Shown here piece after piece: positions 1-64,000 of a DNA stretch of 64,000 bases (position 1 is the first letter of the stretch; every line of letters begins with the position of its first letter). The position numbers were made by a program, and so were the translations under genes. The stretch is from Marinitoga lauensis. GTDB taxonomy: Bacteria; Thermotogota; Thermotogae; Petrotogales; Petrotogaceae. The notes under the pieces were generated by a model that had not been told where the DNA came from, made no database searches, and worked only from the letters and a program-made list of their open reading frames with translations. The DNA is taken from assembly GCF_004135675.1 (NCBI RefSeq), contig NZ_QHLX01000002.1, positions 124,001 to 188,000 of the forward strand, read 5' to 3'.

Positions 1-269
1 TGCATCTTCAATAATTTGAACTTTACCATATACATTTACTATTTCAGTAAGCTCTGGATTTTGAAACATCCATTGAACTGCATTGTTTTTTTCTAAATCT
101 ATAACCTTTGGAAAATCCTCCATAGTTATTGCCACAACTGCATCATTATTTATACCAGGTGACATCCATCGAGTTTCAGGAAATCCATCCTTTCCTACCC
201 AGGCTAATATTCCAGTTTTACTCTTTTCCAATAATTCTAAAATTTTTTTAAAATTTCCTTTGAATTCAT
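1..269 (-). CDS. PNPOx-like flavin split-barrel protein, partial, frame broken near start
   Basis: The conceptual product begins MNSKEILKKI and continues KTGILAWVGKDGFPETRW, then TEIVNVYGKVQIIED. This resembles the pyridoxamine-5'-phosphate-oxidase-like family (general stress protein 26 type), whose members bind FMN or related cofactors. The gene runs off the left edge, so only about 90 residues are visible. A GGGGG ribosome binding site lies just before the ATG at 269. That ATG frame hits a stop after ten codons unless one A is added to the A7 run at 243-249, after which the long frame opens. It follows lplA on the same strand by about ten bases, so the two are probably co-transcribed. Family assignment is moderate; the exact activity is unknown. 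Confidence 0.6.
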
Positions 270-279
270 AATATCCCCC

Positions 280-1086
280 TCATATCATTTGATATAGTTC
301 ATTTAAATTAAATTTACATTCGTTGTTTATATACCCATTTTCTACTAAAACCTTTTTATTACCTATATTTAAGGTAAATCGTGGTGTTTTTCCATATATC
401 CATTCCCAGGATTTATGCTTTTCAATTAATTCCTCATTCCTAAAATATTTTGTTTGAATATATTCATATTTCATGTTTAAAAATCTGGAAAAATTCAATA
501 TAATATTATTTTTAATCATTTCTTCATCTATACAAAAGTTGATTTCTCTCAGATTAATAATTTTTGATGGTTTGGATATAGTAGCATGTGTTTCAAATAT
601 AGGATTAATATTTAAAACATCCTTTATTTTTTGAATATCAGAATTTATTAATAACGTACCATGATGCAGAAACATATTCTTTTTTATACAAAAAGCACTT
701 CCAGAAAACTTATAATCTTTATACATTAAATCGTTCTTATAATTTTTATATGCATTTATTCCTATGCTTTTTAAAGCTTTTAGGATAATCTCAAAAATAA
801 TTTCACTCGTTAATAAATTTTTTGAAGCTATAACTGAATAATTGAGATTTCCTAAATCATGATATACCGTTCCTCCACCTGAAACTCTTCTGGCAATATT
901 AATATCTTCTATCTTTTCAAAATTAATCTCTCTCCATGGATTTTGATGTTTTCCTATTACTATAGAATTTTTTGATTTCCAAAAAAATAGGAAAATTTCT
1001 TTATTAAAATTATTTAGTAAATTTTCTTCTATAGCAAGATTATAATAAACGTTTGTATTTTTGCTTTCAATTACTTTTAATTTCAT
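280..1086 (-). CDS. lplA: lipoate-protein ligase A family
   Basis: 268 residues with the biotin/lipoate ligase signature RRVSGGGTVYHDLGNLNYS near residues 67-85, followed by DLMYKDYKFSGSAF with the catalytic-type lysine and HHGTLLI. Members activate lipoate with ATP and transfer it to E2 or GcvH lysines in the cytoplasm. The C-terminal part (KSWEWIYGKTPRFTL) matches the accessory domain usual in this family, so the protein is full length. The start ATG is preceded by an AAGGAATAAG site. The only neighbour on the strand is the PNPOx-like fragment. No lipoate-dependent complex is visible in the window. Confidence 0.93.
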   Translation of the reverse strand: MKLKVIESKNTNVYYNLAIEENLLNNFNKEIFLFFWKSKNSIVIGKHQNPWREINFEKIEDINIARRVSGGGTVYHDLGNLNYSVIASKNLLTSEIIFEIILKALKSIGINAYKNYKNDLMYKDYKFSGSAFCIKKNMFLHHGTLLINSDIQKIKDVLNINPIFETHATISKPSKIINLREINFCIDEEMIKNNIILNFSRFLNMKYEYIQTKYFRNEELIEKHKSWEWIYGKTPRFTLNIGNKKVLVENGYINNECKFNLNELYQMI

Positions 1087-1231
1087 ACTTATTCCTTCTT
1101 TATAATAATTTTAATTTTATTTACATTTAAATTCTACCATTTTTATCGGAATTAAATGTTAAAAAAATATTAAAATATGTAGTCAAATGTTTTAATGGGA
1201 TAAAAAATCAAAGACTCTTGTGATTGTGCTT

Positions 1232-1380
1232 TGTAATTTATATATAATAATTTTTTAACTTAATTAATATATCATACGATAAAATAATTAAGTAAATTTA
1301 TCGAATTTTGGAAATATAAAATTAATAGCAAATTTACCACGATTTTGTTTACTTTTTGTTTTTTTTTGATAAAATGATAT
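1232..1380 (+). repeat. AT-rich repeat R1, copy A (with promoter)
   Basis: First of three near-identical ~145-bp copies (others at 4079-4221 and 7119-7260). All share TTAACTTAATTAATATATCA, a GATAAAATAATTAAGTAAAT block and an ending of TTTGTTTAC, a poly-T tract and GATAAAATGAT. The end reads as a promoter: TTGTTT at 1345-1350 and TAAAAT at 1370-1375. The spacer here is 19 bases and T-rich. Unlike the other two copies, this one is not preceded by the riboswitch block. The remaining intergenic bases 1087-1231 and 1381-1510 show nothing else I can name. Confidence 0.8.
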
Positions 1381-1510
1381 GTAAATTGTAGAATATGTAA
1401 AATTAGATGGAGTTATAAAAATATTTTTTATTATTGTGATAATATTATCAATATTCTTTTTTAACTCTTTAACTACTTTATATATTCCAAAATCAAATAA
1501 TAATATTAAT

Positions 1511-1533
1511 CAACAATAGCGCGCTATTTGTTG
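1511..1533. promoter_or_regulatory. GC-core palindrome in 5' leader
   Basis: Imperfect 23-bp palindrome with perfect core TAGCGCGCTA (1517-1526) and outer arms CAACAA and TTGTTG. It ends 29 bases before the ATG at 1563. The same palindrome, including the following RBS and first codons, recurs at 9234-9256. It could act as an operator or as an mRNA 5' stem-loop. Confidence 0.6.
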
Positions 1534-1562
1534 CAAAAAGGAAATAAAAAAATGATGGGAGT

Positions 1563-3137
1563 ATGGAGAATGAAAAAGGAGATAGTATATTTTTTATATC
1601 ATGTACTAATGTTGAAAAATTAGGAAAAAATGTTGAAAATAGTAATGATTTAGAAAGTTATCTATATGATAATAATGTTATTAAAACATCCGAGTATTAT
1701 ACTAAAGATGGTTTTTTGGTTTTCAAAAATTATTTTGAAGGTGGAAAGTTGGTAAAGCAAGAGATATTTGATAAAGAAGGTAATATAGAGTATATATTTG
1801 AAATAAAAAATGAAAAAATTTTCTCTATTAAAAATTCAAGGGACAAAAAATATTCGCTAATAAAATATATTATTACAATAATATTAGTAACTCTAAAGAA
1901 TTATTTTTACCGAATAAAATATTTACTTTTGAAGATTATCTTAATACTGTAAAAAATAAAGGTGCTTATGAATCTCTGTACGATGAATTAGATCCTGGCC
2001 AATATACTTTTGGATATAGAATTGATACTTCAAAAACTGGACTTACTGATGGAGAAATGTCAAGAAGAATATTTAATGCAACATTAAATACTATATTAAA
2101 TATAGCTACAAATAACATTATTAATTCTATTGCCTCAAAATTAAAAAACATCATTGAATATATACAATATACAGGAGATTTTATTTCATATCTTAAAAAC
2201 AATTTTAAAATAACAAAAACAACAACTGAAGAAGCAAGACATTATACATTAAAAAAAGTATATATTATACATTACATTTCAGAAAATGGAAATTGGAAAA
2301 AAGGATGGGAAAAAGTTTTTGCTATAGCTGAACGTAATTATAGCAGTTTAAAAGTAAGAGTAGAAGGAATAACAAAGTATAAATATAATGGTACAATAGA
2401 AACACGAGAAAAACTTGATGAAACTACTATAACCAGAGAAAATCTTGATGTAAAAGATTCTCCAAATTACAATAATATTTCCAAATTATGTTTAATAGCA
2501 AAAGATAATTATTTAAATTATATAAATGGGGAATTTATTATGTATGGTACGAAAAGCCCTAAAAATCTATTTGAAATACTTATTTATCTAATATTAGGAA
2601 TATTATCAGCATATTTTTTAATAACATTTATATATAATACATATTTTAATCCATTACTTATATTAGAAAAATATTATGATACAATGTATTATGCTAAAAT
2701 ATATTACCTTAACGCCCTTAATGATAATACATTATCTTCTAATACTATAAAGGATTCCCTTAAAGCTTATTTAAGCAAGATGATAGAAGAAAGAAAAAAA
2801 TATGTTTTAGATCCAAAAACATCTGAGAAACTTATGAAAGAATATTATATACATTTAGATGACGATGTTTTAACCATAAATATAAAAATTCAAATATAAA
2901 AAAAAAAACAATGAATATATTGTACATATTATAAATGGAAATCTAATCTCTTATGATTTAGATTCTAAAGGTAATATAATAAAAAGAGAAATAGATAAAG
3001 AAAAACTCAAAAAAATAAAATATCCTGAAAATGCTGAAATAATCTTTTATATCGTAAGAACATGGAAAGGATTAAAAATTGATTGGATAAAGTCTGTTTA
3101 TAATTACTCTAAAAACTTAAATGAAAAAGGACAGTAA
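1563..3137 (+). CDS. unrecognised protein with one membrane segment, two frame breaks
   Basis: I do not recognise this family. Two single-base additions rejoin one long frame: one A in the A5 run at 1830-1834 and one in the A11 run at 2898-2908. The joined product is about 520 residues and contains GGKLVKQEIFDKEGN (a repeat-like K-x-E-x-F-D-x-x-G-N pattern) and a K/E-rich central part. A single hydrophobic segment follows (LIYLILGILSAYFLITFIY, bases about 2578-2635), then a charged tail ending NLNEKGQ. The N-terminus shares leader DNA with the gene at 9292, but the hydrophobic signal sequence is not maintained in this frame, so the start is uncertain. It opens the accessory block of exported proteins. 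Real decay cannot be excluded. Confidence 0.5.
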
Positions 3138-3180
3138 TTCTCATGAAAGTAAAGATTTACTGTTAATGAGGAGTGAAAAT

Positions 3181-3868
3181 ATGAAAAAACTATCTTATTA
3201 CTTATTTTGTGTATTACAATTAACATTTTCTCAATAGTTTCTATAAATCCATTGCCTTTTATTGATGAAGGAAGTTTAAAGTTAGAGCTTTTTAATCTGA
3301 CAAAATTTTCATTAAATTAGGGAATACTAAACTTCATTGAAATTGGTGGTGGAGTATCAACAGAGGGAATAGCAAAAGTTAAAATTAATACAGACTTTAT
3401 TGAACAAACTCCATTAGTATGTGCAATTAGTGTAGGATATTTTCCAGGTTTTTATTCAACAACACAGGATAACTATTTTATTTTATTAGATGGAATAATT
3501 GGATATAAAAACAAAAGCATGATATTATCAAGTGGTGCAAGATTAACAATAAATTTTTCCAATGTTATATCAATTTATGATATCTCAAATTATAATACCG
3601 CCATATGGAACATAACTGATTTTGCTTCAGCAAATGTAGAAAATCTACTTACCTGGTCAGATAAAGGTATTTCATATTCCACTATATATTTATATTTAAA
3701 TAGCACATTGAAAAATCTAATTTTTATCAAAATATAAATATAAGCGGTGGAATAAAAGAAGATTTATTAAATAATAATTTAGGTTTTATTTTTGGAGCAT
3801 CTATTGAAATAGATATACCAGAAAATATCAGTAAATTAGAAAACTTATTAAACAAACTTAAAGATTAA
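3181..3868 (+). CDS. putative outer-membrane beta-barrel protein, several frame breaks
   Basis: A GAGGAGTG site precedes ATG 3181. Adding one A to the A6 run after the ATG gives MKKTILLLILCITINIFSIV, a clear signal peptide. Two further one-base additions near 3316 and 3335 remove the apparent TAG and give SLKLGNTKLHFEIGGG. One T added near 3723 joins the last part, which ends NKLKD. The alternating polar/apolar strands (AISVGYFPGFY, FILLDGIIGYKN, MILSSGARLTINFS) suit a small beta-barrel of the envelope. No named family is recognised. Four corrections in under 700 bases make true pseudogene status possible, but each one falls in a homopolymer. Confidence 0.5.
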
Positions 3869-3887
3869 AAAACACAAACAACCTTCC

Positions 3888-3916
3888 TTGAAATACAGGA
3901 AAAATAATGATATAAT
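3888..3916 (+). promoter_or_regulatory. promoter of TPP riboswitch copy 1
   Basis: TTGAAA at 3888-3893, a 17-base spacer and TATAAT at 3911-3916 form a near-consensus sigma-70 promoter. It sits 25 bases before the aptamer and is repeated identically at 6928-6956. Confidence 0.8.
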
Positions 3917-3941
3917 CAGAATGAAAAGTGAATAAAAAAGA

Positions 3942-4033
3942 TCCGCAGGGAGCTACTAATCCGTAGCTGAGAGTGAGGTGGAAGCCTCTGACCCTCATAA
4001 CTTGATCTGGTTAATACCAGCGAAAGGAGCGGA
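3942..4033 (+). promoter_or_regulatory. TPP riboswitch aptamer, copy 1 (orphan)
   Basis: The Thi-box hallmarks are present in order: GCTGAGAGTGAGG, GACCC, AACTTGATCTGG and TTAATACCAGCGAAAGGAG. The P1 helix is TCCGC (3942-3946) with GCGGA (4029-4033). Thi-box aptamers bind thiamine pyrophosphate and normally shut off thiamine genes. Here the downstream gene is a secreted protein of unknown function, and a terminator plus a second promoter lie between. The strand is certain from the order of the conserved elements. Confidence 0.92.
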
Positions 4034-4051
4034 GCAGAGATAAAAAAATCA

Positions 4052-4079
4052 ATCTCCTGCTTCGTGCAGGAGATTTTTT
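4052..4079 (+). terminator. expression-platform terminator of TPP riboswitch 1
   Basis: Stem ATCTCCTGC / GCAGGAGAT with a TTCGT loop, followed by a T run. Its 5' arm can also pair with GCAGAGAT just 3' of the aptamer P1, as expected for a switchable anti-terminator. Confidence 0.85.
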
Positions 4080-4221
4080 GTAAGTTATATAATAATTTTT
4101 TAACTTAATTAATATATCATATGATAAAATAATTAAGTAAATTTATCGAATTTTAGAAATATAAAATTAATAGTAAATTTACCACGATTTTGTTTACCTT
4201 TTTTTTTTTTGATAAAATGAT
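4079..4221 (+). repeat. AT-rich repeat R1, copy B (with promoter)
   Basis: Second copy of R1, directly joined to the riboswitch terminator. Its terminal promoter has TTGTTT at 4190-4195, a 17-base spacer made mostly of T, and TAAAAT at 4213-4218. It would drive the gene at 4286 independently of the riboswitch. Confidence 0.8.
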
Positions 4222-4244
4222 AGACGAATAAATTAATATTTTTG

Positions 4245-4254
4245 CTGGCGCCAG
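4245..4254. promoter_or_regulatory. palindrome CTGGCGCCAG in 5' leader
   Basis: Perfect 10-bp GC palindrome in otherwise A/T sequence. It lies about 20 bases past the predicted transcription start and ends 31 bases before the start codon at 4286. Similar GC-core palindromes sit at the same distance in four other accessory genes. Confidence 0.5.
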
Positions 4255-4285
4255 TTATTAAAAAAAATATATTGGAGGGATGGTT

Positions 4286-4780
4286 GTGAAAAAGTGGTAT
4301 ATTTTTATTTTATTAATAGTGCTGTTTGTAACAAGCTTAAATGCTGCAAGTATTTTAAAAACTGTCACTAAATATCATTATTCTTATTTAAACAGTTCAA
4401 AGTTGGGTGAAACTGCATGGGAGTATGTAACTGGAGAAGAAAATAGAAGCTCCGTATCTGAAAATTTTAATTATTCAATTAAGTTAACAAATTCGTGGAG
4501 TTGGTCAATTGATTTAAATCTTCTAGGAAAATTAGGGTTGGGTGGAAAAAGAGAAGATTCAACAGAAATTACAAGAACATATAATGTATCAATTCCTCCA
4601 TATTATGGTTGGTACTTATATAAAAAAACTACTAATACTAGATATTATTATAAATACTGGGTAGAAGAAAAAGAGATTTATGATGATGGTACTATAAAAA
4701 CTATTGATAGGAGTAATGATCAGTTATTTTATAAAACTACAATCAGTGAAACTACAAAAACGGAATTAAAAGGTTTATAA
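4286..4780 (+). CDS. secreted beta-rich protein (cassette 1, first gene)
   Basis: Start GTG 4286 is chosen because GGAGG ends seven bases upstream; the in-frame ATG at 4280 overlaps that site. The product begins with a signal peptide (MKKWYIFILLIVLF...LNA). A Ser/Thr/Tyr-rich strand pair follows: SVSENFNYSIKLTNSWSWSI, then REDSTEITRTYNVSIPPYYG. The pattern of alternating small polar residues before a P-x-x-Y-x-G turn is shared with the protein at 9292 and resembles the amphipathic hairpins of beta-pore-forming toxins. That resemblance is an inference from pattern only. The protein is about 165 residues with no Cys and no lipobox. It heads a three-gene set with a propeller-like protein and a TolC-like protein. 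Confidence 0.65.
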   Translation: MKKWYIFILLIVLFVTSLNAASILKTVTKYHYSYLNSSKLGETAWEYVTGEENRSSVSENFNYSIKLTNSWSWSIDLNLLGKLGLGGKREDSTEITRTYNVSIPPYYGWYLYKKTTNTRYYYKYWVEEKEIYDDGTIKTIDRSNDQLFYKTTISETTKTELKGL

Positions 4781-4790
4781 AAAAATACAT

Positions 4791-4818
4791 TCCCCATAAC
4801 AGTATTTGTTATGGGAAT
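4791..4818 (+). promoter_or_regulatory. intergenic hairpin without T tract
   Basis: CCCATAAC / TTGTTATGGG forms a stable stem just after the 4286 gene and ends about 20 bases before the ATG at 4837. With no T run it is more likely an mRNA stabiliser or processing site than a terminator. Confidence 0.45.
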
Positions 4819-4836
4819 TAGGATAGGAGGAGTAAT

Positions 4837-5751
4837 ATGAGAAAGAGAATTTTAGTAGTATTTATTATTGTTGTATCTTTTATTTTAACCTTTGCAGATT
4901 ATAACATTTTAATTCCTTCTGCTAATAATTTTATTAGAACCATGGAAGTAGAAAATTATAAAATTAAGTTTTTATACTCAAAAGAAATTGAAAAATATAT
5001 AAGCATCGATAAGTTTGCATCTGGTAAAAATGGAAACATTGTTTTATTTGAAAATATGGGTAGAAACAATCTATATATATCCAATTTAGAAAATTTAGTC
5101 AAATGGAATGTTATTACATTAGATAAATTTCCAATACCTTCATATGACTCCACTTTTCATTTTGTAACAAATGGCAATTCTGTAGTATTTTTTTATAATA
5201 ATCATAAAAATAATAACTTAGAAATTTATCAATATTCTTTATCTGAGAAAAAATGGAAGTTAATAAAATCTTATTTGAATTCATCATATTTTGATATGTA
5301 TCCATCAAAAATCAATGATAATTTTTTATCTTTTGTTATACAAAATAATAAAAATGAGATAGAACTTCATCTTTTAAATATAACCGATAAAGAAGACATT
5401 ATGATAAAAAATAATATTACTGGTGAATATAAACTGGATGTAAATACAAAAGGAGATGTTGTTTTTATAGATAATATAAAAATTGAATACTTTAATAATG
5501 AAACAAAAGCAATAAAAGAAATAGATTTAAATAATAATTATCCAGAAATAATAACAAATCCACCATATTTTGTAACCTTTATAAGTGATAGTAATATTGC
5601 TATATACAGTAATAATAAATTAATAATATTTAATACTGAAAGCTGGAAAATAAAAGATGTTATATATGAGATCCCGAATGCTATAGTTGGTTTAAACGGT
5701 CTGAGTGATGGTAGTATTTTAGTAAATATTTATGATTATAAAGGAGAATAA
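4837..5751 (+). CDS. secreted beta-propeller-like protein (cassette 1)
   Basis: 304 residues starting with a signal peptide (MRKRILVVFIIVVSFILTFA). The mature part has repeated short blocks of the form NGNIVLFENMGRNNLY, SYFDMYPSKINDNFLSFVIQ, LSDGSILVNIYD, about 45 residues apart. This is the rhythm of WD/YVTN-like propeller blades, though I recognise no named family. GGAGGAGTAAT gives a strong ribosome binding site. The next gene begins two bases after its stop. The protein at 10037 has the same size class, the same position in its cassette and similar blade-like blocks, so the two are probable paralogues. A role in exporting or displaying the first-gene product is inferred only from cassette order. 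Confidence 0.6.
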   Translation: MRKRILVVFIIVVSFILTFADYNILIPSANNFIRTMEVENYKIKFLYSKEIEKYISIDKFASGKNGNIVLFENMGRNNLYISNLENLVKWNVITLDKFPIPSYDSTFHFVTNGNSVVFFYNNHKNNNLEIYQYSLSEKKWKLIKSYLNSSYFDMYPSKINDNFLSFVIQNNKNEIELHLLNITDKEDIMIKNNITGEYKLDVNTKGDVVFIDNIKIEYFNNETKAIKEIDLNNNYPEIITNPPYFVTFISDSNIAIYSNNKLIIFNTESWKIKDVIYEIPNAIVGLNGLSDGSILVNIYDYKGE

Positions 5752-5752
5752 T

Positions 5753-6893
5753 ATGTTGAAAAGAGTATCGTTTTTAATAATAATTTTTATATCCTCTTTT
5801 GTATTTGGAAATGAAAAAAAATATTCTTTTGAAAGACTTGTTTTTTCCGGAATAAATAGCTCATATGAAGTAAAAATGATAGACAATAAATTGAATAATT
5901 TAAATACAGTTAACTTATTGAAAGATATTATTCAACCCAGCTTATCTTTAACTTTTAATAGCAATTTTATTAATTTATCAACATCTATTTCTATTTCTTC
6001 AATTATTATGGCAAATTCAAAAATATTTAGATATAATCTTGAAAAAGAATATAATTCTTTGAATAAAAAACAAAAAAAGAATGAGATTATATACCGTATT
6101 TTAAATTTATATTCCATGATTTATAACGAGAAAGAATCACTTGATTTATATTTAAAAATTAATGAGATTTAAAAAAGAAAAGAAATTTAGAAAAATATAA
6201 TCAAATAATAAATGAATTAGAAAATAGAATATATTTAAAAAAATTACAATAGAAGAAATGGAATTAGATTTAAAGAATATGATAGGAGCGGATACTTCTT
6301 TAAAATATTTAAATTTATGTGAAAATCCAAAATTTTTAGAAATTTTGAAAGAGATTGATTTAAATATAAGTAATGAACCTCTCAATTTTAAAATGTCTAA
6401 ATTAGGATATAAATTAAATAACAACAGTACATACATTAATAATTTTTCAAATATTGCTGATTTTTATTTAGACACAAACTTTGAAACCTATGATTATGGT
6501 GTTCGTTTGAATTTATTTAAATTTTCAGGAGTAAATTTATCTTTAAATTACTCCTTTAAAAGTAATTATTTTAATCTTTCGATTTATGTCAATTTGGGAA
6601 ATATAGAGGAAATGAATAATTTAAATTCTCCAGAATTTAATGAAAAGAGAGAAAAATTTTATTATAAAGAAAATATAGCCATTATGTCTAAAAAATACTT
6701 GTTTTATCAAAAAAAGTATAATGAAATAAAGAAATTATTAAAAAGTTTTAATTTTGAAACACCATCAGTAGAAAATTTGATAGAATATCTACAAATATAT
6801 GAAAAATTTTCACAAGTAAGAGGTATATATATTCAAAATACATTAAAATTAGCAAAAGAAATTGGAATTTTAGATGAAATATATCAAAAATAA
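5753..6893 (+). CDS. TolC-like outer-membrane protein (cassette 1), two frame breaks
   Basis: AAGGAG precedes ATG 5753. The product has a signal peptide (MLKRVSFLIIIFISSFVFG), a strand region (PSLSLTFNSNFINLSTSISI), then long coiled-coil helices rich in K/E/N. A second strand-helix half follows: FKFSGVNLSLNYSF, and a final helix ending EIGILDEIYQK. This two-fold helix-strand order and ~380 residues fit an outer-membrane efflux protein. Two breaks, near the A6 run at 6171-6176 and the A7 run at 6238-6244, close with one base each. The paralogue at 11225 is unbroken and supports the reconstruction. It ends directly at the second riboswitch repeat block. Confidence 0.6.
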
Positions 6894-6927
6894 ACTTAAA
6901 GATTAAAAAAAACACAAACAACCTCCC

Positions 6928-6956
6928 TTGAAATACAGGAAAAATAATGATATAAT
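6928..6956 (+). promoter_or_regulatory. promoter of TPP riboswitch copy 2
   Basis: TTGAAA at 6928-6933, 17-base spacer, TATAAT at 6951-6956, identical to copy 1. Confidence 0.8.
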
Positions 6957-6981
6957 CAGAATGAAAAGTGAATAGAAAAGA

Positions 6982-7074
6982 TCCGCAGGGGAGCTACTAA
7001 TCCGTAGCTGAGAGTGAGGTGGAAACCTCTGACCCTTATAACTTGATCTGGTTAATACCAGCGAAAGGAGCGGA
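6982..7074 (+). promoter_or_regulatory. TPP riboswitch aptamer, copy 2 (orphan)
   Basis: Same conserved Thi-box elements as copy 1 (GCTGAGAGTGAGG, GACCC, AACTTGATCTGG, TTAATACCAGCG). P1 is TCCGC 6982-6986 with GCGGA 7070-7074. It differs from copy 1 by a few bases in loops (an extra G after GCAGGG, GGAAACC for GGAAGCC, CCTTATAAC for CCTCATAAC). The changes leave the conserved core intact, so both copies look functional. Confidence 0.92.
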
Positions 7075-7090
7075 GCAGAGATAAAAATCA

Positions 7091-7118
7091 ATCTCCTGCT
7101 TCGTGCAGGAGATTTTTT
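7091..7118 (+). terminator. expression-platform terminator of TPP riboswitch 2
   Basis: Same ATCTCCTGC / GCAGGAGAT stem, TTCGT loop and T run as copy 1. Confidence 0.85.
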
Positions 7119-7260
7119 GTAAGTTATATATTAATTTTTTAACTTAATTAATATATCATACGATAAAATAATTAAGTAAATTTATCAAATTTTGGAAATA
7201 TAAAATTAATAGCAAATTTACCACGATTTTGTTTACTTTTTTTTTTTTTTTGATAAAATT
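7119..7260 (+). repeat. AT-rich repeat R1, copy C (with promoter)
   Basis: Third R1 copy. The promoter at its end has TTGTTT 7229-7234, a 19-base spacer that is almost pure T, and TAAAAT 7254-7259. The transcript would start about 30 bases before the C39 peptidase gene. Confidence 0.8.
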
Positions 7261-7298
7261 ATCAGCAAATTGTGAAGACCAAAAACTAAGGTGAAAAT

Positions 7299-7844
7299 AT
7301 GAGAAAATTTTTTATCTTATTTGTAATTTTATTAACAATGTTGCTGTTGAATATTTTAACCACTTTTTATATTTCGAATTTAAATAACAATAATGTTCCT
7401 AATCCTGATATATTTTATAAACATAGTAAAAATTTAAATATTGAAAAGGAGTTCTTACAGAGTAAAGAATACACATGCGGTCCAGCAGCTTTAAGATATT
7501 TGTTATTTCTATATGGATATGACATTTCCGAAAGTACAATATCTTTAATTGCAGGAACAGAACAAAAAGGTACAACACTTTCTGGATTAAAAAAAGCTGT
7601 AGAAATGATAGGATTTGAAGGAATTGGATTAAAAGGTGATTTTGAAAGTTTAAAAAGCATAAGAAAACCTGTTATAGCATACATAAATAATAACCACTAC
7701 ATTGTTATAGAAAATATTAAAAGTAATAATATATATGCCTTTGATCCTCAGATTGGTTATATAAAAGTACATTATTCTGATTTTTTAAAAGTATGGAAAG
7801 GTATATACTTTAAAATTAAAACGATGAAATTAGAAGGAGAATGA
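7299..7844 (+). CDS. membrane-anchored C39-family (double-glycine) peptidase
   Basis: 181 residues. One N-terminal membrane segment (residues 4-26) after MRK places the rest outside the cytoplasmic membrane. The catalytic set of family C39 is visible: oxyanion Gln54, Cys60 in TCGPAALRYLL, His133 in NNHYIVIEN and Asp149 in AFDPQIG. C39 enzymes cut leader peptides after a Gly-Gly or Gly-Ala pair. They are usually the N-terminal domain of ABC exporters; here the domain stands alone. ATG 7299 follows AAGGTGAAAAT. The stop overlaps the start of the following Lnt-like gene by four bases, so the two are translationally coupled. A matching leader occurs in the next gene but one, at 9292. Confidence 0.85.
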   Translation: MRKFFILFVILLTMLLLNILTTFYISNLNNNNVPNPDIFYKHSKNLNIEKEFLQSKEYTCGPAALRYLLFLYGYDISESTISLIAGTEQKGTTLSGLKKAVEMIGFEGIGLKGDFESLKSIRKPVIAYINNNHYIVIENIKSNNIYAFDPQIGYIKVHYSDFLKVWKGIYFKIKTMKLEGE

Positions 7845-9160
7845 AAATGTTATCTCTTGCTACAGGGTTGCTCTTTTACTTTTCAAATCCACCATTCAAA
7901 ACGGTTTTCTTTATTTTTTATGCATTTATTCCATTTTTTTATTATATAAATAATCGGATTCAAAAAAGAAAGATATTATTATTTTCTGTATTAGTATCAA
8001 TAATAAACTCTTCATTTATTTTTACATCGCAAATAGAATTAAAGTATAAACTGGCTGGGTTCCTATTTTTTGTTTTAATAATAACAACACTTTTTTATTT
8101 CTTTGGAATATTTGTAAAAAAAATAGAGAATTATAAATATAAAACATATCAGAAAGTATTTTTGATATCTTCATTCTGGTTATTTGAGGAGTACTTTGCA
8201 AGTAAAATATTTTATGGATTTACACCTCATCCTGGTATAGCGTTATATAATATAGGAATATTTCTGTTTTTCTCAAAATATATAGGAATGATAGGATTAT
8301 CTTTTATTATAATAGCAATAAATTATTGGTTATATTATCTTTTAAAAAATAAAAAATATAAAATGTTTTTGATAATTTCTTTGTTGATTTTCCTCTTGCT
8401 TAATATAAGCTTTTTTTCACAAAAAGATATAGAAAAAACTAATCAAGAAAAAATAAAAATCGCAATAATACAGGGAAATATATCTTCAAATGAATATGAA
8501 CTTGCCCAAAATAACAATAAATTAAGTTATGAGATATTCAAAAAATACATAAATCTTTCATTGAAAAGCATAAAAGAATATTCGCCACATATAATAATCT
8601 GGCCAGAAACTGCAGTTCATAGATGGATGATGCGACTACCTGATTATAGAAATGAAATATTAGATTTTGCGAAAAAATACAGGATTAATCTAATAATAGG
8701 AACACCAGATTTAACCCTACAAGATAAAGAATATAATTCCATATTCTTCATTTCAAAGAATGGAAAAATAATAGGAAAATATTATAAAAATAAGCTTGTA
8801 CCATATTATGAAAAAGTATTTGAAAATGGAAAAAAATTAAAAATCATTAATATAGATGGAATAAAAGCAGGGGTTGAAATATGTTTTGAAGTAATATTTC
8901 CAAAAATAACAACCGAACTGAAAAAACAAGGTGCTGGTGTAATAATAATAGCAAGTAATAATGGGATGTTTGGTTATAGTATAGTACCGTATTTAATATC
9001 AGCACATGGAGTATTCCGAGCAGCAGAAAATAATATATATGTAATTCAGGCAACAAATTCAGGAATATCACAGATAATTTCTCCTGATGGAAAAATATTA
9101 AAATCATCAAAATTGTATGAAAGAAAAATTATTAATTATGAAATGCCAATAAAAAATTAA
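7841..9160 (+). CDS. second apolipoprotein N-acyltransferase-like protein
   Basis: 439 residues: about six membrane helices (residues 1-195), then a carbon-nitrogen hydrolase domain with the Glu-Lys-Cys triad. These are Glu256 in IIWPETAVHRW, Lys316 in KYYKNKLVPYYE and Cys348 in GVEICFEVIFP. Lnt moves an acyl chain from phospholipid to the N-terminal Cys of lipoproteins in the inner membrane. The window has another, canonical lnt at 15038-16515, so this copy is an extra one embedded in the accessory block and coupled to the C39 peptidase. Two starts are possible (7841 or 7847); GAAGGAGA favours either. None of the neighbouring secreted proteins shows a lipobox, so its substrate is unknown. 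Confidence 0.8.
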   Translation: MKMLSLATGLLFYFSNPPFKTVFFIFYAFIPFFYYINNRIQKRKILLFSVLVSIINSSFIFTSQIELKYKLAGFLFFVLIITTLFYFFGIFVKKIENYKYKTYQKVFLISSFWLFEEYFASKIFYGFTPHPGIALYNIGIFLFFSKYIGMIGLSFIIIAINYWLYYLLKNKKYKMFLIISLLIFLLLNISFFSQKDIEKTNQEKIKIAIIQGNISSNEYELAQNNNKLSYEIFKKYINLSLKSIKEYSPHIIIWPETAVHRWMMRLPDYRNEILDFAKKYRINLIIGTPDLTLQDKEYNSIFFISKNGKIIGKYYKNKLVPYYEKVFENGKKLKIINIDGIKAGVEICFEVIFPKITTELKKQGAGVIIIASNNGMFGYSIVPYLISAHGVFRAAENNIYVIQATNSGISQIISPDGKILKSSKLYERKIINYEMPIKN

Positions 9161-9233
9161 ATAAAACATTTTATTCTGTATATGGAGAAAACATATATTA
9201 TATTATATTTATAATAACAATAATGATATTAAT

Positions 9234-9256
9234 CAACAATAGCGCGCTATTTGTTG
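9234..9256. promoter_or_regulatory. GC-core palindrome in 5' leader, copy 2
   Basis: Same palindrome as at 1511-1533, core TAGCGCGCTA at 9240-9249. It ends 35 bases before ATG 9292. A TATAAT at about 9210-9215 may be the -10 element. Confidence 0.55.
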
Positions 9257-9291
9257 TAAAAAGAAAATAAAAAATGATGGGAGGATGGAGA

Positions 9292-10053
9292 ATGAAAAAG
9301 ATAGTAGTATATGCTATTTTGTTGATGATATTTGTAAATATGATACCTGTAAACCTCTTTGCTAATTCAAAAGTTATTAATGTAAGAGTTTTGACTGATG
9401 ATGAAATGAAAAACATTATTGGTGCTGGTAGTAATAATGGTGGTGGTAATAGTGGAGGTAGTTCTACAAGAAAAGAAATTGAGGGAGAATGGGTTAAGAG
9501 AATTTACTATGACATTTACTCTTATAATAAAATAATAAAAACCTCAAATACCGGTTGGATGGATACGGGTCCTTTACCAGGAAATTACAGTGTTTCTGAT
9601 ACTGTAAATTGGAGAGCTAGTGGTTCTATTAATCTTTCCCTCCCAAAACTCAAAGATATCGTTTCTGTAAATGTTGGAGCTTCATATTCAAAAAGTAAAA
9701 CATATACTTTATCATTTACTTTTCCAGAATATCATAAAGGAATAGTGTGTTCAATTGAAGAAGGAAAAATCGAAAAAGGAACTATTAGTATAAAAAGAAG
9801 ATTTAGTGTATACGATGGAATGACTTTAATTAGACAATATAATACATATGAAAATAAAAATTATATTGCTATTGGTCCCGAAAGACTCGTTTGGAGACCT
9901 TTATTTATTACGGGAAACACTATAAACAATCCTGGTGGAGACGTTTATAATTATAATCTTTATGTATCAAGAACTGATTTAGGCTTTTCATCAAACTCTA
10001 AAGTATTTGTTAAAAAAATATTAAGTGGTGGTAAAGATGAAAGTTATAAGTAA
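9292..10053 (+). CDS. secreted protein with signal peptide plus double-glycine-type leader (cassette 2, first gene)
   Basis: Start ATG 9292 follows GGGAGG by seven bases. Residues 1-25 form a signal peptide (MKKIVVYAILLMIFVNMIPV). Residues 34-45, LTDDEMKNIIGA, match the double-glycine leader pattern at every key position: Leu -12, Thr -11, Glu -8, Met -7, Ile -4, Gly -2, Ala -1. Cleavage would expose GSNNGGGNSGGSS, a flexible linker, then a beta-rich domain. That domain has VSDTVNWRASGSINLSL and SYSKSKTYTLSFTFPEY, similar in layout to the 4286 protein. A standalone C39 peptidase lies two genes upstream. The gene overlaps the next by 17 bases. Function is not known; a secreted toxin or surface protein is possible. 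Confidence 0.7.
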   Translation: MKKIVVYAILLMIFVNMIPVNLFANSKVINVRVLTDDEMKNIIGAGSNNGGGNSGGSSTRKEIEGEWVKRIYYDIYSYNKIIKTSNTGWMDTGPLPGNYSVSDTVNWRASGSINLSLPKLKDIVSVNVGASYSKSKTYTLSFTFPEYHKGIVCSIEEGKIEKGTISIKRRFSVYDGMTLIRQYNTYENKNYIAIGPERLVWRPLFITGNTINNPGGDVYNYNLYVSRTDLGFSSNSKVFVKKILSGGKDESYK

Positions 10054-11142
10054 TTCAACAATAAAAAAAATAATTATCTTCTCTTTTTTATTGATTACAT
10101 GTATTCCTAAAGTTTTTTCAAGTGAAATAAAACAATTTAGTTTTGATTATATTTTAACAATATCTTTCAATAAAGAATATCAGTATAAAAACAATCATAT
10201 AGTTTTATCCTTACCAAAAAACTCCTGGAAAAATGATTTTGATTTTCAATGGACAACAAATGAAAAAGGCAACATTATATATGTGTTTAAGAATTTAAAT
10301 AAATTTAATAATGCAAATGTTACTGTGTATAAAATTGATATATTAGAAAATACGGTAAAAAAGATAAAATTAAATACTTTGGTTCCAGCTCCATTTCCTC
10401 CATGGATGGATATTTTAGATGTTTATGCAAAAAAGATAAGATATATTTTTTGACATTTGGTGGTATTATAGTATTTAATCAAAATTTTAAATTTAGCGAC
10501 TTTTATATATTTGAAGATGTTGCTAATTCAATTATCAAAAAAATAAAAAATGAATATGAAAATGGCACGTATTTTATTCCATATAATCACGGGAATCAGA
10601 TAATCATTGATAATAATGAAAATATAATTGTTAGGGATATATCTGGTGTTAAAATATATTCCTATTCTGGGAAAAAGGAAAAATTTTTTGGTGGAAAAAT
10701 ATATTCATTATCAAATAAATATAATATAAATGCAGATAATAATGAATATCCTTTATTATTAGAAGATGAGAAGGGTGAAATATTTATTGCTCTTTTTAAA
10801 GATCCAAATTCAAAAAATGATTATATTTTTAATACAGTAGAAATATATAATTTAAAAGGTAATAAGTTATTTGAAATAAAAATGAAAGATAGGGAGTTTT
10901 ATCCTACAGCTGCTTTATTAAAAAATTATATTTATTTACTTACAATATCATCAAATGATTCAAATTCATATTTGCAAAGCTTAAAAATTGATATAAACGA
11001 TCATAAAACATTATTTAACATTAATAATGAGAAAAATAATGCATATTACCGTTTCAGTGATATTAAAGTAAGAAAATTATTCAATAATGAATATATTTAT
11101 ATAAAAACATATAATAAGTTGAAAATTTTTAAAGAATTTTAA
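10037..11142 (+). CDS. secreted beta-propeller-like protein (cassette 2), one frame break
   Basis: ATG 10037 follows GGTGGT and overlaps the end of the preceding gene. The signal peptide is KKIIIFSFLLITCIPKVFSS. Blade-like blocks follow (KGNIIYVFKNL, NENIIVRDISGVKIYSYSG, KGEIFIALFKD, LKNYIYLLTISSND) and the protein ends LKIFKEF, about 370 residues in all. One A added to the A6 run at 10430-10435 joins the two halves as DVYAKKDKIYFLTFGG. It occupies the same place as the protein at 4837 in the first cassette. Family unknown; propeller assignment is by repeat rhythm only. Confidence 0.6.
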
Positions 11143-11224
11143 TAAGGGGAAAATTTAGAAAAGATGTTTTTTATATGTTTAATTATTTGAAATAAGATGA
11201 TAGAAGTAGAGTTAGGAGGAAGAG

Positions 11225-12463
11225 ATGAAAAAAATTTTTGTTTTACTATTAACTATTTTTGGAATATTTATTATTGTGTATGGTGAAAATAACATTAAAA
11301 ATATTTTTTTGAATTATGAAGATGCATATAAATATTATGTCTCAATCTTAAACTCAAATCATGAAATAAAAAATGAAAATATTCTAGAAAAATATAGTGA
11401 TTTTTTACCATATATCTCATATAATTTTGGTTTTAATGGGGATAAAATAAGTGGAGTAAATTTAAATACTTCATCAATAGATTTCTCATGGAGTATATTT
11501 AGAGCTGATTTTCTTGATAAAACACAAATGAATAAATTAAATAAGCAAATAGCAAATTTGAATGAGGAAAATGTTAAAAAAAATAATATTTCATATTTTA
11601 AAAGTATCTTTTATAACGCCTATTACCTTCAGAATTATATAGAATTTTTGGAAAAAGAATATAGTAAATTAAACAATATTCTAACAACTACTGAAATAGA
11701 AGATTTAAAAAAATATCTGACAAAAAAGAAATTAGAACTATCATTACAAGAAAACTATGAATCATTATATAATTACAAAAATATGCTTATAAAAAATTTA
11801 AATTTAGAAACACAGAAGGAATTTAAATTAAAATATCCAGAAAAATATTATAATTTAAAAAAATTTCATGGAATTATAGAAAATGTACAATATAAACCAG
11901 TAGAAAGTTTTTTAGAATACAAAATAAGTTATATTACACAACAACAAAATAATCTGGAAAAAAAATTAAGATCCAGCAATTATTTTAATGTTAATTTAAG
12001 TGGAGGATATGATATTTTAAATAATAACTTCTCAATATCATTGAACTTTAACCTATCAGAAAATATACCATATTTAAAAATATCCAGTAATGGGAGTTAT
12101 AATATGGATTATATAAACTTTAATGGCTCTATAAATCCATATCTTTTTAATAATAAAGATGATTATGAAAATTCAAGTGAAGACAATCTTCAAAATACTA
12201 TTTCTAAAATTATAAATTCAAGAGAAAATTTGAAAAATGAAATACTAAAAATAGAAAATGAACTATCGCTTAATGAAATTCAGATAAAAATACTTAAAGA
12301 AGAAATAAAAAATATAAAATCAGAGTGGGATAAATTTGAGAAAGAATATCAAATAGAAAAAATACAATTAGAAAGAAAAATGAAAATTATATACTACAAT
12401 TTAAAAATCGAAGAATTTCTTGAAACTTATACCCAAATAAAAAACCCAAACAACCTCCCTTGA
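11225..12463 (+). CDS. TolC-like outer-membrane protein (cassette 2)
   Basis: 412 residues with a signal peptide (MKKIFVLLLTIFGIFIIVYG). The strand-and-helix halves are SDFLPYISYNFGFNGDKISG plus a long coiled coil, and FNVNLSGGYDILNNNFSISL plus a second coiled coil (about residues 320-395). This is the arrangement of outer-membrane efflux proteins, which form a channel for type I secretion or efflux. GTTAGGAGGAAGAG is a strong ribosome binding site. The last codons run into a remnant of the riboswitch repeat (12450-12480: CAACCTCCCTTGAGATACAG). No inner-membrane ABC transporter or membrane-fusion protein is nearby, so the partner is missing or elsewhere. Confidence 0.65.
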   Translation: MKKIFVLLLTIFGIFIIVYGENNIKNIFLNYEDAYKYYVSILNSNHEIKNENILEKYSDFLPYISYNFGFNGDKISGVNLNTSSIDFSWSIFRADFLDKTQMNKLNKQIANLNEENVKKNNISYFKSIFYNAYYLQNYIEFLEKEYSKLNNILTTTEIEDLKKYLTKKKLELSLQENYESLYNYKNMLIKNLNLETQKEFKLKYPEKYYNLKKFHGIIENVQYKPVESFLEYKISYITQQQNNLEKKLRSSNYFNVNLSGGYDILNNNFSISLNFNLSENIPYLKISSNGSYNMDYINFNGSINPYLFNNKDDYENSSEDNLQNTISKIINSRENLKNEILKIENELSLNEIQIKILKEEIKNIKSEWDKFEKEYQIEKIQLERKMKIIYYNLKIEEFLETYTQIKNPNNLP

Positions 12464-12484
12464 GATACAGAAAAAATAATGGTC
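12444..12484 (+). repeat. remnant of riboswitch-block promoter region
   Basis: AACAACCTCCCTTGAGATAC and the following AAAAAATAATGG match the first ~40 bases of the riboswitch repeat blocks at 3870 and 6910. The -10 box, aptamer and terminator are absent. It marks the right edge of the accessory block. Confidence 0.6.
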
Positions 12485-12503
12485 CTTTTTTTATAATTAA
12501 AAA

Positions 12504-12543
12504 ACCCCTTCCTGGTTTTATTTTATCATATCAGGAAAGGGGT
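12504..12543. terminator. bidirectional terminator
   Basis: ACCCCTTCCTG pairs with CAGGAAAGGGGT (one bulge) around an A/T loop. On the minus strand it is followed by a T-rich run, so it closes ptb strongly and the cassette-2 transcript more weakly. Confidence 0.7.
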
Positions 12544-12592
12544 ATTTCTTTATAGTCACACCAAAGTATTTAAGGTTTTTAGAGATATCTTT

Positions 12593-13483
12593 TCACTTTT
12601 CTGCTTTTAATACTGCAAGAGCAAGAGATGCGAGTTTTGATTCTGCTGTATCTGCCCTTGAAACAATAACAATTGGAGCTTTAGCACCTAATACTAACCC
12701 TGCAATCTTTCCATTTGCAAGATAAACCGCAGATTTACCCAATACATTTCCAGCATGTATATCTGGAACTACTAAAATATCAGCATGTCCTGCTACTTCA
12801 CTTTTTATTTTCTTTATTTTTGCTGCCATCTCACTTAAAGCGTTGTCTAAAGCTAAAGGGCCATCTACAGTACATCCTTTTATTTGACCTCTTTTATTCA
12901 TTTGTGTTATTATTGCTGCTTCCATTGTTTCTGGCATATCTGGATTTACTACTTCAACAGCTGCTAATAATGCAACCTTAGGATTTTCTATACCCATAGA
13001 ATGTGCCAATTCCACAGCATTATTTATTATAGCAACCTTTTGATCCAATGTTGGTTTTATAATCATTCCACCATCAGTTACTAATTTTAAGGTATCTAAA
13101 GCTTCTGTTTCTACTAATGCAACGTGACTTAAGACACTACCTGTTCTTAATCCCCATTCTTTATTTAAAACAGCTTTTAATAATTTTGATGTTTTTATTA
13201 GCCCTTTCATAACAATATCTGCTGCACCTGAAGATACCAATCTTACTCCCTGTTCAGCAGCTTCTACTTCTGTTTTTGTATCTATAATATCAAATTCTTT
13301 TCCTAACTCTTTTAAATTTTCTTCTATTACTTCTTTTTTACCGACCAATATAGGTTCTACAAAACCTTCATCATATGCTTCTGATACTGCTTTTAATGCT
13401 TCTTTATCTTCTGCACCAACAACTACAACCCTTTTTTTGCTTACAATTTTTGCCTTTTCTATTACATCTTTTAATGTTTTCAA
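12593..13483 (-). CDS. ptb: phosphate butyryltransferase / phosphate acyltransferase family
   Basis: 296 residues, the usual length for Ptb. The family segments VSSGAADIVMKGLIKTSKLL, TGSVLSHVALVE, LVTDGGMIIKPT and PDIHAGNVLGKSAVY are all present. The enzyme converts acyl-CoA and phosphate to acyl phosphate in fermentative energy metabolism; the acyl specificity cannot be read from the sequence. The start codon is TTG at 13483, eight bases after AGGGG; no ATG fits. No acyl kinase is adjacent. Confidence 0.88.
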   Translation of the reverse strand: MKTLKDVIEKAKIVSKKRVVVVGAEDKEALKAVSEAYDEGFVEPILVGKKEVIEENLKELGKEFDIIDTKTEVEAAEQGVRLVSSGAADIVMKGLIKTSKLLKAVLNKEWGLRTGSVLSHVALVETEALDTLKLVTDGGMIIKPTLDQKVAIINNAVELAHSMGIENPKVALLAAVEVVNPDMPETMEAAIITQMNKRGQIKGCTVDGPLALDNALSEMAAKIKKIKSEVAGHADILVVPDIHAGNVLGKSAVYLANGKIAGLVLGAKAPIVIVSRADTAESKLASLALAVLKAEK

Positions 13484-13511
13484 CTTAATTCCCCTTTGAA
13501 TATATTTATAA

Positions 13512-14336
13512 TTATTGATCTCCTATATATAAATCTATTTCTTCCCTGGTAATAACCAAATCTGTTGAACCACCTGTAATTATATAAGAACTAAAATCTT
13601 TAATATTTTCATCATTAAAATCACTCTCTGGAGAAGCTACTGAAATTTTATAATTTTTCGTTAAATCAAGTTTAATCATGTTAAACCTATACATACCTTC
13701 ATTATTGGTTAGTGTTGTATATAATATAGTTGAATAATCAGTATCAGTAATTAAAACTGTATAGTGTGACTTTGGTGTTTCTGTTATTTTATCATCATAT
13801 ACATGTCCATAAAAGGTTATGTAATCAGCAGAAGTATCTGCAACCATCCATGATTTAAATGTTGGATTAAATTCATTATCACTACTCATAGACATACCTA
13901 AATCAAGATCAATTATTATATTATAATCCCTATTTAGATTAAATTCTGATGTATCCAATTCAAGTGCGACGTTTGTAGAAACAACAGATATTTTTTTATT
14001 TCCAATATCTATTGTTGAATCGAGTGTTATTTCGATTTTTGAATTTTTTAATGTACTTTCATCAAAAACCTTTATATCTTTTATTTTCTTTAAAACTCCA
14101 GCAAGTTGTAAAAAATCTTCAGTTTGATTTGAAAGAAGTATAATTTCTGTAGAATCTGAAGTATATTTTATTTCTTTAATATTTAACTCTGCTTTTTGAA
14201 TATCTGTTTTTGGTGAATCCGTTAAATAAAAAGTTATAGTTGAATTCTCTAAATTATTATTATCTATTGGATTACACGATATTAACAAAATTAAAAGCGA
14301 AATTAATATAAATATTTCTGATAATATTCTTTTCAT
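13512..14336 (-). CDS. lipoprotein, DUF4382-like
   Basis: 274 residues with a lipoprotein signal peptide ending in the lipobox LLISC (Cys21), so it should be acylated and anchored. The start of the mature part, TITFYLTDSPKTDIQKAELN, resembles the DUF4382 opening (a beta-rich domain beginning LTDAP). A second half, ITFYGHVYDD...NNEGMYRFNMIKL, resembles a carboxypeptidase-regulatory-like (transthyretin-type) fold. No enzymatic residues are evident. It lies with small gaps between ptb and the MBL hydrolase on the same strand. It would be a substrate of Lnt, encoded two genes upstream. Confidence 0.65.
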   Translation of the reverse strand: MKRILSEIFILISLLILLISCNPIDNNNLENSTITFYLTDSPKTDIQKAELNIKEIKYTSDSTEIILLSNQTEDFLQLAGVLKKIKDIKVFDESTLKNSKIEITLDSTIDIGNKKISVVSTNVALELDTSEFNLNRDYNIIIDLDLGMSMSSDNEFNPTFKSWMVADTSADYITFYGHVYDDKITETPKSHYTVLITDTDYSTILYTTLTNNEGMYRFNMIKLDLTKNYKISVASPESDFNDENIKDFSSYIITGGSTDLVITREEIDLYIGDQ

Positions 14337-14345
14337 ATTTACACC

Positions 14346-14987
14346 TCAAATATTAAACAATAATATTTTAGAATCTGATATGCTTATTTCTTTCTTGCTT
14401 ATTGTATATTCTTTTCCAACATTATTTACTGTTCTCATCATTAATTTAATAAAATTTTCTACTGGACTTATTGGAAAGTTCACATATTTTGTTTTAAAAT
14501 GCATTGGTATAACAATTTCGGGATTTATTATATCTATTATTTTTTTTGCTTCGTTTGCATCTATTGTATAATATCCTCCTACTGGAATCATTATAATATT
14601 TATATCCTTTAATTCTTCTATCATTTTTTTATCCAGTATATGCCCTAAATCTCCAAAATGTGCAATTGTCAACCCATCAGAAAACCTAAATTTAAATATT
14701 ATATTTTCGCCTCTTTCATGACCTTTTACCCTATCATGATATGTCTTAAATCCTGTTATTTTTATTCCTTTTGATAAATGATTCCCAGGAGTGTTAATAA
14801 GTATATAATTTCCTTTAATTAAATGATGTGCATTATGATCAAAATGCTGATGACTTTCTGTTATTATATCCGGTTGATAATCTGGTAATGGATAACCAAC
14901 GGTTTCATTAAACGGGTCTGTTAATATTTTAACATTTAAATATTCAATTCCAAAACAAGAATGTCCAAACCATCTAATTTTCATCAT
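14346..14987 (-). CDS. metallo-beta-lactamase-fold hydrolase
   Basis: 213 residues. The metal-binding motif SHQHFDHNAHH (HxHxDH) is near residues 45-55, further ligands are in IAHFGDLGH and IPMHFKTKY. This matches the UlaG/YtkL-like branch of small MBL-fold hydrolases (UPF0173 type). The substrate is unknown. The start is ATG 14987 or 14984, both downstream of GGGGGTG. It is followed after nine bases by the lipoprotein gene, suggesting one transcript from lnt onward. Confidence 0.82.
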   Translation of the reverse strand: MMKIRWFGHSCFGIEYLNVKILTDPFNETVGYPLPDYQPDIITESHQHFDHNAHHLIKGNYILINTPGNHLSKGIKITGFKTYHDRVKGHERGENIIFKFRFSDGLTIAHFGDLGHILDKKMIEELKDINIIMIPVGGYYTIDANEAKKIIDIINPEIVIPMHFKTKYVNFPISPVENFIKLMMRTVNNVGKEYTISKKEISISDSKILLFNI

Positions 14988-15037
14988 TTCACCCCCTTGT
15001 AATTTAAATTAAAACACATCTTTCAAATTGTTATAAA

Positions 15038-16515
15038 TCAGATAAGACTAAATAATAATGCTAGTATTAATATAGTCACTAAAATTATATCAGCATATTT
15101 CGTATAAAACGTTTCTTCTGTTTCTAATGGAACAGAAAACTTTTCTCCAACATATGCTTTTATTGGCAATGTTTCAACAATTCTACCGTATTTATCTACA
15201 ATTCCTGTAATTCCAGTATTTGATACCTGAATAAATGTTCTTCTATTTTCCACTGCCCTAAATACAGCCTTTGAAAAATGTTGTATTAATGCTGTTTTCT
15301 GACTAAACCAACCATCATTTGATATAGCAACTAAAAACTGTGCTCCATTTTTTACAAAATTTCTTGATATCTCAGGAAAATAAGTTTCAAAACAAATTTG
15401 AACACTAAATTTTTTATTATTTAAATCTAAAACAGAATACTCTTTTCCAGGAGTATAATAATTCACCAGTTTAAAAAATGAAAACATTTTAAAGATATTT
15501 TCATATGGTAAAAATTCTGCAAAGGGCATTAATCTTATTTTATTATATATTTTTTCTATTTGACCATTTTTATTTAAATATATGGCACTATTATAAAATT
15601 CTCTTTTTTCACTATTCACAGTTGGAAATCCTATTATCCAATTTTTATCAGACATCTTCACTGCTTCCTGTATGATTCGAAATATTTCAGAGTCCCTAAT
15701 ATCTCTTATAAATACAGCTTCAGGTAATATCAATAAATCAGATTTTTCACTGTGTTCCTGAAGATAATTTGATATTTCAACATAAGAACTCCATGTATTA
15801 TCTGAATATTTTACTTCCTGGGGCACATTAGTTTGAAAAACACTAACTTTAACAGCATTATCATTCATTTTTACATAAGGAAGTTTTTCTGATATTACAA
15901 AATTTACCAGATATAAACTTCCAATTATTATTACAGCATATTTTACTCTTTCTCTCTCTGAAACAAAGGCTATTATTGAATTGACAAATAAAATTAAAAT
16001 TGTCAAACCTATAGTTCCTGTAAACGGTAATATTTGCAAAAAACCTATATGCTGATATAATGCATCTGATAAATTTCCGCCAGTAAAAGCAAAATCCCCA
16101 AATTCCTTCAATATTTCTGCTGCTGCATATGAAAATACCGAAAAAAATACCAGCGATTTAAAATTTATTACTCTTGATTTTCTGAAATAAAGTTCTCCCA
16201 AAAACCAGATGATATAATATGGTAATGTCAAAATTAATACCATTAATAAAAAAGATAGGAAACCTATATAGCCAGGAAATGTATTTATTACTTCTGGAAT
16301 ATTTTTAGATAATACCGGTATTTCCCACCACAGAGTAGTAACCATTAACGAATAGCTATATAAAAATAGCTTTAATAGCCTTTCAAACGTTCCTTTTGAA
16401 TGTGAAAACGAGTATAAAAATGGTGCTACTGAAAACCAGATAAAAAATGAAAAAAGATTTCCAGGCATTGCAAGTCCTGTTAAAACCCTGAAATAACTGG
16501 CAATAATATATTCAA
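15038..16515 (-). CDS. lnt: apolipoprotein N-acyltransferase
   Basis: The membrane part has about six to seven helices, followed by a nitrilase-type domain with Glu in LILPEAVFI, Lys in IYNKIRLMPFAEFLPYE and Cys in VQICFETYFPE. It finishes lipoprotein maturation by N-acylation. I place the start at TTG 16515, eight bases after GAGGAG. The frame from there reads MNILLPVISGFLTGLAMPG once one T is added opposite the A4 run at 16482-16485, which is the normal beginning of Lnt. The longer frame from 16576 has no ribosome binding site and would overlap the upstream gene by 56 bases. A second Lnt-like gene is at 7841. Confidence 0.88.
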
Positions 16516-16520
16516 GACTA

Positions 16521-17440
16521 TCACTCCTCATCAAGAAAACGGAAATCAACAGCATGAAACGTTGCCAATCTTTCATTTTTTGATTTTTTCCATACCACCT
16601 TTAATGGTGCAGCAAATTCTGGTTGTAATCTTCCCTTTTCTATCCAATATCTTGACTCTTCATTTCCATATATACCAGGATTCGCACTAATTGTTAATTC
16701 TATTGGTTTATCAACAATATACACTTCATCAATACTTTCTTCATTTTCGAGTATTTCTATAATTTCATCATATATTTCTTTTGGTGGGGATGGTTTTATA
16801 TTTATCAAGGCTATATTTTTTGAAAGTGGTCCTATAATTTTAACATTAGCTATCTCTCTTTTATAATCATATCTGTCCAATATATCATGAATTATTTCAT
16901 TTGCAAAAGATACAGCCCTTCCATGATAGTCCATATTAACCAATAATTTTAACAAATGCTTCAGTTTACATCCTTCTCTGTGAGCATTTTCACCAACTTT
17001 TCTTATCTTTAAATTATATATTTTTACAATTTTCCTTAACTCCTCTTTAGTTAAACCAATAATAGGGGAATAAAGATTATTCATTACTTTTATACATGTT
17101 TTTCCCAGGAGTCTGATTGATTGGCTCCAGTAGCAACTAATGAATCACCAGCGACGTCACGAACACCTGACATTTTTAATTTTCTTGTACATTGATTACA
17201 GTTTGGTCCTTTTTTCATAATCTCATATTGTGACTGATGCTTATCAGCAAAGTATATTTCCAATCCAAGGTCTTCAGCTGTCTTAAGCACTGATTCCACA
17301 CTCTTAGAATATGCAAAAGGCCCAAATAATACGTTAACAAGTTTCACCTTTTCTGGTCCCAATGCTTCTTTTGCAAGAAATGCTGCAATGGTACTATCCA
17401 TACCACCAGAAAAGGCCACATATAATATATTATCTTTCAC
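16521..17440 (-). CDS. PP-loop superfamily ATPase, one frame break
   Basis: The N-terminus has the PP-loop SGGMDSTIAAFLAKEALG at residues ~10-27. A NCNQCTRKLKMSG Cys pair follows, then SLVATGANQSDSWEK. This pattern is typical of ATP-pyrophosphatases of the QueC/LarE/TtcA kind, which adenylate a substrate. One A added to the A5 run at 17099-17103 (on the minus strand) continues into KTCIKVMNNLYSPIIGLTKE and a ~187-residue C-terminal part. That part has an ISANPGIYGNEESRYWIE segment that I cannot name. Its stop TGA overlaps the ribosome binding site of lnt. Substrate unknown. Confidence 0.7.
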
Positions 17441-17480
17441 TATGTTTTTATTTCCGCTTTTATCTGTTCGATTTTTAAAT

Positions 17481-17948
17481 TTAAACTTGCATCCATCTTA
17501 ATGATAACGAATCACTCCCAATCTCTAAAATTGCATATTTCCCCTCACAAAATGCACCAGGGTTAATACATCTTATTCCATTTATTATTTTATCATCTTT
17601 CCTGTGTGAATGACCATATATTAATATATCTATATTATTAAATCTATGAATTAACTTTGATGGATCACCCCAACCAGCTTGATGACCATGTATTATACCA
17701 ATGTTATAATTTCCCAATTTTATAATTCTTTTTTCTGGTAAAGAAAATTTTATATCGTATTCATCAGCATTTCCAAAAACACCATAAAATATAGGTTTTT
17801 GAGATTTAAAGTAAAATATTACGTCTTCTTCTATAAAATCTCCAGTAGCTATGATATAATCTAATTGTGAATAATTTATTTTTTCCAGATTATCATATCT
17901 ATTTCTACTTGGAATATGTATATCAGAAATTAAAAGTACTTTTATCAT
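17481..17948 (-). CDS. YfcE/MJ0936-type metallophosphodiesterase
   Basis: About 155 residues from ATG 17948 (GGGTGAT upstream); a longer in-frame start at 17960 is less likely. All calcineurin-like motifs appear in order: LISDIHIPS, ATGDFIEED, VFGNADEY, IIHGHQAG and GHSHRKDD. The length and the order match the small two-metal phosphodiesterases of the YfcE family. The natural substrate is not known. It is the first gene of the minus-strand run that leads into the PP-loop protein, lnt, MBL hydrolase, lipoprotein and ptb. Confidence 0.85.
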   Translation of the reverse strand: MIKVLLISDIHIPSRNRYDNLEKINYSQLDYIIATGDFIEEDVIFYFKSQKPIFYGVFGNADEYDIKFSLPEKRIIKLGNYNIGIIHGHQAGWGDPSKLIHRFNNIDILIYGHSHRKDDKIINGIRCINPGAFCEGKYAILEIGSDSLSLRWMQV

Positions 17949-18064
17949 ATTATCACCCAATTTATTATACCAAATTTATATTAAAAAATTTATATTAAAG
18001 TGGATATTTTTTTGACTTAAGACTTGATTAAATTTAAATTTTAAAGTATAATATATTTTGAGAC

Positions 18065-18139
18065 GCACCTGTAGCTCAATTGGATAGAGCGTCGGACTTC
18101 GGATCCGCAGGTTGGGGTTCAAATCCTCCAGGTGCGCCA
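18065..18139 (+). tRNA. tRNA-Arg (TCG anticodon), T arm one pair short
   Basis: Acceptor GCACCTG pairs with CAGGTGC, discriminator G, encoded CCA. The D arm is GCTC...GAGC. The anticodon loop CTTCGGA gives TCG. The T arm shows only four pairs (GGGG / CCTC) around TTCAAAT, and the total is 75 bases with CCA rather than 77. One G and one C appear to be missing, in line with the homopolymer losses seen elsewhere. Confidence 0.85.
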
Positions 18140-18188
18140 ATTCTACCAATATATGCTGAAATAGTAGTAAAAAAAGGAGGTAAAATTT

Positions 18189-18459
18189 ATGGCAGAAGTA
18201 GAAGTATTGAAAGTTGCTGCAAATTCAAAACCTATAGCTATCGCTGGCGCATTAGCTGCAATTATTAGGGAAAAGGGAAAGCAGAAATTCAAGCTATCGG
18301 GCAGGTGCTGTAAATCAGGCTGTTAAAGCTGTTGCTATTGCAAGAGGTTATGTTGCACCAAGTGGAATTGATTTAGTTTGTATTCCTGCATTTGTTGATG
18401 TAAAAATCGATAGTGAAGAAAGAACAGCTATTAAATTTGTTGTTCAACCAAGAAAATAA
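18189..18459 (+). pseudogene. spoVS: spoVS, left duplicate with two base losses
   Basis: Identical to the gene at 20424 except that AGGGGAAAG reads AGGGAAAG and CGGGGCAGG reads CGGGCAGG. The two losses shift the frame and then shift it by a second base, so the reading frame is lost. It keeps the same GGAGG site and the same terminator. Since both losses are in G runs, this may be a sequencing effect and both copies may be intact. It arose as the left half of the target duplication made when the IS inserted. Confidence 0.75.
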
Positions 18460-18486
18460 AAAGGGCATAATGCCCTTTTTATTTTT
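18458..18486 (+). terminator. spoVS terminator, left copy
   Basis: AAAAGGGCA / TGCCCTTTT hairpin followed by ATTTTT. The IS begins immediately after its T run. Confidence 0.8.
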
Positions 18487-20409
18487 CCTGAGTTTGACAC
18501 TATTATTATCAACAAAATTCTAAAAAGTAGAATTATTCAAAAAAATAGCTATTGTTAACTTTTTATAAAAAGAGAAATTAGCCACACACCTCCTCCTTTT
18601 TGGCTTTTCATGCGTGTTTTAGGAGATTATTTTTTTAAATTCATCTAATTCCATCATTTTTTTCGGTTTTTCTATTTTTAATGTTTTTAATATGGCTTTT
18701 TGAAAATCGTTTAAATTGGCTCTTAATGCAAATAATTTGTCTTTTAATCTTATTTCAGAGTATTCCATTTTTTTATAGCTTCTCTTATTTTTTCATGAGA
18801 GTATTCAATATTATTTTTTCCAGTTCTAATTCTAATGTTCTTTGAATTATGTAAGATATGAAACTCATTACAATATGTCCTTTTATTCTTTTCGGTGTCC
18901 AATGAAATACCGGTCTTGTTTCAAGATAATTTTTAATGTTCTGAATGTTTCTTCTACTTTCCATAATGTATGATATTGTTCTAATATTTCTTTTGGAGAT
19001 AGTTTTGTGTTTGTTATTATTCCATAGTATCCATCGTATTTTTCATCATTTTCTATTTTTTCTATGTCCAATATATAATTTTGTTTGTTCTGTTCTTTTA
19101 AATATTTTTTCGCTCCTCTTTTACTTTTTGAATCTATATTTCCTTCTTCTAACATTTTTTTCGCTTTTTCTATTAATCGTAGTCTATCTGCTCTGTCTTT
19201 TTGGCTCTTTCTTCTGAATATATTATGAGTAATCTTTTATTTTCATATTCTACTTCTCTATATTTTATTCCTTTTGCTATTTCTATGAATTCTCCTTCAA
19301 ATATATTTACTTTTTTAACTGTTTTATTGATTTTCCTACTATGAATTCATAATTAGAATTTTCTACTACTTCTATATTTTTTTTACTCATCATTCCTCTA
19401 TCTGCTACTACTATTACTTTTCCTAATTGATATTCTTTTTTCATTTTTTCTATTGAATCTTTAAATGTATGCCCTTCAAATGTATTTCCTGCATATATAT
19501 CAAAACTAACTGGCATTCTATCCTGATCTATTGACATCCCTAATACTACTTGCGACTCATTAAATTTCTTATCCTTTGAATATCCCATTTGTAATATTTC
19601 ATTTGTTTGTTGTGTTTCAAACGCTAATGTTGTTACATCGTAAAATACTAAATCTACCGTTGTATTAAACAAACTTATCCTTTGATTATACATATGTTTT
19701 TCTATCGACTCTTTATTATCTGCTAATATATCCAATGTTCTGTATAACCAGTGCAACATTACATCTTTTTCTTCCAGGTCTTTTTCTTTTTTAACTTCCA
19801 CTTTGTTATATCCAAAATACTCTAAATTATTAAATATTCCCAATTTACTCTTCGGTTCTACTATTCTATTCATCACCATTATTTTTAACATTTCTTCTGC
19901 ATTGTATTTTATTTCTTTATCCAGTCTTTCAAAATATCTTTTCATCTCATATCTTTCAAATATCTTATTTACTATTACTTTGGCTCCGTAATTTCTTCTT
20001 GCTATTTCTTCCATTAAATCATCTTCTATTTTTTCATATTCATCTATTTCAAATATTTTAAAAAGACTATCTACAAGTTTTGTTATATCTTTTTTACTAT
20101 ACTTATCTATATTTCCAAAATTTATTACTGTATGCTGTTTCACTTTTCCATTTTCTCTTTTGCTTTCCATTATCCTTAAATATCTTTTTCCTTTCACTTT
20201 TGATATTTTAGGATACATTTTAAAACATCTCCTTTCAGTGGTTGTCATATATATTATACCACCAAAAGGACTAATATATTACTAATTATAGTTAATTCTC
20301 TGTAACAAAAGTTAGCCACACAATTTTTCGACTTCCTGAAAAATACACGCCTCAAACCCGCATTCTACCGTTCCATTTCCCTTAAAATCGCCAAATTGCT
20401 GTCAAAGGC
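18487..20409 (-). mobile_element. IS element 1, IS1634 family
   Basis: About 1.92 kb. The left end CCTGAGTTTGACA and right end TGTCAAAGGCAGG are imperfect inverted repeats (two mismatches). It is flanked by ~312-bp direct repeats. Such long, variable target duplications are a known oddity of the IS1634 family (IS1634, IS1549). The single transposase gene is on the minus strand. Confidence 0.85.
18619..20218 (-). CDS. IS1634-family transposase, several frame breaks
   Basis: Start ATG 20218 after AAAGGAGATG gives MYPKISKVKGKRYLRIMESK. The protein continues through NYGAKVIVNKIFERYEMKRY, VDLVFYDVTTLAFE (first Asp of the DDE core), VVADRGMMSKKNIE (second Asp) and WKVEETFRTLK with the YREK-like Glu region. 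It ends DEFKKIIS. Four one-base A losses break the frame, at about 19313, 19197, 18930 and 18777. Comparison with the copy at 34628 shows each is one base short in an A run. The first ~75 and last ~60 residues differ clearly from that copy, while the middle is nearly identical. Confidence 0.85.
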
Positions 20410-20423
20410 AGGAGGTAAAATTT

Positions 20424-20696
20424 ATGGCAGAAGTAGAAGTATTGAAAGTTGCTGCAAATTCAAAACCTATAGCTATCGCTGGCGCATTAGCTGCAATTAT
20501 TAGGGAAAAGGGGAAAGCAGAAATTCAAGCTATCGGGGCAGGTGCTGTAAATCAGGCTGTTAAAGCTGTTGCTATTGCAAGAGGTTATGTTGCACCAAGT
20601 GGAATTGATTTAGTTTGTATTCCTGCATTTGTTGATGTAAAAATCGATAGTGAAGAAAGAACAGCTATTAAATTTGTTGTTCAACCAAGAAAATAA
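20424..20696 (+). CDS. spoVS: stage V sporulation protein S homologue
   Basis: 90 residues, full length, near-identical in style to the highly conserved SpoVS/Alba-like family (VLKVAANSKPIAIAGALAAI, RGYVAPSGIDLVCIPAF). SpoVS affects sporulation and cell division in Bacillus, but homologues are widespread in Thermotogota and Deinococcota that do not sporulate; they are thought to be small nucleic-acid-binding proteins. GGAGG precedes the ATG. Its original promoter lies upstream of the left copy (after tRNA-Arg), so this copy may now depend on a promoter in the IS end. Confidence 0.93.
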   Translation: MAEVEVLKVAANSKPIAIAGALAAIIREKGKAEIQAIGAGAVNQAVKAVAIARGYVAPSGIDLVCIPAFVDVKIDSEERTAIKFVVQPRK

Positions 20697-20723
20697 AAAG
20701 GGCATAATGCCCTTTTTATTTTT
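20695..20723 (+). terminator. spoVS terminator
   Basis: AAAAGGGCA / TGCCCTTTT hairpin with T run, same as the left copy. Confidence 0.85.
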
Positions 20724-20732
20724 TACATATAT

Positions 20733-21532
20733 TTATATTGCATTTTCCTCATAATAAAATCGAGTGATTTTTTGAACTGTATCAAAAACACCCATTTCTT
20801 CCTTCTCAATTGGTGTATCCCTTGAAATTGCAACTATATATTTTAATACTCCTTCTTTTGAATATGGAACTATATACTTAATATTAAATACTTCATAATA
20901 AGCCTTTTGTTCATCTGTAAAATTAAAGAGGTTAAAAGTTTTTCCATTTATTAATCCTTCACTCATATTATCAAATAATTCTAATTCCTCTGGTAAGCTT
21001 AATTTCCCAAATTTTTTCAATAATTTTTTATCTACTGAATATAAGCCAACTGTTGAGAAAAATATTTCAGAAATACTACTCAACAACGTTTCCATAAAAT
21101 CCTGTTCTTTCATTTTTTTAGATAATAGCCTTACAATGCTTTCGATTCCTGACAATTGATAAGAAAGCCTATCTACAACCATCTCAAGCCTATATTTTTC
21201 ATATATTTCTTCTTCCTTATCAAATAACATACTTAAAATTCTTATAATATTTTTATCCTCAAAATTTCCATCAAATAATATATAGGTATTAAAAGGAAAT
21301 TTAAGTACATTTACATCTTCAAGTTTTAATAGCAACTCTTCAAAAGTATCATAAGTTAATCGTTCAGGGTTATAACCTTTCGCATCTAAAATAATCCATT
21401 GTCCCTTTTGTGATCTAACTAAAAGTGTTTTTTGACTATTTGTTTCTTTTTTTAGTAATTCCCTATTAAATTATAAAATGATGGTGTTCCTAAATAGGCT
21501 GCTAATTGATATACCAAATATTTATTTTCCAT
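20733..21532 (-). CDS. unknown regulator-like protein next to H-NOX chemoreceptor, one frame break
   Basis: Start ATG 21532 after GAAGGGG, 16 bases after the chemoreceptor stop. One G added near 21462 joins MENKYLVYQLAAYLG to RELLKKETNSQKTLLVRSQKGQW and the rest, about 267 residues. The C-terminal part (LETLLSSISEIFFSTVGLYS... to ...IVAISRDTPIEKEE) has the length and layout of a GAF-like sensor domain, with a helical linker before it. I do not recognise the family. Tight coupling to the H-NOX receptor suggests that it works in the same signalling path. No catalytic output motif (HD, GGDEF, kinase) is visible. Confidence 0.5.
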
Positions 21533-21547
21533 AATATCCATCCCCTT

Positions 21548-23361
21548 CTAAATATTTATTCCTTCAAAATTATCATACAGGATATTTATATATCCACCTA
21601 TTTTTTCCACTTCTGTAAGAATATCTTTTGTATTAAATAAGAAATTTTGAATTGATGCACTTATTTCTTCAGCTGTTGCTGCACTTTCTTCTGAAATTGC
21701 CAATAAACTTTCTATATTTTGCGTTGTTCCTTCCAATTTTTCTTCTTCATCCTTTAATTTTACAATAAGATTATTAATTTCTGAGGAAATCATGGAAATT
21801 GCTTCACTGGATTTTTTATTTTCCATTGAACTTTTATTTAAATTGTCAGATTGACCTTTCATTTCTTCAAATTCATTGGTTAGCTTTTCTGTTAGTTCAT
21901 TTATACCATTAGTTACAGAAGCTAAAAATTCTGATATATTATTAGCTGAATTTTTAGATTCTTCTGCTAACTTTCTAATTTCATCTGCAACTACTGCAAA
22001 CCCTTTTCCACTTTCACCTGCTCTTGCAGCTTCTATTGCTGCATTTAAAGCCAACAAGTTCGTTTGCTCTGCTATACTCATAACAGTTGCAGCTATTTCT
22101 TTTATTTGTTCAGCTTCTTTTTGCAATTTATCGCCAAGTTTAACTAATCCTTTAAATCTATCACTCATTTCAAGAATACCTTGAGAAGATTTTTCTACAT
22201 TTTTTGCAGATTTTAATATAGCATCTACTGCTTCATTTAATGATTCAACCATTTCAGATTCTCTCTCCACTATTTCAGACAACGTTTGAACATTGGAATT
22301 TACAGCTTCTGAAACATTTTCTGTATCATTACTAATTTGTATTGATGTATCTGCAACCTGTTGAGCTAAATCCTGCATTGTATCAATGAGTTCTTTTAAA
22401 TTATGTGCAGATTCATTAACTGTATTTACTGCCCTTCAATTTCCTGAACATCTCCAGTTACTCCAAGTAATATTTTTCTAAATTCATCAGTTAATTCATA
22501 AAAACCGTCTGTTATTTCTGTTACTTCTTTTGCTCCTTCAAATTTAACAGGATAATCAAAGTTTCTCTTTTTATAATTATTCAATATGTCCAAAATAACT
22601 CGATGTCCTTTATTGTATTCGCTGGTACCTAAAGCGGATAAAACAAAATAAATTATTCCTGTTATAATTGCTGCTATTATATTATTATCAATATAAGTGA
22701 AGGATAACCATGAAATTAGAATTATAAAAATTGGCATTAATATAATAAATACATATTTCATTGATTTAAACATTCCTAATGAAATAATCCTGAAAAAATT
22801 CATTTTTTCTATTTTCACATATGGTTTTTCCGCTGTTAATTTTACTTTTAAATAATTAAACTCTCCATCTTTTCCTTTTTCTATAATTTCAACATCAATT
22901 TTTTCATTAAAATAATCGGACACTCCTTCAATTAAACCTAAAAAGTAATCTGAAAATTCCCTTTTTGATTTATAAATCAAGTAAGATTGTGTAGAGGTTA
23001 TTGGCTGATATATAATTCTAGGTGGTAAAATCCCCAATCTTCTTGTCAATAACATATGTATTGTATCCATAGCTGCTAAAAAAGATAATGCACTTGGTTT
23101 TTTAAAAAATAATGGATACCATTTTGAAAATGTATTTATATTTTCTCTTCCTGTTTTTCTCATTACTTCTGATCTTGACACATTATTACTTTCTGAAATT
23201 TCTTTAATTATTTTCTCCAATAATGTTTCGTCAAAATCATCAAGGAGTGAACCTTTTTCTTCAGGGTTAACATTATTATCTTTTAAAATTTTACTAATCT
23301 TTTCATCGCCAAATATTTTTTTCCATGTTTCAATCCATGTAAAAACCAATAATTTTTTCAT
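21548..23361 (-). CDS. H-NOX-domain methyl-accepting chemotaxis protein, one frame break
   Basis: Residues 1-185 form a heme NO/O2-binding domain. Proximal His102 is in [13 protein letters not shown], Pro114 in LPPR, and the heme-propionate motif Y-x-S-x-R is YKSKR (130-134). Tyr139 in [10 protein letters not shown] corresponds to distal Tyr140 of the Thermoanaerobacter (Tar4) H-NOX, the residue linked to O2 binding. Two membrane helices follow (about 200-245). The signalling domain contains [20 protein letters not shown] and [15 protein letters not shown]. One G added near 22434 (GGG run) joins the halves. It is probably a gas-sensing chemoreceptor acting through CheA/CheW, which lie outside the window. 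Confidence 0.88.
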
Positions 23362-23464
23362 TTTTCCACCTCTTTAAAGATGTAATTTAATCTTTATATT
23401 TTTCTAATTCTAACATAAATTATATCACATTTATTAAAATTTGTGATATAATATTTTTTGAATT

Positions 23465-23540
23465 CGGGGAGTAGCGCAGATGGTAGCGTGTCAAATTCGG
23501 GATTTGAAGGTCGCCGGTTCGACTCCGGTCTCCCCGACCA
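23465..23540 (+). tRNA. tRNA-Pro (CGG anticodon)
   Basis: Acceptor CGGGGAG pairs with CTCCCCG, discriminator A, encoded CCA; 76 bases. Anticodon stem TCAAA / TTTGA and loop TTCGGGA give CGG. T arm GCCGG TTCGACT CCGGT. All arms are complete. Confidence 0.93.
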
Positions 23541-23578
23541 TTACAATATATTATTCACTACAAAAAATTATAAAAAAT

Positions 23579-23602
23579 GGAAACGCTGCAACAAGCGTTT
23601 CC
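23579..23602. terminator. bidirectional terminator
   Basis: GGAAACGCT / AGCGTTTCC hairpin flanked by A and T runs, between tRNA-Pro (+) and the adenosine-kinase-like gene (-). Confidence 0.75.
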
Positions 23603-23603
23603 T

Positions 23604-24095
23604 TTATTTTTTATATCCTGTTATATTTCTTAAAAATTCATATCTTTTCTTTTTATCTTCATCTTTTTCAACGCCAAGAGGTGGTTGCCCATCTACTACT
23701 CCTATAACGCCTCTACCCAAATCGGTTTCCGCAACTAAAACCTGTAACGGATTAGCAGTTGCGGCAAAAATATTTACAATTTCCTGAACCTGTTTTAACC
23801 TTGAAAGTATATTTATAGGATAGCCATTTCTTATTATTAAAACAAAAAAATGCCCTGCTCCAACATTCTTTGCGTTTTCTATTGCTAAATTTACTAATTC
23901 TTCATCGTTACCATCAAATCTTATTAATCTTGGACCACTTGCTTCATTAAACGCTATTCCAAACTTCATTCCTGGAACTGTTGTAACTATTGTTTCATAT
24001 ATATCCTCCACTGTTTTTATAAAATGAGATTGTCCAACTATAACATTACAATCTTCTGGAAATTTAATATCAATTGCTTCAAACTTGATGTTCAC
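23604..24095 (-). CDS. adenosine-specific kinase family (COG1839)
   Basis: About 163 residues. The family segments [59 protein letters not shown] and [13 protein letters not shown] cover nearly the whole protein and match the small archaeal/bacterial adenosine-specific kinase family. The known activity in that family is phosphorylation of adenosine, studied mainly in archaea. I choose GTG 24095 (GGAGG eight bases upstream) over GTG 24104, which abuts the site. It overlaps the upstream HD-GYP gene by 17 bases. Confidence 0.85.
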
Positions 24096-26283
24096 TATTT
24101 TCACCTCCGCTTTTATTAATTTCTACCCAGATTCTATCTATTTCTTTATTATATTTTTTAAATACTTCTAATATATCAGAACGAAAATGAGCAGGGTTTG
24201 TTCTATTATCTCCCTCTGTAATTATTTTTACACATTTTTCGTGAGAAAAAGCTTCTTTGTAGGACCTTTTGGCTCTTAATGCATCATATATATCTGCTAT
24301 TTTCACAATTGCTGCTTCTATTGGTATTTCATTACATTTAAGTCCATATGGATATCCGCTACCATCACAATTTTCATGATGATATAATGCTATATTTAAA
24401 GCAAAATCAAAACATTCATCACCTGATAATAATGTTTTTGCATAAATAGTATGTTTTTTCATCACTTCAAATTCTTCCTTTGTTAACTTTCCTTCTTTAT
24501 TTAAAATTTCATATGGTACATATATCTTACCGATATCATGTAATGGTGCAAATTTTCTTATCTTTTCAACTTCCTTTTCATCCAATCCAAGTTTTTGAGC
24601 TAAAAATGCTGATATTTCTCCTACCCGATATATATGTTTTCCAGTTATATCATCATGCCCTTCAGCAACGGATGCCAATTTTTCTGCAAAATTGAAATAA
24701 ATATTTTGAATTTTTTCTATTTCAAATTTTTTATCCAGGAATATTTTCGCAAGATTAACCTGTGCTTTAAATATTTCTATACTTTCTTTTGAAAAAGTAT
24801 TATTCTCTGGTGTTTCTACAGAAATCATAAGGAGCATATTTCCCAATTCTACTACATATGTCATCGCATATTTAAATTCTTTTGTTGCTTCTTTCAAATT
24901 ATTATACGTATTATCATCTAAATAGAGGTTATCATTTTTAAATATTTCATCATATGTAATTATTTTAACCTCTTCTCTGCTCTTAAAAATTTCTGGATCG
25001 GAAAAAATTTCCAGTGATTTTAAATTATTTATATCATGCCCAATTGCTGTAATATATTTCCATCTTCTATTTATTAAAATCGATATACTTCCATATTCTG
25101 CCTCTTTTATATGAGAAATCATATATTTTAAAATAGAATTGAAATATTCTTCCATACTTAAATCTTCATTTTCAATAAGACTGATTAGTTTGATAAATTC
25201 AAAAAATGCTTCATTTACTGACTTTAAATTATTATACATCTTTCTTATTTCTTCTGTTAAAAGATTAAAATTCATTAAAGATGATATTGCGTTGTTAATC
25301 ATTATTTCATACCCGTTAGCAATTTCTTTTATTTCTTTTATATCATAATCATTTCTAATATATGGAACTTCCTTCTTTCTTATATTAATCGAAAAATTTT
25401 TCATAGAATTAGATATTTCAAAAATTGGTTTTATTATTTTTTTATTTAAAAAATTATTGATTTTATACAAAAAAAACAGTACAATCAAAGATACTATTAT
25501 AAAAATAATTATTATTTTTTTTATTACTAATTTAGCAAGGTCCGATTTATTATAATCATATAAAATATATATATTATCTGTTATCTTATTATAAAAATAT
25601 ATATCTAATCTTGTTTTTACAATATGAAAATCATTATCATCTATTATTTTTATAAAATTGTTTACATTTTTTACTTTTTCATTATTATATATGACATCTC
25701 CATTTTTCTTAAATATGTATATTCTATCCTTTTCAGGTAGTTTTGCTATATTAATAATCCTATCTATAGCATCTCTTTTCAAATCCATTCCTAAAACACC
25801 TATAATATTACCATTTATCTTAATTGCTTTCGAAATAGTTTGAACAATTTTAGTTCTTTCAGGATCAGCAAATGATGTTGTAACTATAACATTTTCAGGA
25901 TTTTTTATGGCTTTTATATACCAATCTTTTTTCCTTGGATCAAAATCAGAAGGAATGTTTATTTTTGGCTCAACTATAATATCTCCATTTTTATTTGCAA
26001 AATATACGTAAACTATTTCATCCTTATTATAAACATATATTTTTTTCAATATATCTTCTACATTATCTTCATTTATTTCATAAGATACTTTAGTCATGAA
26101 ATTCTCTCTCTTTTTGAAAAAATAATTAAAATTCGAAGATATTAATTTTATTTCAAAACTGATTTTATCAATATTATTATTGATTTCTTTTCTATATGAT
26201 ATATATGTAAATACAGTTCCTAAAACAAAAATAAAAAACAAAAATATTATGACAATTTTTCTAAAAAAATCTTTTATGCTCAT
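24079..26283 (-). CDS. membrane HD-GYP protein with Cache and GAF domains
   Basis: 734 residues. An N-terminal helix (9-29), an extracytoplasmic Cache-type sensor (about 30-250, with [20 protein letters not shown] and IIGVLGMDL), a second helix (about 255-275), a linker, a GAF-like domain (about 350-530) and a C-terminal HD-GYP domain (about 540-720). HD-GYP signatures are [36 protein letters not shown] and [20 protein letters not shown] enzymes hydrolyse cyclic di-GMP. Full-length with all metal ligands in place. It overlaps the start of the adenosine-specific kinase gene, so the two are translated together. A purine-type link is possible but unproven. Confidence 0.9.
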
Positions 26284-26387
26284 ATTTATTCCCTTAATAT
26301 CTAAAAATTTCCTTTTTTTTATTATAACACATAAACACTTTGCTTCGCAAAGGAAATGAGGATTTTCTACTTTTATTATAAAATAAA

Positions 26388-26421
26388 CAAAATGGCTTCC
26401 ATAAGGAAGTCATTTTGTTTG
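26388..26421. terminator. terminator after peroxiredoxin
   Basis: AACAAAATG-CTTCC / GGAAG-CATTTTGTT hairpin; on the minus strand it ends in a T-rich run. Confidence 0.75.
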
Positions 26422-26444
26422 GGGATGAATATAAAATTAATCTT

Positions 26445-27077
26445 CTAATTTCTTATAAACAAACCACCAATCATACCCTCATAATTCTTTAATCTTTCTC
26501 CTGCTGATTTCACATCAGAAGCTGGTGGAATAATAACTTTATCTCCAATTAATTCGTTATTTGGCCAATTAGCTGGCATTGCTGCTTTTGATTTATCTGA
26601 TAATTGCAATGCTTTAACAGCTCTAACAATTTCATCGAGATTTCTACCTAATTCTGGTGGATAATAAATAATTGCTCTAACAATTCCATTTGGATCCACA
26701 ATAAATACAGCTCTTACTGTATGAGATGCTGATGCATGAATTAATCCTAATCTTTCAGCTACTTGCCCTCTATCATCTGCGATAACAGGATATTGAATTT
26801 CTACGCCCATTTTTTCTTTTATCCAATTTATCCAACTGATATGAGAAAATACCTGGTCAATACTTAAACCTATTAATTCTGTATTTAATTTTTTGAATTC
26901 ATCATACCTTTTTTGGAAACCAACAAATTCTGTTGTACATACTGGTGTAAAATCTGCTGGATGACTGAATAATACAAACCACTTGCCCTTAAAAGCTTCT
27001 GGTAATTTCATTTTTCCATGTGTTGTTACTACCTCTAATTCTGGGAATTTTTCTCCTATTAATGGAATATTTGCCAT
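26445..27077 (-). CDS. peroxiredoxin (1-Cys, Prx6-like)
   Basis: 210 residues from ATG 27077, which follows GGAGGTGG; the in-frame ATG at 27086 overlaps this site. The active site is [18 protein letters not shown] with the peroxidatic Cys; a conserved Arg lies in [14 protein letters not shown]. There is no second Cys in the C-terminal extension ([18 protein letters not shown]), so it is a 1-Cys enzyme of the Prx6 type. Such enzymes reduce peroxides in anaerobes. It is a single-gene unit with its own terminator. Confidence 0.92.
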
Positions 27078-27253
27078 TAATACCACCTCCGTATAATTTT
27101 TTTAATATTGTAATGATTTCAATATTATTATACATGTTTTTTTATATTGTGTCAATTAATTTCTTGTTTCATCTATGTTAATTATATTTATCTATTTTTT
27201 TCAAAAATTTTTTATTCTATTTAAATATTTTATTTTATACTTTCTATATAAAA

Positions 27254-27276
27254 TAAACCCCAATAATGGGGTCTTT
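27254..27276. terminator. terminator after aldo/keto reductase
   Basis: ACCCCA / TGGGGT hairpin with A/T flanks; on the minus strand TTTATTTTAT follows. Confidence 0.65.
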
Positions 27277-27277
27277 A

Positions 27278-28246
27278 TTATTCTGGTTTATTATTCAATA
27301 TTTTTTCAATTTCTTCCATTATTTCATCTGTTAGTTTTTCTTTAATCTCAATAGCTTTCATATTATCTTTTACCTGTTCCACTCTACTTGCACCAGTAAT
27401 AACTGTAGAAACATTTGGATTTTTCAATAACCACGCTAATGCTAATTGAGCCATTGTTGCACCTAAATCTTTTGCAATTTCAGATAATTTTTTTACTTTT
27501 TCTATATTTTCATTTGTTAATAATCCCTTTTCTTTTAAATTATCGGCAAGTTTTGAAAATTTAGCTAATCTACTATCTTCTGGAATTCCTTCGTTATATT
27601 TCCCTGTTAAAATACCACTTGCTAAAGGACTCCATGTGGTTAAACCCAGGCCATATTTTTCATACAATGGTTTAAATTCTTTTTCAACTTTTTCCCTTAC
27701 AAACATATTATATTGTGGTTGCTCCATCGTTGGTGGAATACAATTTAATTCTTTTGCTGCCTTATATGCCGCTTCAAGCTGCTCCGCATTCCATTCCGAT
27801 GTACCCCAATACACAGCCAATCCATTTCTTACTATATAATCCATAGCTAATACTGTCTCTTCTATTGGTGTTTCAGGATCTGGTCTATGACAGAATATTA
27901 AATCTACATAATCGAGCTGCAATCTTTTTAATGAATTCCATGTGCCCTCTAACAAATGCTTTCTGGACAAACCTCTATCATTTGGTCCATTTCCACCCCA
28001 AAAAATTTTCGTAGATATTACTAAATCTGTTCTTCTATATTCTTTTAATGCTATACCCATCAATGATTCAGATAAACCATTTGCATATGCTTCTGCATTA
28101 TCAAAAAAGTTTACTCCATGATTAAATGCTTCTCTCATACAAGCTTTTACATTTTCAACATCTAATTGATTACCAAAAGTAAGCCATGATCCAAAGGATA
28201 ACTCACTAACCTTTAAACCGGATTTTCCAAGTCTTCTATATTCCAT
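27278..28246 (-). CDS. aldo/keto reductase
   Basis: 322 residues. The catalytic tetrad is visible: Asp and Tyr in [11 protein letters not shown], Lys in VISTKIFWG, His in [17 protein letters not shown]-binding residues occur in [17 protein letters not shown]. The sequence is of the potassium-channel beta-subunit-like (YghZ) branch. Substrate unknown. GGGGAAGAGAAA precedes the ATG. Confidence 0.9.
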
Positions 28247-28317
28247 TTTCTCTTCCCCTTTAAATTTTGTTAGTTATACTAATTATATCATATATAACTT
28301 TAAAATCAAAACAAAAT

Positions 28318-29469
28318 TTAAAGAAATTCTTTAAATTCTACTGGAAGCAGTGTATTCTCAAGTTTTCTATGATTAAAAATAAATCTTCCATCACAAACAA
28401 ATCCCAAATCTTCCCAATCCACTTTATTCAACATATCTTTAAATTTAATTATATCGATATTTTTTCTTGGGAAAATACCCAAAATACTACCATCATAATA
28501 AATGGAATTATGTATAAAAAAAGGTTTTTTATCTCTTGTTTTTGTATTTACATATACTCTTGGTTTATTTGAAATATAAAAATCTCTTCCCCATTTATAC
28601 CAATTATTTTCATTAAATTTCCTTATTTTTCTTTTTAGTAATTCTTTTTTATGTTTTTCTATATGTTCATTTACGATATTATAAATCATTCTTTTGGTTT
28701 TTCCTGTTCTTTTAGTATATGAACATACCACATCTATATTTCCACTTTCATGCGTAAAAATTTTATCTGCACCGCTTACTCCACCAACTTTTACAAAAGC
28801 TATATCCTTTAATTTTATTGTATAATTATTGTTTTTTAAAAATAAATAATGCCCTTCTACATTATAAAAATACCTCGTTTCTCCATTATAATTCACTTTT
28901 CTATCGAAATTATTTTTTTCATATCTCCAGATAACCACATTTGGAGAAAATTCATATCCAAATATCCTCTCATCACCAAATTCAATTACATCGGTAATTG
29001 TTCCATTTTTATACAATAAATTATTCAATTGAACGGCAGAGGTAAGACTGAAAAAATCTCTCGGAGTGATAAAGATAATCTCTCCATTCTCGCTTAAATG
29101 TAAGAAAGATTTATATATGAAAAATAAAAACAAATTTGCCCTTTTATCAAAAATATCCATTGGAAGCTTTTTTCTTGTTACTTTTAATATATCTTTATAT
29201 GCAACATATGGAGGATTGCCTATTATTGTATCAAATTTTTCATTTATTGAGTAATCAAAAAAATCCATTTTTAAACAATTGGGTACTTTTATGTCTTTTT
29301 CAATTCCAACTACATTTTTTCCTTTCAATAAACGAATAAAAATACCATCCCCACAGGATGGTTCTAATATTCTGTTTCCATTTTTTATTAAATTTATCAT
29401 TTTTTTTGCAATATTTTCTGGAGTAAATACCTGTCCTAACCGTTTAATCTTATAATTATCTTTTGCCAT
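28318..29469 (-). CDS. N6-adenine DNA methyltransferase (TaqI/Eco57I-like), no partner
   Basis: 383 residues from ATG 29469 (AGGAGAAAAAG upstream). Motifs: GQVFTPENIAKKM, AdoMet-binding RILEPSCGDGIFIRLL (motif I), and DTIIGNPPYVAY (motif IV, NPPY) typical of adenine-N6 methylation. The C-terminal half (FVKVGGVSGADKIFTH... GRDFYISNKPRVYVN) is a target-recognition part like those of TaqI-type enzymes. No restriction endonuclease gene is adjacent, so it is either solitary or a self-contained type II enzyme whose nuclease is elsewhere. Recognition sequence unknown. Confidence 0.85.
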   Translation of the reverse strand: MAKDNYKIKRLGQVFTPENIAKKMINLIKNGNRILEPSCGDGIFIRLLKGKNVVGIEKDIKVPNCLKMDFFDYSINEKFDTIIGNPPYVAYKDILKVTRKKLPMDIFDKRANLFLFFIYKSFLHLSENGEIIFITPRDFFSLTSAVQLNNLLYKNGTITDVIEFGDERIFGYEFSPNVVIWRYEKNNFDRKVNYNGETRYFYNVEGHYLFLKNNNYTIKLKDIAFVKVGGVSGADKIFTHESGNIDVVCSYTKRTGKTKRMIYNIVNEHIEKHKKELLKRKIRKFNENNWYKWGRDFYISNKPRVYVNTKTRDKKPFFIHNSIYYDGSILGIFPRKNIDIIKFKDMLNKVDWEDLGFVCDGRFIFNHRKLENTLLPVEFKEFL

Positions 29470-29496
29470 TCTTTTTCTCCTACTCAACTCAAAAAA

Positions 29497-30336
29497 TTAT
29501 AAATATATAATAAACGCACCTAAAATCAATAGTATTGTTCCTAATATTCTTATTGCAACTTTCTCCTTAAATATAACTTTTGCAAAAAAAGCCGTTATTA
29601 ATGCTGAACTCATAGAAACTGGTTCTGCAATACTTACATCTATATATTTAAACATATTCAACAAAGCGATATATGAATATGCATTTGATATTCCACCACT
29701 TATTAAAGGTGATATCTTTCTTTTAATAATGGATATATGTGGTTTTATTGACTTATATTTTATCATAGTAACTATAAAAAAGTATATACTTACGATTAAA
29801 TATATTGAAATTGAATAGCTCAATGAATCAACATTTTTAACAAAATAACCATCTATCGTTCTTCCTATTGCCATTAATATAGAAGAAAGTAACATTGCTA
29901 CAGCACCTTTACTTTTGAAGATATTTTTATATGACTCTTTTAAATTTACATCCTTTTTTAAATAAGAAACGCCATATAACATTAAGAGACTTCCTAAAAT
30001 CTTTGTAATTGTTATTTTTTCATCTAAAAATATTGCCGTAGTTATTATTAAAAAAATGACATTCATATTATATAATGGCGCAATTACCGAAGCGTCTTCA
30101 TTTGCAAGAGCATAAACATATAGAAAAAAAGATAACGAATATATACTCCCGCTAAATATCGCTGCTTTTAATGACATCAAATTTATATAATTAAAAAACG
30201 GGAAAAAAGCCATAAAAGAGAAAAAGAAAAAAGCCCATGAAGAAAGAATTTCGTCTTCATGGGTTGCTATTTTTTTACCTGCAATTCTTTCATAACCCAA
30301 TAAGGTTATTCTTATTATTAACCATAAATACACCAT
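29497..30336 (-). CDS. EamA/DMT-family transporter
   Basis: About 279 residues in two halves of five helices. Each half has the EamA layout (for example YALANEDASVIAPLYNMNVI and KYIDVSIAEPVSMSSALI, both followed by FLDEKITITKILG or FKEKVAIRILG). DMT exporters carry metabolites or amino acids across the inner membrane. ATG 30336 follows GGGTGAT; the upstream ZIP gene stops three bases earlier, so both are in one transcript. Confidence 0.85.
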   Translation of the reverse strand: MVYLWLIIRITLLGYERIAGKKIATHEDEILSSWAFFFFSFMAFFPFFNYINLMSLKAAIFSGSIYSLSFFLYVYALANEDASVIAPLYNMNVIFLIITTAIFLDEKITITKILGSLLMLYGVSYLKKDVNLKESYKNIFKSKGAVAMLLSSILMAIGRTIDGYFVKNVDSLSYSISIYLIVSIYFFIVTMIKYKSIKPHISIIKRKISPLISGGISNAYSYIALLNMFKYIDVSIAEPVSMSSALITAFFAKVIFKEKVAIRILGTILLILGAFIIYL

Positions 30337-30341
30337 ATTTA

Positions 30342-31113
30342 TCACCCAAGTGCATTATCCAGTGTCATCATTAATAAAAATCCAACTATCAAAGAAAATG
30401 TTGCTGCTCTTTCATATCCATGTGAATGTGTTTCTGGAATAATTTCATCACTAATTACATATAACATTGCTCCTGCAGCAAAAGCAAGGAAAAAAGGTAA
30501 AGCTGGTCTCATTAAAACAATAAAAGCTGCTCCAATTACCCCACCGATAGGCTCAACCCAACCAGAAAATGCTGAATACCAGAAAGCCTGTTTTTTACTA
30601 TATCCAGCTTTTAAAAACGAAACTGCTGTAGCTGTTCCTTCTGGTATATTTTGAATACCTATGGCTGTTGCAACTATTATACCATTTTTTATCATTTCTG
30701 TTGTTCCGCCACCAAAACTTACACCTACCGCCATACCTTCTGGAAAATTATGAAGGGTTATAGCAATGACAAATAACCACACCTTTTTTACCACAGCCAT
30801 ATTAGGACCTTCATGACCTTTTAAAAAATGTTCATGTGGTGCAAATGTATCCATTAGTTCCAACACTACAGCCCAACTATAATTCCTATAACAGTAATTG
30901 TAATACCTCCTAAATCAATTGCTGGAACAATCAACGAAAACATTGTAGCGGCTAACATAACACCTGCTGCAAATCCAATGCCATATCCAATTGTTTTTCT
31001 GTTAGTGATTTTTTCATGAAAAATATAGGCAAAGCTCCAAGTGACGTTGCACTTCCAGCTATTAAACTTGCTAATGAACCATAGATAAATATTTGACTTC
31101 CAGTTAATTCCAT
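30342..31113 (-). CDS. ZIP-family metal transporter, two frame breaks
   Basis: Start ATG 31113 after GGAGATAAT gives MELTGSQIFIYGSLASLIAG. One A added near 31017 and one G near 30882 join the frame into ~257 residues of eight helices. The metal-binding helices are HNFPEGMAVGVSFGG and GIQNIPEGTATAVSF, the ZIP signature, with a His-containing loop (TFAPHEHFLKGHEG). ZIP proteins import Zn2+ and related divalent ions. The last part is unbroken. It is translated just before the EamA gene. Confidence 0.82.
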
Positions 31114-31235
31114 ATTATCTCCTCCGAAATAATCATTTTATTATTACAATTATAACATAAACCCTTTTCAAAGCGAAGATTTTTTCCAAAATAGACTAAA
31201 AATAAAACTTATTCAGACGCTTGATTGCTTAAACT

Positions 31236-31569
31236 CTTCGCGGAGCGAAGGAGTTAAGGATTAAAATATAATATAAACTTTTTTAACCTTAGATTTTTCG
31301 CTTCGCGGAAACACTTCACTACTTGAAGGATTTAGGAAAATAATTTTATTATAAAATAAAAGAACCAAAAATCTTTCGCTCTGCGAAAAGCTTGAGTTCA
31401 TCATATTATTTTTTTATTTTATAGTTACCAATTTAAATGTTTCAATAGATTCGCTCATATTAATTTTGATTATTTTATTTTGTCAACAGTTTGACTCTTC
31501 GCTTCGCGAAGGGTTCAGGATGAATATTTTTATTATAAAAAACAGCCTTAAACTTTCCGCTATGCGGAA
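31236..31569. repeat. cluster of five degenerate hairpin repeats (TTCGC-N3-GCGAA type)
   Basis: The 490-base gap 31114-31603 has no gene. It holds five short palindromes: 31236-31250, 31296-31310, 31373-31389, 31497-31511 and 31555-31569. Each consists of TTCGC or TTCCGC arms around three bases. They are spaced 60-120 bases apart with similar A/T text between them (GGATTTAGGA..ATTTTATTATAAAATAA). One more unit is at 26338-26352 (CTTTGCTTCGCAAAG). They look like a REP/BIME-like family. Confidence 0.6.
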
Positions 31570-31577
31570 TGTTCTGG

Positions 31578-31583
31578 TATAAT
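31578..31583 (+). promoter_or_regulatory. -10 element of AAA/PD-(D/E)XK gene
   Basis: TATAAT 21 bases before ATG 31604, directly after the last hairpin repeat. The -35 would fall inside that hairpin (TTTCCG), so the repeat may influence expression. Confidence 0.45.
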
Positions 31584-31603
31584 TGAAGCAGGAGGTGGAA
31601 TTG

Positions 31604-33159
31604 ATGAAAAAACTACCCATTGGAGTTCAGGATTATAAAAAGATAATAGAAGGAAATTATGTATATGTAGATAAAACAAAATATATATATGACCTGATAA
31701 GTTCAGAAGTGCCAATATTCTTATCCCGCCCAAGGCGATTTGGAAAAAGTTTAACAGTATCAACATTATATTACATCTTCAAAGGTGAAAAAGAATTATT
31801 TAAGGATACTTATATATATGACAGATGGGAGTTTAAAGAATATCCTATAATAAAATTAGATATGTCAGACGTAACATTAAAAAATATAGAATCATTTGAA
31901 AAATCATTAAATAATACACTTGATAAAATCTATAACTCATATAATATAACTCCAGATATAGATGACATACCAACAAAATTTGGAAATTTAATAGAAGAAT
32001 TAAATAAAAATATAAAGAAAGAGTAGTAATATTAATAGATGAATACGAATCACCGATATTGGAGTATATAAACAATAAGGAAAAAGCAGAAGAATTTAGA
32101 GTATTTTTAAGAGAATTCTATAAAAAAATAAAAACAAAAGACGAATACATAAAGTTTGTATTTATCACCGGAATAACGAAATTCACAAAAACAGGAGTAT
32201 TCTCTGCATTAAATAATTTAAACGATATATCATTAGACAAAGCTTATTCACAGATGTTAGGATATACACAGGAAGAATTGGAAACGTATTTTAGCGACCA
32301 TATAAAACAAACATCAAAAGAAATGGGAATAAGTGAAGAAGAATTAGTAAAAGGATTAAAAGAATATTATAATGGCTTTTCATTTGATGGAGAACATTAT
32401 GTATATAATCCATTTTCAATATTAAATTTCTTTCAAAAAAAAGAATTTCAAAATTACTGGTTTGAAAGTGGATCACCATCATTCTTATATGAATACATAA
32501 AAGGAAGAAAGATAACATATGAAGATTTAGTAAAAGAGACAGTAAGTGCAATGGATTTCTCAACAAGAGAAATAGAAGATGCAAATGCAAATATATTCTT
32601 CACACAGGCAGGATATTTAACCTTCAAAGGAAAAGAAAGATATCTATTAGAAGAAGAATATATACTGGATTATCCCAATATAGAAGTAAAAAGTAGTTTT
32701 TCAAAACTGATATTAGAAGCAAATTATAATATAGACAGCTCAAAGATAAAAGAATTAAGTAAAACGATAATAAAATCAATACAGAAAAACGATATAAAAA
32801 CAGTAATAGAAGAAATAAAAAAGGTAATAAGTTCAATACCGTATAACTTACATCAAAAAGAAGAAAGATATTATCACTCATTGATATATACAATACTGGC
32901 AATGACAGGGCTAAATGTAAGAGCAGAAGAAATGACAAATCTTGGAAGAAGTGATATAGTAATAGAATTCAATGAAAGAGTATATATAATCGAGGCAAAA
33001 TTAGACAAAAGTGCAGAAGAAGCACTAGCTCAGATAAAAGAGAAGAAATACTATGAGAAATACACTGGAAGAAAGATATATCTTATAGGAATAAATATAA
33101 ATTCAGAAAAAAGAAATATTGAGGATTATATAATCACTTCGCTGAGTGAAGAGTTTTAG
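31604..33159 (+). CDS. AAA-ATPase-like / PD-(D/E)XK nuclease-like protein, one frame break
   Basis: ATG 31604 follows GGAGGTGG. The N-terminal part (MKKLPIGVQDYKKIIEGNYV, then SRPRRFGKSLTVSTLYYIF with the Walker A GKS) is the 'predicted AAA-ATPase' family (PF09820 type). The C-terminal ~130 residues carry RSDIVIEFNERVYIIEAKLD, with the D-x(n)-E-x-K core of the PDDEXK_9 domain. One base added in the AAAG run near 32016 joins the parts through ERVVILIDEYESPILEYI, which restores the Walker B motif. This family is often in many copies per genome and its role is unknown; links with mobile DNA have been suggested. Full length is about 518 residues. Confidence 0.85.
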
Positions 33160-33211
33160 TAAAAATGTTTTTATGGTCTCAAAATTTTTCATCCGGCTGC
33201 TAGCATACTTT

Positions 33212-33276
33212 TTTCTGGTACCAGAAATATTATCAAGAAGGAGATTTAGGATAATATAATAAAACGCAGGGCCCTG
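33212..33276. promoter_or_regulatory. two perfect GC-core palindromes before the GNAT gene
   Basis: TTTCTGGTACCAGAAA at 33212-33227 and CAGGGCCCTG at 33267-33276. TATAAT lies between them at 33255-33260. The second ends 26 bases before the ATG at 33303, the same distance as in four other accessory genes of the window. Confidence 0.5.
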
Positions 33277-33302
33277 TATAAATGATATAAAAGAGGTGTA
33301 AA

Positions 33303-34058
33303 ATGTTAAAATTTAAAAACTATTATTATAAATACCTTGGAATTTATAAATCACAAAGTAAAAAAATTATATTAACAAAAAATAGGAGTATTGTCATAAA
33401 CAATTTATACCAATATCCTCTTATTATAACTAAGTTAAATAATAACTTATTAATATCCATTTCACCAAAACATAAGAAATACCTATTACATTCAAATTTC
33501 ATATTAAGTAAAAATATTAATTTAATATTTTTATATAAAATTTTAAAAAAAGGATTAAAAGAAGTAAATAGTTCTATTGATTTAATGCGAATATATACTT
33601 TTGAAAATATAGAATATATTTTTGATATGAATTTAGTTAATACATTAAACCTAAAAGAAAAAGAAAAAGAAAAATACTTTACAATTTTCAAAAATAAAAA
33701 TTTTAACAAAATAATTTTAGAAAAATTATGGAATAGAAATATAAAAAATGTTTTAGAAAAGCGTTTTTTCTATATAGAAAAAAATAATGAAATTGTTTCT
33801 TATTCATATATTTCAGACATTAATTTTAATGGAGGAAATATTATAGTATATACCAAACCAAAATGGAGAAATATGGGATTTGGAAAAAAAGTAGCTCAAG
33901 CTTCTGTGAAATGGTGTATAGATAATAATATTTTACCTATATATAGAGTATCTGAAAAAAATAATATCTCTATTCATATTGCTAAAAAAATTGGGCTTTC
34001 ATATAAAAAAAATGAAATTGTTTTTAAATTAAAAATAATTTCTAAATTAAGAGAGTAA
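33303..34058 (+). CDS. GNAT-family N-acetyltransferase
   Basis: 251 residues. The N-terminal ~120 residues are an unfamiliar lysine/asparagine-rich part. The C-terminal part has VSYSYISDINFNGGNIIVYT and the acetyl-CoA loop KPKWRNMGFGKKVAQASVKW, followed by YRVSEKNNISIHIAKKIGLS. This is the usual GNAT end (N-x-x-S-x-x-I-x-x-K-x-G-F/L). It is similar in plan to GNAT_acetyltran-type proteins that have an extended N-terminus. Substrate unknown. GAGGTG precedes the ATG. It sits alone just left of IS element 2. Confidence 0.75.
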   Translation: MLKFKNYYYKYLGIYKSQSKKIILTKNRSIVINNLYQYPLIITKLNNNLLISISPKHKKYLLHSNFILSKNINLIFLYKILKKGLKEVNSSIDLMRIYTFENIEYIFDMNLVNTLNLKEKEKEKYFTIFKNKNFNKIILEKLWNRNIKNVLEKRFFYIEKNNEIVSYSYISDINFNGGNIIVYTKPKWRNMGFGKKVAQASVKWCIDNNILPIYRVSEKNNISIHIAKKIGLSYKKNEIVFKLKIISKLRE

Positions 34059-34233
34059 AAACTAATTTAAAAAGATATAAAAGTACACAATTTTTGGTCT
34101 TACCCAAGAACAGTGGGCAACCTAAGTTTAACTAAAAAAATAAACTTTTAAGCAATGTTTCTTTTTTCTAACAATTTTAATGCTTCATCTTCTTTTTCTT
34201 GTGGTGTATTCTCTAAAAAGTCAAAGGCAGGAA

Positions 34234-34267
34234 AATAATACTCTGACCAACAGGTCAGAGTATTATT
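34234..34267. terminator. terminator, left duplicate
   Basis: AATAATACTCTGACC / GGTCAGAGTATTATT hairpin with an AACA loop and T run; duplicated at 36440-36473. Confidence 0.8.
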
Positions 34268-34424
34268 TTAAAACTCGTATTCTCCCTGGATAAATGGAAT
34301 TGGAATATATGGTTTCATATCTCTGTCTTTTTCCCAAGCTCTTGAACCAGCTCTAATTGGAATTATCATATTTCCTGATAAAGAGAGATTAATCTTATTA
34401 TCATTTAGTGGAATTCCATATTTT
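34266..34424 (-). pseudogene. 3' fragment of outer-membrane protein gene (target duplication)
   Basis: Encodes the last ~52 residues (YGIPLNDNKINLSLSGNMII ... IQGEYEF) of the protein at 36474-36962. The rest is cut off by the IS end at 34425. It is a by-product of the long target duplication and is not expected to be expressed. Confidence 0.88.
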
Positions 34425-36339
34425 CCTGAGTTTGACAGCGATTTCATGATTTTTGAAAAATCGAAACGGTAGAATGCGGGTTTGCGACGATGAAAAGGGT
34501 GAAAATTGGGGGTTGAAAAATTTTTGTAGTGACACAAATATTTTTAACAATAGCGTTATATTCTTGATTTCATAATATTTTTGTGGTATAATAAGTAATG
34601 GTATTATGAAATCAAGAGGTGATTTTTGTGTTTTTGAGAGTAGTTAAAAATAACAAAGGTGTTGAATATTTAAGAATTGTTGAAAGTTATAGGGAAAATG
34701 GTAAGATAAAGCAAAGAACTGTTGCAAACTTAGGAAGGATTGACTCTTTTAGCGAAAATGAAGCGAAAAATATAGTAAATAAACTCATACAAATATTTGA
34801 TTTAAAAAATTATATTGATACAGAAGATATAAAAAAGGCACCGGATAAAAAGAATTACGGAGCCAAAGTAATAGTAAATAAGATATTCGAAAGATATGAG
34901 ATGAAAAGATATTTTGAAAGACTGGATAAAGAAATAAAATACAATGCAGAAGAGATGCTAAAAATAATGGTGATGAATAGAATAGTAGAACCGAAAAGTA
35001 AATTGGGAATATTTAATAATTTAGAGTATTTTGGATATAACAAAGTGGAAGTTAAAAAGAAAAAGACCTGGAAGAAAAAGATGTAATGCTGCACTGGTTA
35101 TACAGAACATTGGATATATTGGCAGATAATAAAGAGTCGATAGAAAAACATATGTATAATCAAAGGATAAGTTTGTTTAATACAACGGTAGATTTAGTAT
35201 TTTACGATGTAACGACATTAGCGTTTGAAACACAACAAACAAATGAAATATTACAAATGGGATATTCAAAAGATAAGAAATTTAATGAATCACAAATAGT
35301 ATTAGGGATGTCAATAGATCAGGATAGAATGCCAGTTAGTTTTGATATATATGCAGGAAATACATTTGAAGGGCATACATTTAAAGATTCAATAGAAAAA
35401 ATGAAAAAAGAATATCAATTAGGAAAAGTAATAGTAGTAGCAGATAGAGGAATGATGAGTAAAAAAAATATAGAAGTAGTAGAAAATTCTAATTATGAAT
35501 TCATAGTAGGAAAATCAATAAAACAAATAAAAAAAGTAAATATATTTGAAGGAGAATTCATAGAACTAGCAAAAGGAATAAAATATAGAGAAGTAGAATA
35601 TGAAAATAAAAGATTACTCATAATATATTCAGAAGAAAGAGCCAAAAAAGACAGAGCAGATAGACTACGATTAATAGAAAAAGCGAAAAAAATGTTAGAA
35701 GAAGGAAATATAGATTCAAAAAGTAAAAGAGGAGCGAAAAAATATTTAAAAGAACAGAATAAACAAAATTATATACTGGACATAGAAAAAATAGAAAATG
35801 ATGAAAAATACGATGGATACTATGGAATAATAACAAACACAAAACTATCTCCAAAAGAAATATTAGAACAATATCATACATTATGGAAAGTAGAAGAAAC
35901 ATTTAGAACATTAAAAAATTATCTTGAAACAAGACCGGTATTTCATTGGACACCAAAAAGAATAAAAGGACATATTGTAATGAGTTTCATATCTTACATA
36001 ATTCAAAGAACACTAGAATTAGAACTGGAAAAAAATAATGTTGAATACTCTCATGAAAAAATAAGAGAAGCTATTAAAAATATGGAATACATTGAATTTA
36101 AAACACAAAAGCAACATCTTGTAGCGAGAATGAATTTAAATAAATTAGGACAAAGAATATTAAATACATTAAATATTCCTGTACCAAAAATAATTTCACC
36201 CTATACAGAATTCAAAGAAAAATATAAAATTTAGGGGTGTAATGACACTTTTGTATTTAATAAAAAATTAACAATTGTTGTTTTTTAGAATAATTCTGCT
36301 TTTTAGAATTTTATTGAAAAAAATACTGTCAAACTCAGG
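34425..36339 (+). mobile_element. IS element 2, IS1634 family
   Basis: About 1.9 kb with perfect terminal inverted repeats CCTGAGTTTGACAG (34425-34438) and CTGTCAAACTCAGG (36326-36339). It is flanked by 291-bp direct repeats and inserted in the 3' part of a beta-barrel protein gene; the duplication leaves that gene whole on the right side. Confidence 0.9.
34628..36234 (+). CDS. IS1634-family transposase, one frame break
   Basis: The start is probably GTG 34628, nine bases after AGAGG; GTG 34619 is the alternative. About 535 residues: N-terminal VEYLRIVESYRENGKIKQRT typical of IS1634 transposases, DDE-type core with VDLVFYDVTTLAFE, VVADRGMMSKKNIE and WKVEETFRTLKNYLETRPVF, and C-terminus IISPYTEFKEKYKI. 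One A added to the A5 run near 35058 joins the frame (VEVKKEKDLEEKDVMLHW, as in the other copy). Otherwise uninterrupted, so this copy may be active. Confidence 0.9.
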
Positions 36340-36630
36340 AAAAAAATAAACTTTTAAGCAATGTTTCTTTTTTCTAACAATTTTAATGCTTCATCTTCTT
36401 TTTCTTGTGGTGTATTCTCTAAAAAGTCAAAGGCAGGAAAATAATACTCTGACCAACAGGTCAGAGTATTATTTTAAAACTCGTATTCTCCCTGGATAAA
36501 TGGAATTGGAATATATGGTTTCATATCTCTGTCTTTTTCCCAAGCTCTTGAACCAGCTCTAATTGGAATTATCATATTTCCTGATAAAGAGAGATTAATC
36601 TTATTATCATTTAGTGGAATTCCATATTTT
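36340..36630. repeat. right copy of 291-bp target duplication of IS element 2
   Basis: Same 291 bases as 34134-34424; belongs to the still complete outer-membrane protein gene and its terminator (36440-36473). Confidence 0.9.
36440..36473 (-). terminator. terminator of the outer-membrane protein operon
   Basis: Long hairpin AATAATACTCTGACC / GGTCAGAGTATTATT followed on the minus strand by TTCC and A/T sequence. It closes the XRE-membrane protein-beta-barrel operon. Confidence 0.8.
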
Positions 36631-36962
36631 ATTCCAGCACCTGCCAGATACAGCTGTTCATATTGATAAGGAACCACTACAATCATTCTTGCGTTTAATC
36701 CTATTGAAAGATTATTCATAATAAAATAGTCTATATTAAATCCGGGGGATAATATATAGTCCCATTGGTCAGGATTTTTCTCATCTGGTCCGAATATAAA
36801 ACCAAGGGATCCACCAACTTGAATATTATCCATATTATAATAAACGCCAAAATATGGAAATATTGCTCCAGAGACTGCTATACCCAATGAATATGAAAAG
36901 GTGTTTGAAAAGGTAAATATAGAAAAGATCAAAATGATGATAATAATAATACTTTTTTTCAT
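36474..36962 (-). CDS. small outer-membrane beta-barrel protein
   Basis: 162 residues from ATG 36962 (AAAGGAGTGA upstream). The signal peptide is MKKSIIIIIILIFSIFTFSN. Alternating strands with aromatic girdles follow (YSLGIAVSGAIFPYFGVYYN, IQVGGSLGFIFG, LSIGLNARMIVVVPYQY, KINLSLSGNMIIPI), ending in F, as is normal for barrel proteins. Family not named. Third gene of an operon with an XRE regulator and a multi-helix membrane protein. The IS1634-type insertion duplicated its 3' end without destroying it. Confidence 0.7.
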   Translation of the reverse strand: MKKSIIIIIILIFSIFTFSNTFSYSLGIAVSGAIFPYFGVYYNMDNIQVGGSLGFIFGPDEKNPDQWDYILSPGFNIDYFIMNNLSIGLNARMIVVVPYQYEQLYLAGAGIKYGIPLNDNKINLSLSGNMIIPIRAGSRAWEKDRDMKPYIPIPFIQGEYEF

Positions 36963-36967
36963 TTTAC

Positions 36968-37597
36968 TCACTCCTTTCTAATGGTTTGAAAACCTAAGAA
37001 TACCAGCGGAGTAACTACTAATGAAAAAGTCAATATTTGTGCGGAATCAATTTCATTTTTAAATATTAGATAGGTTAAAAGTCCTGATGCTCCAAAAAAT
37101 ATTATAGATCCTAAAATTCTATATCTTACAGCCAATAATGTGGCTAACAAAATTAATAACCATGGCGACATTTCAATTAGAGTTACTATTGAAAACCCAT
37201 GAGATAATAATGTAAATATTACTAATATTAAAAATATAGTATATCCTGTTCTTTTTATTACTTTTTCTCTTTCAAACAAATAACCAATATACAATAAATT
37301 CTTTAATAATAATGGGAATAACGTATAGAATATTAATATTTCTTTTTCTGGTACAAAATCCATTGTTAGAAAAAATGCAGAAACACCTATCATTATGTAT
37401 AATGTAATATTTGATGTCTTATACCTTAAATATCTTTCCATTTCATCAACTGAGAATATATCTTTATATATTTCTATTCCTATTATTATTAAATACATTA
37501 GCGAAAACCAGTAGTTTAATGAAACTAACACCGTTATTAAAAACAACAATGCTATTTCAACAATAAACAAATATTTTTTAAAGATAATTTTTTTCAT
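36968..37597 (-). CDS. multi-pass membrane protein downstream of XRE regulator
   Basis: About 209 residues with six or more helices. It resembles the small membrane proteins (DUF2178-like) often paired with an XRE regulator, including a DEMERYLRYKTSNIT cytosolic loop. Function unknown. ATG 37597 overlaps the regulator's stop (37599-37601 TAA, then A-ATG), with GGGGGTGA as ribosome binding site. Co-transcribed with the regulator and the barrel protein. Confidence 0.65.
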   Translation of the reverse strand: MKKIIFKKYLFIVEIALLFLITVLVSLNYWFSLMYLIIIGIEIYKDIFSVDEMERYLRYKTSNITLYIMIGVSAFFLTMDFVPEKEILIFYTLFPLLLKNLLYIGYLFEREKVIKRTGYTIFLILVIFTLLSHGFSIVTLIEMSPWLLILLATLLAVRYRILGSIIFFGASGLLTYLIFKNEIDSAQILTFSLVVTPLVFLGFQTIRKE

Positions 37598-37598
37598 T

Positions 37599-37838
37599 TT
37601 ATTCACCCCCTTGAAAAATCAATGAATCTTCTTGTTTTAAGTCTTCATTTTCAAGAATAAACAAATCTTCTACCTTACAATTAAAAACATATGCTAATTT
37701 TAGTGCTAAAAGCACTGAAGGAGCATATTTACCTTTTTCTATATAGTTTATTGTTTGCCTGGAAACACCTATTTTTTTTGCCAAATCTTCCTGAGTAAAA
37801 TCAAACATAGCTCTATATACTTTTAATTTATTTTTCAT
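37599..37838 (-). CDS. XRE-family transcriptional regulator
   Basis: 79 residues from ATG 37838 (GGAGGGATTTTT upstream). A single helix-turn-helix: RAMFDFTQEDLAKKIGVSRQ, TINYIEKGKYAPSVLLALKL, then FNCKVEDLFILE. It matches the short Cro/CI-like regulators that lack a sensor domain. Its promoter carries a perfect inverted repeat over the -35 box, so autoregulation is likely. Confidence 0.9.
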   Translation of the reverse strand: MKNKLKVYRAMFDFTQEDLAKKIGVSRQTINYIEKGKYAPSVLLALKLAYVFNCKVEDLFILENEDLKQEDSLIFQGGE

Positions 37839-37856
37839 AAAAATCCCTCCATTTAT

Positions 37857-37888
37857 ATTATACAACTTTACTTGACATTTTGTCAAGT
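37857..37888 (-). promoter_or_regulatory. XRE promoter with overlapping operator
   Basis: On the minus strand: TTGACA (37886-37881), 18-base spacer, TATAAT (37862-37857). The inverted repeat ACTTGACA-TTT-TGTCAAGT at 37870-37888 covers the -35 box and part of the spacer. Confidence 0.8.
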
Positions 37889-37912
37889 ATTTTTGACATG
37901 AATCGTTAAAAA

Positions 37913-37941
37913 AAATAGAATATTTTATGAATATTCTATTT
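37913..37941 (-). terminator. terminator after phosphatase gene
   Basis: AATAGAATAT / ATATTCTATT hairpin, with an eight-T run on the minus strand directly after the stem. Confidence 0.8.
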
Positions 37942-37942
37942 A

Positions 37943-38593
37943 TTAGAGAATAGTATATTCATTATTTTCTGAAATACCTAATGCTGATAATTTTCCACCA
38001 TATACACATCCTGTGTCTATATCTATACTAATAATATTATTGTTTTCATCTTTATGAAAATACACTTCATATTCTCCAGTTATATAGGATGTCGGAGTAT
38101 GTCCATGAATTACAATATAATCTTCATATCTTTTATTCTGCATGTAAAAATCGTCTCTTATCCAGAGTAAATCTCTTTTGTTCTGTTCATTTAAATTTAT
38201 CCTATATCTAACGCCACCATGAACAAACAAATATTTTTGTCCATTTATTTCTTCTATATGATATAACTTTAGTGCTTTAATAAAATCTATATATTTTTCT
38301 TCAATATTATTATTAAAACTTCTAAAAGTATATGCTGCACCATTTCTAAACCATACTCCATCTGAATATTTTCCACTTTTTTCTAAATAATCTATCATCA
38401 TATCTTCATGATTTCCTTTTAAAAATACTGCTCTATTTTTTAATTTGAATAATAAATCGAGGACCAGTTTTGAATCCGGCCCTCGATCAATATAATCTCC
38501 TAAGAAAATGATTTTATCATTTTCTGGAATTTTCTGTATTAATTTTAATAAATGATCATACATACCATGAATATCGGATATTGCCCATATCAT
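37943..38593 (-). CDS. metallophosphatase (PrpE/ApaH-like)
   Basis: 216 residues from ATG 38593 (AAAGGA upstream). Motifs in order: AISDIHGMYDHLL, IFLGDYIDRGPDSKLV, FLKGNHEDMM, FVHGGVRYR and IVIHGHTPTS. This is the PPP-type fold of bacterial protein phosphatases and Ap4A hydrolases; which substrate is used cannot be decided. The start codon overlaps the last bases of the membrane-protein gene upstream. Confidence 0.85.
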   Translation of the reverse strand: MIWAISDIHGMYDHLLKLIQKIPENDKIIFLGDYIDRGPDSKLVLDLLFKLKNRAVFLKGNHEDMMIDYLEKSGKYSDGVWFRNGAAYTFRSFNNNIEEKYIDFIKALKLYHIEEINGQKYLFVHGGVRYRINLNEQNKRDLLWIRDDFYMQNKRYEDYIVIHGHTPTSYITGEYEVYFHKDENNNIISIDIDTGCVYGGKLSALGISENNEYTIL

Positions 38594-39210
38594 CAAAATA
38601 TTCCTTTCATTATTAGAATCCAGATTGATGATACTATAACTCCATAAACAGGAGAAAATATCCATTCTTTAGATTTCTCTTTAACTATAAAAAATCTATA
38701 TAGCACCCCTGCCAATATTGCAACCAATACCCATTCAATTTTAATTTTACTCAAAAAAATATATATTGCCAATCTTTCTGAAGCACCTGCGGTATCTTTT
38801 ATTTGAGGATCTATAATATTATATGTTCTTTCTATAAAAGAGCCAAAGCTCGTAGCCAACATCATACCAATTAAATAATAAATAAATTCATTTGAAATAT
38901 AAGAATGTGTATATGCTTTATAAAATACCAAATTTATTATCAATGCTATAACAAGATATAATAATTCTTTTTTAAAATTTGTTCCTTTGGTTCTATATAT
39001 ATCTATAAAAACATGATACGCTATTAATACTAAAAAAGCTACAATTCCAATTGGTGAATTTAAAGTATCAAAAGTAAATGCTAAAATAGCAATGATACTC
39101 CAGACTATATGCGTTATTAAATTATTTTTTTCTTTTAATTTTTCAGAATAAACATTGGAAAATGCATGATCTGCAATAAAATTGGATAAAAATCCATGTA
39201 ATGGTATCAT
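38593..39210 (-). CDS. DUF3307-like membrane protein
   Basis: 205 residues, about five helices. The N-terminus FLSNFIADHAFSNVYSEKLK followed by LITHIVWSIIAI and LIAYHVFIDIYRTK fits DUF3307 (Asp and His residues on the first helices, H-x-x-x-D on the third). No function is known for the family. It lies two bases from pdxT and overlaps the phosphatase start, so it is probably in the pdxST transcript. Confidence 0.6.
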   Translation of the reverse strand: MIPLHGFLSNFIADHAFSNVYSEKLKEKNNLITHIVWSIIAILAFTFDTLNSPIGIVAFLVLIAYHVFIDIYRTKGTNFKKELLYLVIALIINLVFYKAYTHSYISNEFIYYLIGMMLATSFGSFIERTYNIIDPQIKDTAGASERLAIYIFLSKIKIEWVLVAILAGVLYRFFIVKEKSKEWIFSPVYGVIVSSIWILIMKGIF

Positions 39211-39211
39211 C

Positions 39212-39793
39212 TTATTTCACCTGCTTTTTAGCTACAATTGTTTCTACAAAATATTGATGAACTGAAGGGTCATCCTCTATTTCTGGATGGAATGATGCTG
39301 CTAAAATATTATTTTCTCTCACCAATACCGGTGCATCTTTAAATTCTATTAATTTTTCAACATTTTCTCCATATTCTACAATCTTTGGAGCCCTTATAAA
39401 AGTTACTTTAATATCTTTTTCCTGAAATTTTAAAACTTCTTCAAACGAAAACACCTGTCTTCCATAGGCATTTCTTTCAACGTATATATCAATTAATCCA
39501 AGTGTTTCCTGTTGTGGATAATTTTTTATGCCTTTTGATACAACAATCATACCTGCACATGTTCCAAAAATCGGAAAACCGTTTTGTGCTTTTCTTTTTA
39601 ATTCTTCCCACAATCCTGTTTTTTTCATTAATTTTGAAATTGTTGTACTTTCTCCACCTGGAATTATTAAACCTTCAACTTCATTTAATGTTTCAATTGA
39701 TTTAACTTTAACAGGTGTATGACCAATTTTTTCTATCATATTTGCATGTTCTCGGATATCTCCTTGAACAGCTAATACACCTATTTTCAACAT
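39212..39793 (-). CDS. pdxT: pyridoxal 5'-phosphate synthase glutaminase subunit
   Basis: 193 residues. Class-I glutaminase features: oxyanion strand LIIPGGESTTISKLMKK, catalytic Cys in IFGTCAGMIVVSKG, His-Glu pair in AASFHPEIEDD. The motif RNAYGRQVFSFE is typical of PdxT. It supplies ammonia to PdxS. ATG 39793 overlaps the pdxS stop, so the two are coupled. Confidence 0.97.
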   Translation of the reverse strand: MLKIGVLAVQGDIREHANMIEKIGHTPVKVKSIETLNEVEGLIIPGGESTTISKLMKKTGLWEELKRKAQNGFPIFGTCAGMIVVSKGIKNYPQQETLGLIDIYVERNAYGRQVFSFEEVLKFQEKDIKVTFIRAPKIVEYGENVEKLIEFKDAPVLVRENNILAASFHPEIEDDPSVHQYFVETIVAKKQVK

Positions 39794-40668
39794 TACCAAC
39801 CTCTTTCTTGTAAATGAACGTCTAATTCTTCAATTTCTAGCCCTTCCATTGGTGATCCTATATCTTCACTTATTTTTGCTAATTTTTCTGGATCGTCATA
39901 ATGTAATACAGCTTCTACTATAGCTTTTGCCATTTTCTTTGGATCTTTTGATTTGAATATACCTGATCCTACAAATACACCATCTGCACCTAATAACATC
40001 ATTAATGCAGCATCTGCAGGTGTTGCAACTCCTCCAGCTGCAAAGTTAACTACAGGTAATCTTCCTAATTTTTTAACTTCTGCTACTAAATCTACAGGTG
40101 CTCCTATTTGTTTTGCAAAAGTTACTAATTCCTCTTCTGGCATATTTTGAACCATTCTTACCTCATCCATAACCTGTCTCATATGTTTTACTGCTTCTAC
40201 AACATTACCTGTTCCTGCTTCACCTTTTGTTCTAATCATTGCTGCGCCTTCTGCAATTCTTCTTAAAGCTTCTCCTAAGTTTCTTGCACCACAAACAAAT
40301 GGAACTTTGTATTCGTGTTTATTTAAGTGATATTTGTTATCTGCTGGAGTCAAAACCTCTGATTCATCAATAAAATCTACTCCTAATGCTTCTAAAATTC
40401 TTGCTTCTGCAATATGGCCAATTCTTACCTTTGCCATTACAGGAATTGAAACTGCTTCCATAATTTCTTTAATCTTTGAAATGCTTGCCATTCTTGCAAC
40501 TCCACCTGCTTTTCTAATGTCCGCAGGTACTCTTTCTAATGCCATAACTGCTACTGCTCCTGCTTCTTCTGCAATTTTTGCCTGTTCTGCTGTTGTTACA
40601 TCCATTATTACACCATTTTTGAACATTTCAGCAAAGCCTTTCTTTACAACCCATGTACCTTTTTCCAT
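39793..40668 (-). CDS. pdxS: pyridoxal 5'-phosphate synthase subunit PdxS
   Basis: 291 residues, full length. Conserved Lys in [16 protein letters not shown] (ribose-5-phosphate Schiff base), then [45 protein letters not shown] and [14 protein letters not shown]. It forms the 12-mer synthase that makes PLP from ribose-5-phosphate, glyceraldehyde-3-phosphate and ammonia. GGAGGAATAT upstream. No PLP-specific regulator is visible. Confidence 0.98.
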
Positions 40669-40686
40669 TTTATATTCCTCCTTTAT

Positions 40687-41980
40687 TTATTCTTCCCAAT
40701 ATCTTTTTGAAATTGTTGTTAATCTTGAAAAATCACCCTTTTTTCTTCCTACCTTCGCACAATGTTTTCCATTTACTTCTACTATATCTGCAGTAAAATC
40801 TATCTTTTCCTTTAACAATTTTGAACCCACTCCATAACTATCAACTGGAACATCAAGAGTTTCAAATAATTTTATTTTTTCTGCATCAAAACCACCTGAA
40901 ACCAGGATTTTTAAATCGTTTAATCCATATTTATCAAATATTTGCCTTGCTCTCCATACTAATTCTGGATTTACTCCTAATGAAGATTTATCTTTAGGAA
41001 CTACACTTTTATCCCTTAAACTTCCAGAGGTATCAAATCTTACTCCCATATTTTATTTTTACCTGATCCAATAATTATTGAAGGGTCTGTTTTACCGAGT
41101 ACAAACTTTTCCCTGTTATGTATTCATAGAATCTATCTACTAATTTTAATGTTGTTCCAATAACATCATTATCCCAATCTACTAACACAATTCTATTTAC
41201 TTTTTCATCTATATGTTTATCAAAAGCAATTGCCGCAGCTGTTGTATCTCCGTCGTATGAAGCAATTAATGCATGCGGAATTGTTCCAAGTGATTCAATT
41301 CCCCAATAATCAGCATTTGCATCTGTAGAAACTCCAAATGCTCCCGCTTTTAATGCAGCATATCCATCTGTTGCCTGAACCCAGAAATGATCAAAACGAG
41401 CGCTAAAAAATAGTATAGGCTTTCCATTAGCTACATCTACAACTTTTTTTACAGAGGTCGCGGTTGATGTGGCTCTTGCTAAAACTCCTAATAAAATCGT
41501 TTCTAAATAACCAAAATAAGCCGGATCTCCTTCAATTGTTAAAACTGGTTCCATATCTTTTGCTTCATCACCATCATATAACGCTTTAACTTCTATTTCA
41601 TTCCATTTGTCTACCCATAAGTCATTTAACAACATTCTTAAATCCCATTTTTTAGAGGTTATTTTGAGCAATTCCTCTTTATCCATTTTATGAGCAGCAT
41701 TTTGAAGTGCTTTTTCGAGGGATAATATTTGATTGAATAATTCATTAGCTTTTTCTTCATTTTTATAATAACCTGTTCCAAATCTTAATATAGCCAGCGC
41801 TTCATCAATTCCCACTACTACACAATCTTTTCTGGGAAAATATTGATAAAGCACATTAACATGCCTATTATCTTTTTTTAGTACTTCAACATATCTTGTA
41901 AAATATTTATCAGAATAATAACCCATTCTTATTCTATCAATTGGCACTTTAAATACCTTTGGATGTAATCTTTTTGACAT
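40687..41980 (-). CDS. pncB: nicotinate phosphoribosyltransferase, two frame breaks
   Basis: ATG 41980 after AGGTGATTAAA. The N-terminal ~300 residues (SDKYFTRYVEVLKKDNRH, EGDPAYFGYLETILLGVLAR, STDANADYWGIESLGTIPHA) and the C-terminal part (VRFDTSGSLRDKSVVPKDKS, SGGFDAEKIKLFE, VDSYGVGSKLL) are classic NAPRTase. They join when one A is added to the A4 run at 41107-41110 and one G to the G3 run at 41044-41046 (minus strand), giving GKKFVLGKTDPSIIIGSG. PncB salvages nicotinic acid for NAD. The nearby nadXAC operon (50-52 kb) supplies the de novo route. Confidence 0.93.
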
Positions 41981-42038
41981 TTTAATCACCTCAAATTTAA
42001 TTATATATTTAAATTTATTCTTAAATGTTTTATATTCG

Positions 42039-42527
42039 TTAAAGTTTGTTACATCGAACTATTTTATCATTTTCTATTTTTAACCCTTCTATTTTTAATA
42101 AATATCTTTTTAAATCTTCTCCACCGCCATATTTACCAACATGTCCATTATTCTTTATAACTCTATGACAGGGAAAGATTAAAGGAATTTTATTTTTAGC
42201 CATTACACTACCAACGGCTCTTGCTGCATTTGGGTAACCTGCTTTAATAGCTAATTCTTTATAAGAAACAACATGTCCAAATTTTACGTTTTTTAATTCT
42301 GTTAATACTCTTTCTTCAAACTCATTTTTAAAGTTTATTTCATATGGAATTTCATTTAATACATCTTTTCCTGATAAATATTCTTTTATTTTATAATAAA
42401 AATCCGCTGTATATTCATCATATACATCTTCTAATATCTCGTTTGTGAGATCAATTCTAAAAATTTTATTATTATTAATATACCCTATTATACTCCCTAC
42501 AGGAGTACTTACTATAAAAGTATTCAC
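42039..42527 (-). CDS. ogt: methylated-DNA-protein-cysteine methyltransferase
   Basis: 162 residues with the active site IPLIFPCHRVIKNNG (PCHRV), the HTH VSYKELAIKAGYPNAARAVG and the final GKYGGGEDLKRYLLKIEG. It repairs O6-alkylguanine by suicide transfer to Cys. Full length. AGGTGAT upstream. It is followed by pncB with a ~50-base gap. Confidence 0.95.
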   Translation of the reverse strand: MNTFIVSTPVGSIIGYINNNKIFRIDLTNEILEDVYDEYTADFYYKIKEYLSGKDVLNEIPYEINFKNEFEERVLTELKNVKFGHVVSYKELAIKAGYPNAARAVGSVMAKNKIPLIFPCHRVIKNNGHVGKYGGGEDLKRYLLKIEGLKIENDKIVRCNKL

Positions 42528-42675
42528 AATATCACCTCAAATGGTAGTATACCAGAAAAATTTTTATATTCATATACTTATATCTTTTAAATATACGCAA
42601 ATATACCCTAATACATCTAAAAATAAAGATATTATGAAAATTTTTTCATGGTTGTTTTATTTATAAATTGTTTTA

Positions 42676-42719
42676 TTTTCTAAGGATTTTCTAAGGAAAT
42701 ACTAAGTTTTCTTTAAGGT
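42676..42719 (+). promoter_or_regulatory. four 11-bp direct repeats upstream of the 42789 gene
   Basis: TTTTCTAAGGA (42676-42686), TTTTCTAAGGA (42687-42697), AATACTAAGTT (42698-42708) and TTCTTTAAGGT (42709-42719) keep CTAAGG-like cores at 11-base steps. They end about ten bases before a possible -10 box (TATTAT near 42729). This spacing is typical of OmpR/PhoB-type activator sites. Confidence 0.6.
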
Positions 42720-42788
42720 TTATAAGTTATTATATCAGTGTCGAAAGACAATAACTAAAAAATAAAACAAAATTATGGAGGTGTTATT

Positions 42789-43478
42789 ATGAAGAAATTT
42801 TTAACTGTATTATTAGTAGGTGGATTAATGGCTGGTTCTATTTTCGCTTTTAACGCTAGTGCTCCAAGAGCTTATCAGAGTCAAGATGTTGCTCCAATGT
42901 ATCAAAATTATCAAGGTGTTCATGGTGGATACATGTTTAACGATGAAAATTTAATTACACTCAGTGGCACAATTGATTCAATTGAAGAAAATAAGGACTT
43001 TCCTGGAATGTTAGAAATAAAAGTAAAAACTGAAAATGGTGATATTGTAGAAATTCATGCTAATTCATACTTTGCAAAAGATATTGAAGTAGGAAAAAGT
43101 ATAGAAGTTAAAGGTTGGGAAGTTGAATTTGCAGATGAAAAAATATTTAGACCTGTTGAAACTAAAATTGATGGAGAAGAAGTTTTGTTAAATGGTTATA
43201 GAGGTGCTGCAAGAGGTATGGGTGCTGAAACTACAATGCCTGGTTACGGGAAACCTGTAAATAATTTTAGAGGAAATAGAGGATATGCTCCTAATATGAA
43301 TTATAGAAGACCTGTAAATAATTTTAAAGGTAATATGAATTATGCTCCTAATATGAACTATGGTCATGGAAGAAATCAACAATTTAGATCACCTATGAAT
43401 TATCAAAATCATATGCCAGATAATTATATGCCAGGATATACACCACAAACACAGCCAATGCCAAGAGGTAGATGGTAA
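42789..43478 (+). CDS. secreted OB-fold-like protein with Met/Asn-rich repeats
   Basis: 229 residues; GGAGGTGTT upstream. Signal peptide MKKFLTVLLVGGLMAGSIFA. Residues ~55-125 (LITLSGTIDSIEENKDFPGM, LEIKVKTENGDIVEIHANSY, VGKSIEVKGWEVEFADEKIF) look like an OB-fold of the kind found in secreted bacterial proteins. The tail has two copies of a ~20-residue repeat (PVNNFRGNRGYAPNMNY, PVNNFKGNMNYAPNMNY) and a Pro/Gln/Met end. A Met/His-rich tail suggests metal binding, but this is inference. It resembles the protein at 56658 in plan. Possible control by the 11-bp repeats in its promoter. Confidence 0.65.
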   Translation: MKKFLTVLLVGGLMAGSIFAFNASAPRAYQSQDVAPMYQNYQGVHGGYMFNDENLITLSGTIDSIEENKDFPGMLEIKVKTENGDIVEIHANSYFAKDIEVGKSIEVKGWEVEFADEKIFRPVETKIDGEEVLLNGYRGAARGMGAETTMPGYGKPVNNFRGNRGYAPNMNYRRPVNNFKGNMNYAPNMNYGHGRNQQFRSPMNYQNHMPDNYMPGYTPQTQPMPRGRW

Positions 43479-43481
43479 TAA

Positions 43482-43513
43482 AAACACCGAGGTAAAACCC
43501 GGTGTTTTTTTTT
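43482..43513 (+). terminator. terminator of the 42789 gene
   Basis: AACACCG / CGGTGTT hairpin followed by nine T. Confidence 0.85.
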
Positions 43514-43557
43514 CGACTTAGTCGACAGCTTCGACAACTTTCGTCAACCTTCGACAA
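43513..43557. repeat. dispersed 45-bp repeat R2, copy 1
   Basis: Begins TCGACTTAGTCGACAG and continues with TTCGACAACTTTCGTCAACC. A palindromic core (CGACTTAGTCG) is followed by several TCGAC/GTCAA words. Two more copies lie at 44768-44812 and 46439-46473 (the last lacks about ten bases). The first two flank the ATPase gene 43569-44714 on both sides. Confidence 0.75.
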
Positions 43558-43568
43558 AATTCAATGCA

Positions 43569-44714
43569 TTAATCTATATATAAATACTTACTTTTTCCTG
43601 AAAGTCTATAAATCCCATTTTGTTCAATTATAATTCCTGTTTTTAATAGCTTATCAAAAATAGAATAAGCAGTTGAACGTGGTAGTTTTTTATTTTCTAT
43701 TGCTTTTTTTACTATATCTTCTCTCGTTCCAGGAAATAAATCCTCATCTATCATAGATTTTTGTTTATCTGTTAAAGATATTTCTTTTAAATATTCATTC
43801 ACAATTGTTTTTATTGTTGTTCTTGCAAAAGAATAATCTATTTTTTCTAATTTTTTAGATAATGCCTCAAAAACTATCTTCTGTGTTATCCAAAAAGCAT
43901 CTCTTGGATTACCGTCAGAATAATCTGCTATTAAATCTATTACATTTTCATCAAATAGATAAATAAAATCCTTTATTCTTTTTATAATAATTTCTTTTAT
44001 TTCGCTATTTGTAAATTCTCTTAAATATATTATATCCTTTATTACATTTTCTAAATTTCCGCTTTCATTTCTATGCATTCTATCAAATTTATATTCTCTA
44101 TATATAGAATATGGCAATGAAACCAAAACTATAAAACCTTCTTTTTGCAATTCTAATTTTAAATTATCTAAAACGAGTAACACTTCTTTTTTGCTTTCTT
44201 TATCGAGTTCATCAATTATCAAAACTACTTTTTTATATTTTTTTATCAATTCATCTGTTAATTTATTTAAATATTCTTTAGCTTTAAAATAATTAAACCT
44301 TGGAATTTTTTGATTTTGTCTGGAAACACTGGCATTTCCAAAAAAACTCATACCCATTGAAAATCCTTTTATATACGATATTTCTTCTAAAACCCATTCT
44401 TTTATTTCTCTGGAAAGTTCTATATCTTTTTCTGTTTTCAAAGATAAATTATATAAAATATCATATAATATTGTATCCTGATTTTCTCTTTGAGACAAGG
44501 ATATTTTTACTGAATATAAATCTGTATATATATTATTTATAACTGTGGTTTTACCTATACCTGTTTCTCCACATATGCCATATATTCCATAAGGTTGATA
44601 TTTTATTATTAAATTTATCATTTCAAATTCTTTATCTCTATTTACAAGCAGGTTTTTATTTTTTTCATCTAATGGTTTATCCATAAGCCTTTCTATTATT
44701 TTTCCAAAATCCAT
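43569..44714 (-). CDS. Orc1/Cdc6-like AAA ATPase with C-terminal winged helix
   Basis: 381 residues. Walker A is CGETGIGKTTVINNIY (about residues 49-64), Walker B VVLIIDELDKESKKEV (about 163-178), the sensor-type segment FIVLVSLPYS, and a sensor-2-like GNPRDAFWITQ. A winged-helix end follows (KKLPRSTAYSIFDKLLKTGI). This is the STAND/Orc-type plan seen in archaeal replication initiators and in bacterial accessory ATPases. It stands alone between two copies of repeat R2, which would suit a DNA-binding protein and its sites. A GGTGAAAT site precedes the ATG. Role unknown. Confidence 0.75.
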   Translation of the reverse strand: MDFGKIIERLMDKPLDEKNKNLLVNRDKEFEMINLIIKYQPYGIYGICGETGIGKTTVINNIYTDLYSVKISLSQRENQDTILYDILYNLSLKTEKDIELSREIKEWVLEEISYIKGFSMGMSFFGNASVSRQNQKIPRFNYFKAKEYLNKLTDELIKKYKKVVLIIDELDKESKKEVLLVLDNLKLELQKEGFIVLVSLPYSIYREYKFDRMHRNESGNLENVIKDIIYLREFTNSEIKEIIIKRIKDFIYLFDENVIDLIADYSDGNPRDAFWITQKIVFEALSKKLEKIDYSFARTTIKTIVNEYLKEISLTDKQKSMIDEDLFPGTREDIVKKAIENKKLPRSTAYSIFDKLLKTGIIIEQNGIYRLSGKSKYLYID

Positions 44715-44767
44715 AATTTCACCTCAAAGTGTTTACCTGTTTTATTAATATTATACCATAATTACCT

Positions 44768-44812
44768 TCGACTTAGTCGACAGCTTCGACAACTTTCGTC
44801 AACCTTTGACAA
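44768..44812. repeat. dispersed 45-bp repeat R2, copy 2
   Basis: Same orientation and text as copy 1 with one change (CCTTTGACAA for CCTTCGACAA). It lies just upstream of the ATPase start and just downstream of the MFS gene. Confidence 0.75.
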
Positions 44813-44844
44813 TCTCCTCTTTGAGATAATTTTTTGGATTACTT

Positions 44845-46071
44845 TTAAATATTATTATGGTAATATGGAATTATATAAAATATTGTTATTAATAATCCTG
44901 TCATTCCCAGAAATATTAAATAATATCCACTATGAATTTTATCTATTATCCTTCCACCTATAGATATACCTATTATTGTAGCTATTTGCATTATTACCAT
45001 TTTTAATGCTCCAATTCTTCCTCTTATTTCATTATCTATACTCATTTGAAATTTTGAATTTATTATTACATTGGATATTATAAATGATATATTAAACATA
45101 AATAATATTATCGAGATTATTAAAAATTTAATAATTTTATTCGGAAAACTCCAAAGTATTACTATTCCTAAGAATGCAATTGCAATATTCAAAATAATAT
45201 TGGACAATTTGAAATATTTTGTTTTTTTATTATTTGTCATTATAAAGGTTATTAATGATGCTCCGGTTAAAGAACCTATTGTCATGAATGTTTCTGACAA
45301 ACCCACATATGTCGATGAAAATCCTCCATCCCTTTTTATTATTACAGGTATAAATACTGCAAAAATTGGTATCATCCATGCAGAATAAAATATCATCATA
45401 TTCAACAAATGTTTTAACTCCTTTTTAACTTTTAAATATTTTATTCCATTTTTTATTTCATTAAAAAAGGATATTTCTGATAATTTTTTCTTGTTTTCTA
45501 TATTAATTTTATATTCAATATAAAATTCGCTTATGCCTGATAATATGAATGTTATACCATTAATAAATAGTAACATTTTAATTCCGAATATGCTATATAA
45601 AAACGCACCTATTGGAGGACCTGCTAGCGAAGAAATATTTGAAACAATCAAAAGATTTGAATTCGCTTTTTCAAGATATTGCTCTTCTACAATTTCTGGT
45701 AACATTGCATATGTTGAGGTATCAAATAATGTACTTATAATAGATTGTATAACTAAATACACAAACACCATCCATACACTTATAATATTACTGGCTATAA
45801 GATATGCCATAACTAAGCATAATATTCCACTGATAAAATCCATTTCAACCATTATTTTCTTTCTATTATAATTATCAGCTATAACCCCTAAAAAAGGTCT
45901 TATTAATATTTCAAAAACCATAATAAATATTGTTGCTAACCCTAGTATTGTTGCTGATTGTGTCATATCCAACAATAATAGCGGAAAGCCTATAACTTGA
46001 ATTGTATCTCCTAAATCTGATATAAATCTTCCAAATATATATAATTTGAAGTTTTTATTCACATTTTTCAC
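44845..46071 (-). CDS. MFS transporter (MFS_3 / multidrug-efflux type)
   Basis: 408 residues, twelve helices. The loop 2-3 motif is GVIADNYNRKKIMVEMD (G-x-x-x-D-x-x-x-R-K) and the protein begins LYIFGRFISDLGDTIQVIGF, as in the enterobactin-exporter / macrolide-efflux branch. It probably exports small molecules; the substrate is unknown. A GGAAGTG site precedes the ATG. It lies upstream of the Orc-like ATPase on the same strand, separated by repeat R2. Confidence 0.85.
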   Translation of the reverse strand: MKNVNKNFKLYIFGRFISDLGDTIQVIGFPLLLLDMTQSATILGLATIFIMVFEILIRPFLGVIADNYNRKKIMVEMDFISGILCLVMAYLIASNIISVWMVFVYLVIQSIISTLFDTSTYAMLPEIVEEQYLEKANSNLLIVSNISSLAGPPIGAFLYSIFGIKMLLFINGITFILSGISEFYIEYKINIENKKKLSEISFFNEIKNGIKYLKVKKELKHLLNMMIFYSAWMIPIFAVFIPVIIKRDGGFSSTYVGLSETFMTIGSLTGASLITFIMTNNKKTKYFKLSNIILNIAIAFLGIVILWSFPNKIIKFLIISIILFMFNISFIISNVIINSKFQMSIDNEIRGRIGALKMVIMQIATIIGISIGGRIIDKIHSGYYLIFLGMTGLLITIFYIIPYYHNNI

Positions 46072-46438
46072 TTCCTTATTGTATATATTCCATTTTTATT
46101 TTATATCCTTTTTTCTTTTTTATATAACTTTTATGGAATACTACTTTTTTCAGATTATATTAATATCGTTGTGAATTTTATAACTTTATCAGTCGGTAAA
46201 ATTTTAAATAAGTTTCAGTTAAATTACACGCAATTAAATGATATCATTTTTCATTACTTATTCACGATAATTTTATCAAAAATAAAAAAAAATAAATAAT
46301 ATTAATATAAAATTATGGTAAATTTCTCTTTTCCTAAATTAAATAAATTTACATCTTTACTATATCATATGATATATTTTATTGTTAATTTTTTAGTTAA
46401 TAGGATTTCATTGATAAAAAACAACAATTATCTTTTTT

Positions 46439-46473
46439 TCGACTTAGTCGACAGCTTCGACAACTTTCGACAA
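46439..46473. repeat. dispersed repeat R2, copy 3 (shortened)
   Basis: TCGACTTAGTCGACAG then TTCGACAACTTTCGACAAAA; lacks the TCGTCAACCT segment of the other copies. Confidence 0.7.
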
Positions 46474-46590
46474 AAATTTTACTGAATAAATTAATAATCC
46501 TGGTTATCAATGTTATGCACCGAAAAGATATATAAGTGGTAAGGATTAACAAAAATATATACTCCTCTTCCTGGATGGTAATAAAATAAT

Positions 46591-46740
46591 AAAAAATTGA
46601 TTGTTATTTTTTTGATTTTTCATATGAATAATCGACTGTATTCTAATAAGCTTTAATATTTATTTTCAGTAATTTTTGATGAAGGATTTTGGAATAAAAA
46701 CCCTTTTGCAATTTTTACTGCAAAGTTTGACCGTGTATAA
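46591..46740. repeat. decayed element ends shared with 53.5 and 55.1 kb
   Basis: AAAATTGATTGTTATTTTTT with GATTTTTCATATGAATA (46591-46628) recurs inverted at about 55100-55142. AGTAATTTTTGATG with GGAATAAAAACCCTTTTGCA (46671-46712) recurs inverted at 53485-53541. These look like the ends of an old insertion sequence. The rest of the 1.3-kb gap 46072-47392 shows only repeat R2, the IS remnant and A/T sequence. Confidence 0.5.
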
Positions 46741-46825
46741 TAATAGTATAAATATAATATAATTAAATATATATATATTAGCATTTAATTAAATATAATA
46801 GAATAATTTTTTCTGAGAAAGATAG

Positions 46826-47240
46826 TGAGTTTGACACTTATTTTCCCTTTAAAACTCTAAAATATAGAAACATTCTAAAAAACTGCTATTGTTAGCTTTT
46901 TATTAAATCAAAAAGTGTCAATACACTCTCTATATTTTATATTTTTCTTTAAATTCATCATAAGATGTTATTATTTTTGGTATTGGTATATTTAATACTT
47001 TTAATATATTCTGTCCTAATTTATTTAAATTTTCTTGCTACCGGATGTTGTTTTTTCTAATTCCATTTCTAATGTTCTTTGCATTATGTAAAATATAAAA
47101 CTCCTTATTATATGTCCTTTTATCCTCATTACCAATCATTTTTTGCTTTGTTTTTCTTTATTTTTTCATTTTATACTTCTCAAACAATATTTCTACCGTT
47201 CCATTTCCTTAAATTTTACCTTTTTGCTGTTAAAGTTAAG
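46826..47240 (-). mobile_element. internally deleted IS1634-type remnant
   Basis: The left end TGAGTTTGACAC and following ~200 bases match the 3' end of IS element 2. The minus strand encodes broken pieces of the transposase C-terminus (NLNKLGQNILKVLNIPIPKI, then EFKEKYKI). The right end (CTACCGTTCCATTTCC, then TTGCTGTTAAAGTTA) matches the 5' end of IS element 1. Nearly all of the coding region is gone. It cannot move by itself but retains recognisable ends. Confidence 0.75.
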
Positions 47241-47348
47241 AGCTTATTAGAATTTATGTTTTATTTTAGAATTTATGTTTTATTTAAATTTACATAATTT
47301 TTACATATTTTTATTTATTTTTTATTTTTTTTTAAATATTATTGAAAT

Positions 47349-47362
47349 AATTCCCGGGAATT
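47349..47362. promoter_or_regulatory. palindrome AATTCCCGGGAATT in 5' leader
   Basis: Perfect 14-bp palindrome ending 30 bases before ATG 47393, directly after an A/T -10-like region. Same placement as the palindromes at 1511, 4245, 9234 and 33267. Confidence 0.5.
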
Positions 47363-47392
47363 AAAAACTAACAACTACAGGGAGGTTAGAAT

Positions 47393-47602
47393 ATGATAAC
47401 AAGATTAGACAATACTGGGAGAATTTCAAATCAAACTCAATCATCAAATGAAACAATAAGTAAAAAAACAATAGCTGATAATATTGCTGAAACATTGCAA
47501 AAAATACCTGAATCTACAAATTCTTGGGGTGATTTTGGTGCAGTTACTGCGGGTATTGGTGGAGATGGATTAGTTTTTACACCATTTAATAATTTAAAAT
47601 GA
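47393..47602 (+). CDS. 69-residue Gly-rich peptide, possible precursor
   Basis: A strong GGGAGG site precedes ATG 47393. The first two thirds are polar and charged (SNETISKKTIADNIAETLQK), while the end is small and hydrophobic (SWGDFGAVTAGIGGDGLVFT then PFNNLK). This leader-plus-core look fits peptide precursors, but no known RiPP leader or Cys/Lanthipeptide core is present. The next gene starts within its last codons (ATGA overlap), so translation is coupled. It heads a four-gene set that ends in an S41 protease. Confidence 0.55.
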   Translation: MITRLDNTGRISNQTQSSNETISKKTIADNIAETLQKIPESTNSWGDFGAVTAGIGGDGLVFTPFNNLK

Positions 47603-48219
47603 TAAATTTTTTTGATTGGATTTTTAGTAAAAATTTAAATTCTAAATTTTATTTAATTGATAAAAATAAAAATACATATAATTTAAACACGGTTAAAAAT
47701 ATATTTTTTCATTATTATCGGGTAAAATCTGCAGATGGGGAATATGCAATTCCCTATCTGTTTCATTCGTTCAAAAAAGAAAATAATATGCTTTGGTGTT
47801 CTTCTAAAAATAAAAATATAATATACAATAATCCTTTTAAAATTATTTTAAAATCTAAGGATGCAAAAATTTACCAAAATAAAATTGTTAAATACATAAA
47901 CTTTGATATATATCTACATATATATTTTTATATGAATTTTAAATTAGAAAATTTTTCTATTTTGATTTTATTAAATGAAAATCATAATTTCAAACCTTTA
48001 ATCGCTTATATTGACAGTACAAGTGATGTAGTAAATAATAATTTATTAAAATTTGGATATATATTTATTCCGTATAAATTATCAAGAAATACAGGAAATA
48101 TAGAATTAAATATCTTCGTTAATGGAATACTTACAAAGAATTATAATTTAGATATTTTTACTGGTTCGTATTTCAAAAAATTTTATTATTTTCCTAACAT
48201 TATAGACTATAAATTTTAG
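47599..48219 (+). CDS. unknown 206-residue protein of the peptide cluster
   Basis: I do not recognise this protein. It lacks a signal peptide and membrane helices. It is rich in Asn, Lys, Phe and Tyr, with alternating hydrophobic strands (KYINFDIYLHIYFYMNFKL, FSILILLNENHNFKPLIAYI, GNIELNIFVNGILT). The start overlaps the stop of the 69-residue peptide; the next gene follows by eleven bases with AGGAGGAATT. It may be a cytosolic partner or maturation factor for the peptide, inferred only from coupling. Confidence 0.5.
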   Translation: MINFFDWIFSKNLNSKFYLIDKNKNTYNLNTVKNIFFHYYRVKSADGEYAIPYLFHSFKKENNMLWCSSKNKNIIYNNPFKIILKSKDAKIYQNKIVKYINFDIYLHIYFYMNFKLENFSILILLNENHNFKPLIAYIDSTSDVVNNNLLKFGYIFIPYKLSRNTGNIELNIFVNGILTKNYNLDIFTGSYFKKFYYFPNIIDYKF

Positions 48220-48230
48220 GAGGAATTAAA

Positions 48231-48856
48231 ATGAATACTCAAGATTTAAACGTAGAATACAGAGAATTTTTAAAAATAAAAAAGAAAAAGAGAAAGGTAT
48301 TATACACATTAATTTTTTTAACATTATTTCATATTTTTATATTTATATCTTCAATTCAGAATAGTAATTTAGGACATTCTATAAGAAATTTTTCCATGTA
48401 TATCTTTGCTGGAATTTCTTTAATATCACTTTTTTCAAAAGAAATACGTTCATATTGGACTATAAATTTAAAGAAATTTCATGATAATTTTAAGGATCTC
48501 TCTTTAATCTTATTGATTGTAGCAACTCTATCAATTAAAATATTCACTAATTTATTTTTAAAAAAAACAACTAATTTTGATATTACGATATTTGTTTTTC
48601 TTTCACTTATCTCTTTTTTTATTTTGTTGTTTTACAAGAATTTTTAGCAAATTTATTTGAGAATAAATTTGTTAATTGTTTTGTTATCTCGTTTTTGTTT
48701 GCTTTGTTTTCTAATACTTTATTTACAGGAAATTATATTCCTTTCTATAATTATATGATAGGAGTTGTTTTCTCATTAAGTGAATATTTTTTTGTTGGCT
48801 ATATTACTCATAAAACCAAAAATTTTTATATTCCAGTTATTTTAATGTTAATTTAA
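48231..48856 (+). CDS. multi-pass membrane protein of the peptide cluster, one frame break
   Basis: ATG 48231 after AGGAGGAATTAAA. One T added to the T5 run near 48643 extends the product from 138 to about 208 residues, with six helices (for example VLYTLIFLTLFHIFIFISS, NLFENKFVNCFVISFLFALF, IPVILMLI). No catalytic motif such as the EExxxR of CPBP proteases is seen. It could be a transport or anchoring component for the cluster. Family unknown. Confidence 0.5.
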
Positions 48857-48888
48857 ATAGTTGAAATAATAAATTAGAGGATGATTAT

Positions 48889-50039
48889 ATGAAAAAAATA
48901 ATTTATGTTTTTTTAGTTGTTATTTTACTATCTTTGCTATTATTTTTAATATATCTAAAAGTAGATGTGAATATCAAAATCCAAAAAAATAATTTAATAA
49001 ATGAAACTTATAAATATTTAGAAAAATATTATTATAAAGATTTAGATACAAATTCATTACTAACAAATCTTTTATCTGGATTAAACAACAAATATGTAGG
49101 ATACTTAGAATCTGGAAATAAAAAGTATAATCATGAATATAGATTAGGGTTTTATTTTCATTATGATTATGAAAGGTTTGTATTTACTGTAGATTTTGTT
49201 ATCAAAAATTCTGAAGCATATAAAAAGGGAATAAAACCTAATGATATGATCATTGAAATAGATAATAATAAAATAATAGATATTGGTCCATATAAAGCTG
49301 TAAAATTACTGGATAGTAAAGAAATTGTTGAGCTAACAATTGTTAGAAAAGAATTAGATACTCCCGAAAAATAATTTTAAATAAAAAATATAATACGATT
49401 CCAACTGTTGTATTCACAAAATTTAATTTTAATGAAGAAAACATAGGTTATATAAAAATAAATTATTTTGAACAAGGAAATACAGTAAAAGAAGTAAGAA
49501 ATATATTACAGGAAATCACTTTAAAAAAGTAAAATATTTAATAATAGATTTAAGATATAATTTGGGCGGTGATTTTGATGAAGGAATAAAAGTATTATCG
49601 TATTTCACAGATAAAAAATATTAGGAAAAATCATTTATAAGAATCAAAGTAAAATAATATATAGAGAGTCAATACCTTTTTTTAATAACTTGAACAATAT
49701 AAAAAGATTATTTTAGTAAATAAGTTTACTGCTTCAACTGCAGAATTTTTTACACAATTTTTTAAGGAAAATAAATTAGCTATTGTAATAGGAGAAAAAA
49801 CATATGGCAAATCAGAATTAATAGGTTATTTTAATTTAGAAAATGGTGGAACTGTTTTTTTTCCTATTGGATATTTTGTTTCGGAAAAAGGTAAAAATAT
49901 ATCAAAAACAGGTATATATCCAGACATTTATGTTGATGATCCAGGTTTTGGAATATTTTTGGATTCTAAAAATTTAGAAAATGATAATGTAATAAAAATA
50001 GCTTTAGATTTTCTCTTTGAATATGAAAAAAATAAATAA
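48889..50039 (+). CDS. S41-family C-terminal processing protease, four frame breaks
   Basis: The N-terminal membrane anchor is residues 4-24 (IYVFLVVILLSLLLFLIYL). A PDZ-like domain follows (YKKGIKPNDMIIEIDNNKII). After four one-base A additions (near 49372, 49527, 49618 and 49710) the peptidase domain reads KYLIIDLRYNLGGDFDEGIK, IILVNKFTASTAEFFTQFFK (catalytic Ser) and VIGEKTYGKSELIGYF (catalytic Lys). It ends TGIYPDIYVDDPG. CtpA-like proteases cut C-termini of periplasmic proteins. About 383 residues. It closes the cluster that starts with a small peptide, which may be its substrate. Confidence 0.72.
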
Positions 50040-50084
50040 TATTTTAGAAATATTTTGTATATAAAATTACTTTGTCTACAAAAG

Positions 50085-50111
50085 AAATTTGAGGCAAACC
50101 GCCTCAAATTT
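50085..50111. terminator. bidirectional terminator
   Basis: AAATTTGAGGC / GCCTCAAATTT hairpin; it overlaps the last codons of nadC and separates the convergent S41 and nad transcripts. Confidence 0.8.
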
Positions 50112-50928
50112 CTATTTCCAATGAATAATCAATATATTTTACTTCTGTTGTTAATTTTCCCATTGATATTATATCTATATTCTCATCAACATATTCGAGA
50201 TAATTTTCTTCATTAATTCCGCCTGAAACCTCTATAATTATATGTGGATATTTTTCTTTTAGTTTTCTGGCTGTTTCTTTAGCATTTTCAGATGAAAAAT
50301 TATCAAGCATTATTATATCTACATTATTTTTTGCAGCTAAAAACGCATCTTCCTCATTTTCCACTTCAATTTCTATCTTTTTCGTAAATGATTTATATTT
50401 TTTTACTATGTTTATTGCATTTTCTATTCCACCATATAATGCTATGTGATTATCTTTTATCATTATTGATTCAGAAAGATTCCATCTATGCGTATCTCCA
50501 CCTCCGTGTAGAACTGCTAATTTTTCAAGATTTCCAAGAGATGGAAAAACCTTTCTTGTTGCGGCAAGCTTTGTTTTTCCATTGATTTTATTAACCAAAT
50601 TACTTGTTTTTGTCGATATTGCACTCATTAAAGATAATATATTAAGCATTATTCTTTCAACAATTAAAATATTATATGCGTTACCTGAAATTTTTCCTAT
50701 TATTCCTTTATTTACATAATCTCCATCTTTGCTATAAAATTCGCTTTGAATGTTATATTCATTTAATAGTTTTTCTATTATTTCAATTCCAGAAATTATA
50801 ACATTATCGTTTTTTAATATTATTTCACCTATTGTATTTTTATTTCTTAATTCATATGAAGCTATATCAAAAAAAGCATTATCTTTCTCTATCCAATCTT
50901 TTAATAATCTTATTTCATAATCAAACAT
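50104..50928 (-). CDS. nadC: nicotinate-nucleotide pyrophosphorylase (carboxylating)
   Basis: 274 residues, full length. Active-site segments: AATRKVFPSLGNLEKLAVLH, GGGDTHRWNLSESIMIKDNH, EIEVENEEDAFLAAK, VDIIMLDNFSSE and IEVSGGINEENY. It turns quinolinate and PRPP into nicotinate mononucleotide. Last gene of nadX-nadA-nadC, with one base between its start codon and the nadA stop. Confidence 0.96.
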   Translation of the reverse strand: MFDYEIRLLKDWIEKDNAFFDIASYELRNKNTIGEIILKNDNVIISGIEIIEKLLNEYNIQSEFYSKDGDYVNKGIIGKISGNAYNILIVERIMLNILSLMSAISTKTSNLVNKINGKTKLAATRKVFPSLGNLEKLAVLHGGGDTHRWNLSESIMIKDNHIALYGGIENAINIVKKYKSFTKKIEIEVENEEDAFLAAKNNVDIIMLDNFSSENAKETARKLKEKYPHIIIEVSGGINEENYLEYVDENIDIISMGKLTTEVKYIDYSLEIEI

Positions 50929-50929
50929 T

Positions 50930-51866
50930 TTAAACCTCCATTAATTTAAACATGTTTATTATAGGAGTTTTTGCTTTTTTTAATATCTCTTCTGATAAAG
51001 TTATTTCATTTTCTTCATATAATAACGCTTCATATACATTTTTCAAATTATTCTTTTTCATATTATTACATATCCCCAATTCTTTCAAAGGATAGAACTT
51101 TTTATCTTTAAATGTTTTAGATAATTTATGAATCATTCCAATTTCTGTTCCTATTATAAATTCTTTTGCTTCATCTTTTTCTGGAAATTTCATCATTTGC
51201 CCGGTACTACCAATGTATTCACATAAATCTCGAACGTCTTTAGAAGATTCTGGATGCACTATTATTTTGGCATCTGGATATTTTTCTCTTGCCTTTTCTA
51301 CATCTTTTACAGAAAATCTGTTATGAACATAACAATATCCTGTCTCTCCAGGAATTGGTATAATCTTTTTTCCTGTTTTTTCTGCAACATAAGAACCTAA
51401 ATTTTTATCCGGTCCGAATAATATTATATCTGATTCTATTTTGCTTACAATTTCAACAGCATTTGCCGATGTACAGGTATAATCTGCTAATGCTTTACAT
51501 TCTGCAGTACTATTAACATATAATACCACAGGTGCTTCAGGATATTTTTCCTTAAATGTTTTTATTATATCTGGAGTTAATGAATTTGCCATAGGACATG
51601 TTGAACCTTTTGTAGGAACAATAATTTTTTTGTTGGATTCAATATTTTTAATGTTTCAGCCATAAAATCCACACCAAGAAATAATATTTTATCGTTTTCT
51701 ATTTCTGTTGCAAGTCTTGCTAATTGTAAAGAATCACCTGTTATATCAGCTAAATCCTGCAATTCTGGAATTACATAATTATGACCTAATATTGTGTATC
51801 CTTTTTCTTCTTTTAAGACTTTTATTTTTTCAATTAACTCCTTTCAATAGCGGTTTCTTTTATCAT
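50930..51866 (-). CDS. nadA: quinolinate synthase, two frame breaks
   Basis: ATG 51866 after GAGGATGAAA. Adding one A near 51846 gives [20 protein letters not shown] and [20 protein letters not shown]; one A near 51653 gives [20 protein letters not shown]. The rest is open to 50930. The 4Fe-4S ligands are probably the Cys of GSTCPMAN, of GYCYVHNRF and of GICNNMKKN. The enzyme condenses iminoaspartate and DHAP to quinolinate. Reconstructed length is ~312 residues, normal for the family. The first codons overlap the nadX stop region. Confidence 0.93.
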
Positions 51867-51868
51867 TT

Positions 51869-52627
51869 TCATCCTCCTATTTTAAAGTTTGTCTTTAAAT
51901 TCTTCAATAAACCAACAATCGATAACGGTGCCAGATAACTGGTTTTTGGATTTTTTGAAGGATAATTTTCAAATTCAAATTTATAATTTCCAACTTTTGA
52001 TTTTATTTCAACTATATGTATATTTCTCTCAACCTTTGGATCTGCAATTATTCTAACCCTAACTTTTTCAAAATTTCTTGCTGCCAGTGACAATGTAACT
52101 GCTACATTTACATTTTTAGGAAATCTTTCTATTGCTTCTATGGATGTTCCTTCAAAAATAATTTCTTCACTTAACAAATCTAATCCAAGACTTTTAGGTG
52201 GTTTCCTTGTTGTTAATATAATTTCATCTAATTTATCATATATCGCATTTATTAAATCTATTCCGCCAATAGCTCCAGAAACAACATATACTTTATTATT
52301 AGAACTATTTAATTTTTTCACAAAATTATATCTAAATATTTTGTCTGCAAAAGCACCTGTACTCAACACTATTAAATTTTTATTCATATCAATTATTTTC
52401 AAACCATATTCTTTTAAAGCCTCTACAGAAGCAACTTCTATTACATAATCAACATTTAAATATTTTAAATCTTTTATTTCTGCATATTCAACTTTATTAA
52501 AAAGTTCCTTTAATTTTTTCACCTGTTCTTTATTTTTATCAAAAACATATGCTTTTTCTATTACATCATCTATTTCTTCTAAAATTATTCTTGCTGAATT
52601 ACCTGCTCCAAGAAAAAATATATTCAT
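51869..52627 (-). CDS. nadX: L-aspartate dehydrogenase
   Basis: 252 residues. The N-terminal Rossmann motif is FFLGAGNSARIILEEI; conserved GAIGGIDLINAIYDKLDEII and TTRKPPKSLG, then NVNVAVTLSLAARNFEKVRV with the catalytic-type His/Asn region. This is the Thermotoga TM1643-type enzyme that replaces aspartate oxidase (NadB) and supplies iminoaspartate to NadA without O2. That suits an anaerobe. First gene of the operon; GGAGGGATAAT upstream. Confidence 0.94.
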   Translation of the reverse strand: MNIFFLGAGNSARIILEEIDDVIEKAYVFDKNKEQVKKLKELFNKVEYAEIKDLKYLNVDYVIEVASVEALKEYGLKIIDMNKNLIVLSTGAFADKIFRYNFVKKLNSSNNKVYVVSGAIGGIDLINAIYDKLDEIILTTRKPPKSLGLDLLSEEIIFEGTSIEAIERFPKNVNVAVTLSLAARNFEKVRVRIIADPKVERNIHIVEIKSKVGNYKFEFENYPSKNPKTSYLAPLSIVGLLKNLKTNFKIGG

Positions 52628-52640
52628 ATTATCCCTCCAC

Positions 52641-52687
52641 TTTACTATACTTTACTTTATTATACTCTTATAGTAAATATTAGTCAA
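52641..52687 (-). promoter_or_regulatory. nadXAC promoter with inverted repeat
   Basis: Minus strand: TTGACT (52687-52682), 17-base spacer, TATAAT (52664-52659). Perfect 9-bp inverted arms TTTACTATA (52641-52649) and TATAGTAAA (52669-52677) bracket the -10 box and start site. A repressor such as the Thermotogota niacin regulator NiaR is a possible ligand. Confidence 0.7.
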
Positions 52688-52765
52688 GAAAATAATATAA
52701 ACTACAAAATCACTTAACAAATTTTATTGCTATTTGAAATATTCCTCAACGAATAACTTAATTTA

Positions 52766-52818
52766 TTGACATTTTTCAGATTTAGGTATATAATATATAT
52801 GAATAAATATTCATATAT
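52766..52818 (+). promoter_or_regulatory. arsR1 promoter and ArsR/SmtB-type operator
   Basis: TTGACA 52766-52771, 17-base spacer, TATAAT 52789-52794. The perfect palindrome ATATATGAATA-AA-TATTCATATAT (52795-52818) covers the start site. The core TGAATA-N2-TATTCA recurs before three other genes of the metal island. Confidence 0.85.
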
Positions 52819-52835
52819 GAAAGATGGTGGTTTTA

Positions 52836-53219
52836 ATGAGTAAAGCAAAAAACAGTAACAAAGATAACATAGAAGTTTGTCAAACAATTGAAATACATGA
52901 AGAAATTATAGAAAAAGTTCATAAAAATACTCCTGATGAAGATACCTTAAACAAATTATCTGATTTGTTTAAGGTTATAGGAGATAAAACAAGAATGAAA
53001 ATATTATATGTCTTAATGCAGGTAGAAGAAATGTGTGTATGCGATATATCTGTTGTTTTGGGGAAAACAACATCTGCAGTGTCACATCAATTAAGAGTAT
53101 TAAGACAGGCTAATCTGGTAAAATATCGAAAAGAAGGAAAAGTTGTATATTATTCCTTAAATGATGAGCATGTAAAGGAACTTATTGAAGTGGGATATAT
53201 TCATGCAACTGAAAAATAA
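52836..53219 (+). CDS. ArsR/SmtB-family metal-responsive repressor
   Basis: 127 residues from ATG 52836. Winged-helix core: LSDLFKVIGDKTRMKILYVL, EEMCVCDISVVLGKTTSAVS, HQLRVLRQANLVKYRKEGKV and VYYSLNDEHVKELIEVG. The alpha-3 C-V-C metal site (EMCVCD) is that of CadC/ArsR-type sensors, and the C-terminal helix has D-x-H residues like the alpha-5 site of SmtB/CzrA. Its own promoter carries the operator, so it is probably autoregulated. It is about 60% like the paralogue at 60710 by eye. Confidence 0.92.
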   Translation: MSKAKNSNKDNIEVCQTIEIHEEIIEKVHKNTPDEDTLNKLSDLFKVIGDKTRMKILYVLMQVEEMCVCDISVVLGKTTSAVSHQLRVLRQANLVKYRKEGKVVYYSLNDEHVKELIEVGYIHATEK

Positions 53220-53265
53220 ACCTTTTTTGAAACCTTAAATAATTTTGTGTAAATGAAAAAAAGAA

Positions 53266-53309
53266 CCCTCTTCTTGGTATGGTAAAATAAAACCAAGAAG
53301 GGGTTTTTA
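53266..53309 (+). terminator. terminator after arsR1
   Basis: ACCCTCTTCTTGG / CCAAGAAGGGGT hairpin (one bulge) followed by five T. Similar text (CTCTTCCTGGATGG) appears at 46564, so it may derive from an old IS end. Confidence 0.6.
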
Positions 53310-53336
53310 AAATGGCAAAGAGAAAAAAGCGGCTTG

Positions 53337-53438
53337 ACTCCCGTAAGAGGAGTAAAAGATATATTAATAGCTTCAGTTGATGGATTAACAGGATTACAAA
53401 ATACGTATACAACAGTTAATACAGCTGAAATACAATAA
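53337..53438 (+). pseudogene. remnant of a Mutator/IS256-type transposase
   Basis: A 33-residue stretch reads GVKDILIASVDGLTGLQNTY and then TTVNTAEIQ before a stop. This is close to the conserved DDE segment of IS256-family transposases. No start and no flanking coding sequence remain. The gap 53220-53567 otherwise holds the terminator and the inverted end fragment at 53485-53541. Confidence 0.65.
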
Positions 53439-53567
53439 CAAATAATACTAAAAACGTAAAAATTTAATAATGTTAAATCTTGCAGTAGAAATTGCAAAAG
53501 GGTTTTTATTCCAAAAAACACCATCAAAAATTACTAAAAATAACTATTTTTTATTTATTATTAACAT

Positions 53568-54877
53568 TTAGTGCGCTCCAGATACTGGTAACTCATATGT
53601 TGGGAATGTGAGTTCATATCCAGTAATTCTCCCAATAATTCTTGGAATTTCAGTGTTATCATAAAAACCATTAAAGTTTTCTGCACCTTTTCCAAACGCA
53701 TATACAGCAATAGGTGCTCCTGTGTGATCAAAAGTAGTCCATCCAATATGTGCCTTTTTACTAACAACTCTTCCAATTGCATTTGAAAATGCATAATAAG
53801 ATCCAGCCTGTTCTTTTACTAGACGATCAAAATATTCCATATCTTCATCTGTTAATTCAATTCCATAATATTGTTTAACTAATTCTCTAACTTTATTTTT
53901 ATCCTTATTAGCCTGTTTGGCTATAAAATCAGTATTTTTTGTAAATTGTCTTAACATTTCAACATCAAAGAAATATCCACCTGTAGAAAGTCCTAATCCA
54001 CCAGTTTCATGATCAGCGGTTACAATTATTAAGGTATCTGGATTTTCTTTTAGAAAATCCATAGCTACATTAAATGCCCGTTCAAATTCGATAACTTCTT
54101 TCCATACACCAAATGGATCATTTCCATGAGCTTCCCAATCAATTTGAGAACCTTCAACCATTAAGAAGAATGGCTTTCCATCTTTTGATAATATTTCGAG
54201 AGCTTTTTTAGTCATTTCAGCTAACATTGGTTCCTTAACTCTATCTGAGGCAGCTGGAAGATGGCTTGAATTAAATAAACCAAGTACTTTATCTCCTTTA
54301 TAATTCAATAATTCTTCTTTTGTTGTAATATAATCAAAACCTTTCTCTTCTGCAAGTTTAATTAAATCTTTTCCATCTTTTCTTTTGCCACCTGTTGCAA
54401 CGAAATTTCTCCACCCCCACCAAATGCAACTGTAATAGGGCTGTTAACTAATTGTTCTGCAAGAGTATTCTCATCTTTTCTTGATTTCACATGACCATAT
54501 ACTGCACCTGGTGTAGCGTGGGTGATTCTAGAAGTAGAAATAATCCCTATTTTTACACCTTGTTTTGCAGCTATCTCTGCTATTGTCGGAACAATTGTTC
54601 CATCCGGTAACATACCTATCATTCCATTATTGGTTTTGAATCCTGAAAATAATGCTGTACCCGCAGCAGCTGAATCAGTAACATTACTATTTGCTGAGTA
54701 ATTAGTTACAATTCCGATATTCTGAGTCCTCAAGAAGTTTAAAATTCTTCCTTCAATATAACTTGCCAGTAAAGCCTGATTAATACCCATTCCATCTCCT
54801 ACCATATAGATGACGTTAGTAACTGCAAAACTAAATAAAGCTATCAACATAAATAAACCAAGTAATAACTTTTTCAT
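53568..54877 (-). CDS. phoA: alkaline phosphatase, one frame break
   Basis: Signal peptide MKKLLLGLFMLIALFSFAVT, then IYMVGDGMGINQALLASYIE (metal site), NVTDSAAAGTALFSG with the nucleophile Ser, STSRITHATPGAVYGHV, MVEGSQIDWEAHGNDPFG and VTADHETGGLGLS. One G added to the G-rich run near 54408 links VAFGGGG to RNFVATGGKRKDGKDLIKLA. Total ~437 residues, normal length. A periplasmic phosphomonoesterase for phosphate supply. GGGGGGAAG precedes the ATG. The 270 bases upstream (54878-55148) hold no gene; part of them (55100-55142) matches the old IS end at 46591. Confidence 0.93.
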
Positions 54878-55148
54878 AATCTTCCCCCCTATATAGGATT
54901 AGTAATTTTATTTTATCACAAAAAAAGCATAATATAAAACACGTAAATTGATTAGTTTTTTTAATATATATTTTGATATTCTTGATTATAAGTCAAAATA
55001 TTCTAATTATGAAAATTTTTATATCTTTCATAAATAAAATAAATCAGAACAAAATTATTTTTCTGAAAAAGATAGTTTTTACTAATTTATTAGTACACGA
55101 GAAAATAATTTATATGAAAAATCAAAAAATAACAATCAATTCTTTTTA

Positions 55149-56609
55149 TTAACCTTTTTTATCTAAAGCAAGTTTTTCTTCATTGTCAGCATATCTTTTC
55201 ATTCTGGTTTCATAATTATAGATTCCTCGTTTGGATGGATATTTTTCTGCATAACCTCTTTCATACCATAATTTGTCTGCATATGGTTTCCATCCTTCTG
55301 CTAATTTATCCAATTCTGGTGCTAATTCTGTAATTGTTTTTTCACTTCCTGGATGTTGCGGTATTGCATTAAACTTTTTAACCATTGACCTGAATACTTT
55401 TGGATTATCTATAATTGGACATGGTCTGAATAAATTATTTGAATATGGTATTGTTCTCTTATATGCTTCAAAGAATGGTGATTTTAATATTTCTATTATT
55501 GATTTTTCTCTTATATTATCTACTGCAAATTGTTGGAATACACATGGTTCTGCATATCCTTTGGCATTAATATGTAAGTATTTTGAACCTGCTGCTAAAC
55601 ATCCATGAGTTAAGAATCCATGATTCCAGAAATCTGCTACAAATGCAAAGTCTCCACCTAATCTTTCTTTTTCTGTTACTTCAAATCTTTCATATCTTTG
55701 TTCTGGTGTTGGTACCAATTCCATTGTTGGATCCATTCCTACTGGCATAAATTGATATATCCATACATATGCAACATTATGCTCTTTTAAGAATGTCCAG
55801 AATTCATCACTCATTATTAAATCGTGATTCTTTCTTGTTGCCGTTACTGATGCTCCATATATTACTCCGTATTTTGTTAATAAATCCCATGCATTTAATA
55901 CTTTTTTGAATACCCCTTTTCCTCTTCTCCAGTCGGTCATTTCTTCAAAACCTTCAACAGATATTGAAAGTGTTGCATTTCCTAATTCCGCTAATCTTTT
56001 TGCTTTTTCTTCTGTTATTAATGTACCGTTTGAATATATCATGAAATAAGAATCATTGAATTCTTCTAACATTTCGAATAAGTGTGGATATATGAATGGT
56101 TCTCCTCCTGTAATAACAAAGAAATATATTCCAAGTTCATTGAATTGTCTGATTATACTGAATAATTCATCTTTTGATAATTGATATTTGTGTCCATATA
56201 ATCCTGCATAACATCCAACACATCTTAAGTTACATGCATATGTTGGACTGATAACTGCTAATTTTGGTAATACTACTTTATGTTCATGCATCTTTTCCTG
56301 TCTTACTTTTTCTCCTATTGCAAATTCATTGATAATCAAATTGTTTATAACCTTTTCTACAACTTTTGGATTGGATCTTTTAAATAAGTTTGACCAGTTA
56401 ACAAGCATTGGATCTCTATTTTCTGCACCTTCTGCTAATTTTCTTAAACCACTTTTTGCTGGTTCTTTTGCTAAGTTGGAAAGTGTTCTCAAAAGTTTTG
56501 CTAAATCTTCTACTTCTGAATTTCTTACAACGTTGGTTACGAGTTTGGATGCTTGTTTTAACATCATTGTTTTCATGCTATCAAGGATTTTTTTATCTAA
56601 AATCCCCAT
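55149..56609 (-). CDS. radical SAM / SPASM-type protein
   Basis: 486 residues. After a ~110-residue helical N-terminal part (KTMMLKQASKLVTNVVRNSE) comes the radical SAM motif C126-x3-C130-x2-C133 (SPTYACNLRCVGCYAGLYG). FVITGGEPFIYPHL and MIYSNGTLITEEKAKRL follow. The C-terminal Cys (THGCLAAGSKYLHINAKGYA, EPCVFQ, FRPCPIIDN) indicate a SPASM-like auxiliary cluster. Such proteins modify peptides, enzymes or cofactors. The helical N-terminus is unusual. No obvious peptide substrate is adjacent. GGAGGGATTTT upstream. Confidence 0.85.
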   Translation of the reverse strand: MGILDKKILDSMKTMMLKQASKLVTNVVRNSEVEDLAKLLRTLSNLAKEPAKSGLRKLAEGAENRDPMLVNWSNLFKRSNPKVVEKVINNLIINEFAIGEKVRQEKMHEHKVVLPKLAVISPTYACNLRCVGCYAGLYGHKYQLSKDELFSIIRQFNELGIYFFVITGGEPFIYPHLFEMLEEFNDSYFMIYSNGTLITEEKAKRLAELGNATLSISVEGFEEMTDWRRGKGVFKKVLNAWDLLTKYGVIYGASVTATRKNHDLIMSDEFWTFLKEHNVAYVWIYQFMPVGMDPTMELVPTPEQRYERFEVTEKERLGGDFAFVADFWNHGFLTHGCLAAGSKYLHINAKGYAEPCVFQQFAVDNIREKSIIEILKSPFFEAYKRTIPYSNNLFRPCPIIDNPKVFRSMVKKFNAIPQHPGSEKTITELAPELDKLAEGWKPYADKLWYERGYAEKYPSKRGIYNYETRMKRYADNEEKLALDKKG

Positions 56610-56657
56610 AAAATCCCTCCAATCATGTCTTATTCAATAGTTTATTTAAATACAGCT

Positions 56658-57275
56658 TTATTTCCTTCCATTCATATTATTCATATTATTATTTGGAACA
56701 TTTTGATTATAATTATTCATATTTCCAGGATAACCATATCCATTCATTGGATATCCATATCTGTTCATCATTTCATAATCATACGGATCAGGATAATAAT
56801 CATACCATCCACCCATTCCATAACCATTCATCATGCCAGGATAACCATATCCACCCATCATTCCATAATTATTCATCATACCTCGATTATAATTTCTAAA
56901 TTGATTATTCATATATCCATTGTTGTTTAATATAGTATATGCTTTATTATTAATATTAATTGTATTTACTATAATTTCTTTTATTTGTGTAAAATTGGAT
57001 AAAACTATCCCATCAATAGTAACCATATCTTTCACATTGATTGGCAAATTACCATAATACATTAATAATGGCGATAACCTCAATATATAATATGTTCCTT
57101 TATCATCTATTGCTAGCGCTGAAAATGTATAATTGTCTAATTCTTCAATACTCAAACTTAATGAAATTTGAGCTGGTGTATTATTTACAATATTTTGATT
57201 AACATTACCTCCAAATGCAAATAAAGTTGATAAACTTAAAATTATTGATACTATTAAAAAAATCTTATTTTTCAT
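56658..57275 (-). CDS. secreted Met/Gly/Tyr/Asn-rich protein
   Basis: 205 residues. Signal peptide MKNKIFLIVSIILSLSTLFA. A ~90-residue OB-like domain (QISLSLSIEELDNYTFSALA, KDMVTIDGIVLSNFTQIKEI), then a ~90-residue low-complexity tail of GYGMGG, NNYGMMGGYGYPGM and NGYGYPGNMNNYN type. Met- and Tyr-rich extracytoplasmic tails often bind copper; with a CopB-type ATPase and ArsR proteins nearby this is a reasonable but unproven idea. It is similar in plan to the 42789 protein. First of three genes with the SHOCT proteins. Confidence 0.65.
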   Translation of the reverse strand: MKNKIFLIVSIILSLSTLFAFGGNVNQNIVNNTPAQISLSLSIEELDNYTFSALAIDDKGTYYILRLSPLLMYYGNLPINVKDMVTIDGIVLSNFTQIKEIIVNTININNKAYTILNNNGYMNNQFRNYNRGMMNNYGMMGGYGYPGMMNGYGMGGWYDYYPDPYDYEMMNRYGYPMNGYGYPGNMNNYNQNVPNNNMNNMNGRK

Positions 57276-57287
57276 ATTTTCACACTC

Positions 57288-57497
57288 CTATTCTATTATT
57301 TTTTTCTTTCTTAAATATTCTTCTTCGGTAATTTCACCATTCACAAATTTTTCGTTTAATATTCTTAATGCTTCTTTTTTGGAATCTTCACTACTATTCT
57401 GAAAATCTCCTAATTTTTTTGCTGCATCTGGATTTTTCATAAAATACCAGATTACAAATATTATTATTAATAGAAATAAAAACATCATACCATTCAC
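57288..57497 (-). CDS. small membrane SHOCT-domain protein
   Basis: 69 residues: one membrane helix (FLFLLIIIFVIWYFM) and a C-terminal SHOCT motif, EALRILNEKFVNGEITEEEY followed by LRKKKII. SHOCT domains are short oligomerising tails of unknown role. GAGGTGAATGG gives the start. It is similar to the protein at 57911. Confidence 0.8.
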   Translation of the reverse strand: MNGMMFLFLLIIIFVIWYFMKNPDAAKKLGDFQNSSEDSKKEALRILNEKFVNGEITEEEYLRKKKIIE

Positions 57498-57512
57498 CTC
57501 ACTTTTTACATC

Positions 57513-57896
57513 TTAAAGATTTGAAATAACTCTGGTTAAAGCATCTTCTATATTTTTTGCTATTTCATATACTTCTTCATTTTCTGCTGAACTCATTGCT
57601 ACTGTTGGTTTTATCGCTGTTACTACTGTTTTTCCTTCTTTTTCATATACTATTACATTACAAGGTAAAAATACTCCTATATTTTCTTCAGCTAATATTG
57701 CTTTGTGTGCATTTTTTGGATTACATGCTCCCAATATTGCATACTTTTTAAACTCAATTCCAAGTTTTGCTTTAAATTTTTCATTTAAATCAATTCTCAT
57801 TAAAATTCCAAAACCCTCTTTTTGTAATTCTTCATTCAGTCTTGATATTGCTTCTTCAAAATCATAATTTGTTTCTTTTAATATTCCATATTTCAT
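57513..57896 (-). CDS. DUF302 protein
   Basis: 127 residues from ATG 57896 (GGAGGAGAG upstream). YGILKETNYDFEEAISRLNE at the start, then KKYAILGACNPKNAHKAILA, EENIGVFLPCNVIVYEKEGK, which is the DUF302 core. Its two Cys (GACNP, LPCNV) are typical of the family. Function unknown; DUF302 genes often sit near metal and sulfur genes. It lies between two SHOCT proteins with short gaps. Confidence 0.88.
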   Translation of the reverse strand: MKYGILKETNYDFEEAISRLNEELQKEGFGILMRIDLNEKFKAKLGIEFKKYAILGACNPKNAHKAILAEENIGVFLPCNVIVYEKEGKTVVTAIKPTVAMSSAENEEVYEIAKNIEDALTRVISNL

Positions 57897-57910
57897 TTTT
57901 CTCTCCTCCT

Positions 57911-58177
57911 TCATCCAATTATTTTTTTCTTTCTTAAATATTCTTCTTCGGTAATTTCGCCTTTTGCAAATTTTTCGTTTAATACTTTTAGAGCATCATA
58001 ATTATTAATTTTTCCATACTCTCTCTTTTTTGCTTCATTATTATTTTTTATAGATTTAAAAACCAGGAAAATTACTCCAATAATTATTATCAGCATTATA
58101 AATGAAATAAAGTACCCTATCATTCCATATCCGCCACCCATAAATGGTCTAAAGCCATTCCAACCCCATTCGCACAT
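57911..58177 (-). CDS. membrane SHOCT-domain protein 2
   Basis: 88 residues: a Gly-rich N-terminus (MCEWGWNGFRPFMGGGYGMI), one membrane helix (YFISFIMLIIIIGVIFLVF) and a SHOCT end (ALKVLNEKFAKGEITEEEYL). The start is near AAGGGAGAGGG. Its stop overlaps the leader of the DUF302 gene. Confidence 0.8.
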   Translation of the reverse strand: MCEWGWNGFRPFMGGGYGMIGYFISFIMLIIIIGVIFLVFKSIKNNNEAKKREYGKINNYDALKVLNEKFAKGEITEEEYLRKKKIIG

Positions 58178-58194
58178 GTAAACCCTCTCCCTTC

Positions 58195-58509
58195 TTAATT
58201 TGATTTTTCCAATAATATACCTGATGACGTAATTTCATTTCTCATAATAAAATTTACTGTTTTTAAAATTTTAAATATTTCTCTATGTTTTATCTCACAG
58301 AAAATATGATTTTCTTTTTTTATTTTTGTAATTATTCCTGCATCTTCTAATAATTTAATATGCTGAGAAATGCTTGATTGTGAAAGCTTTAATTCCTCTT
58401 TTATTTTAGATATATTGCATTTTCTTTTTTGAATGATTTCTATAATTCTTAATCTTATGGGACTTGATAAAGCTTTAAATATTTTTGAAGACAATATATA
58501 TTTATCCAT
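58195..58509 (-). CDS. ArsR-family regulator 3
   Basis: 104 residues, winged helix: IFKALSSPIRLRIIEIIQKR, KCNISKIKEELKLSQSSISQ, HIKLLEDAGIITKIKKENHI. Unlike the other two it has only a single Cys at the alpha-3 start (KRKCNIS) and no C-V-C pair, so it may sense another signal. It lies between the Zn/Cd ATPase and the SHOCT/DUF302 genes on the same strand. Confidence 0.88.
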   Translation of the reverse strand: MDKYILSSKIFKALSSPIRLRIIEIIQKRKCNISKIKEELKLSQSSISQHIKLLEDAGIITKIKKENHIFCEIKHREIFKILKTVNFIMRNEITSSGILLEKSN

Positions 58510-58543
58510 TCTCTCACTCTCCAGAAATTTAAAAAAACAAATT

Positions 58544-60640
58544 TTATTTCTTTTTTACTCTTAATATTCTTAATGTATTAAATACTGCTATTATAGTTAT
58601 TCCAACATCTGCAAAAACTGCACCCCACATATCTGTTTTACCTAAAGCACCAAGAATAAGGAATAATATTTTTACACCCAATACAATTGTTATATTTTGC
58701 CATGTGATTTTTAATGTTTTTCTTGAAATTTTTATGGAATCTGTTATTTTAGATATATCATCATCCATAATGACTACATCGGCTGCTTCTATTGCTGCAT
58801 CTGATCCAAGGCCACCCATTGCAATACCAACATCAGCTCTTGTTAAAACTGGTGCATCATTTATTCCATCGCCAACAAATGCTGTGGAAACTCCATCTTT
58901 AAATTTTTCAAAGAAATTAACCTTATCTCCAGGAAGTAATTCTGCATAATATTCATCAATACCAATTTCTTTTGCTACAGATTCTGCTACTTTTTTACTA
59001 TCTCCAGTGAGCATTACTGTTTTCTTAACTCCTAATTTTTTAAGATTTTTTATAACTTCAGAAACTCCAGGTTTTATCTTATCTGATATTCCTATATATC
59101 CTGCAAATTTTCCATCAACTGCAACAAAAACTATTGTTCCACTGAAATTTATTTCTGGGGTTTTTATTTTAAATTTATTCATCAATTTTCTATTTCCTAC
59201 TAATATTTCTTTACCTTTAATTTTTGATTTTATACCATGACCAGAAATTTCTTCATAATCTTCAATAGCATTTTTATCTATTTCTTTTCCAAATTTCTTC
59301 TTTATAGACTCAGCAATTGGATGATTTGAATGTTCTTCTGCATATGCTGCAATTTCAAGAATATTGTCCTCGCTAAAACCATTAAATGTTTTTATTTCAA
59401 CGACCTCAAAAACACCTTCAGTTAATGTACCTGTTTTATCAAAAATTACAGTATCAAGATTTTTAAGACGTTCAAGATAATTTCCACCTTTTACGAGAAC
59501 TCCTTGCTTGGATAATGCTCCAACTCCTGCAAAATAACCAAGAGGTATTGAAACCACAAGACCACATGGACATGAAATAACAAGGAAAATTAAAGCTCTA
59601 TATAACCATTCATTAAATGGTGCTCCTGTAATTAATGGTGGTAATGTTGCTAAAGCTATTGCTAAAAATACGACAACTGGTGTATAATATTTAGCAAACT
59701 TAGTTATAAGTTTTTCTGTTTTAGCTTTTTTAGCTGCAGCATTTTCAACCATATCAAGTATTTTTGAAATTGTAGATTCTGCATATTCTTTTTCAACTTT
59801 TACAGTAATAAGTCCATTAAGATTTATAAATCCACTCATAACTTCATCATTTTCTTTTATACTTCTCGGAACAGATTCACCTGTTAAAGCGGAAGTATCA
59901 ACCATTGAATTTCCTTTAATAACAATACCATCTAATGGAACTCTTTCACCAGGTTTTACAACTATAAGATCACCTTTTTTAACTTCTTCTGGTGATACTT
60001 TTATTTCTTTACCATCTTTCAAAAGGTTTGCATAATCCGGTCTTATATCAAGTAATGCTTTTATAGATTTTTTAGAATTATCAACGGCCATATCCTGTAA
60101 CAATTCACCTATTTCAAAAAACACCATAACTCCAACTGCTTCAGGAAATTCTCCAATTGAAAATGCACCTATTGTTGCAACACTCATCAAAAAGTTTTCA
60201 TCAAAAATATTTCCTCTTATAATATTCTTAAATGATCTTATTAATACTTTCCCACCAGAAATTAAATAGGCTATAACATATAATGAGATTTGAAGCCAGA
60301 ATGGCTCTTTTACAAATAAAGCTGTGATAAATACGCCAAGCGCTGAAATTAACCTGATAATTTCTAACTTTCTATTAAATTCTCCTTCTTCCTCTTCTTC
60401 ATTTTTACCTTTTTTCCCATTTTTATTTTTTTCATATACTTCCACTTCTGGTTCGATTTTTTTTACAAGCTTTTTTATTTCTTCTATTTTTTCTTCATCT
60501 TCAACTTTTATAGATAAAGTTTTAGTTATAAAATTAAGTTCTACACCATCAACATTCTCTAAATTCTTTACTGATTCTTCTATTTTTGCTGCACAACTTG
60601 CACAATCTAACCCATCAAGTACAAGCTCTTTCTTTTCCAT
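58544..60640 (-). CDS. heavy-metal P1B-type ATPase (Zn/Cd/Pb type)
   Basis: 698 residues. N-terminal HMA domain (LDGLDCASCAAKIEESVKNL) followed by an acidic/Lys-rich linker. Membrane ion site FLVISCPCGLVVSIPLGYFA (CPC). Phosphorylation site VIFDKTGTLTEGVFEV, TGES (ALTGESVPR), HP motif (SNHPIAES), nucleotide loop VAFVGDGINDAPVL type, and Lys in the last helix region (LGVKILFLILGALG) plus Asp (MWGAVFADVG), which mark the Zn2+-group (P1B-2). It exports Zn2+, Cd2+ or Pb2+. GGAGGGTTCAT upstream. The operator at 60667-60684 controls it. Confidence 0.94.
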   Translation of the reverse strand: MEKKELVLDGLDCASCAAKIEESVKNLENVDGVELNFITKTLSIKVEDEEKIEEIKKLVKKIEPEVEVYEKNKNGKKGKNEEEEEGEFNRKLEIIRLISALGVFITALFVKEPFWLQISLYVIAYLISGGKVLIRSFKNIIRGNIFDENFLMSVATIGAFSIGEFPEAVGVMVFFEIGELLQDMAVDNSKKSIKALLDIRPDYANLLKDGKEIKVSPEEVKKGDLIVVKPGERVPLDGIVIKGNSMVDTSALTGESVPRSIKENDEVMSGFINLNGLITVKVEKEYAESTISKILDMVENAAAKKAKTEKLITKFAKYYTPVVVFLAIALATLPPLITGAPFNEWLYRALIFLVISCPCGLVVSIPLGYFAGVGALSKQGVLVKGGNYLERLKNLDTVIFDKTGTLTEGVFEVVEIKTFNGFSEDNILEIAAYAEEHSNHPIAESIKKKFGKEIDKNAIEDYEEISGHGIKSKIKGKEILVGNRKLMNKFKIKTPEINFSGTIVFVAVDGKFAGYIGISDKIKPGVSEVIKNLKKLGVKKTVMLTGDSKKVAESVAKEIGIDEYYAELLPGDKVNFFEKFKDGVSTAFVGDGINDAPVLTRADVGIAMGGLGSDAAIEAADVVIMDDDISKITDSIKISRKTLKITWQNITIVLGVKILFLILGALGKTDMWGAVFADVGITIIAVFNTLRILRVKKK

Positions 60641-60666
60641 TATGAACCCTCCTTTTCATTAAAACG

Positions 60667-60684
60667 TTTGAATAGTTATTCAAA
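60667..60684 (-). promoter_or_regulatory. ArsR/SmtB-type operator before the Zn/Cd ATPase
   Basis: TTTGAATA-GT-TATTCAAA, perfect 8-2-8 palindrome, 27 bases before the ATPase start. Shares the TGAATA-N2-TATTCA core. Confidence 0.8.
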
Positions 60685-60709
60685 TGTTGTTTATTTTAAA
60701 AGGGAAGAC

Positions 60710-61084
60710 TTACTTCCCATTTACTTTTTCATAAACTATTTCAAGAATATTTTTTATATATTTTTCATTCAAAGAATAATATACAACTTTCCCTTCTTTT
60801 CGATATTTTACCAGATCAGCCTGTCTTAATACTCTTAATTGATGTGAAACTGCTGAACCACTTTTATTAAGCACAGAAGAAATATCACAGACACACATTT
60901 CATTAACCTCAAACAAAGAATATAACAATTTTATTCTTGTTCTATCTCCTATAATTTTAAAGAAATCAGCTATTTTATTTAATTCATTGCTTTTTGATTT
61001 AATTACATTAGCTTTTTCTATTATTTCATTATGTGTTTCTGTTACTTCACATATATCAATATCTTTTTCCTTTATGTCAATCAT
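60710..61084 (-). CDS. ArsR/SmtB-family metal-responsive repressor 2
   Basis: About 124 residues. I choose ATG 61084, nine bases after GGAG; ATG 61099 and 61093 are alternatives. It has IADFFKIIGDRTRIKLLYSL, EMCVCDISSVLNKSGSAVSH and RQADLVKYRKEGKVVYYSLN, with the C-V-C metal site. It is a close paralogue of the 52836 protein. It lies directly upstream of the Zn/Cd ATPase and downstream of the 61118 gene, in the operon it probably controls. Confidence 0.92.
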   Translation of the reverse strand: MIDIKEKDIDICEVTETHNEIIEKANVIKSKSNELNKIADFFKIIGDRTRIKLLYSLFEVNEMCVCDISSVLNKSGSAVSHQLRVLRQADLVKYRKEGKVVYYSLNEKYIKNILEIVYEKVNGK

Positions 61085-61117
61085 ATTATCCATCTCCATT
61101 TTTACTTAGAATAATTT

Positions 61118-61812
61118 TTAAAATTCATAATCCTTAAAAATTCCTAAACTTTTACTCTGTAAATTTAATTCAAATCTTAATTGGGTATTATATTTTTCAG
61201 CTGTATTATATGCATCAAACACTTCCATAATTTTATGATAGCAAAACCTACCATATATGCCTGTATCTTTTTATCATTCATAGCAGCTTTATAAGCTATA
61301 TTATAAAACACTTTATAATCATTGTTCCACCATTTTTGATCATAATCATGATTATCATAATTTTTATTAATCATTTCTTCATTATCTTGATAATAATTAT
61401 TATATATTTCATAACCTGCTGCTGCTAAAAAAGCTATTTCTGTTGTAGCAAATAATAATCCTCTTCCCCAATTTCCTGCATATGCATGTCCTGCCGATGG
61501 TATAACTAAACCTAAAAATGCAGCAACTCCTGGTTTTTTCTTATTTTTTTCATAAAAAAGAACTTTATCAGATGAAATTTTATTGTTACCTAAATAATCT
61601 ATATTTTTTGAATTCTCTGTTTCAATGAAAGCAATATCCTTTTGTTTTATTGTAGCAGGAGACCCAGATTTTAATTTTATAACTACTTCTTCTTCATTAA
61701 CCTTTACAACAGTACCTTCCATAATTACACCGCTTTTTAAATAAATTTTGTCCGAAAATGCCATCAAAGATAAAATTAATATCATCAGCATAACAAAACT
61801 CTTTTTCATAAC
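61118..61812 (-). CDS. DUF5683-like membrane protein, one frame break
   Basis: ATG 61812 after GGAGGTG. Signal-type N-terminus MKKSFVMLMILILSLMAFSD, a short beta domain (IYLKSGVIMEGTVVKVNEEE), then KPGVAAFLGLVIPSAGHAYA, GNWGRGLLFATTEIAFLAAA. This is like the P-G-x-G-x-x-Y-x-G membrane part of DUF5683. One G added near 61230 extends the end to EVFDAYNTAEKYNTQLRFEL and a final DYEF. The promoter carries an ArsR-type operator, so it belongs to the metal regulon. Function unknown. Confidence 0.65.
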
Positions 61813-61858
61813 AATTAACACCTCCATAAGTATTTATTTTTATTTGATTGTTTGATTA

Positions 61859-61908
61859 ATTGAATAATTGTTCAATTGTATTATAACAAAAAAAGAATAT
61901 AATGTCAA
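61859..61908 (-). promoter_or_regulatory. promoter and ArsR-type operator of the 61118-61812 gene
   Basis: Minus strand: TTGACA (61908-61903), 17-base spacer, TATAAT (61885-61880). The operator ATTGAATA-AT-TGTTCAAT (61859-61876) has one mismatch and overlaps the start site. Confidence 0.78.
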
Positions 61909-61973
61909 CCCTTTAAGTTTTTTCAGAAAAATAATTTTTACATAATTTACATTTTAAAGGAAAAAGACAATGT

Positions 61974-62002
61974 TATAATATATTTGAATATTTATTCAAA
62001 TA
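61974..62002 (+). promoter_or_regulatory. -10 box and ArsR-type operator of the M23-like gene
   Basis: TATAAT 61974-61979; perfect palindrome TATTTGAATA-TT-TATTCAAATA at 61981-62002 covering the start site. No clear -35 at 17 bases. Confidence 0.78.
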
Positions 62003-62027
62003 TAAAAAAGAGGAGGTTTTTTTTAAG

Positions 62028-63025
62028 ATGAAATATCATTTAATAGTAATATTTTTGTTCGCTTTATTTTTTACACAAATTTTTTCACAACTTTTTCAAA
62101 TTCCCGTTGAAAATACATATATAACTTCTTCATTTGGAGAATACAGAGATACCGGGGATAAACCTCATTTTCATACAGGAATAGATTTTTCTTCTTTTTC
62201 AAAAGAAGGTCTTCCTGTAAAATCTATTGAAAATGGTTATGTTTATAAAATATGGTTAAATGAACCAATATATGGAAATACAATTTTTATATATCATCCT
62301 TCTATAAATAAAATTAGTGTTTACGCACACTTGAGTTCATTTAATAATATAGTTAAAACAATCGCCGCATCTGTAAAAAATGAATTTGGAAATAGTTTTG
62401 CTGAAATAATTTTTCCAGAAAAAGAAGTTTTGGTTGAAAAAAAGAAATTATTGGTTATTCTGGGAAGAGTGGAGAAGCACAGGTGCCCAATATACATTTT
62501 GAAATAAGAGAAATAATAAAATCTGGAGATAATGAAACCGAAATAATAAAAGATGCTCTTGAATATGTAAATTATACAGAATTAAGAACAAAAGAATTAA
62601 TAATTTCAAAAATTAGAATAAACAATAATATTTATAATTTATCAGAAAATAATTTAATGGAAATCCCTTTTTATACTTTACCTAAAATAGAAATCAATGT
62701 TTCTGAAAAATTAGGGAAAAATACTAAAATAATACCAAAAAAAATATCTTTAAAAATAAATAACGAAGTTGTATACAAAATTGAATTTGATGAAATACGA
62801 GAAGATGAAATGTATTCTCCTGATAGTATTTTTGGATATGGATCTAACTTATATAATTATTGGATTAAGTTATATTCCACATCAAAAATAACTCCGATAA
62901 AAATAAATAGATGGAATGAAATCTTTTCCTCTTTAAAAGAAAGAAATTATGCTGAAATTATTATTGAAGATATCTGGAATAATACTAAAATTTATAAATT
63001 TATTCTAATTAAAAACACTAAATAA
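62028..63025 (+). CDS. M23/LytM-like protein with altered active site, one frame break
   Basis: Strong GAGGAGG site; ATG 62028. Signal peptide MKYHLIVIFLFALFFTQIFS. The peptidase-like part has HFHTGIDF (zinc His and Asp), VYAHLSSF (catalytic-type His) and, after one base is added near 62466, SGEAQVPNIHFEIREI. The usual end motif is H-x-H; here the first His is Asn, so catalysis may be lost as in EnvC-like activators. A ~150-residue C-terminal part (LPKIEINVSEKLGKNTKIIP) is Ig-like and unfamiliar. Control by the metal operator is unusual for an envelope hydrolase. Confidence 0.72.
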
Positions 63026-63057
63026 AATATAGCTGGTTTCCCAGCTATATTTTATTT
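63022..63057. terminator. bidirectional terminator
   Basis: AAATATAGCTGG / CAGCTATATTTTATTT hairpin between the convergent M23-like gene and the DUF1450-like gene; it overlaps the last codon of the latter. Confidence 0.8.
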
Positions 63058-63239
63058 AATAATTCTTCAACTGTTTCTTCTGCAATTATTTCTTCATCTT
63101 TTTTCACAAAAACTTTTGAATGACATATATTGCACTCATCAAGACAGTTTGCTACAAAGTATTCAATATCATTATTTTCCAGATATTCTATAATTTTTTC
63201 TACTCCCTTATTATTTTTACACAGTTGAATCATTTTCAT
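63045..63239 (-). CDS. small Cys-rich protein, DUF1450-like
   Basis: 64 residues with IQLCKNNKGVEKIIEYLENN, YFVANCLDECNICHSKVFVK and EETVEELLNKI. The C-x(n)-C-x3-C-x2-C pattern matches the DUF1450 (YuzB-like) family, with thioredoxin-like ferredoxin features. It may bind a metal or an Fe-S cluster. GGAGGTATG gives a clear start. It follows the CopB-type ATPase by a ~30-base gap. Confidence 0.75.
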   Translation of the reverse strand: MKMIQLCKNNKGVEKIIEYLENNDIEYFVANCLDECNICHSKVFVKKDEEIIAEETVEELLNKI

Positions 63240-63267
63240 ACCTCCTGTTTTTATTATATGAAATTTA

Positions 63268-64000
63268 TCAACTTTTTAATTTTAATAATTTAGCATTTAT
63301 TGCAACTATAACTGTACTTAAAGACATAAAAACTGCTCCAACTGCTGGACTCAAGAGTATTCCCCATTTATACAGAGCACCTGCTGCAAGAGGTATTGCT
63401 ATAGCATTATACCCTGTTGCCCATAATAGATTTTCAATCATTTTTTTATATGTATTTTGAGCCAGACCAATTATCGCAACAACATCTCTTGGATCGCTTC
63501 TAACGAGAATTATGTCTGCTGATTCAACTGCTACATCTGTTCCTGCTCCAATTGCTATACCAACATCTGCCTGAACTAATGCTGGAGCATCATTTACACC
63601 ATCACCTGTCATGGCTACAATTAAATTACGGGATTGAATTTCTTTTATTTTTTGTGATTTTTCATGAGGTAAAACCTCCGCAAAATATTCATCAAGGTTT
63701 AATTCATCAGCAACCCATTTTGCTACCTGTTTATTATCTCCCGTTAACATCATACATTTTATTCCCATTTCTTTTAACTTAGCTATCGCTTCTTTTGATT
63801 CTGGTCTTATAATATCTGCTAATCCAATTGCACCTTTTAATTCGGAATTTATTAATAAATACACTACAGTTTTTCCAGCTGATAGCATTTTATTTATATT
63901 TTCATTTTCTACTTTTATATTTTTTTCTCTTAAATATCCAGGACTAACAACCATTATATGTTTTCCCTCTACTTTTCCTTCAGCACCTTTTCCAGGAATG
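63268..64000 (-). CDS. copper-type P1B ATPase (CopB-like), C-terminal part
   Basis: The gene runs off the right edge; about 243 C-terminal residues are visible. The P-domain hinge is MTGDGVNDAPALVQADVGIA; CMMLTGDNKQVAKWVADELN, EVLPHEKSQKIKEIQSRNLI and KMIENLLWATGYNAIAIPLA precede the final helix SLSTVIVAINAKLLKL. The GYN and M-S-x-S-T signatures are those of the P1B-3 (CopB) subgroup, which export Cu. It starts upstream of the window, in the metal island. Confidence 0.9.
   Translation of the reverse strand, partial: IPGKGAEGKVEGKHIMVVSPGYLREKNIKVENENINKMLSAGKTVVYLLINSELKGAIGLADIIRPESKEAIAKLKEMGIKCMMLTGDNKQVAKWVADELNLDEYFAEVLPHEKSQKIKEIQSRNLIVAMTGDGVNDAPALVQADVGIAIGAGTDVAVESADIILVRSDPRDVVAIIGLAQNTYKKMIENLLWATGYNAIAIPLAAGALYKWGILLSPAVGAVFMSLSTVIVAINAKLLKLKS

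Follow-up and report, generated by a model that had tools for sequence, protein, structure and literature searches.

Peptidases of the C39 family are best known from bacteriocin exporters. The leaders of double-glycine bacteriocins follow a pattern of the LSx2ELx2IxGG type (PMC3897388) and end in GG, GA or GS, and the C39 domain LahT150 was reported to require hydrophobic residues at -4, -7 and -12 (PMC10885120). A different setting is the Fap operon of Pseudomonas (FapD, FapE, FapF), in which the Sec-exported, standalone C39 peptidase FapD is encoded together with the outer-membrane channel FapF. The active cysteine of FapD is needed for FapC secretion, an active-site mutation abolished secretion, and the target of FapD was termed unclear in this original description (PMC5557850). 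Homologues of fapD and fapF were reported to adjoin each other in five additional phyla (PMC6173800). In the nap island of Neisseria (NapA-C, NapP, NapF), GG-motif peptides under 10 kDa are encoded along with a FapF-like outer-membrane channel and the C39 peptidase NapP, and the cleavage is assigned to the periplasm; for the inner membrane the main text proposes a holin, and the terms "signal peptide" and "Sec" are absent from that text (PMC11798529).

Here we describe a cassette of Marinitoga lauensis that is a distinct variant of these exported-C39 systems: its C39 peptidase forms a separate branch, a TolC-like OEP protein (PF02321) stands in place of FapF, and a second apolipoprotein N-acyltransferase (Lnt2) is present. 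An earlier sequence-only reading had held that no system with this layout was described; FapD (2017) and NapP (2025), both periplasmic C39 peptidases beside an outer-membrane channel, contradict that claim (PMC5557850, PMC11798529).

Organization of the cassette

The window is the whole 64,000-nucleotide stretch that was analysed (contig NZ_QHLX01000002.1, positions 124,001 to 188,000). The following features are given in its numbering.

4280-6893, + strand: neighbouring gene group without C39
4280-4780, + strand: 166-aa secreted protein without a double-glycine leader
Within 4280-6893, + strand: 304-aa propeller-like protein
5732-6893, + strand: OEP-like gene in two frames (5732-6172, 6258-6893), named by eye
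7299-7844, + strand: exported C39 peptidase, 181 aa (PF03412, E 4.7e-29)
C39 residues about 4-24: hydrophobic N-terminal helix after MRK, the tether
7458-7460, + strand: C39 Q54
7476-7478, + strand: C39 C60
7695-7697, + strand: C39 H133
7743-7745, + strand: C39 D149
7841-9160, + strand: Lnt2 (TIGR00546, 211.5 bits)
9292-10053, + strand: partner, a Sec-type preproprotein of 253 aa (signal scan; longest ORF opens at 9274)
9292-9363, + strand: predicted signal peptide of the partner, residues 1-24 (inspection and hydrophobicity script)
9391-9426, + strand: double-glycine-type leader motif LTDDEMKNIIGA, residues 34-45 (7/7 match)
9427-10050, + strand: predicted mature secreted protein, starting GSNNGGGN
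10040-11142, + strand: secreted protein of propeller-like type, split over two overlapping frames (10040-10453 and 10402-11142)
11225-12463, + strand: TolC/OEP-like protein, possible outer-envelope channel (PF02321, E 7.1e-12)
15038-16576, - strand: housekeeping Lnt, comparison copy

The observation of the sequence-only reading at this locus was borne out, and its interpretation in part. The extra Lnt and the TolC-like channel are real and part of the cassette, and the C39 peptidase stands alone behind one hydrophobic helix, with its catalytic part predicted outside and Gln54, Cys60, His133 and Asp149 kept in alignments. In the 9292 protein, a signal-like stretch is followed about nine residues later by a motif that agrees with the bacteriocin leader rule in all seven residue classes, and both partners look as if they are exported by Sec.

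The propeller-like gene at 10040-11142, the end of Lnt2 and the upstream OEP-like copy are frameshifted relative to relatives; the first is a single 398-aa ORF in G026, the last is one 380-aa ORF in L020, and Lnt2 lacks the last membrane helix found in relatives. The propeller-like protein, named by eye, had no family match in the Pfam scan. Searches against NCBIfam gave no Fap subunit match for the window's cargo or OEP; for the propeller-like genes the search covered Pfam. A TPP riboswitch upstream was rejected as a regulator of the cassette, as a leftover of a thi operon fits better.

We consider it probable that these genes form a two-step maturation cassette acting outside the inner membrane, in which Sec export and signal peptidase I are followed by C39 trimming of the partner. 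The 9292 preproprotein would cross the inner membrane by Sec, and signal peptidase I would take off residues 1-24. The membrane-tethered C39 would then recognise the leader through L-12, M-7 and I-4 and cut after Gly-Ala, between 9426 and 9427, releasing a protein that starts with GSNNGGGN. Its way out through the outer envelope is probably the TolC-like protein, and Lnt2 may serve the cassette as a third, dedicated component that perhaps acylates the product.

The leader of the partner and its conservation

The ATG of the partner at 9292 is preceded by a ribosome-binding-like GGAGGA. The signal-like stretch covers about residues 3-24, as called, like the other signal sequences, by hydrophobicity script or by eye, and the signal peptidase I site is predicted, likely after LFA, where the proteins of G035, a genome of another genus, have AFA. 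LTDDEMKNIIGA ends in GA, one of the accepted double-glycine endings. At thresholds up to E 1 the predicted mature protein matched neither Pfam nor NCBIfam, and its profile found only weak splicing-factor matches in the PDB.

In same-genus genomes, the leader region of the partner was kept at 18/24 (G022) and 17/24 (G027) of residues 22-45 and the first eight mature residues at 8/8 in both, compared with 51/182 and 48/182 in the remainder, and the leader contains synonymous codon differences. In G026, the leader (21/24) is hardly better kept than the remainder (165/200). The conservation of the leader in relatives, on which the sequence-only reading had staked its proposal, was thus found, but two of the four same-genus copies, those of G022 and G027, have a damaged signal region. 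The signal-leader start is intact only in the window and G026; the G022 partner has an atypical start in which the hydrophobicity script finds no signal, and the G027 partner has no start codon ahead of the leader. In addition, only a fragment of C39 remains in G022 and G026, and in G027 C39 is cut off by the end of the contig, so that inheritance in copies under decay may account for part of the leader match to G022 and G027. In G035, MSDSQMSAVVGG occurs in two places and VVGT in one, on different cargo and in the order C39-Lnt-GG, with overlapping junctions (ATGA between C39 and Lnt2, GTGA between Lnt2 and the GG gene).

These data bear on the reading of the segment as no more than an ordinary propeptide that is conserved, or as a structural element of the N-terminus, with the mature protein starting at the signal peptidase I site and C39 acting elsewhere. 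Conservation extends eight residues beyond the supposed cut, and the short G026 contig has an intact GG protein together with a mere C39 fragment. We nevertheless regard this reading as unlikely: all seven leader classes are matched, the same leader chemistry is met again, on different cargo, next to exported C39 elsewhere, and the 166-aa secreted protein at 4280-4780, weakly similar to the cargo, has neither leader nor C39.

The C39 peptidase

The C39 peptidase scored 101.3 bits on PF03412 (cut-off 22) and is the sole match to this family in its own genome. It carries no ABC domain (181 aa, Pfam scan) and falls outside the PCAT/type I exporters. A plain bacteriocin exporter was rejected, as there is no ABC part and no other PF03412 match in the genome. 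The window shares peptidase family and leader chemistry with C39-ABC exporters and double-glycine bacteriocins, and differs from them in lacking the ABC part and in having a partner whose signal-like start is accompanied by roughly 200 cargo residues.

Q54, C60, H133 and D149 are invariant in the four aligned rows of the window's order, and equivalents of the catalytic residues are among the 12 invariant columns of 15 aligned exported C39 proteins, whose profile has 6mpz, a double-glycine protease, as its best PDB match. A C39 that serves as a non-cutting chaperone or tether on the leader, in the manner of the degenerate C39-like domains that certain type I exporters carry (PMC5557850, PMC6173800), is very improbable, with Cys, His, Asp and Gln all kept and the cysteine of FapD required for secretion (PMC5557850).

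The window's C39 scored 49.8 bits on the FapD model NF058616 (cut-off 330) and 42.1 bits on the FilB model NF050078 (cut-off 475); the putative Fil pilus system, whose C39 family peptidase model was matched, was compared by profile score only. In a quick tree of 79 domains, unrooted and with the window's rows flagged for odd composition, the three C39 rows of the window's order formed their own branch (97) outside the 26-row FapD-like clade of proteobacterial exported C39 (97), on the solo side of a branch with support 99 and a length of only 0.079. On a descent of this C39 from a C39-ABC the evidence is divided, since tblastn listed ABC-fused domains first.

Leader motifs beside exported C39 genes elsewhere

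Loci were scored for a same-strand signal-like ORF with at least 6/7 of the motif within 1.5 kb of C39. This was found in 22/40 gammaproteobacterial, 9/19 plasmid/cyanobacterial and 3/4 own-order loci, compared with 1/20 long-C39 and 4/50 other-C39 control loci. The latter, the usable ones of 53 other GTDB loci (many from Bacteroidales and Selenomonas, several nearer the PA2778 type), led us to reject the idea that all standalone C39 genes behave alike. Signal-like ORFs are more numerous in exported-C39 loci than in controls, and the enrichment per ORF is modest: 24/111 in gammaproteobacterial loci versus 1/14 (long C39, p 0.18), 4/48 (other C39, p 0.03) and 5/62 (pooled, p 0.016), and 10/58 in plasmid/cyanobacterial loci versus the same pooled controls (p 0.11). 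Perfect 7/7 hits occurred in 11/426 signal-like ORFs of exported-C39 loci and in 0/436 of the control sets P, B and Tother (p 0.0004).

Shuffling gave 6.9 hits at 6/7 against 24 observed in gammaproteobacterial loci, and 0.39 and 1.4 against 1 and 4 in controls; because the ratio is about 3 in controls too, shuffling understates the background. LTDDEMKNIIGA was the only 7/7 hit among the window's 28 signal-like ORFs (0.05 expected from shuffling). A chance resemblance in an accidental neighbourhood could draw on the two other 6/7 hits in the window (three in all, 0.89 expected) and on the modest enrichment elsewhere, and is hardly credible beside that single 7/7 hit, the 3/35 perfect hits in the order's other cassettes versus none in the controls, and the leader in a second genus.

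FapE-like proteins adjoining exported C39 also carry a GG-type leader: in 16 loci it was clear in nine, not read in three, absent from the frame picked in two and doubtful in two, and for six of the seven loci without a clear call a leader was seen in larger loci. No FapE scored over the cut-off among 369 genomes, and tblastn with FapE returned one plasmid record. Regions of N. gonorrhoeae and A. baumannii held no convincing signal-plus-leader gene beside C39. A gonococcal 69-aa ORF about 2 kb from C39, overlapping a longer frame, has a 6/7 motif after a signal-like start.

The second Lnt

Lnt2 exceeds the TIGR00546 cut-off of 132.9 bits and, aligned with the housekeeping copy, keeps E256, K316 and C348, the E-K-C set that we take to be the Lnt catalytic triad. 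Counted from its first ATG, Lnt2 overlaps the stop codon of C39 as ATGA; in alignment with G027, where Lnt2 is in pieces, the following ATG (7847) fits better. Among 38 genomes of the order, a second Lnt above cut-off occurred only in G000, G022, G027 and G035, that is, in four of the five genomes with cassette parts and in 0/33 others; G026 has no Lnt between its C39 fragment and the GG gene.

A cysteine-free lipoprotein was also considered: the partner's start showed no lipobox, the Lnt2 gene stands between those of C39 and the partner both in the window and in G035, and within the order the second Lnt keeps to genomes with cassette parts. C39 would expose a new N-terminus (GSNNGGGN, VSPKKPSK or a similar flexible tether), whose amine Lnt2 would acylate directly, without diacylglyceryl-cysteine. 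Such a tether resembles those behind lipidated N-termini; we regard the lipoprotein idea as a long shot.

Discussion

We infer that the cassette operates in the manner of Fap and Nap, two exported-C39 systems, with its C39 on a separate branch. The neighbourhoods suggest that exported C39 genes adjoin Sec proteins with a GG-type leader, a rule that we did not find in the literature searched; with such leaders on FapE-like neighbours, FapE is a likely target of FapD. The rule is testable and suggests what a poorly understood class of proteases may cut. For Fap-like operons it points to FapE-like proteins as candidates, and it predicts the cut. The form found in the window has in addition an acyltransferase not seen in the described exported-C39 systems compared. 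Amyloid-type, bacteriocin-like, toxin-domain and Thermotogota cargo may share one route.

The C39 peptidase cassette

The cassette lies on the forward strand of the window and comprises the following genes.

7299-7844, +, C39 peptidase (PF03412, E 4.7e-29), without an ABC part
7841-9160, +, second Lnt (Lnt2)
9292-10053, +, Sec-type protein with a double-glycine-type (GG) leader
10040-11142, +, propeller-like protein, in two frames
11225-12463, +, TolC/OEP-like protein

Residues Q54, C60, H133 and D149 are all kept in the peptidase, which is the sole PF03412 match in the M. lauensis genome; in the order, 3/38 genomes have a match. From the MRK start, the single helix and the positive-inside rule, which was used to orient the helix in the membrane, the catalytic part was predicted to lie outside. 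Frameshifts relative to relatives were found in cassette genes at 5732-6893, 9150-9275 and 10040-11142, and together with the genome completeness of 87.9% they suggest assembly errors or decay. An identical 17-bp stretch at 6915-6931 and 12447-12463, found where each OEP-like copy ends or shortly after, is perhaps the seam of a cassette duplication. Two TPP riboswitches (RF00059, 70 and 80 bits) were located at 3937-4045 and 6977-7086, with no obvious thiamine genes after them. They look like remnants of a lost thi operon, because in relatives (loci L016, L019 and L020) a comparable region is followed by thi-like genes, named by eye.

The leader is kept in relatives

The closest comparison, G026, has an unchanged leader, but says little on leader conservation because the protein is 84% identical overall (leader region 21/24, rest 165/200). 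The G022 and G027 copies keep the leader (with F at -12 in G027) and the first eight mature residues, in a cargo just 26-29% identical to that of the window or G026, and there are synonymous codon differences inside the leader. Both copies look damaged, since that of G022 (L019 7223-7930, minus strand) has an atypical start, with no signal found by the script, and that of G027 (L014 10441-11097, minus strand) is without a start codon before the leader. The cassette C39 runs off the contig in G027 and survives only as a fragment in G022, and all parts of the cassette appear to be decaying together. In G035, which belongs to another genus, three copies with differing cargo carry MSDSQMSAVVGG (two copies) or MSDSQMSAVVGT, each behind an AFA-type signal site. 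This putative leader in a second genus is the strongest support from conservation. Next to the G035 cassettes at L017 and L018 stand similar ORFs (513-520 aa), which may point to recombining or mobile units. A 166-aa secreted protein (window 4280-4780) has a signal-like start, without a leader or an adjoining C39; its putative relation to the cargo is based on a weak alignment (20% identity) and a profile that itself included this protein.

A second Lnt accompanies the cassette

An Lnt match was present in each of the 38 order genomes (over the cut-off in 36), and a second Lnt over the cut-off was found only in G000 (M. lauensis), G022, G027 and G035 (three in G035). These are four of the five genomes with the GG gene; G026 has no second Lnt. 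Two of the G035 copies stand behind an intact C39 and one behind a C39 fragment, and the genes overlap there as ATGA (C39 stop/Lnt2 start) and GTGA (Lnt2/GG gene). The first ATG of the window Lnt2 also gives ATGA, and the next ATG matches the G027 protein better. The window copy keeps the triad and has lost its last helix through a frameshift; the front part of the G022 copy is in a separate frame, and the G027 copy is in pieces.

Exported C39 peptidases beyond the order

Scanning the GTDB collection with alignment A1 yielded 57 loci, most of them encoding a C39 of standalone length that starts like a signal-bearing protein or a lipoprotein. At four cyanobacterial loci, the protein upstream of C39 carries MSDAELAQVEGE, ISDAELAQVEGE, LSDEELEQVEGE or LSSEELEQIEGE (signal accepted by the script in 2/4), and three downstream neighbours gave weak beta-barrel matches, one of them over its cut-off. 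A search with one cyanobacterial C39 found 21 plasmid records, of which 15 were taken. A leader-bearing gene was seen nearby by eye in the first ten (L115-L124), some leaders ending GE or GK and the signal being doubtful in L118; among the next five it was seen in L156 and L158, and none was seen in L155, L157 and L159. Near the exported C39 of a Deinococcus plasmid, L117 3898-4455 combines a signal-like start, a LSDAELDEVKGE leader and an Ntox33 domain, and is predicted to be toxin-domain cargo of the same route. Three Acinetobacter plasmid genes near an exported C39 (L122 1507-1833, 3400-3867 and 4284-4697) have the common leader LSRQEMKDTQGA and differing downstream parts. L188 gave a sub-threshold class IIb bacteriocin match.

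The complete (7/7) leader motif exceeds chance

The double-glycine leader motif LSx2ELx2IxGG, as given in the accessible text of PMC3897388, was recast here as seven residue classes. The classes were set after by-eye reading of the window-order cassettes, the cyanobacterial loci and the first ten plasmid loci, while the gammaproteobacterial loci and long-C39 controls were still unread. The window leader, LTDDEMKNIIGA, scores 7/7 and is alone in this among 28 signal-like window ORFs (0.05 expected); at the 6/7 level there were 3 hits versus 0.89 expected. Per signal-like ORF, 7/7 hits numbered 4/247 in gammaproteobacteria, 4/144 in plasmid and cyanobacterial loci and 3/35 in five other order stretches with cassettes (the signal-less G022 and G027 copies stand outside this count), versus 0/52 for long C39, 0/368 for other C39 loci and 0/16 for L016 and L020. 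Pooled, this gave 11/426 versus 0/436 (p 0.0004; gammaproteobacteria alone, p 0.017).

The exported-C39 profile matched 66/369 gammaproteobacterial genomes at 1e-15. The sample comprised 40 of the 57 matches of standalone length; 20 of the 32 long ones (open frames 580-1070 aa, counted as C39-ABC by length) served as controls.

Loci with a same-strand signal-like ORF bearing the motif (>=6/7) inside 1.5 kb; inside 2.5 kb
Gammaproteobacteria: 22/40; 23/40
Plasmid/cyanobacterial: 9/19; 10/19
Own order: 3/4; 3/4
Long C39 controls: 1/20; 2/20
Other C39 controls (set = 53): 4/50; 8/50

Per locus, uncorrected for relatedness among the rows, gammaproteobacteria differed from long C39 (p 0.0001) and other C39 (p 1e-6). 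Signal-like ORFs were commoner in exported-C39 loci than in controls. Per ORF, the gammaproteobacterial 24/111 compared with 1/14 for long C39 (p 0.18), 4/48 for other C39 (p 0.03) and 5/62 for pooled controls (p 0.016), and the plasmid/cyanobacterial 10/58 with the same pooled controls gave p 0.11. The loose motif alone is noisy, because this enrichment is modest and motif hits in the controls, too, were about threefold above shuffled expectation; 7/7 hits and family-wise leaders weigh more. Several gammaproteobacterial loci without a counted hit have RGR, RGK, RGG or RGM variants.

FapE-like proteins beside proteobacterial C39

Four GG proteins beside proteobacterial C39 were scanned for FapE. 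Scores were below the cut-off of 250 in L174 (96.5 bits), L156 (46.6) and L120 (16, marginal); the L170 protein had no FapE match, and a neighbour in that locus matched FapF (152 of 700). FapE-like leaders terminate in RGR, RGK or RGG, e.g. LSDPELAQMRGR; L174 4880-5716 and L156 5602-6249 have a signal-like start and a GG-type leader ending RGR. FapE-like matches occurred in 15/369 gammaproteobacterial genomes, all 15 among the 66 with C39; none of the 369 had a FapE match over the cut-off, and Pseudomonas FapE itself is thus outside this comparison. According to the accessible text of Rouse et al. (PMC5557850), FapD carries a Sec signal, its C38A mutation abolishes FapC secretion, its target is unclear, the Fap proteins are without canonical C39 sites, and only FapE yielded no MS peptides from its N-terminus (about 70 residues). 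The FapE-like proteins are a candidate for the FapD target.

Place in the family and proposed route

The sequence-only reading knew of no described system with this layout; FapD and Nap were the exported C39 systems found in the accessible open-access literature, in which we found neither the rule "exported C39 plus Sec protein with GG leader" nor an Lnt partner of exported C39. How widely such C39 are distributed has in part been described: the accessible text of a review (PMC6173800) records fapD and fapF side by side in five further phyla. A quick tree was built from 79 C39 domains (16/40 gammaproteobacterial rows, drawn at random). In it, the three window-order rows, flagged for odd composition, form one branch opposite 28/29 rows labelled C39-ABC by length, outside both the proteobacterial and the cyanobacteria/Deinococcus/Thermus clades.

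Judging from family knowledge and the conserved residues, the 9292 protein would cross by Sec, signal peptidase would cut next, and C39 would then cut after A45, the end of the leader; the gene neighbourhood, as sole basis, points to a possible exit through the OEP-like protein. The window system would work like Fap and Nap, but its C39 is not FapD, because it belongs to a branch of its own outside the proteobacterial clade.
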